From positions 1 to 26,311 of the IMG/VR virus record IMGVR_UViG_3300031521_000314: a stretch of 26,311 nucleotides of DNA; one strand, written 5' to 3'. The notes beneath the pieces were generated by a model. It saw only the letters and a list, made by a program, of their open reading frames with translations, was not told where the DNA came from and did no database searches. The position numbers and the translations under genes are program-made. The DNA is from a virus. This document shows positions 1 to 26,311 of this stretch, one piece after another. Position 1 is the first letter of the stretch, and each line of letters opens with the position of its first letter.

Positions 1-987
1 GGTAAAGTTAAGCATGGTACGGTTATGTATTGCCCTGCACACAACAACCCTAAGACTAAGAAATTAGATAGTAGTGGAAACCCTATCTTAGATCAAAGTG
101 GTAATCCTATCTATGTGATTACTCCATGTCCTTTATGCGCAAAGTATAAAACTTTGATTGCTAGACAAGATCAATCTTTAAAGGGTATTAAAAAGGAAAA
201 TATGACTGCTTCACAATTAGAAATTAAAGCTAAGAATGATGCAATCTATAAAGAAGCCATCAAATGGGAAGCTAAGAAATACTACATTGTTCGTGGCGTT
301 GATAAAGGCGCTGAAAAAGACGGTGTTAAGTTCTGGAGGTTCAAACACAACTACAAAAATCAAGGTACTCTTGATAAATTGTTACCTATTTTACAAGAAT
401 TTGTAGAAGTAAATCAAGCAGATTTCTCTTCACCAGTTAACGGTACTGATTTGAGTATTATTATGACCGACAGTGAATTCAATGGTCACGTTTACAAAAC
501 AATTTCAGCTATCACTTATCGTGGCAAATCAGCTTTGCATCAGGATAGAGATATCGCACAATCATGGTTAGATGATAATACTACATGGAGAGAAGTATTT
601 CTTCCTAAGAAAGCACCTAACGTTACTCCACACGAATATCTTGAAATGGTTGTAAACGGTGTTAATCCTTATTGGGATGATATTGATGCAACAAACAAAC
701 ATTGGGTATTCCCCGGTCGTCCCGATCTTGAGGAAGCAGCAAATAATCGTACACGTAATCTTGATGCAGATGAAGATGAAAACTTTGAACAAGCATCTGA
801 CCTTGATGTAGATGAAGACTATGTTACACCACGTGTAACCATTAGTAACATCAAACCATCAGACGTTGGAAAGTTTGAAGACGACTCAACAGATATTGAA
901 ACTGAGGTTAAGAAAGATTCTGAACCAGAAACTTTTCCAGAGCCAACAAGATCAAGTAAAAAAGATTATAGTGATTTGCCATTTTAA
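1..987 (+). CDS. gp32-like single-stranded DNA-binding protein (5' end outside the window)
   Basis: The reading frame is open from base 1, so the ATG at 25 is probably internal and the true start lies upstream. Two cysteine/histidine pairs, CPAH and CPLC, about 28 residues apart, match the zinc-binding region in the core of T4 gp32. The region between them carries a short repeat (SSGNPI / QSGNPI). The C-terminal third is acidic and low in complexity and ends in DYSDLPF, like the acidic tail that SSB proteins use to recruit partners (E. coli SSB ends DDDIPF). The expected role is to coat single-stranded DNA at the phage replication fork and work with the recombinase and helicase encoded just downstream. 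An intrinsic terminator follows. Family assignment rests on the zinc motif, the tail and the neighbours. Confidence 0.82.
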   Translation, partial: GKVKHGTVMYCPAHNNPKTKKLDSSGNPILDQSGNPIYVITPCPLCAKYKTLIARQDQSLKGIKKENMTASQLEIKAKNDAIYKEAIKWEAKKYYIVRGVDKGAEKDGVKFWRFKHNYKNQGTLDKLLPILQEFVEVNQADFSSPVNGTDLSIIMTDSEFNGHVYKTISAITYRGKSALHQDRDIAQSWLDDNTTWREVFLPKKAPNVTPHEYLEMVVNGVNPYWDDIDATNKHWVFPGRPDLEEAANNRTRNLDADEDENFEQASDLDVDEDYVTPRVTISNIKPSDVGKFEDDSTDIETEVKKDSEPETFPEPTRSSKKDYSDLPF

Positions 988-1013
988 TATGGCGAAAAAA
1001 TAACGGATGATAA

Positions 1014-1046
1014 GGGGAAACAGTATTAATTGTTTCCCCTTTATTT
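1014..1046 (+). terminator. Intrinsic terminator after the ssDNA-binding protein gene
   Basis: A 9-bp perfect stem, GGGGAAACA (1014-1022) with TGTTTCCCC (1031-1039), closes an 8-nt loop and runs into TTTATTT. It separates the ssDNA-binding protein gene from the recombinase gene. Confidence 0.85.
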
Positions 1047-1071
1047 CCAATAAGTTTTATGTTAAAGATTA

Positions 1072-2220
1072 ATGGCTAAGAAAATTGACGATGTGCCTGT
1101 AAATAATAAGGCACGTGTACCTGCAAAAAAGGAAGAAAATATAGTAAATGATGGACGTGTACCAACAACGAAAAAGAAATTTGGTTTAGAAGACTTTAAG
1201 AAAAAAATAGGTGCTGAGGATATTCCAGATAAACCATTAGTATGGATTCCAATTGATTCTGCAATGGAGGATGTTACAGGCTTACCCGGTTTTCCTAAGG
1301 GATATATAAGTACTTGTTGTGGATATTCAAATACTGGAAAATCAACAGCTATTTGTATGGGTATTGTTAATGCTCAAAAAATGGGATTACTTCCAATTAT
1401 TATTGATTTAGAAAATAATCTAAGCAAATATAGATTAAGCATAATGGGATTCGATTGGGATGGTGATTATATTATCATTGATAATGAATATCTGTTAACA
1501 AATTTTGGTAAAGTTGCTGATAAAAATAGAAATTATGCCTCAATTGAAGATTTAAGTGCTTGTATTAAATTTTTTTTAAAAGAACAGGAGTTAGGAAACA
1601 TTCAATATGAATTTGTATTCGCAATCGATTCTATTGGCACATTAAATTGCAATAAAACAATTAATGCTGCTGAGAAAAACGAAGTTGATAGCAACTTTTG
1701 GAATGCTGGTTCGTATGAGAAAGAATTCATGTATTTATTTAATGATGTAATACCTAACAGTAGAAAAGTAAACAAGCTATATACCAATACGGTTATAGCT
1801 GTTCAAAAAATAGGTAGAGATGCAATGAATAATGCAATAACCATGAAAGGTGGTCGTATGTGGGAATATGTTCCAAGGCTGCAATATTATTTTGGTGGCA
1901 TTTTAACTAAGGGTGTTAAAAGAATTACAGCTGTATCTAAAAAACGTGAAATATCATACGGAGTATCAGTAAAATTAAATGTATTGAAAAATCAAATTGA
2001 TGGTCCTCTAGGTGGTATCTCAATGGAAGGAACTGTAATATCAGTACCCCATGGCTTTGTATCACCAGAAGGGGTTGAAGAATATAAGAAGAAAAATATA
2101 TTATATTTTCGTAATTTATTTGGTAACGACGAATTAAGCGTTGATGATATCACTACTGGCGAGCGAATCGAAGGTAATGATGGTAAATTATTGCACGATT
2201 TTATTGAGAAATCAGAATAA
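1072..2220 (+). CDS. uvsX: UvsX/RecA-type recombinase
   Basis: This is the phage strand-exchange protein expected to form filaments on single-stranded DNA and drive recombination-dependent replication. Walker A is GYSNTGKST (residues 84-92). IIIDLEN (110-116) fits the RecA position of the catalytic glutamate, and FVFAIDSIGTL (181-191) is Walker B with the RecA-style IDS. The length, 382 aa, is close to T4 UvsX. The first 50 residues are lysine-rich and look like a flexible extension. The ATG at 1072 is the first after the upstream terminator and has no Shine-Dalgarno, as for most genes here. It lies 9 nt before the GIY-YIG gene, which has probably inserted between uvsX and the exonuclease gene. 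RecA-fold assignment is firm; the UvsX name relies on the T4-like neighbours. Confidence 0.9.
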   Translation: MAKKIDDVPVNNKARVPAKKEENIVNDGRVPTTKKKFGLEDFKKKIGAEDIPDKPLVWIPIDSAMEDVTGLPGFPKGYISTCCGYSNTGKSTAICMGIVNAQKMGLLPIIIDLENNLSKYRLSIMGFDWDGDYIIIDNEYLLTNFGKVADKNRNYASIEDLSACIKFFLKEQELGNIQYEFVFAIDSIGTLNCNKTINAAEKNEVDSNFWNAGSYEKEFMYLFNDVIPNSRKVNKLYTNTVIAVQKIGRDAMNNAITMKGGRMWEYVPRLQYYFGGILTKGVKRITAVSKKREISYGVSVKLNVLKNQIDGPLGGISMEGTVISVPHGFVSPEGVEEYKKKNILYFRNLFGNDELSVDDITTGERIEGNDGKLLHDFIEKSE

Positions 2221-2229
2221 AATTATAGT

Positions 2230-2967
2230 ATGGAAACATATATTAATAATTTCGATAGATATATTTATGTTTATGAGTTTTGTGATAACCACGCATATGT
2301 TGGATTAACATATAACGGATCAAGTCGTAATAAGAATCATTTAAACATAGAAAATTTGAGCAATATAACATCAGTTGGTAAACATATTTTAAGAACAGGA
2401 ATTAATCCTGTTCTTAAAATATTAACAGATAGTGTTGAAGTTAAAGAAGCAATTAAACTAGAAAAATATTACGTTGAAAAATATTCTGAAAATGGTTGGC
2501 TTATGCTCAATATAATTGAGGCTGGTGGTATTGGTGGCAATAAATTCAAGTGGTCTAAGGAATTGTGTAAAGTTGAAGCAATTAAGTATAATGCAAGAGA
2601 AGAATTTAAGCAAGGTAATTCACGTGCCTACTATGCAGCAGTAAGACATAAATGGATTGATGAAATTTGTCAATATATGCTAAAATTTAAAAAAAATAAG
2701 TGCTATTGGACTTATGAAAGGTGTAAAGCTGATGCATCAATTTATAACGATAGAACAGAATATAATAAACTTTCCCATAGTTCATATTATGCTGCGTTAA
2801 GACATAGATGGATTAGTGAAATATGTCAGCACATGAATACATTAAAGAAACCTAATGAATATTGGACTAAAGAAAAATGTATTGCTGAAGCAAGTAAATA
2901 TATAACAAAAATGGATTTTAAAAAAAAATCTAGTGGTGCATATAATGCCGTTATAAAAAATGGATGA
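2230..2967 (+). CDS. GIY-YIG endonuclease, cut short by in-frame UGA
   Basis: The N-terminal domain has the GIY-YIG signature (YVY at 13-15, YVG at 23-25), a downstream arginine (R33), a candidate catalytic Glu (E78) and the closing LN...GG (N94 onward). It is followed by ~52-residue repeats of the form W-x4-C-x2-(E/D)A...AY-x7-W-I-x-(E/D)-I-C. Each repeat has two tryptophans exactly 34 residues apart (108/142, 160/194). In the third repeat the second tryptophan position (212+34=246) is a UGA codon at 2965-2967, and the frame continues past it into a fourth repeat. It is therefore a point-mutated or read-through gene rather than a naturally short one. Its likely role is a free-standing homing endonuclease whose repeats bind DNA. 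It sits between uvsX and the exonuclease gene. Confidence 0.82.
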   Translation: METYINNFDRYIYVYEFCDNHAYVGLTYNGSSRNKNHLNIENLSNITSVGKHILRTGINPVLKILTDSVEVKEAIKLEKYYVEKYSENGWLMLNIIEAGGIGGNKFKWSKELCKVEAIKYNAREEFKQGNSRAYYAAVRHKWIDEICQYMLKFKKNKCYWTYERCKADASIYNDRTEYNKLSHSSYYAALRHRWISEICQHMNTLKKPNEYWTKEKCIAEASKYITKMDFKKKSSGAYNAVIKNG

Positions 2968-3165
2968 ATTGGCGATATTCCCCAATACGAAGCAGAAAAG
3001 AAACCATCTGGTTACTGGAATAAAAAAAGATGCATGGAAGAGGCAATGAAATTCTCAAGTCGTAAAGAATTTGGCGTTAAATCTAGTAGTGCGTATTGCT
3101 CAAGTCGTATAAATAAATGGCTTGATGATGTATGTCAACATATGAAACAAAAACATGGAAACTAG
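2968..3165 (+). pseudogene. Continuation of the GIY-YIG endonuclease gene beyond the UGA
   Basis: Same frame as the preceding gene, open for 65 codons to a TAG at 3163-3165. It encodes the end of repeat 3 and a complete repeat 4, with C, AY and W at the repeat positions and its two tryptophans again 34 residues apart. The TAG overlaps the start of the exonuclease gene (ATG at 3155) by 11 nt, as expected for the original end of a compactly placed gene. It is expressed only if the UGA is read through or decoded as Trp. Confidence 0.8.
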
Positions 3166-4204
3166 AACACTATTGGTTGATTCATCCAATTTATTTCAAA
3201 GGTCATTGCATGGTGCTAAGGATGTTTATACAACGTTTGGACATTTTGGTGGCGTTTATCAATTTCTAACAACATTACGTATGTTGATTAAAAAACATAT
3301 GATCAATAAAGTTGTATTAGTGTGGGATGGTGAAAATGGAGGTATTCATCGCCATTTAATTGATAAAGAATATAAAGCGAATCGCAAACATAAGGAATGG
3401 TATATGAAGATTCAACTAACCGATGCTGAAATACGTAGAGAAAGAGATAAAGAACGATCAGTACTAAAGCAGAAGTGTAGAATAAAAGAATATTGCGAAA
3501 ATCTCTTCTGTAGACAGATAGAAGTTAATGATATAGAGGCGGATGATTTAATTGCAGCGTATTGTTTAAAGTATAACAACAAAGAAGAAATATTTTTATA
3601 TTCAAATGATAGAGACTTTGCACAGTTATTAGACTTGAATATTACCATATTATTCCCCAATATTAATCAACCAGTAACGAAAACAAATTACATCATGCAT
3701 TTCAATCATCACTACAAAAATGCATTAACAATGAAGATAATTTGTGGTGATGATGCCGATAATATAGCTGGTATAGAAGGAATTGGTGAGAAAATCTTAT
3801 TAAGAGAATTTCCAGATTTAAGTTTTAAATATGTGTCAGTAAGGGAAATATGTGAAAAAGCTAGCATTATCAATGAAGAAAGACTATTGACTAAGAAGAA
3901 GCCATTGAAATCATTGGAAAACCTATTAAATAATGTCGATAGATTAAAAACTAATTTCCTATTAACCAATCTACGTGAACCCATGCTCAATGAACAGGCA
4001 GAAGAAGAATTGATTCAGTTAGAACTACCATTAGACCCCACAGAGAGAAGTAGTAAAGAATTATATTATATGATCATCGATGATGAATTCTTAAAAGTAT
4101 ATGGGAGTACATTTGTACAGTATGTAGAACCATTCTACACAGTGATAATGAAGGAGAAGGAATCATATTCAAAGTTTATGAAAAAAAGCAAAAAATCTTT
4201 ATAA
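3155..4204 (+). CDS. rnh: 5'-3' exonuclease / RNase H of the FEN family
   Basis: A 349-aa member of the PIN-like 5'-3' exonuclease group that includes T4 RNase H and the exonuclease domain of Pol I. Its expected role is removal of RNA primers and flaps from lagging-strand fragments. Acidic metal-binding residues lie in order: LLVDSSN (D9), VLVWDGE (D58), NDIEADDL (E128, D130, D131), SNDRDF (D152, D154) and GDDADN (199-203). The helix-3-turn-helix DNA-binding motif follows as IAGIEGIGEK (204-213). The C-terminal ~130 residues are lysine-rich. The start overlaps the end of the extended endonuclease frame. Together with the recombinase and helicase it belongs to the T4-like replication module. 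Confidence 0.88.
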   Translation: METRTLLVDSSNLFQRSLHGAKDVYTTFGHFGGVYQFLTTLRMLIKKHMINKVVLVWDGENGGIHRHLIDKEYKANRKHKEWYMKIQLTDAEIRRERDKERSVLKQKCRIKEYCENLFCRQIEVNDIEADDLIAAYCLKYNNKEEIFLYSNDRDFAQLLDLNITILFPNINQPVTKTNYIMHFNHHYKNALTMKIICGDDADNIAGIEGIGEKILLREFPDLSFKYVSVREICEKASIINEERLLTKKKPLKSLENLLNNVDRLKTNFLLTNLREPMLNEQAEEELIQLELPLDPTERSSKELYYMIIDDEFLKVYGSTFVQYVEPFYTVIMKEKESYSKFMKKSKKSL

Positions 4205-4210
4205 AAAACC

Positions 4211-4241
4211 TTTCCTTTTTAATATATTCTATATATATTTG
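4211..4241 (+). promoter_or_regulatory. Possible Bacteroidetes-type promoter
   Basis: TATATTTG at 4234-4241 fits the Bacteroidetes -7 consensus TAnnTTTG. TTTC at 4211-4214 is a poor match to the -33 TTTG box, 19 nt upstream. It lies 35 nt before the next gene, in the only gap between the exonuclease and helicase genes besides the inverted repeat. The weak -33 box keeps this tentative. Confidence 0.4.
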
Positions 4242-4275
4242 TAGTAGTTATTAACAATATAATTTATAACCCAAA

Positions 4276-4917
4276 ATGACTGAAAAAGAATACAACAACG
4301 AATTTAAATTTACCTTGCACCAAGAAGATGTTTTATTGTGTGAAACAGCATTTGATGCTGATCAGTTCAATCCTTTTACCCGATACTCTATAGACATCAG
4401 AGGGATTCTTCCACGTGCTATAACAAAACTACAAAAAACATTATCTAAACGAAGTTACGACACTAATTTTGAAGTAGGTCGTGAAGACCCTACCGATGAA
4501 AGTTCTCCACAAGTAGCCTATGAGCTATTTCAGTATCACCAAAAATCCATAAGTAGCTATCCACAAGAATATAAATGTGGCATGAGATATATTCCACAAC
4601 CAATCGTTCAGCAAATTGAAGATAAAACAATCAGGGGTGTTGAATGTAAAATTGGATTTTATATAAATGATAAGCCGATTGTTGAAAGAGTATTCTATGT
4701 TGATGGCTTCAATCCAGTTGCCAGATGGTCAGTGGATATTGTAGATGCAGTAACTGATATTTGCAATAATATCTATTTACAAATTAAAAGGAGTGATGTT
4801 AAAAACATGTGGGATGATTATAATTTAATTAATCAAATGGGATTAACCATTACTCAAATCAGAGAACTTACATTAAGTAAGAGAGAAGAATATATAAGGA
4901 AACTTAGGAAATATTAA
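4276..4917 (+). CDS. Unknown 213-aa protein with an internal duplication
   Basis: I do not recognise the family. The protein contains two related segments, residues 22-57 and 137-171. Both share the pattern E-x2-F-x2-D-x-FNP-x2-R-(Y/W)-S-(I/V)-DI followed by a helix-like stretch, so a domain of about 40 residues has probably been duplicated and separated by a spacer. No signal peptide or membrane segment is visible. The C-terminus is basic and probably helical (SKREEYIRKLRKY). It lies between two replication genes, so a replication accessory role such as a helicase loader is possible, but nothing in the sequence shows it. Confidence 0.7.
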   Translation: MTEKEYNNEFKFTLHQEDVLLCETAFDADQFNPFTRYSIDIRGILPRAITKLQKTLSKRSYDTNFEVGREDPTDESSPQVAYELFQYHQKSISSYPQEYKCGMRYIPQPIVQQIEDKTIRGVECKIGFYINDKPIVERVFYVDGFNPVARWSVDIVDAVTDICNNIYLQIKRSDVKNMWDDYNLINQMGLTITQIRELTLSKREEYIRKLRKY

Positions 4918-4925
4918 GTTTAAAT

Positions 4926-5000
4926 AGGTGATTGTTAGTTTGTTATAGTAAGAATTGAAATCTTATTAGTAGAGTCATATCTTCAAACTAACAATCACTT
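4926..5000 (+). repeat. Long inverted repeat with a nested hairpin upstream of the helicase gene
   Basis: GTGATTGTTAGTTTG (4928-4942) is perfectly complementary to CAAACTAACAATCAC (4984-4998). One G.T and one A-T pair extend it to about 17 bp. Inside the 41-nt loop, TAAGA and TCTTA form a second small hairpin around ATTGAAA. No T-run follows, so it is not an ordinary terminator. It could be a regulatory RNA structure in the helicase leader or a DNA cruciform. Confidence 0.75.
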
Positions 5001-5035
5001 ATAATCATATTGTATAATGTCACATACTTACATAA

Positions 5036-7489
5036 ATGAGTGAAGTAGTTGAACAAACATTAACCGCATATCTAGGTGTACAGTTTCAGGAAAAATTGAT
5101 GTGGCAACTACTTGTTGAACCTGATTTTGCTGAAAAAGCATTACCTGAATTAGCTGTTGAGTATTTTGATGACCTGAATTTGAAAAGGCTTTTCATTATT
5201 ATAATGGAATATTATAATGAATTTGGAAAAGTACCTAATTTACAAAATTTTAGTATTCATCAGGCAATCAATAAGTTTAAGAGAGCAAATAACATAATTG
5301 AAGAAGAATCGTTATTTGAAATCATTAAGCGTATTGAGTTATGGAACGAAATGATCATCAATAAGAAAAAAGTATATGATGGTGATGAAGTTCAAAAGGA
5401 TGCAAATGCTTTCATTAAACAGCAGGAATTTCGTAAGATTGGCGAATATATTGTCGAGAAAACGAAAACTGGCGAAATGAAAAGCAAATATACTATTAGT
5501 TATATTGAAGAACGTTTTCAAAAAGCACAACATATTGGGGAAGCCGATGATGATAGCGAAGAATTAATAGATCATCCAGAAAGAGCATTACGATTAGAAT
5601 TTAGGCAGACAATTGCTACTGGTATCGAAGTAATTGATGGATTAACTGGCGGTGGTCTAGGTAAAGGTGAAGTAGGGATAATATTAAGCCCAACAGGGGT
5701 GGGCAAAAGTACCAGTTTAACTAAAATTGCTAATACTGCATATGAAGACTGTAAAAATGTAGCCCAAATTATTTTCGAAGATACTAAAGATCAAATTAAG
5801 CGTAAACATTATACAATTTGGTCGGGCATTGCATTGAGTAAACTCGATGATAATCTTGAATTAGCTTTGGAAAGAGTTAATAAAAAGATTGATGAAGTAC
5901 GTGGTAAAGGCAGACTTGTAATTAAAAAGTTCAGTGATGATAACACCACAATTCAAGATATCCGTAACTGGATGATTTCTTATGAGAAAAAATATGGATT
6001 TAAGTTTGATATTTTAGTGCTAGATTATCTTGACTGTTTAGAATCTCATAAAAAAGCACAAGACAGAAATGAATCTGAACTTGTAATTATTAAAGGATTT
6101 TTAAAACTAGCATCTGATTTCGATATACCATGTTGGTCTGCATTACAATCAAATCGATGTATTGAGGTTAATTCAATTGTTACTTTAAAAAGTAATGGTG
6201 ATTGTAAAATTGGTAGTGTTAATATTGGTGACGAAATATTGACCAATAATGGTTATAGGAAAATTACAGAAGTATTTCCAATTACTAAACAACGAACATA
6301 TAAAATAAAGTTAAAAAGTGGCAAAGAAATTATATGTTCAGCTAAACATGAGTTTCCAACGACTGAAAATAAGTTAAAATCTATTAATAGTGGACTATGT
6401 GTTGAAAATAATTTATACTCAAAAAATAGTCAGAATGATTTGATCGAGGATGAAATAATGTCAATTGAATACTATGGTGAAGAAGATACTATTGATATTA
6501 CAGTTGAAGACGAACATATGTTTTTTGCTAATGGCATTTATACCCATAATTCAGGAATTGATTCCGAATTCGTTGAAGCACATCAGCTTGGCGGAAATAT
6601 AAAAAGATTACAGAAATCGCATTTCTTTATGAGTGTAGCTAAAACGCCTGATCAAAAACAAGCACAATTAGCTAATATTCGTATATTAAAGGCTAGATTT
6701 GCAACTGATGGTCAAACATTTACTGATTGTATTTTCAATAATGATACAATGGAAATCAGAATTGAAGATGATAGGTATAAGTCAGCTAAATTAAGTAAAG
6801 GGCAAAAGCATCACGATGAAAAGGATATTGAAAAGCTAGAATCGAGTTTAAATAAAATGCATGTGGCAGCTAGTCAATATGATGAACAATCATCGATCAA
6901 TAAAGCAAATTCATTTACTGTTGGTGATATCGTTACTAATAATATGCTGAATGCATATAAGGAACAGAATGATATTAAAGCCAATGAAAACTTTGATAAG
7001 TCTGAAAGCATTGATGCTGTGGAGGAAATAAATAATTTGTTAAAAGAAGAATCAGGTGGCGTTTCATATGGTATTGATGCACAAGAAGAACTGAATAAAG
7101 CATTACAGTCAGAAGACGATAAAGTAATCTATGGAACAGATGCAGCTAAATCGTCAGCGAAAGCAGTGTTACGTGCAACAGAAGAATCCTATCGTATTGA
7201 GAGAGAATCTAAGGTTTATGCTGATGCAGGAATTCCTATGCCATTAGAAATTCTCAATGAAGAAATTACTAATAGTATTATAAATAATGAAGAATTTGCA
7301 CCGAGAATAGATATTGCAAATCGATATTCTTCAGTGAATCTTGATGAAAACGCTTATGTTCATGTGAAAATTGACATAGATTCTATTGAAAATAGCCTTG
7401 TTGATCCCGATGAAGTAGTACTTGAGCATAAAGATATTCGTGAAATACTTATACAAAAGAGGCAAAATCAGGATGTTATAAATAAATAA
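5036..7489 (+). CDS. Replicative DNA helicase (DnaB/gp41 type) containing a mini-intein
   Basis: The N-terminal ~180 residues resemble the helical collar of DnaB-like helicases. The RecA-type ATPase core starts near residue 195, with Walker A SPTGVGKST (218-226), FEDT after the next strand (247-250), and Walker B ILVLDYLD (326-333). The conserved LQSNR near the DNA-binding/sensor region (370-374) is interrupted by a 131-residue intein (375-505). The helicase sequence resumes at SGIDSEF and runs through HQLGGNIKRLQKSHF. Without the intein the protein would be 686 aa, longer than T4 gp41 (about 475 aa). The excess is a C-terminal extension of over 200 residues, hydrophilic and acidic, with a repeated pattern (SYGIDAQEELNKAL / IYGTDAAKSSAKAVL). 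It should unwind DNA at the phage fork; no primase domain is visible. Confidence 0.88.
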   Translation: MSEVVEQTLTAYLGVQFQEKLMWQLLVEPDFAEKALPELAVEYFDDLNLKRLFIIIMEYYNEFGKVPNLQNFSIHQAINKFKRANNIIEEESLFEIIKRIELWNEMIINKKKVYDGDEVQKDANAFIKQQEFRKIGEYIVEKTKTGEMKSKYTISYIEERFQKAQHIGEADDDSEELIDHPERALRLEFRQTIATGIEVIDGLTGGGLGKGEVGIILSPTGVGKSTSLTKIANTAYEDCKNVAQIIFEDTKDQIKRKHYTIWSGIALSKLDDNLELALERVNKKIDEVRGKGRLVIKKFSDDNTTIQDIRNWMISYEKKYGFKFDILVLDYLDCLESHKKAQDRNESELVIIKGFLKLASDFDIPCWSALQSNRCIEVNSIVTLKSNGDCKIGSVNIGDEILTNNGYRKITEVFPITKQRTYKIKLKSGKEIICSAKHEFPTTENKLKSINSGLCVENNLYSKNSQNDLIEDEIMSIEYYGEEDTIDITVEDEHMFFANGIYTHNSGIDSEFVEAHQLGGNIKRLQKSHFFMSVAKTPDQKQAQLANIRILKARFATDGQTFTDCIFNNDTMEIRIEDDRYKSAKLSKGQKHHDEKDIEKLESSLNKMHVAASQYDEQSSINKANSFTVGDIVTNNMLNAYKEQNDIKANENFDKSESIDAVEEINNLLKEESGGVSYGIDAQEELNKALQSEDDKVIYGTDAAKSSAKAVLRATEESYRIERESKVYADAGIPMPLEILNEEITNSIINNEEFAPRIDIANRYSSVNLDENAYVHVKIDIDSIENSLVDPDEVVLEHKDIREILIQKRQNQDVINK
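6158..6550 (+). other. Mini-intein inside the helicase gene (131 codons)
   Basis: The intein begins with Cys (helicase residue 375), followed by a block-A-like stretch CIEVNSIVTLKSNG. GSVNIGDEILTNNG follows as in Hint domains. The block-B position GKEIICSAKHEF holds the expected His (intein residue 64). The block-F/G end DTIDITVEDEHMFFANG closes with IYTHN. Residues 130-131 are the canonical HN, and the +1 extein residue is Ser. All splicing residues are present and no homing endonuclease domain is inserted. The insertion site is the conserved LQSNR/SG helicase motif, a typical intein target because the position is catalytically important. Confidence 0.92.
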
Positions 7490-7530
7490 TAAATTTTTAT
7501 AGTTTTTTGTAACCTTTTCGATTCTCAAAC

Positions 7531-7539
7531 GTATTTATA
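7531..7539 (+). promoter_or_regulatory. GTATTTATA motif (candidate phage late promoter element)
   Basis: GTATTTATA occurs here at the head of the tRNA locus. The same motif recurs upstream of most tail-module transcription units (12283, 18801, 20951, 23875, 24530, with an ATATTTATAAT variant at 22357). The role is inferred only from position and recurrence. Confidence 0.4.
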
Positions 7540-7576
7540 CTCACAAGAAATATTTTATTTTTATTTTCAAAAACAC

Positions 7577-7607
7577 TTGCAAGATAAAAAAAAACAATAT
7601 ACTTTTG
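7577..7607 (+). promoter_or_regulatory. Bacteroidetes-type promoter of the tRNA locus
   Basis: TTG at 7577-7579 and TACTTTTG at 7600-7607 are separated by 20 nt. This matches the Bacteroidetes vegetative sigma arrangement (TTG or TTTG, about 19-21 nt, then TAnnTTTG). Transcription would start near 7612-7616, about 95 nt ahead of the first tRNA. It suggests the RNA locus can be transcribed by unmodified host polymerase. Confidence 0.6.
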
Positions 7608-7656
7608 TACAGTCTTCGGACAAACGTTCTTTTAACAAGATGAAATAAAAAATAAG

Positions 7657-7694
7657 ATGTGATGATATAGGTGAAAATATATCGCTAATCACAT
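7657..7694 (+). other. Structured RNA leader hairpin
   Basis: ATGTGAT (7657-7663) pairs with ATCACAT (7688-7694). An inner helix of GATATA (7664-7669) with TATATC (7678-7683) carries the loop GGTGAAAA, with a one-sided GCTA bulge. It lies in the predicted transcript 12 nt before the first tRNA. Function unknown. Confidence 0.6.
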
Positions 7695-7706
7695 TTAAAA
7701 TAATAT

Positions 7707-7837
7707 GAGAGGGTATGCAAATAATAAACAAAGAATATTTTCGCACTACTCTAACGAGAACTGATAGTATTTTCAGTAAAGGTTCAGCAAATTGTCAGTA
7801 AAACAATCGTATGTTGGTTCAATTCCAACCCCTCTCA
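7707..7837 (+). tRNA. tRNA with a 57-nt D-loop insert (anticodon loop CAGTAAA, Tyr GUA?)
   Basis: A perfect 7-bp acceptor stem is formed by GAGAGGG (7707-7713) and CCCTCTC (7830-7836), with A73 at 7837 and no encoded CCA. The T-arm is GTTGG-TTCAATT-CCAAC (7813-7829). The anticodon arm is ATTGT-CAGTAAA-ACAAT (7791-7807), which places GTA at 34-36, but position 33 is A instead of the near-universal U. The D-stem TGC/GCA pairs 7716-7718 with 7787-7789. Between D-loop position 17 and the GG at 7781-7782 lies an insert, about 7724-7780. It starts near AAACAAAGAATA, contains a CTC/GAG hairpin and ends with the 23-nt motif. Unless the insert is removed, the D-arm is far too long. A bacterial tRNA-Tyr would also normally have a long variable arm, so identity is uncertain. 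Confidence 0.7.
7758..7780 (+). repeat. 23-nt motif, copy 1 (3' end of the first D-loop insert)
   Basis: GAACT, an 11-nt spacer (GATAGTATTTT), then CAGTAAA. The next bases are the GG expected at D-loop positions 18-19. Confidence 0.8.
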
Positions 7838-7846
7838 CACAAAAGG

Positions 7847-7869
7847 AAACTGTCTGTTATTACAGTAAA
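7847..7869 (+). repeat. 23-nt motif, copy 2 (abuts the UUA-anticodon tRNA)
   Basis: AAACT, an 11-nt spacer (GTCTGTTATTA), then CAGTAAA. The spacing equals the other copies. The last five bases overlap the 5' acceptor strand of the following tRNA, and an ACAAAAGG stretch precedes the motif. Confidence 0.7.
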
Positions 7870-7937
7870 ATTAGCTCATTTGGTAGAGCATCCGCCTTTA
7901 ACGCAGAATGTAGTTGGTTCAACTCCAACATTTTTAA
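7865..7937 (+). tRNA. tRNA-like gene with anticodon UUA (ochre suppressor-like or degenerate)
   Basis: The D-arm is GCTC-ATTTGGTA-GAGC (7874-7889), complete with GG. The anticodon arm is TCCGC-CTTTAAC-GCAGA (7891-7907), with a C.A mismatch in the stem. The T-arm is GTTGG-TTCAACT-CCAAC (7913-7929). The loop places TTA at 34-36, which would read UAA. The acceptor stem GTAAAAT/ATTTTTA fails at its two terminal pairs, exactly where the 5' strand is supplied by the end of the 23-nt motif. UAA is the commonest stop in this window, so efficient ochre suppression is unlikely. It may be a decayed tRNA-Lys with one T lost from the loop, or a tRNA whose true 5' end is made by RNA processing. Confidence 0.65.
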
Positions 7938-7976
7938 AAACAACAATAACAAACGAAATATCCTTTTAAAACATAT

Positions 7977-8050
7977 TGCGAGGTAGAGCAGCTGGTCAGC
8001 TTGTGAGATTCATAATCTCAAGGTCGTGGGTTCGAATCCCTCTCTCGCTA
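7977..8050 (+). tRNA. Initiator tRNA-fMet(CAU)
   Basis: The acceptor strands G7978-G7983 and T8043-C8048 pair, while positions 1 and 72 (T7977 and T8049) do not. A 1-72 mismatch is the hallmark of bacterial initiator tRNA. The D-arm GAGC-AGCTGGTCA-GCTT, the anticodon arm TGAGA-TTCATAA-TCTCA (anticodon CAT), the variable loop AGGTC and the T-arm GTGGG-TTCGAAT-CCCTC follow the initiator pattern. A73 is at 8050 and no CCA is encoded. It carries no insert, unlike several neighbours. A phage-supplied initiator tRNA could support translation initiation when host RNA is being degraded. Confidence 0.88.
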
Positions 8051-8137
8051 CACTGATAATCAGATAGTTATCTAATTTTTAGTAATTGTCTGATGAAAAT
8101 ATTGATTAACTCAGGTCGGCATACACTCCGATTAAAT

Positions 8138-8156
8138 ATCATGCGAGGAGCATGAT
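8138..8156 (+). other. Perfect 7-bp hairpin upstream of motif copy 3
   Basis: ATCATGC (8138-8144) and GCATGAT (8150-8156) close a GAGGA loop. Just upstream TCGG (8116-8119) can pair with CCGA around CATACACT. This is part of a structured stretch between tRNA-fMet and the third motif copy; function unknown. Confidence 0.6.
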
Positions 8157-8183
8157 GGTTGAAATAATCTTAACAAAAACGAA

Positions 8184-8206
8184 GAACTGATAGTGTTTAC
8201 AGTAAA
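8184..8206 (+). repeat. 23-nt motif, copy 3
   Basis: GAACT, GATAGTGTTTA, CAGTAAA, preceded by TTAACAAAAACGA. It is followed by a T-arm-like hairpin GTTG-TTCAAAA-CAAC (about 8214-8228), then an AAACAAATACT stretch that resembles the 5' end of the D-loop inserts. Confidence 0.75.
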
Positions 8207-8280
8207 AATTGATGTTGTTCAAAACAACTAAACAAATACTAACAAACTTCTTCATTTTTTATCGTTCTTTATAATAATAT

Positions 8281-8416
8281 GGCAGGATAGCAAAGTAAAT
8301 TAACAAAGAATACTATTCCAATACTCTTCAACAAGAGAACTTTTAGTGTTTCCAGTAAAAGGTAATGCAATTGTGTTGAAAACAATCAAACGTTGGTTCA
8401 ATTCCAACTCCTGCCA
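8281..8416 (+). tRNA. tRNA with a 63-nt D-loop insert (anticodon UGA by position)
   Basis: Acceptor strands GGCAGGA (8281-8287) and TCCTGCC (8409-8415) pair perfectly; A73 is at 8416. The anticodon arm is ATTGT-GTTGAAA-ACAAT (8370-8386) with U33 and TGA at 34-36. The T-arm is GTTGG-TTCAATT-CCAAC (8392-8408). Removing about 8298-8360 leaves a textbook D-arm: stem GCAA/ATGC and loop AGTA-GG-TA. The removed piece starts near TTAACAAAGAATACT, contains a CTCT/AGAG hairpin (8324-8337) and ends with the 23-nt motif. AGTAAA occurs at both insert ends. UGA would read serine codon UCA, but there is no long variable arm and position 73 is A, so amino-acid identity is doubtful. Its layout is homologous to the tRNA at 7707-7837. 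Confidence 0.75.
8337..8359 (+). repeat. 23-nt motif, copy 4 (3' end of the second D-loop insert)
   Basis: GAACT, TTTAGTGTTTC, CAGTAAA. The insert ends one base later, before the GG of the D-loop. Its first bases also form the 3' strand of the CTCT/AGAG hairpin. Confidence 0.8.
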
Positions 8417-8452
8417 CAAAATTCCCATTAGTCCCTGTAGTAATACAAACTC

Positions 8453-8567
8453 TTGGGTAATGAAATAGGATGTCGTACATCCGAATTTACGCTTGAGGAC
8501 AACCCAACTAAAGAAAGTAGAAATACTTTCATGGATGACAGACTCAGAAATGAGATACTAAAAAGTA
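8453..8567 (+). ncRNA. Compact structured RNA with three tetraloop hairpins
   Basis: TTGGGT (8453-8458) pairs with ACCCAA (8502-8507) and encloses the hairpin GGATGT-CGT-ACATCC (8468-8482). Then come GAAAGTA-GAAA-TACTTTC (8513-8530), CTCA-GAAA-TGAG (8543-8554) and TACT-AAAA-AGTA (8556-8567). GACAACCC...CTAAA followed by ACAGACT faintly recalls the Q and R core segments of T4-type group I introns. However, I cannot build a convincing P7, so a ribozyme is only a possibility. It lies upstream of the permuted tRNA-Lys. Confidence 0.55.
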
Positions 8568-8632
8568 GTGGTTGATTGAGACAAGAAATATTAAATGTTT
8601 AACATTAATTTATACGGTAATGATATTCGGGA

Positions 8633-8655
8633 AAACTTAAAGTGTTTACAGTAAA
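8633..8655 (+). repeat. 23-nt motif, copy 5 (upstream of the permuted tRNA 3' half)
   Basis: AAACT, TAAAGTGTTTA, CAGTAAA. It ends five bases before the T-arm of the permuted tRNA. A stretch ACAAGAAATATT upstream (about 8581-8592) resembles the insert 5' end seen in the D-loop inserts. Confidence 0.75.
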
Positions 8656-8734
8656 AATCGTTGGTTCGAATCCAACTTTATCCCAATGGGATGAATTGAC
8701 AAGCGGTTAAGTCACAAGTCTCTTAAACTTGCAC
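8656..8734 (+). tRNA. Permuted tRNA-Lys(CUU): 3' half precedes 5' half
   Basis: The 3' half comes first: T-arm GTTGG-TTCGAAT-CCAAC (8660-8676), then TTTATCCC-A (8677-8685). Only two bases later the 5' half begins: GGGATGAA (8688-8695), D-arm GAC-AAGCGGTTAA-GTC (8698-8713), and anticodon arm CAAGT-CTCTTAA-ACTTG (8715-8731) with anticodon CUU. The two halves form an 8-bp acceptor stem (one G.U). The 5' half has no T-arm after it, and I find no good 5' half in front of the T-arm. The mature cloverleaf requires joining the variable-loop ends (CAC at 8732-8734 to AAAATC at 8654-8659) and cutting between the acceptor strands. Motif copy 5 abuts the 3' half, and an AACAAATACT stretch follows the 5' half. 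Confidence 0.75.
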
Positions 8735-8915
8735 AAACAAACAACAAATACTTTTACAATATTCCCTAATTTATTTTTTAGTTGTTGGCATCAGAGTTTT
8801 TTAATAAAACAGGGCATGCCACCTAACATTTGAAGTGTTGAAAAATACACGTGGTTAAGAATGGTTTTTATCGGCACTTGTATCGAGTTTATTCAATAAA
8901 AATGAAATTGCTGAA

Positions 8916-8938
8916 GAACTTGTTGTGTATACAGTAAA
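8916..8938 (+). repeat. 23-nt motif, copy 6
   Basis: GAACT, TGTTGTGTATA, CAGTAAA. No recognisable tRNA piece follows; instead a strong hairpin begins at 8945. Confidence 0.7.
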
Positions 8939-8944
8939 TTGAAA

Positions 8945-8971
8945 TTTGTCACCCATGAGTGGTGACACAAA
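8945..8971 (+). other. Strong hairpin after motif copy 6
   Basis: GTCACC (8948-8953) and GGTGAC (8961-8966) close the loop CATGAGT; an outer TTT/AAA helix continues past an AC bulge. No T-run follows, so it is not a terminator. It may be the functional RNA domain attached to motif copy 6. Confidence 0.6.
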
Positions 8972-8989
8972 CTTATAGGAATACAGCAG

Positions 8990-9023
8990 AACTTCTTCTC
9001 TTATTAGAGAAAAGTTGTTTTTT
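8990..9023 (+). terminator. First terminator of the RNA locus
   Basis: AACTT-C-TTCTC (8990-9000) pairs with GAGAA-AAGTT (9007-9016), with one bulged C and loop TTATTA, followed by TTTTTT at 9018-9023. Confidence 0.8.
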
Positions 9024-9037
9024 ACAATGAAAAAATG

Positions 9038-9085
9038 GACGGGGAGCATAAAATAGAAATATTTTATCTTTTCCCGTCTTTTTTT
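9038..9085 (+). terminator. Second terminator of the RNA locus
   Basis: GACGGGGA (9038-9045) pairs with TTCCCGTC (9071-9078). The inner helix ATAAAATA/TATTTTAT is closed by a GAAA tetraloop (9056-9059). Seven T residues follow. Two terminators in tandem isolate the RNA locus from the downstream genes. Confidence 0.88.
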
Positions 9086-9144
9086 ATCTTTTTTTGTAAC
9101 ATTTGGGTATACTTAAACGTATATAGGATATTAAATAAAAAATC

Positions 9145-9420
9145 ATGAAAAGAACTAAGTATGGATTTGAGGTTGAGGGCAAGGGAATGTATGCCCAAGA
9201 ACAAGTAAAATATGAATACAGGTATACGAATGATATCGAAAAAGCCTTTGGTGTTTACGATATTTTCCTGCTTATGAATAAACATGAATATAATGTTTGC
9301 TGTGGTAAATACGGAAAGGATAATGTCAGAATTTTTAGTTTTGATGTTGAGACGATTGTCGATAATAAGGTTATTATTGAAACGCCACCGAAAAGAACTA
9401 AATATTACGACCCTAATTAA
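9145..9420 (+). CDS. Small unknown protein (91 aa)
   Basis: I do not recognise this protein. It is hydrophilic and rich in charged and aromatic residues, with no signal peptide or membrane segment. The middle part (EKAFGVYDIFLLMNKHEYN) looks helical, and the end (ETPPKRTKYYDPN) is basic. It is the first gene after the RNA-locus terminators and lies 38 nt before the vWA gene, so it may be co-transcribed with it. The frame has sensible codon use and fills the gap, which is the main reason for calling it. Confidence 0.65.
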   Translation: MKRTKYGFEVEGKGMYAQEQVKYEYRYTNDIEKAFGVYDIFLLMNKHEYNVCCGKYGKDNVRIFSFDVETIVDNKVIIETPPKRTKYYDPN

Positions 9421-9458
9421 CTTAATGAATTAAATCAAAAATTTAATATATAATAAAC

Positions 9459-11087
9459 ATGGAAAAATTAGTATTGACAAATTCAAGTATCGCTAAGATT
9501 AAATCTTCAATAGTTGAAGGACTTGAAACAGCATCTGGTAGTCGTAGTTCTGCTACTTATTACCATAGCAAAGATGAACAAATGAAGGCTATTAAGGCAC
9601 AAACTAAAAACCTGTATAATGTATCAAAGGAGCTTCCATTGATCATTGCAAGTCAAAAGGGTGCAACAGGTCGTTTTGTATCAGAAGTGCTCTTAAACGA
9701 GTTTAAAAGCACGTCTAGGGGTGGTGCATGTAATATTGTCAATCCCATTGATTGGTATGATAATGGCTTGAGCGATAAAGCAGTTCTTTCTGCATTGTCA
9801 AATCTTGCCGAAAACGGTTTACCATATGTTTTACGTCTTTTCGTAGACATGAAGGAAGCTAAGGTAAATAACGAACGTTCAAGAAAAATTATGTTAGGCT
9901 TCCTTTGGGGTCAGGATAATCTTGAGTTCTATTCGTTGAAATATCGTAATAAGATTGCTGAAGCATTGAGACACGTTTATGGTCAGAAGATCACATCAGT
10001 TTTGCTTTCAATTGCTCAGAAAAACACTGGCTTACAGACTCAGGTATTGATTGGTAATGAAAAGGAATTAGCTATTGTTAATGATCATATTTTGAAATAC
10101 TACAATGGTACACCTGATCAGGCATTCAAGCTATTACTATTCTTATTTAAAAAGGATAGTGGCGTTTCGTACAATGAACTTCCATTGTTAGCCGAATATC
10201 AGAAGGCTAAGGTTAATATCGTTGGTATCAAGACTGTTCCAGAAGAAATTCTATTGGGTTTGATCTCTAATAAGAAACACCCTCAATATGCTACTATGTG
10301 GGCAACTGAATTACAGAGACAGTCAACTAAGGCATTGATCAGAACGAATGTTGAGGTTACTTCTGTTAATCAGCAGGTTCGTCAGACTAAATCAACAGCT
10401 AAGTTAGGTGTTGAAAAAGTTGTTGATCTTGAAAAAGCAACTGACTTCATGGCTTTATATAAGACTGGTTTTGAAACAAGTTTCACACCTGAAATTGGTA
10501 ATGCTATTAGTAAATTGGCTGATGCTAAGAAAATTGAAGGTTTCTTCTATCAAAGTATTGGAATTATTTGTGATGACAGTGCTTCGATGGCTGGAAACAA
10601 GAACGAGTCTAAAAATACTCCATTGGCTATTGCCGACTTTACTTCGAAAGTATTGGTTAGATCAACAAAAACACATAATGTTGTTCATACTGATGGATTC
10701 TCAACTGACATTGCTTCGGCGTTTGTTAAGCTATTGAAGGGCGAAAGCACTGATCATCCATATGATGCTATTTTTATCTTAACTGATGGATATGAAAATT
10801 CATATGATGGTTTAACTAATGAAGTTATCACTATCTTCCAGCAAGAAACTAACAGAAATATACCAATATTTCAAATTTCACCAATGGTTAGTGCTGAAAT
10901 GGGTGCTAATGTAAGAAAATTAGGTGATGGTGTTGTCACTATGGCAGTAAATAATCCTAATGCAATTATGCCACAGATTAACGCAAGATTGCTTGAAGTT
11001 GATGCAAAACGTTGGTTGGAAAATCAAGTATTGCTTCTTGAAGGTGCTACCGTTAAAAGAAGTAAAAAAATTAATGTAAACGTATAA
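9459..11087 (+). CDS. Ro60/TROVE-like protein with C-terminal vWA domain
   Basis: 542 aa. The first ~350 residues are mostly helical. Stretches such as SKDEQMKAIKAQTKNLYNVS (37-56) and KYRNKIAEALRHVYG (161-175) are reminiscent of the helical-repeat ring of TROVE proteins. The C-terminal part is a von Willebrand A domain: MIDAS motif CDDSASM (371-377, giving D-x-S-x-S at 372-376), TDG at 411-413 and LTDGYEN (441-447), ending near residue 520. Length and domain order match Ro60/Rsr (about 525-540 aa). Those proteins bind misfolded RNAs in the ring and tRNA-like Y RNAs on its surface. The gene lies just downstream of the unusual tRNA locus and 11 nt before the ARPP-1-like gene. The vWA call is firm; the TROVE call rests on layout and weak similarity. 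The alternative is another phage vWA protein acting with an unseen ATPase. Confidence 0.68.
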   Translation: MEKLVLTNSSIAKIKSSIVEGLETASGSRSSATYYHSKDEQMKAIKAQTKNLYNVSKELPLIIASQKGATGRFVSEVLLNEFKSTSRGGACNIVNPIDWYDNGLSDKAVLSALSNLAENGLPYVLRLFVDMKEAKVNNERSRKIMLGFLWGQDNLEFYSLKYRNKIAEALRHVYGQKITSVLLSIAQKNTGLQTQVLIGNEKELAIVNDHILKYYNGTPDQAFKLLLFLFKKDSGVSYNELPLLAEYQKAKVNIVGIKTVPEEILLGLISNKKHPQYATMWATELQRQSTKALIRTNVEVTSVNQQVRQTKSTAKLGVEKVVDLEKATDFMALYKTGFETSFTPEIGNAISKLADAKKIEGFFYQSIGIICDDSASMAGNKNESKNTPLAIADFTSKVLVRSTKTHNVVHTDGFSTDIASAFVKLLKGESTDHPYDAIFILTDGYENSYDGLTNEVITIFQQETNRNIPIFQISPMVSAEMGANVRKLGDGVVTMAVNNPNAIMPQINARLLEVDAKRWLENQVLLLEGATVKRSKKINVNV

Positions 11088-11098
11088 TATTTGAAATT

Positions 11099-12199
11099 AT
11101 GAACACAAGAGATTTTACAGAATTGTTAAAAGGTTGTCGTCCTGTCAAGGATAGTGATGGTAACATAGTCGTTCAGAGTATTATGGGCATGCAAATCGTA
11201 TGCTTAACAACAGACCCTGAATTTTCATTGGATACTCGTTTTGCGAATCCATTGAAGGCATTACAGGCTAGTAACTCTTCATATGGTCAGATTACGTTTG
11301 ACAATAGAGAAAACCTAGAAGTAATTATTCCTACGCAAATGGCTATTCTAACGAAACAGTCAGCGCAGAACCATAGTATGACTAAAGCTGGTTACATGAG
11401 AGCGCATTCGCAGACAACATTTCACGATGCTGGTTGTGTTCAAGGCAGTCAGACTGGTCATTTCCGTGGTACTCAGGAGTTTCGTATGCTTCCTGTTACA
11501 ATGCGTGAAATGGTATTAAATACTGTTGGAAAGCCAAGCTCATACGATAGAATCTATTCGGCTGTTAATAAGCTAGGAGTAGATACGCAATCAAATGCTG
11601 GTAATTATCTTAATATTTATTTCGATAAATATGATAAGAAGCTAGAACAGTTCATTGCTCACTTTGAACGACCAAAGAATCTTATTGGTATCGTTGTATT
11701 AGTTGATGGAGAAATTGTTGCAATTGATAAGTTTCCATCTTTCACATATGCAGAACAGGTTTGGGAAATGATGATCAGGGACTGCTACGGTTCATTAGCT
11801 ATCATATCTGAGCTTAAGAAAAAATCTACTAATCATGCCTTTACTGAAAACTTCAATGAAATGAAGAAAAACAGTCAGGATAGTATTGTTGATTTGATTG
11901 AAAAGGCTTTGAACAAGACTAAAAAAGATATGACCAATAGTGTTCAAGAAAAGATATCCGAATTGCTTGAAACATCATTTGATGCTACATCAGATAACGA
12001 AGGTTATTCGTATAATTCAAGTTCTGCACCTAAGTCTTGGATTTTGCGCAATGATGGGTATATAGGTCAAGTAATTACTGAAAATGAGTTTAATCATTTG
12101 GTTTCTATCGTTAAGAGAGAGGCTTTCAATCCAAATGCTTTGAGAGAAGTAAATGAATTAAGAAGAAAAGCACGTAGACAAGATAAATTTACTCTGTAG
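11099..12199 (+). CDS. ARPP-1-like protein
   Basis: 366 aa. The central pattern IGIVVLVDGEIVAIDKF, followed by an aromatic-rich helix (YAEQVWEMMIRD), resembles the ARPP-1 family (ARG and rhodanese-phosphatase superfamily-associated proteins). In that family a strand pair with VxGxxVGxDxF precedes a W-containing helix. Upstream, VIIPTQMAILTKQSAQNHSM and the Gln-rich GSQTGHFRGTQEF would be the expected N-terminal strands. Residues about 245-290 are lysine/glutamate-rich and probably coiled-coil. The start is 11 nt after the vWA gene and a terminator follows, so the two genes form a unit. Biochemical function is not known to me; membership is recalled from motif shape, not a search. Confidence 0.5.
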   Translation: MNTRDFTELLKGCRPVKDSDGNIVVQSIMGMQIVCLTTDPEFSLDTRFANPLKALQASNSSYGQITFDNRENLEVIIPTQMAILTKQSAQNHSMTKAGYMRAHSQTTFHDAGCVQGSQTGHFRGTQEFRMLPVTMREMVLNTVGKPSSYDRIYSAVNKLGVDTQSNAGNYLNIYFDKYDKKLEQFIAHFERPKNLIGIVVLVDGEIVAIDKFPSFTYAEQVWEMMIRDCYGSLAIISELKKKSTNHAFTENFNEMKKNSQDSIVDLIEKALNKTKKDMTNSVQEKISELLETSFDATSDNEGYSYNSSSAPKSWILRNDGYIGQVITENEFNHLVSIVKREAFNPNALREVNELRRKARRQDKFTL

Positions 12200-12225
12200 A
12201 GTATATAGTCAGTAGTTTTATTATT

Positions 12226-12268
12226 AAAACCCTGTAGGATAATATTTCTTACGGGGTTTTTTGTTTTT
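12226..12268 (+). terminator. Terminator after the vWA / ARPP-1-like unit
   Basis: AAAACCCTGTA (12226-12236) pairs with TTACGGGGTTTT (12249-12260) over about 11 bp with one G.U, followed by a T-rich run. Confidence 0.88.
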
Positions 12269-12282
12269 AATTAGATTTTTTT

Positions 12283-12291
12283 GTATTTATG
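12283..12291 (+). promoter_or_regulatory. GTATTTAT(A/G) motif ahead of the virion module
   Basis: GTATTTATG followed by ATAAATATG, about 97 nt before the first structural gene. One of the recurrent late-promoter candidates. Confidence 0.35.
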
Positions 12292-12302
12292 ATAAATATG
12301 AG

Positions 12303-12326
12303 ATCGGCTTTTAGCCGATTTTCTTT
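12303..12326 (+). other. Hairpin in the leader of the virion module
   Basis: ATCGGCT (12303-12309) and AGCCGAT (12313-12319) close a TTT loop and run into TTTTCTTT, so it could be a second terminator. A further AACTCA/TGAGTT hairpin lies at 12327-12350. If transcription starts at the GTATTTAT motif, both would be in the mRNA leader. Confidence 0.6.
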
Positions 12327-12387
12327 AACTCATTGAACGGTGGGTGAGTTAATTTAAAATAATATAAATACTTAATAATCAAAATAT

Positions 12388-13503
12388 ATGAGTTTTTTCG
12401 CACGACCAAATTTGAGTGATCTTGAAATGAAACAATTAATTGGTACTCAATTAACTCTTTCAGGTCAAACACGTATAGCTACAACATCAGGATTAACCCT
12501 GACTGATGGCGTAGGTGGCTTTATACCTATTGTTGCTACTGGTGCAACCATTGGCTCGGTTTTGACTTATAATGGAAATAAGATTGTTTTAATATCATCT
12601 TCTGGTACTAGCGGTGGTTTATACAGTGGCGCATCCCCAACTACCATAAGCGTTGGCGGATTAATATCTGGTTCGAGTATAGCAAGTCAAAGTATATCTT
12701 CTATTATTGAGTCAATTGTAGCACCAGTATTAAATCCGTCATTAATAAATCCATCTGAAATATTTTCAATATCGCCATTAAATACGCTATATGAGGTTGG
12801 TACAAACATCAACATAACTGGTTGTACTGTATTTAGTAGAGGTTCAGTTAGTCCAGCGTATTGTGGTGGAACGAATGTAAGAAGTGGACTTCCTACTTAT
12901 TATGAATATAATGTATGGGGCACACCTACATGTGCAATAAGTACATTTACGACAAATACGATATGTTTTGGCTCTCACCCTGTTACTGTTGGTAACAACA
13001 CGTTATCTAGTAAAGTATGGTATTCTTGTGGTGCACAGCCATTAAACAGTTCAGGTGGAAATTACAGTACTCCATTACCTTCGGGTAGTAGTAATACATC
13101 AGCAATTACAATATCTGGTATATATCCATATTTTTATGGTAATGTTACATGTGCTGTTCAATCGGGTTGTAATAGACCAGCAGCAACAGCAGGTTTAATC
13201 ACCAGTGGAACGAAAGTGGCTCAACCAAGCACAGGAACAATTTGTATTAATTTTAATAGCACAGATACTCAATACGTATGGTTTGCTATTCCTTCAACAT
13301 CACCATCTAAATGTATATGGTATGTAGACCCGATAAATACTGGTGTGATTGGTGGTAGTGCATCAGCAGGTGGTAATTTATTTCCAAATTATAATACGGT
13401 AAATAGTGTCACTACTACATGCTGGAGTGGGATATCATATAAACTGTATATTAGTAATTACCAAACTGCAATCAATACAATAATCGAATTAAGAAATAGC
13501 TAA
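12388..13503 (+). CDS. Virion structural protein, probably a tail-fibre or baseplate-associated subunit
   Basis: 371 aa, low in charged residues and rich in Ser, Gly, Thr, Asn and Cys. Short beta-prone segments throughout are typical of extended phage fibre and adhesin proteins. The N-terminus FARPNLSDLEMKQLIGTQLTLSGQTRI looks like a distinct attachment or trimer-forming piece, with the repetitive beta-rich part after it. No enzymatic motif is visible. It is the first gene after the late leader and lies 12 nt before the next fibre gene, so both are probably on one mRNA. It carries far more cysteines than the replication proteins do. Confidence 0.65.
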   Translation: MSFFARPNLSDLEMKQLIGTQLTLSGQTRIATTSGLTLTDGVGGFIPIVATGATIGSVLTYNGNKIVLISSSGTSGGLYSGASPTTISVGGLISGSSIASQSISSIIESIVAPVLNPSLINPSEIFSISPLNTLYEVGTNINITGCTVFSRGSVSPAYCGGTNVRSGLPTYYEYNVWGTPTCAISTFTTNTICFGSHPVTVGNNTLSSKVWYSCGAQPLNSSGGNYSTPLPSGSSNTSAITISGIYPYFYGNVTCAVQSGCNRPAATAGLITSGTKVAQPSTGTICINFNSTDTQYVWFAIPSTSPSKCIWYVDPINTGVIGGSASAGGNLFPNYNTVNSVTTTCWSGISYKLYISNYQTAINTIIELRNS

Positions 13504-13515
13504 AACCCGTAAGAT

Positions 13516-16086
13516 ATGTCAATAATAATAAACGATAATTTAAAAATAAACGCAGGTAAACCTGTAGAATATAGATATTTATCTGCAACAAATGCGGTGT
13601 ATGCATCTACTGGTGCAACTAATACTGCAATACCTATAACATTGAGATATGTTGGATTAACAGTAAATATCAACAATGTAGAGTATTGGTATAAAAACGG
13701 TGTTGCTGATTCAAATCTTATCGAGAAAAAATATGATAATTTACTACCTAGTAGTGATTATGTTACTGGTGCAACAAATAATGGATATTTCAGTGGAAAA
13801 ACTGGTCAACAAATTCTACCTATTGATCATTTAACTAATAACACATTTGATGGAAATTATGTTTCATTATATAATAATTACTATAGAGGTACTGATGGCA
13901 AAATTCATGTTGGAGTGCCTAGTGATGGAATATTCAAAAGAGGTTATGTTAAAACAACAGGCTTACCTAAATCTTGGATTTGGAATGATTATACGGGTGG
14001 TTCAGACTTAGTTGGCTGGATTTTAATTGATGGAAATATTTCTCAACAATTAGGAACTTTTCAATATAGCAGTACTCCTTTATACTATAATGGTAGCACA
14101 ACTTATCCATATAATCAAACTGGTTGGACAACAAATACATCGTATAATAATTCTTCAAATTTAACAATTAACTCTGTAATTGGTAGTTTGAATACTGGTA
14201 ATACGTTAACGATTGGTGGCAGACCCTTTGCAACTAAAAACAATAATGTTTTAAATTTTAGAACGGTTATTTCTGAAACACCAGCAACAATTGTTGTACG
14301 TGATGATGAAAGCTTTATATATTTATCAGGCACATCCAGATCAATTAATAATATTAATATATCTGGTGGTACAGATATTATCGTTAGCGCAATAACTGGA
14401 AATAATATAATTATTTTTGATGGAGCTAAGGCTACTGGTACTATGTTGTCTTGGGATGGAACACATATAAATTTAGATAATACTTCACAATATATAATAA
14501 ATAATGCAATAATTGCTGCAAATAATGGATTGACTTATGCTGCCCATAATGTTTCACTTGGTGGCGCATTAACTGGTAATACAAATATCACTGGTAATTA
14601 TACTTTAAGTATAGCTAGTGGCGCAAAAATGAACTCCGATTGTGGATATCAAATATCTGGCAATACAATATTAAGAACGTCTCTTCAAACAATATCTACA
14701 ATATTTTTAGCTGGTGCTGGTGGCATAAATAATACGGGTCATGATAATATTGGTATTGGTTGTGATTCCTTATACTATAACACTATTGGTTGTGCTAATA
14801 TGGGATTAGGCAATGGTGCACTATATAATAACACGTCAGGTGAAAATAATATAGCATTAGGTAATGGTGCACTTTTTAATAACATAACTGGTTGTAATAA
14901 TATCGCTGTTGGCGAATATGCATTGAATTGTAATACGACAGGTAGTAATAATATCGCCAATGGTTATATTGCACTCAATGCTAATACAATCGGTAGCAGT
15001 AATATTGCTATTGGTAATAATACACTTAGCTATAATACAACTGGTAATAATAATATTGCTACTGGTAGTCATGCTGGATATTTAAATGTTACTGGAAGTT
15101 CAAATGTTTTTATTGGTGGTTGTGCTGGATATAACGAATTGGGTTCAAATAAATTATATATAGCTAATAATGCTAATTGTAATTTAATCTATGGTGATTT
15201 TATAGAAAATTATGTAACATTACCGACAGTTAAACTATGTAACATACCAGCAGATGGATTAATTACTGATTCATTGCTTGTTTGGAATTCATCGAATATG
15301 TGCATTAAAAAATTACAATATTGCAATGTACTTAACAATGTATTAACGGGTGCAACTAATGGTTTAACCAAAACAGGTAAAAATGCAGTATTGGGTGGTA
15401 CTTTAACTGGTTTAACTACAATTAATTTAAATAATAGTCAATTAATATTAAAGTCGGATGCTACTTGTGGATATGGCTTAGCTCAATTCAGATTAAATTC
15501 TGTTTATGCTAGTTCTAGTTTTGCTGTTTGTTCACGTGATGCAACGGCAACTGCTATGTGGGGCATAACTGGAAATAGTACTAGTATTTGTGGGTTACAT
15601 TATTTAAATAGCACCAATGGCAGTGATTTTAGCATAAATAACACTAGTATTTGCTTTACTAATAAAATATCAAATGTTATTAAAAGTATTTCTTTAGGTG
15701 CAAATGCATTAGTATATGCATCTAATTATTGTGCTAATTATACAAATCGTACATTAGTTGACAAGGAGTATGTAGACACTAAAGTTAGCGGAAGTTCAAA
15801 TATTGTTAATGTAAACATTACTGGTGCTCCATACACTACGCAAGCAAACGATGATTTCGTTGGCGTTAGTGGTAGTAGTTGTATTTATCTTATAAACGCA
15901 CCCAAAATAGGACAAAGAGTGGCTGTAGTTGATGTTTGCGGTAATGCATTTAATGCGCCAATAACGATTGATGGTAATGGTAATGCTATTAACGATGGTA
16001 GTGATTCAATGATAAATACCAATTATGGCTCAATAACAGTTGTTTTTAATGGTTATCGTTGGAGTGTAACGGCATTTGTAAACTAA
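13516..16086 (+). CDS. Tail-fibre/adhesin protein with YadA-head-like repeats
   Basis: 856 aa. The N-terminal third holds several beta-rich segments. Residues about 395-530 are a run of ~22-residue repeats of the form (G)xxNIAxGxxALxxNTTG. They end with the boundary SSNVFIGGCAGYNELGSNKLYIANN, as found in YadA-type beta-rolls and in phage fibres. A second region follows (GLTKTGKNAVLGGTLTGLT) and is shared with the next gene. The last ~85 residues (from APYTTQANDDFVGV) resemble the compact C-terminal beta domain of many phage fibres. The predicted role is trimeric receptor-binding fibre. Cysteine is unusually frequent. It is spaced 12 nt and 37 nt from its neighbours. Confidence 0.82.
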   Translation: MSIIINDNLKINAGKPVEYRYLSATNAVYASTGATNTAIPITLRYVGLTVNINNVEYWYKNGVADSNLIEKKYDNLLPSSDYVTGATNNGYFSGKTGQQILPIDHLTNNTFDGNYVSLYNNYYRGTDGKIHVGVPSDGIFKRGYVKTTGLPKSWIWNDYTGGSDLVGWILIDGNISQQLGTFQYSSTPLYYNGSTTYPYNQTGWTTNTSYNNSSNLTINSVIGSLNTGNTLTIGGRPFATKNNNVLNFRTVISETPATIVVRDDESFIYLSGTSRSINNINISGGTDIIVSAITGNNIIIFDGAKATGTMLSWDGTHINLDNTSQYIINNAIIAANNGLTYAAHNVSLGGALTGNTNITGNYTLSIASGAKMNSDCGYQISGNTILRTSLQTISTIFLAGAGGINNTGHDNIGIGCDSLYYNTIGCANMGLGNGALYNNTSGENNIALGNGALFNNITGCNNIAVGEYALNCNTTGSNNIANGYIALNANTIGSSNIAIGNNTLSYNTTGNNNIATGSHAGYLNVTGSSNVFIGGCAGYNELGSNKLYIANNANCNLIYGDFIENYVTLPTVKLCNIPADGLITDSLLVWNSSNMCIKKLQYCNVLNNVLTGATNGLTKTGKNAVLGGTLTGLTTINLNNSQLILKSDATCGYGLAQFRLNSVYASSSFAVCSRDATATAMWGITGNSTSICGLHYLNSTNGSDFSINNTSICFTNKISNVIKSISLGANALVYASNYCANYTNRTLVDKEYVDTKVSGSSNIVNVNITGAPYTTQANDDFVGVSGSSCIYLINAPKIGQRVAVVDVCGNAFNAPITIDGNGNAINDGSDSMINTNYGSITVVFNGYRWSVTAFVN

Positions 16087-16123
16087 TAGCGATTAAATCA
16101 ATGATGAATTTAAATTATAACCA

Positions 16124-18748
16124 ATGGCAGGAAAATTTATAAGCAAAATCACGTTAACAAACGATAAGGTATGTCAGTCATGTAGTGACACTCTTACTTT
16201 ATGTGGTAATACTTTCATATCGAATGTTGGTAGAATAGCATATACTACTGATCAAAGTAATACATATACAATACGTTCATTGGTTGATAAGGGTTATGTT
16301 ACGGGATTAACATCAACGTCAATAACATCAGCTGGTAATGGATTAACTAAATCGAGTCAAAGTGTTCGTTTAGGTGGCGCATTAACTGGTAATACTTCAA
16401 TAACAGGGGCATATACATTAGGTTTTAGTAATTCAATCGTTAATATAGATACAACTAATTGTCTTAACATATCGGGTGCAATTAAAGTATTAACAACACC
16501 TGCAACAGGTACTGTTGGAGATTCATCAGTAATGTGGAATAGCACCGATAAATGTTTTAAGGTAATAACGATACCTGCGATGCTTTCATGTGCAATTACA
16601 GGTGCAACGAATGGTCTAACGAAAACTAATCAAATTGTTTGTCTTGGTGGTGGTTTAACACAACCAACAGCGATTTGCGGTGTACAAACGCTTAAATTAG
16701 GCGACTTAAATGGAATTACGCTTTCAACTCAAAATATAACAAATATTGGGTTAAATGCTAAATCATCTGGTGGTATTTATATTAAATCGCAATCAGGTGT
16801 AGTTGATAATGTTAATGATTTTTGCAACGCAATTGGCTTAGCTGCTGATTATGATAGTGCTGGCGGATTTGCTTTGTATGATAATAGAATAGGTGCTAAT
16901 CAAACGGGTATTGTATATGCTGCAAATTATAGCTTAAACTATGTAAATAGGTCTTTAGTCGATAAAGCTTATGTTGATAGCGTAGCTACTGGCTTACTAC
17001 CACATGCTGCGGTTTCTGTTGCAACTACGACAAATTTAGCTTCATTAAGTGGTTTATTAACAATTGATGGCATTACTTTAACTAATGGCATGCGTGTCTT
17101 AGTTAAAAATCAAATTACTGGCTGGAGAAATGGTATATATAGTGCAACTACAGGTACTTGGGGTCGTACAAGTGATTATGATTTTGTTCCTTCACCTGAA
17201 ATAGCAAATGGGGATTTAATTCCTGTGACATCTGGAAATACACAAGGAAACTCAATTTGGATATTAACAACACCTAATCCTGTCATAAGTGGTATAACTA
17301 GTTTAAACTATTCAGAGTTTTCACAATTAATGTCAGTAACTGCTGGTAATGGTATTTGTGTGGCAACTGTTGGAACAAATAAACAAATAGCAGTACTATT
17401 ATCACCAACAACATCAGGACTATGCTTTGATGGAACAGGTTTGGAATTAGATAGATCAGTATTTGGTACTGGCATGTGTATCAATGGTAGTTGTAATGCT
17501 GAGTTACGTATAAGTAAGTGCGTTGCAACTGGTAATCAAATACCAATTGCTATTAATACTGGTGGAACAAATACATTATATGTTGATAGCTGTACTGTAA
17601 GTTCATGCTTAGGAATTCCAATAAGTACAGCCAATAATGGATTAAACAAAATAGGTTGTAATATTAGGTTGGGTGGAGCACTAACAGGAAATACTTCAAT
17701 AACTGGTGCATATACATTAGGTTTCAATAATGCATATATTAATATAACAGGAAGCTCAGGTGTAAACATATCTGGTGCTATTAGAGCACTTACCACACCT
17801 GCAACTGGTATAAATACTGATGGAATATTGGTATGGAACTCAACCGATAAATGTATTAAGCAAATAGCATTGCCTACAGCACTATCGTGTGCAATAACTG
17901 GTGCAACCAATGGTTTAACCAAAACAAGTCAAGTTGTTTGTCTTGGAGGTGCATTAATTGGAAATACTGGTATTTCGGGGGCTTACACACTTGGATTTAA
18001 TAATACCTATGTTAATATAACAGGTAGCTCAGGTGTTAATATCTCAGGTGCAATCAGAGCATTAAGCACACCAGCAACAGGTAGTGTTACTGACTCTAAC
18101 GTAATGTGGAATAGTACTGATAAGTGCTTTAAAATAGTAACAGTACCTAGTTTATTATCGTGTACAATAACAGGAGCAACTAATGGTTTAACAAAATCAG
18201 GGCAGAATGTGTGTTTAGGTGGAGCATTAGTGGCAAATACCAGTATAACAGGTGCTTATACTTTAGGTTTTAATAATACTATAATTAATATAACAGGCAG
18301 TTCGGGGGTTTATATAAGTGGTGCGATAAAAGCACTTTCTACACCCGCTACTGGCGCAAGTACTGATAGTGTATTGGTTTGGAATAGTACTGATAAATGT
18401 ATTAAGACAATAGTAAACTCAACAATAGGTAGTGTCTATTCTATATCAGGCATAACAACAAATAAGACTTTAACTTGTAATGAACAGGTGGTTTTAGTTA
18501 ATACAACATCTAATGGTGTAATAATTACATTACCTGTAGCAGGGACAGTACCTGTTGGAAAATTCTATTATATTAAGAATACATCTTGTGGCTACACAAA
18601 TTATGTTACAATCGATTCGGGTGTCGGCTCATTAATAGATGACAGCCGTTGTGCTACAATATCAACAGATTATGGTGGTTTTCAATTAGTGTTAGCATGT
18701 ACAATAAGTTCATGTAGCTTCTGGTATGCCTTGAATTATATTGGATAA
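16124..18748 (+). CDS. Tail-fibre protein with four long internal repeats
   Basis: 874 aa. A unit of about 95 residues (GLTKxxQxVxLGGALTGNTxITGAYTLGF ... ISGAIxALxTPATGxxxDSxxxWNSTDKCxK) occurs once near residues 70-150 and three times in tandem near 505-765. In the middle lies a domain common in phage fibres: TTNLASLSGLLTIDGITL, VLVKNQITGWRNGIY, then TSLNYSEFSQ. The end is a compact beta domain starting near SGITTNKTLTCNEQ. The repeats suggest a long shaft that can lengthen or shorten by recombination. The same unit occurs in degraded form in the preceding gene. Predicted receptor-binding or shaft subunit. Confidence 0.82.
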   Translation: MAGKFISKITLTNDKVCQSCSDTLTLCGNTFISNVGRIAYTTDQSNTYTIRSLVDKGYVTGLTSTSITSAGNGLTKSSQSVRLGGALTGNTSITGAYTLGFSNSIVNIDTTNCLNISGAIKVLTTPATGTVGDSSVMWNSTDKCFKVITIPAMLSCAITGATNGLTKTNQIVCLGGGLTQPTAICGVQTLKLGDLNGITLSTQNITNIGLNAKSSGGIYIKSQSGVVDNVNDFCNAIGLAADYDSAGGFALYDNRIGANQTGIVYAANYSLNYVNRSLVDKAYVDSVATGLLPHAAVSVATTTNLASLSGLLTIDGITLTNGMRVLVKNQITGWRNGIYSATTGTWGRTSDYDFVPSPEIANGDLIPVTSGNTQGNSIWILTTPNPVISGITSLNYSEFSQLMSVTAGNGICVATVGTNKQIAVLLSPTTSGLCFDGTGLELDRSVFGTGMCINGSCNAELRISKCVATGNQIPIAINTGGTNTLYVDSCTVSSCLGIPISTANNGLNKIGCNIRLGGALTGNTSITGAYTLGFNNAYINITGSSGVNISGAIRALTTPATGINTDGILVWNSTDKCIKQIALPTALSCAITGATNGLTKTSQVVCLGGALIGNTGISGAYTLGFNNTYVNITGSSGVNISGAIRALSTPATGSVTDSNVMWNSTDKCFKIVTVPSLLSCTITGATNGLTKSGQNVCLGGALVANTSITGAYTLGFNNTIINITGSSGVYISGAIKALSTPATGASTDSVLVWNSTDKCIKTIVNSTIGSVYSISGITTNKTLTCNEQVVLVNTTSNGVIITLPVAGTVPVGKFYYIKNTSCGYTNYVTIDSGVGSLIDDSRCATISTDYGGFQLVLACTISSCSFWYALNYIG

Positions 18749-18800
18749 TGAAAAAGTTTTAGAATTTACTATTAAACCTAATACTTTTCAAACATTTCAT

Positions 18801-18810
18801 GTATTTATAA
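18801..18810 (+). promoter_or_regulatory. GTATTTATAA motif ahead of the second GIY-YIG gene
   Basis: Copy of the recurrent motif, 25 nt before the start codon. Confidence 0.4.
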
Positions 18811-18834
18811 AAAAGTATAAAAAATTATAATTAA

Positions 18835-19950
18835 ATGGATGTGAGAAGAATTTATATATATGCGCTAGTAAATCCATTGGATGAGTGTGTTTTTTATATT
18901 GGATATACAAATAATAAAAGCAAAAGATTATACGAACACATTCATGATAAAGGAAAAAATCAATGGAAGATAAGAATAATTAAAAAAATAGTGGATGCTG
19001 GCATGAAGCCTATTATGAATATAATTGATGAATGTGACTATGTTTTTAATGAAGAGGCTGATATGTATGAACACGAAAGATTGGAGAGATATCACATTAA
19101 AAAATATAGAGAAGATGGTATAGTATTAACTAATCTAACTGATGGTGGTGATAAATTACCAATATTTAAAGTTCCTGTATTTAAATATGATCAATTCGGA
19201 ACATTTATTTGTGAATACGAGTCAATTGTTGATGCTGGATATATCCTTCCAGCCAACATTTGCCATGCTGTTGACCAAAAGAAAAAAAAATCCAGTTGTG
19301 GACACTATTGGTTTACATCAAAGGAAAAAGCCGAAAACTTTACGTTTAAAATAACGTTGAAAGACGATTCACCTATTTCACAATATTCGTTAAATGGTGG
19401 TTTTATTAAAACATATAAAAATAAAAAAGATGTTTATAAAGATATCCATATTAGTGATAGTCTATTAAGTAGAGCACTTAGAAATGAAAAATTTTCATGT
19501 GGCGGATATTTGTGGAGACATGGTGATAAAAGAAACGATGTTGTTGCAAAATACGTTAATCCACAGGAAAAAGAAATTCTTCAATATGATTTAAAAGGCG
19601 TTTTTTTAAAAAAATATTCATCAATTATTGATGCAGAGCATGAAATAAAAATATTTGCTTCGTGTATCATTAACTGTGCTAAAGGAAAATCATATCGTGC
19701 TGGAAAATATATATGGCGATATTTTAATGGTACTGAAATTCCACAAAAGATCACTCCACCAATAAAGCCAGAGCATGGACGTGTTATATTGAAATATTCC
19801 TCAACAACATGTGAGTTAATTGAAACATATCCATCAATATCAAAAGCTGCTGATGCAAATTCAATAACTTGGGATAAAATGAAAAGATTGTTAAGTGGAA
19901 AATCTATAAAACCATCTGAATATATTTTTAAATATGAAAATAACAAGTAA
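18835..19950 (+). CDS. GIY-YIG homing endonuclease with NUMOD1-like repeats
   Basis: 371 aa. The nuclease domain has IYIYA (6-10), FYIGYT (20-25), a catalytic-type Arg and Glu (RLYEH, then ERLERYHIKKY) and the closing LTNLTDGG (98-105). It is followed by four ~55-residue repeats of the NUMOD1 type: a strand pair (KYDQFGTFICEYES, QYSLNGGFIKTYKN, QYDLKGVFLKKYSS, KYSSTTCELIETYPS), a helix-turn-helix, and a closing G-x-Y-x-(W/F). Such repeats are DNA-binding modules of group I-type homing endonucleases. It is free-standing, between tail-fibre and glycosyltransferase genes, and probably spreads by cutting the corresponding locus in related phages. No intron boundary is visible around it. All motifs are intact. 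Confidence 0.88.
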   Translation: MDVRRIYIYALVNPLDECVFYIGYTNNKSKRLYEHIHDKGKNQWKIRIIKKIVDAGMKPIMNIIDECDYVFNEEADMYEHERLERYHIKKYREDGIVLTNLTDGGDKLPIFKVPVFKYDQFGTFICEYESIVDAGYILPANICHAVDQKKKKSSCGHYWFTSKEKAENFTFKITLKDDSPISQYSLNGGFIKTYKNKKDVYKDIHISDSLLSRALRNEKFSCGGYLWRHGDKRNDVVAKYVNPQEKEILQYDLKGVFLKKYSSIIDAEHEIKIFASCIINCAKGKSYRAGKYIWRYFNGTEIPQKITPPIKPEHGRVILKYSSTTCELIETYPSISKAADANSITWDKMKRLLSGKSIKPSEYIFKYENNK

Positions 19951-19968
19951 TGTAATTACAATAAATTT

Positions 19969-20874
19969 ATGAACGAAGACACAAAATTAAACCCCGATGA
20001 TAAATATATTATCGTAGAATCAACCGGAGGACATGGTAAGCAGATACAAGCTTCGGCTGTTATCAGAGCAATAAAAAAACAGTACCCATCGTATAAAATT
20101 GTATGGGTTTTATCATGGGATGCGCCAGCTTTTTACAACCCAAACGTGTTTAGATTTTACAATCAATCAGAATTAAGATATTTTAAGGATGATTTTTTGA
20201 ATGAAGATACAATTATAATGAAACATAATCCATATGATTCTACAAACCATATTTTAAGAAAAGAACATTTAACTGAAACTTGGTGTAAATTATTTAATGT
20301 TGAGTATGATGGTTATAAGCCAGATTTGTATCTTAATCCACGTGAATTAGAAATAGCTAAAGATAAAATCAAGCCTGATGGTAGACCAATCATGATTCTT
20401 CAATCACATGGTGGTAGCAATCAGCAATATAGCAAGAAATCGTGGTATCGAGACATGCCGATTGAAATAGCTCAAAAGCTAGTAAACTATTATAGTAAAA
20501 CCTATCGCATTTTACATATTAAAACACCCGAACAACCTATTTTGCAAGGAGTAGAACCGTTAACGTTACCATTAAGAGAGCTATATGCAGTACTCCCTTT
20601 ATCAACAAAGAGACTTTTAATCGATTCCTTTGCCCAGCATGCTTGTGCTGCATTGGGTTTACAAAGCACGGTGTTGTGGATTGGTAATAGTCCTAAAGTA
20701 TTTGGTTATCCTGAACATATAAACATATTTCCAAATGCAAATATTGCTAGGAAGTTTGATCGTTATGTGTATCTGAATGAGGATATTAGTGGTCAAATAC
20801 AAGAGTTCCCCTATGATACTATTAATGTTTTCGACATCAATGAGATAATTGCTGCTGTTAACAAGCAAAAATAA
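19969..20874 (+). CDS. Glycosyltransferase family 9-like protein (heptosyltransferase type)
   Basis: 301 aa. The N-terminus YIIVESTGGHGKQIQASAV (13-31) matches the glycine-rich first loop of GT9 enzymes. The second Rossmann-like half begins with IMILQSHGGSNQQYSKKSW (141-159). It reaches the nucleotide-sugar site with LIDSFAQHACAALGLQSTV (217-235), corresponding to the D(S/T)-x2-xH-x-AAALG segment of the family. It follows the endonuclease by 18 nt and ends before a terminator. In a tail-fibre locus it could modify a fibre protein, such as the Thr/Pro-rich one downstream, or a host glycan; substrate cannot be read from the sequence. Confidence 0.78.
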   Translation: MNEDTKLNPDDKYIIVESTGGHGKQIQASAVIRAIKKQYPSYKIVWVLSWDAPAFYNPNVFRFYNQSELRYFKDDFLNEDTIIMKHNPYDSTNHILRKEHLTETWCKLFNVEYDGYKPDLYLNPRELEIAKDKIKPDGRPIMILQSHGGSNQQYSKKSWYRDMPIEIAQKLVNYYSKTYRILHIKTPEQPILQGVEPLTLPLRELYAVLPLSTKRLLIDSFAQHACAALGLQSTVLWIGNSPKVFGYPEHINIFPNANIARKFDRYVYLNEDISGQIQEFPYDTINVFDINEIIAAVNKQK

Positions 20875-20905
20875 TGATTTATAATGATTAGTGTATTGAT
20901 ATTTA

Positions 20906-20940
20906 AAGAAGTTGCCTAAATGACGAGACAGCTTCTTTTT
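20906..20940 (+). terminator. Terminator after the glycosyltransferase gene
   Basis: AAGAAGTTG (20906-20914) pairs with CAGCTTCTT (20929-20937) over 9 bp including one G.U, with a 14-nt loop, followed by T residues. Confidence 0.8.
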
Positions 20941-20950
20941 ATTATAATCA

Positions 20951-20960
20951 GTATTTATAA
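20951..20960 (+). promoter_or_regulatory. GTATTTATAA motif between terminator and fibre gene
   Basis: It lies 11 nt after the terminator T-run and 12 nt before the start codon. This is the position expected of a promoter element starting a new transcript, though the leader would be very short. Confidence 0.45.
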
Positions 20961-20972
20961 AAAACATTTAAC

Positions 20973-22295
20973 ATGGCATACGATAATAAACCCAATTTAA
21001 ATTCCAATAGATTTGGTCAGAAAGGTAGTGATTACTTGTGTTTAGCAGGACAAAATTGCATTTACAGTGGTGGAACAATAAGTTCAAATACTGGATATAA
21101 AATATCTGGCTCAACAATCTTTAATACTGGCGGTTACTTAAATACAGTACAGATTGGCTGTAATTCCGTTTCATCAGGAATTGCATCTGTAAGTGTTGGT
21201 GCATCTGCACATAGTATTGGAATTACATCTATCGCTATTGGATGTAATGCTTATGCGTGTACTAATGGTGGTATTTCATTAGGCGCACAAAGTAAAACAA
21301 ATGGTTGTTATGCTGTTAGTATTGGTTATGGAAGTTGTGCAATGTATGATGATAGTATATCGATTGGCGGGAATAGTATATCAAATAATATAAATAGCAT
21401 TTCGATTGGAAATTCATCTAGTTCTGGATTAAATGGTGTTGCTGTTGGAAATTCATCATATGGTGCTAATAATAGTGTTGCTATTGGCAATATGGCTTGT
21501 GCTATTGGTTGCTTATCGGTTGCTATTGGTGCATATGCTGGCTCTGGTCAAACATGCAATAATAGATTATATATTGCAAATAATACGGCACGCACATTGA
21601 TATATGGTGAATTTGACAATAGGTTAGTTAAAATCAATGGAAATTTAGATGTAACTGGACTGGTAAGTGGTGCAACATTAAAAATGAATGGTATTGAAAA
21701 CTTTGCAACGGCTGCCTTATATAGTTTAAATGGGGATGGTACAGGAGCCTACGGAACCGCTGTTATTAGTTATGCTGGAGCAAATCGAAAATTATTTAAA
21801 GTTGGGTTTGACACTGGTGATGCTGGTTTAAATATTGATTATATTAACTCAACCTCAAGATTTAATTATAGATTTAATCAAGGTGATGTGAATCTCGATG
21901 GAAATATTAATGCTTGTGGTGCTAATATAAATGGTTATACTTTAATAACTGCGCCACAGGGCGTAAGTTCATTAGATATAGGTACTTTAAATAACGATAG
22001 CTCAGCTAGTTACGGATTCAACGCGATGGGTGGCGATGCTTTAGATAATCGTAAAATATTAAGAGCTGGTGTTTATGAAGTGAGTAATGGATTTACTGTT
22101 GATTGGAGATGTAGTACAAGTAAATTTGCTTATCAATTTAATATGGGTATAGTTACAATGACTGATGTTACTATATTAGGTAAATCCTCTGTTGCACCTA
22201 GTGGAGTTGCTGGTGGAATATATTTCAATACATTCGATAGTCATTTCTATGGGTATAATGGAAGTGAATGGAAACAATTGGATAATACTGAATAA
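20973..22295 (+). CDS. Tail-fibre protein with YadA-head-like repeats
   Basis: 440 aa. Residues about 55-190 are short repeats of the beta-roll type (SVSVGAS, SIAIGCN, GISLGAQ, AVSIGYG, SVAIGNM) with a 14-16 residue period. They end in the boundary seen in the neighbouring fibres: NNRLYIANN, then LIYGEFDNRLVKI. A beta-rich region follows. The C-terminus is VAPSGVAGGIYFNTFDSHFYGYNGSEWKQL, a small domain common at the ends of phage fibres. It is preceded by a terminator and a GTATTTATAA motif, so it probably starts its own transcript. Predicted receptor-binding fibre component. Confidence 0.82.
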   Translation: MAYDNKPNLNSNRFGQKGSDYLCLAGQNCIYSGGTISSNTGYKISGSTIFNTGGYLNTVQIGCNSVSSGIASVSVGASAHSIGITSIAIGCNAYACTNGGISLGAQSKTNGCYAVSIGYGSCAMYDDSISIGGNSISNNINSISIGNSSSSGLNGVAVGNSSYGANNSVAIGNMACAIGCLSVAIGAYAGSGQTCNNRLYIANNTARTLIYGEFDNRLVKINGNLDVTGLVSGATLKMNGIENFATAALYSLNGDGTGAYGTAVISYAGANRKLFKVGFDTGDAGLNIDYINSTSRFNYRFNQGDVNLDGNINACGANINGYTLITAPQGVSSLDIGTLNNDSSASYGFNAMGGDALDNRKILRAGVYEVSNGFTVDWRCSTSKFAYQFNMGIVTMTDVTILGKSSVAPSGVAGGIYFNTFDSHFYGYNGSEWKQLDNTE

Positions 22296-22356
22296 TAATC
22301 AAATAAAATAACTATTTATCATATGTGGTGATAATCATAACAATTTTTAATTAAAA

Positions 22357-22367
22357 ATATTTATAAT
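22357..22367 (+). promoter_or_regulatory. ATATTTATAAT motif and purine-rich site before the Thr/Pro-repeat gene
   Basis: Variant of the recurrent motif, 17 nt before the ATG. GAGAGG at about 22369-22374 lies close to the start and is one of the few Shine-Dalgarno-like sequences in the window. Confidence 0.35.
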
Positions 22368-22383
22368 AGAGAGGCGATAATAT

Positions 22384-23862
22384 ATGAGTTGGGCGAGTTT
22401 AGTTGTTAATCAGTTTGTTTCATTTAATGATGCAGCAGGATGTGGATTTACAATATTACACACACTTCCCACTACTGATCAGTTTATGACTAAAGCTGAC
22501 ATGATATATTACTTCTCAGGCTTTGATGTTGCAAATATTGCTGCGTTAGCATCTAATCAATGGGTAGTTAAAGGAAATTTCTCAATTTCTACTCCTACTC
22601 CTACGCCAACCCCTACAATAACACCTACACCTACATCAACTCCAACGATTACCCCAACCCCTACAATAACACCTACTCCAACGAGTACACCTACTAGTAC
22701 GCCAACAATAACACCTACTCCAACGAGTACACCAACATCAACTCCTACAATAACACCTACTCCAACGAGTACACCAACATCAACTCCTACGATAACTCCT
22801 ACTCCAACGAGTACACCAACATCAACTCCTACGATAACTCCTACTCCAACGAGTACACCAACATCAACTCCTACGATAACTCCAACACCTACACCAACAG
22901 GTGTACCTACTAATACACCCACACCTACACCAACAAGTACTCCAGTACCACCAACTGCAACACCTACACCTACACCAACATCTACACCTGTACCACCAAC
23001 TGCAACACCTACACCTACACCAACATCTACACCAGTTCCTCCAACTAGTACGCCAACATCTACACCTACTGCCACACCAACACAAACACCAACTCCATTG
23101 CCACAATATACTGCATACTGGTCGTTTAGTTTGGATAGTACATCTGATGATTTTTACAGCATATCAACATCTAGTGATGGTAGTAATTGGGTTCAAAGCG
23201 TTTATGGTACAACTGCTGGTGGAAACGCTAGTGGTAGCATAACAACATCGAATAAATATATTACAGCTTCATTATCACATAATCCTGTTAATGGTGGTGG
23301 TGCACCTACATATAGAACAGTATTATTCACTACACATCCAGCTGGAACATATATTGATAGTCAAACGAAAAATGATCCATCTTTCTCGGCTCAAGTATTC
23401 TATAACAATACAACGGTTCAAGATATTAACATAAATTTATCTGTAACACCAGCTAATACTCCAACACCAACGAGTACACCAACTCCAACACCAACGAGTA
23501 CACCAACTAATACTCCAACGAGTACTCCAACACCTCAACCATATAGAGTACTTACGTTAGGTATGGATGCAATGGCTGGTTATAATTATGATTATTATGC
23601 TACAGGTGTTGAAGATGCTGGATATGATATTTATGGACAACACATATATCATATTTATGATGGTAATACTGTCACAGTTAGTTTGCAAGTAACATATATA
23701 CCTGATTGGGAAACAAGTGCTTATGCACAGTTAGGTATTTCTGTATATTCAGTAATATTTGAAACATTCCAGACATATCATATTATTGGATATACATGGA
23801 CTGGTAATTATGCTGACGGTGATATTTATGTAGATAGCTTCGTTAATAATAATACTGAATAG
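22384..23862 (+). CDS. Fibre-like protein with long Thr/Pro tandem repeats
   Basis: 492 aa. A short N-terminal domain (about 1-68) is followed by ~170 residues made almost only of Thr, Pro, Ser and Ile. Five copies of the 14-residue unit [14 protein letters not shown] come first, then three copies of a 15-residue unit with [16 protein letters not shown] folded beta domain (about 240-355), a second short Thr/Pro stretch (about 357-385) and a final Tyr-rich beta domain follow. Such linkers are stiff, extended and often O-glycosylated. It is probably a virion surface protein with a long stalk. The gene lies 88 nt after the previous fibre gene and ends in TAG. Confidence 0.75.
22606..23097 (+). 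repeat. Tandem DNA repeats encoding the Thr/Pro stalk
   Basis: Near-identical 42-nt units (acaataacacctactccaac and the following 22 nt) are repeated about five times in the first part. They are followed by about three 45-nt units encoding [15 protein letters not shown]. The opposite strand also shows long artificial Val/Gly frames, as expected from the composition. Copy number is likely to vary by slippage or recombination. Confidence 0.85.
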
Positions 23863-23874
23863 AATATAACTAAT

Positions 23875-23884
23875 GTATTTATAG
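23875..23884 (+). promoter_or_regulatory. GTATTTATAG motif
   Basis: Copy of the recurrent motif, 39 nt before the next start codon. Confidence 0.4.
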
Positions 23885-23922
23885 AAAATAATAACTAAAC
23901 TAATAATTAATAACAATTAATC

Positions 23923-24435
23923 ATGGCATTAAAAATTAATAATCAGATAGGATGCGATCAAGGAATTACAGATCAAGCCTATATAAGAATCAATACTTAT
24001 AATATTGATAAGGTAAATGGAAATATTGACATTCATTATAGTACTTACCTCAATGAAGAAGCCTCAAAGCCAATAAATATGATCAACAGTCCAACAATGA
24101 ATAGAAGTAATGGTCAGCCAATAAGAAACAACAAAATTGGTGATTCATTTAATATTCCATTGAAGAAAGAAGTTGTACAAACTACAACAACCATGCAAAG
24201 ACAACCAATTCAAAAGGAAGTTACAAGTAATATTGAAACAACTATTGATGGAGTAACCACAACCGAAAAGAAAACAACTATGGAAATAGTTATGGAAGAA
24301 GTAGCTGTTACTAATGAAGTTAAAACAATGGTTGCTGATATGACATTATTGGATGATGTAAATGTTTTTGCGTTCTGTTACGATAAGCTAAAACAAAAAT
24401 TATTGATTGATTTCAATGATATTGTTGACTGCTAA
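23923..24435 (+). CDS. Unknown 170-aa protein of the tail module
   Basis: I do not recognise the family. The N-terminal ~55 residues and the last ~35 residues look folded. The region between (about 65-130) is rich in Thr, Glu, Lys and Gln with alternating hydrophobics (KKEVVQTTTTMQRQPIQKEV, TTTEKKTTMEIVMEE) and is either an extended beta-strand or a disordered linker. No signal peptide, membrane segment or catalytic motif is visible. It sits between fibre genes with its own upstream motif and downstream terminator. A small virion or fibre-assembly protein is the natural guess, from context only. Confidence 0.65.
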   Translation: MALKINNQIGCDQGITDQAYIRINTYNIDKVNGNIDIHYSTYLNEEASKPINMINSPTMNRSNGQPIRNNKIGDSFNIPLKKEVVQTTTTMQRQPIQKEVTSNIETTIDGVTTTEKKTTMEIVMEEVAVTNEVKTMVADMTLLDDVNVFAFCYDKLKQKLLIDFNDIVDC

Positions 24436-24468
24436 TAAGTGACATTTTTTAATTAAAAACTATAATAA

Positions 24469-24507
24469 ATAAAACTTGGTATTAACTTATCAAGTTTTAT
24501 TTTTTAT
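24469..24507 (+). terminator. Terminator after the 170-aa gene
   Basis: ATAAAACTTG (24469-24478) pairs perfectly with CAAGTTTTAT (24491-24500), with a 12-nt loop, followed by TTTTT. Confidence 0.85.
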
Positions 24508-24529
24508 GAATTAATCTATTTAGTATTTA

Positions 24530-24541
24530 GTATTTATATAA
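24530..24541 (+). promoter_or_regulatory. GTATTTATATAA motif
   Basis: Copy of the recurrent motif between a terminator and the next fibre gene, 13 nt before the ATG. Confidence 0.4.
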
Positions 24542-24553
24542 AAATATCAATCA

Positions 24554-26311
24554 ATGCGTGATACAAAATCTAATTTAGCGAGCACTAAGTTTAAACAATG
24601 CAATAGTGACGTATTAAACATATCTGGCTGTACTAATGAATACGGCAGTATAAACATTAAATCTGTTGGTAGTATATCTTCAGATAATGGATACAAAATC
24701 AGTGGAACTACTGTAATAAAAACATCTAATAATGCCTTATCATCTATTTTCTTAGGTAATAGCGCTGGCTCTAATGGTTCTGGCATTAACAACTTAGGAA
24801 TTGGCTGTAATTCATTGTATTGTAATAGTACAGGTGTTGATAATATTGCAATTGGTTATTCATCTTTATATGTCAATACAACAGGTAAAAATAACATTGC
24901 TTTTGGTAATAGCAGTTTAGCAAGTAATACGTGTGGTTGTAATAATATAGGCATTGGTATAGGCACATTATTATCAAATACATGCGGTAATGATAATGTA
25001 GCAATTGGACAATGTGCTTTATATTGCAATACAACAGGCAACTTCAATGTAGCTAATGGTATTAATGCTTTACGCTTTAATACAATTGGTAATAATAATG
25101 TAGCTTCGGGTGCATTTACCCTATATAATAACACTTGTGGATATGGTGGCGTAGCAATTGGTACTTGTGCATTATATAGTAATACATTTGGTTGTAATAA
25201 TATAAGCGTTGGTGAAACAACTTTGTTATCTAATACAACTGGTAGTAATAATGTAGCTTTAGGTTCACATGCACTTCAAGGCAATATAATTGGTTGTAAT
25301 AATGTAGCAATTGGACTTTGTGCTGGTTACACTGAAACAGGAAATAATAAATTATATATTGCTAATAGTGCAGCATGTACATTAATTTATGGTGAGTTTA
25401 ATAATAAATTAGTTAGAATAGGTGGTTGCTTATGTGTAAGTGGCATAACTGCAGGTTCAGCTGGCGATTTTGTGGTATCTAATTCAGGTTTATTAGCAAC
25501 AAGAACAGCAGCATGCGTATTGGCTGATATTGGTGGTGCTTCTTGTAGTCAATCGTTTTATTTAGGAAAAACCTCAATAGCGATTAATAGAGCATGTGCA
25601 AGTCAATCATTAACTGGTATTAATATTGATGGTTGTAGTTGTAATGTAACTGGAATAATAGCACCTGTCAATGGTGGAACTGGTGTTAATAATAGTGGTT
25701 GTTTAACATGGGCAAGTGGAAATCATACATTGGGGACTGCTGCATATTGTGCATCGGGTGACTTCGCACCTACCTCACACGCAGTTAATGCCAGTACATA
25801 TGGATATGGTGATTGCACATTAGCAGGACATTTAAGAGTAGGTGGTGGCTTATCAGTATCAACAGGAACTGTTACGGTTAATTTTGGCACAACAGCAGGT
25901 TTAGTGTGGGGTTATGATTCACATCCAACAACTGTATGTGGTTACGGTATTACTGATATTGCAAGTAGTATAAGTGGTAGTTTTATTCAGAATGGAACAA
26001 GTGCTCAAACAGGTAATTATAATATTACAGGAAATGGAACTATTGGCGGTGTATTATATCAACTTTATGGCGGTGCTATAAAAGCTGCATTATTTAATAC
26101 TGCAACAAATTATTCAATGCAGACAACAGCAGGGATGGACATTGTATTTCAACCTGCTACTGTAACAGCTTTAACTCTTGCTTCAACAGGTGCAGCCACA
26201 TTCAGTTCGAGTGTGAGTGCTACACAATTATTTGTTGGTAGAACAGCTACTTATGGTAATACAGAAGCAGGTGCATATAAAGGTGTATTTCAATATTCAA
26301 GTTCTGCAACA
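24554..26311 (+). CDS. Tail-fibre protein with YadA-head-like repeats (3' end outside the window)
   Basis: The frame starting at ATG 24554 stays open for 586 codons to the window end. Residues about 75-270 are ~22-residue repeats (NNIGIG, DNVAIG, NNVASG, NNISVG, NNVALG, with ALxxNTTG between). They close with the boundary AIGLCAGYTETGNNKLYIAN and LIYGEFNNKLVRI shared with the other fibres. After it come APVNGGTGVNNSGCLTWASG, a pattern common in phage fibres, and a region with TTVCGYGITDIAS and SVSATQLFVG, which often precedes a C-terminal chaperone or trimerisation domain. I count about 26 cysteines, over 4 percent. Predicted receptor-binding fibre; the C-terminal domain that would define the type is not in view. 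Confidence 0.82.
   Translation, partial: MRDTKSNLASTKFKQCNSDVLNISGCTNEYGSINIKSVGSISSDNGYKISGTTVIKTSNNALSSIFLGNSAGSNGSGINNLGIGCNSLYCNSTGVDNIAIGYSSLYVNTTGKNNIAFGNSSLASNTCGCNNIGIGIGTLLSNTCGNDNVAIGQCALYCNTTGNFNVANGINALRFNTIGNNNVASGAFTLYNNTCGYGGVAIGTCALYSNTFGCNNISVGETTLLSNTTGSNNVALGSHALQGNIIGCNNVAIGLCAGYTETGNNKLYIANSAACTLIYGEFNNKLVRIGGCLCVSGITAGSAGDFVVSNSGLLATRTAACVLADIGGASCSQSFYLGKTSIAINRACASQSLTGINIDGCSCNVTGIIAPVNGGTGVNNSGCLTWASGNHTLGTAAYCASGDFAPTSHAVNASTYGYGDCTLAGHLRVGGGLSVSTGTVTVNFGTTAGLVWGYDSHPTTVCGYGITDIASSISGSFIQNGTSAQTGNYNITGNGTIGGVLYQLYGGAIKAALFNTATNYSMQTTAGMDIVFQPATVTALTLASTGAATFSSSVSATQLFVGRTATYGNTEAGAYKGVFQYSSSAT

Follow-up and report, generated by a model that had tools for sequence, protein, structure and literature searches.

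Two tRNA genes in a viral DNA record are interrupted within the D-loop by inserts that share a sequence pattern, and the question they raise is what these inserts are and whether they are spliced out. The window, meaning the whole stretch of DNA analysed, is 26,311 nt long (IMG/VR record IMGVR_UViG_3300031521_000314, positions 1 to 26,311) and encodes UvsX-like, 5′–3′ exonuclease and DnaB-like proteins. The DnaB-like gene is followed by a non-coding array at 7490–9140 that contains six copies of one RNA element.

A first-pass annotation had drawn attention to the two inserts, and both do contain the same element, but it missed that there are six copies, four of them inside out, and that one tRNA is permuted. 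We describe here the element, the tRNAs and hairpins associated with it, and their conservation among related phages. Comparative sequence evidence leads us to propose that the element is probably a new small tRNA intron or joining element, which would be cut from a polycistronic transcript and whose exons would be sealed by an RNA ligase.

The array and its phages

Related large phages contribute about 45 IMG/VR loci with the array, collected by scans with the element motif and with the DnaB protein, and in the related loci it again lies 3′ of a DnaB-like gene. All window coordinates given below are on the plus strand. A promoter-like sequence of Bacteroidota type, TTG-N20-TACTTTTG, lies 5′ of the array at 7577–7607. 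Of 39 loci, 32 have 5′ of the array the general form TTG-N17..21-TANNTTTG, which we take to be a Bacteroidota-type promoter; shuffling leads one to expect 1.45. The array phages are probably a family of large phages infecting Bacteroidota, a host that we infer rather than observe, since the promoter assignment draws on general knowledge. A terminator-like GC hairpin with a T-run, read from the sequence, appears to close the array at 9036–9098; a consensus scan did not report a terminator there.

The large phage contigs have one cluster of exact element matches per phage. A mobile repeat acting at the DNA level was considered and rejected, since the large phage contigs searched have no exact copy elsewhere than in the array. 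Among GTDB genomes there were no exact matches to the slot-e pattern (slots are the positions in the array, lettered below) and no relatives of the dnaB gene. Among the GenBank phage matches listed, the only matching part is the tRNA-Met region. This ordinary, initiator-like tRNA-Met (CAU) is found by ARAGORN at 7977–8051 and scores 57.2 bits with Rfam; nearly all relatives have it after dnaB (L014 and L040 contain equivalents), and in some of them its copy has a long variable arm.

Several other features of the array vary between phages. Loci L053 and L054 encode the same DnaB-like protein, and L054 lacks slots c–f, a natural absence of the element; L054 retains tRNA-Met and two conserved modules. 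One non-coding module, GGUUGUUGGUAUCAG...ACCUAACAUUUGA...GGUUAAGAAUGGUUUUUAUC, lies at ∼8776–8880 of the window, ∼11340–11470 of L054 and ∼10190–10330 of L017, and occurs also in relatives without slots c–f. The second, a hairpin module UUGUCCCUGUGGCAACACAAACUU, lies at ∼8420–8470 of the window and is present in L011, L008, L009 and L053; its position in the array varies from phage to phage. A gene for a SegE-like GIY-YIG endonuclease is found between slots d and e in L023 (10450–11091) and, with a match below cut-off, in L018 (10716–11327).

Architecture of the element

The element consists of two strands. The left (L) strand has the form P1 (5 bp)-AAC-N4-P2 (7 bp)-N-CAGUAA and the right (R) strand an A-rich segment, P2′ (7 nt), 9 nt and P1′ (5 nt), such that helices P1 and P2 flank a fixed 7 × 9 nt internal loop and the CAGUAA strand lies opposite the A-rich strand. 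Allowing up to three mismatches, the motif matches the window nine times against 0.56 expected, a count reached by none of 100 shuffles. Six of the nine matches are genuine copies, all on the plus strand between 7758 and 8938, and the motif that ends the inserts is absent from the rest of the window. No Rfam family covers the element at either strict or lenient settings.

Among the related loci, 45 yielded 173 elements whose second strand was located by pairing; a few of the lone elements are chance matches. The P2′–P1′ distance is 9 nt in 161 of the 173, a spacing already prominent in the first search, which permitted 3–12. AAC and CAG hardly vary, if at all, among 137 non-redundant elements, a conservation partly built in by a search pattern that contained both and permitted two or three mismatches. 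Position 8 of the 9-nt loop is U in 136 of the 137, and P1 differs in sequence among most slots yet is always complementary; these two observations (P1 complementarity in five slots) are less subject to search bias, though the right strand was itself picked by pairing. The alignments of individual slots, made with MAFFT without structure, provide a cleaner test of pairing.

The element occurs in two topologies. In the closed form (slots A and d) it is capped by a hairpin and contained within a tRNA D-loop; in the inside-out form (slots a, c, e and f) it is open at P1 and brackets another RNA.

tRNAs interrupted in the D-loop

The two tRNAs with D-loop inserts lie at 7707–7837 (slot A) and 8281–8416 (slot d), as the first-pass annotation had placed them, and their acceptor stems are indeed perfect, with 7 of 7 pairs between GAGAGGG (7707–7713) and CCCTCTC (7830–7836) in the former and between GGCAGGA (8281–8287) and TCCTGCC (8409–8415) in the latter. 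Both had also been said to have normal T- and anticodon arms. This holds for the T-arms, each of 5 bp with a TTCAATT loop, and for the slot d anticodon arm (anticodon UGA, loop GUUGAAA), but not for slot A, whose anticodon loop CAGUAAA lacks U33. Slot d is supported by a 24-sequence alignment with an RNAalifold consensus; slot A has equivalents in about eight other loci.

Each insert comprises AACAAAGAATA, a short hairpin and GAACT-N11-CAGTAAA, as originally described; sequence alone gives its boundaries only approximately, since an A-rich linker makes up the 5′ side. The intron-like insert of slot A (7725–7780; covariance model R2, 56.8 bits) contains P2′ GAATATT of the R strand at 7733–7739 and L strand GAACTGATAGTATTTTCAGTAAA at 7758–7780. 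That of slot d (8298–8360; model R2, 69.6 bits) contains P2′ GAATACT (8308–8314), P1′ CTCTT (8324–8328) and the L strand (8333–8359). A search for further tRNAs of this kind, proposed in the first-pass annotation, yielded the slot A equivalents and 25 homologous slot-d tRNAs; all 25 carry the insert, in a set retrieved via the element from which an insert-free homologue could escape.

On the native window ARAGORN called neither interrupted tRNA, finding only a UUA tRNA at 7866–7937 and the tRNA-Met, to which Rfam added only the 3′ part of the slot d tRNA. When the D-loop insert was deleted by script, ARAGORN recognised 22 of 26 tRNAs, against one, spurious, of 26 left intact. In two near-identical contigs (L077 and, on the reverse strand, L081) about 1 kb of foreign DNA lies inside the slot-d insert, with tRNA halves that are intact and complementary. 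Together with the covarying structure, the ARAGORN result and the tolerated insertion partly support an undescribed small intron, the better of the two readings first offered; the other, a D-loop extension retained in the mature RNA, is an alternative to splicing that is compatible with the same data.

Tertiary pair 15–48 of slot d is A-U in 18 sequences, G-C in two (one being the window) and U-U in four. The slot-d insert also contains a segment complementary to the 5′ acceptor strand and U8-A9 of the same tRNA (alignment A2, columns 34–40 × 4–10), with 94% of cells paired and compensatory change at three pairs, a cell count reached by two of 500 shuffles. We would guess that this segment may hold the 5′ exon during transcription.

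The permuted tRNA of slot e

Slot e opens with the L strand, followed by the T-arm and 3′ acceptor, a spacer of 5–22 nt, 5′ acceptor, D-arm, anticodon arm and R strand, so that in the 36 aligned copies the 3′ half lies upstream of the 5′ half of a single cloverleaf, the arrangement of a circularly permuted tRNA. In the window the L strand (8629–8655) begins with P1 GGGAA (8629–8633), contains a GAACT-like motif and ends with CAGTAAA at 8655. The 3′ tRNA half (8656–8683) follows, with the end of the variable loop, the T-arm and the 3′ acceptor strand TTTATCC (8677–8683). The 5′ half (8689–8731) starts with the 5′ acceptor strand GGATGAA (8689–8695) and runs through the D-arm and the anticodon arm. 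The R strand (8740–8766) opens with AACAAC and contains P2′ AAATACT (8746–8752), 9 nt and P1′ TTCCC (8762–8766).

Across the permutation the two acceptor strands are fully paired (7 of 7) in every one of the 36 rows; the 37 copies have 20 different acceptor pairs between them. Over the whole alignment 98.4% of cells are paired and 22 pairs show two-sided (compensatory) change; cells with such change number 180 against 52.5 in shuffles, and none of 500 shuffles is as high. Shifting the partners by 1–3 columns as a control lowers pairing to 40–55%. The tertiary pair 15–48 is G-C in 32 copies and A-U in four, both sides switching in step. RNAalifold, unprompted, returns P1, P2 and the whole cloverleaf, and the window's 8689–8731 folded alone gives the same structure (z −3.09).

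Once joined, the halves have a tRNA T-loop, GG in the D-loop and the 15–48 pair. ARAGORN recognises the joined halves in 37 of 37 copies and the native order in none, and tRNA finders accordingly miss many tRNAs of the array phages. It is the covariation, not ARAGORN, that provides the strong evidence for slot e, because ARAGORN still accepts 119 of 179 non-cognate pairs made by swapping halves between phages. CCA is encoded directly after the discriminator base in 24 of the 37 permuted copies, and therefore a free 3′ end is probably made; seven copies, including that of the window, have only a 5-nt CAAUG or CAGUG spacer without encoded CCA. The layout of the permuted tRNA also explains a weak, sub-threshold Rfam match to tmRNA_permuted at its position in L008. 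Comparative sequence analysis gives good support to the permuted tRNA fold, as it does to the element and the array.

Inside-out copies in slots a, c and f

Slot a (7841–7967; 30-sequence alignment) has the element inside out around the complete UUA tRNA, with the L strand at 7841–7869 and an R strand containing P2′ AATAACA (7945–7951) and P1′ TCCTTTT (7961–7967). In its alignment 99% of P1 cells and 91% of P2 cells are paired, with compensatory changes at three pairs. The anticodon of the slot-a tRNA differs between phages and includes stop anticodons, UUA in the window and UCA in several others; acceptor stems of these tRNAs are shortened and overlap CAG.

Slots c and f bracket hairpins. Slot c (8181–8253; 27-sequence alignment, fold z −2.6) surrounds a short hairpin that in most relatives is an anticodon-arm mimic of 5 bp with a 7-nt loop such as CGGUAAA; its P2 covaries, with a score reached by none of 500 shuffles. 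Slot f (8913–8999; 30-sequence alignment, fold z −2.1) surrounds a conserved hairpin, TTGAAATTTG...CCACCC...GGTGG...

Proposed mechanism

If our proposal is right, transcription from one promoter to one terminator would give a non-coding RNA of 1.4–1.5 kb, in which the element would mark sites of cleavage and of joining of the outer ends. From the D-loops of slots A and d it would be excised as an intron of ∼55–63 nt, and in slots a, c, e and f the same reaction would excise and close the bracketed RNA, presumably through circular intermediates. For the permuted tRNA of slot e this would link the anticodon half with the T-arm half, and the spacer could then be removed via ordinary tRNA end processing. 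No other reading is as economical as cutting and joining, since either of the two opposite topologies would then restore tRNAs by means of a single element.

Catalysis might come from the RNA itself or from a nuclease, of the phage or of the host, together with a phage RNA ligase. Each of the eight contigs of 150 kb or more that contain the array encodes an RNA ligase (PF09511 and/or PF09414 over cut-off), and five of them also a kinase-type AAA_33 domain over cut-off. The ligase is permissive rather than diagnostic, since of three relatives of 200 kb or more that lack the array, two encode one as well. That the element is a self-splicing ribozyme of two strands and ∼50 nt, in a natural permuted intron–exon form that makes circular RNAs and permuted tRNAs, we regard as possible but doubtful; if true, it would be a catalytic intron class separate from group I and group II. 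Known small self-cleaving ribozymes gave no Rfam matches up to E 5 in the window at 7490–9150. A hammerhead, suggested by a CUGAUGA-like stretch in some copies, was rejected: CUGA is not conserved and its bases are partly paired in P2.

Alternative explanations

The element might instead be a handle, a retained stalk that binds protein or scaffolds tRNA-like and hairpin domains, making the array a large structural or decoy RNA and slot e a two-piece tRNA kept together by the stalk. A tertiary fold or a bound protein would suit the rigid geometry (fixed P2 length, 7 × 9 loop), what slots c and f enclose are plain hairpins rather than tRNAs, and the loss of U33 in many copies and the anticodon-arm mimic of slot c suit decoys. 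We nevertheless consider retention rather unlikely: the encoded CCA and the 15–48 covariation of slot e suit a tRNA that is matured, and the ∼1-kb insertion in L081 and L077 separates two tRNA halves that are both intact.

Splicing of the archaeal/eukaryal type, with a tRNA splicing endonuclease cutting at bulge–helix–bulge (BHB) sites and RtcB sealing, would account for odd intron positions and permuted genes, both known in such systems (PMC3978253, PMC9602550). It is very improbable here and largely refuted, since the BHB geometry (two 3-nt bulges, 4-bp helix between) is present in the canonical register in none of 150 elements, EndA (PF01974) in none of 11 phage contigs, with archaeal controls positive, and RtcB over cut-off in none of 12. 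That the insert is a cut-down group I or group II intron is scarcely credible. Both groups occur in phages (group II: PMC12350094) and group I is the class to which the known bacterial tRNA introns belong (PMC4090602), but inserts of 55–63 nt are far below the size of either core, and Rfam finds neither catalytic core in the array up to E 5, only tRNA and noise, which refutes a complete intron. Functionless, decaying tRNA pseudogenes broken up by a repeat would fit slot c, which resembles a tRNA eroded to its anticodon arm, and the relative with identical dnaB that lacks slots c–f. Against such decay, which we hold to be highly improbable, stand the strong compensatory change in stems, also across the permutation, which refutes it for slots d and e, and the retention of slots in diverged phages.

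Possible functions and significance

U33 is kept in 28 of 31 slot-a, 20 of 25 slot-d and 20 of 37 slot-e tRNAs; the permuted tRNAs may not decode, because U33 is absent in 17 of 37. Anticodons vary widely, and slot d retains UGA yet has no long variable arm. The array tRNAs could possibly serve translation, act as decoys for anticodon nucleases, or both, a defence role being only a guess.

Should joining be confirmed, these phages would have a tRNA splicing system unlike those of group I, group II or the archaeal/eukaryal type, and the first viral permuted tRNA genes that our literature search could find. Permuted and interrupted tRNAs would then have arisen again, with a different junction, and the element would be a compact natural tool for making circular RNA. 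Such confirmation would also bear on the purpose of phage tRNAs with altered anticodon loops.

Comparison with known systems

Atypical tRNA introns of the alga Cyanidioschyzon merolae depend on the protein splicing machinery of BHB-type sites. Found in D-, anticodon and T-arms (PMC9602550), they are like the phage inserts in being short and in lying outside the usual anticodon position, and the phage element differs from them in structure. Group I introns of bacterial tRNAs also interrupt tRNA genes, but they lie in the anticodon region, exceed 200 nt and have a catalytic core that is missing from the phage element.

Lak megaphages, very large phages of Bacteroidota hosts as the array phages probably are, also have unexplained tRNA introns (Devoto 2019, PMC6784885); however, ARAGORN places the Lak-A1 inserts that it calls in the anticodon loop, and no exact match to the element motif occurs in those tRNA regions of Lak-A1 that were read. 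Altered anticodon loops have been proposed to let phage tRNAs escape anticodon nucleases (PMC10264068). These tRNAs (PMC10264068, PMC11555353) share with the array variable anticodon loops and RNA ligase and kinase genes in the genome, but unlike the array tRNAs they are uninterrupted.

A 2014 count of permuted tRNA genes gave 34, spread over six algae and one archaeon, and their junctions can form BHB motifs (PMC3978253); the literature searched, with subscription papers mostly outside its coverage, yielded none from a phage or bacterium. Slot e resembles known permuted genes (Chan 2011, PMC3218864) in having the 3′ half upstream, a short spacer between the acceptor ends and mutually pairing sequences that flank the halves, and the circular intermediate known there is one that we infer for the phage array. 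It differs from them (PMC3218864) in a junction that lies between the anticodon and T stems and is not a BHB, without EndA, and in an element that is found also in D-loops and around hairpins that are not tRNAs.
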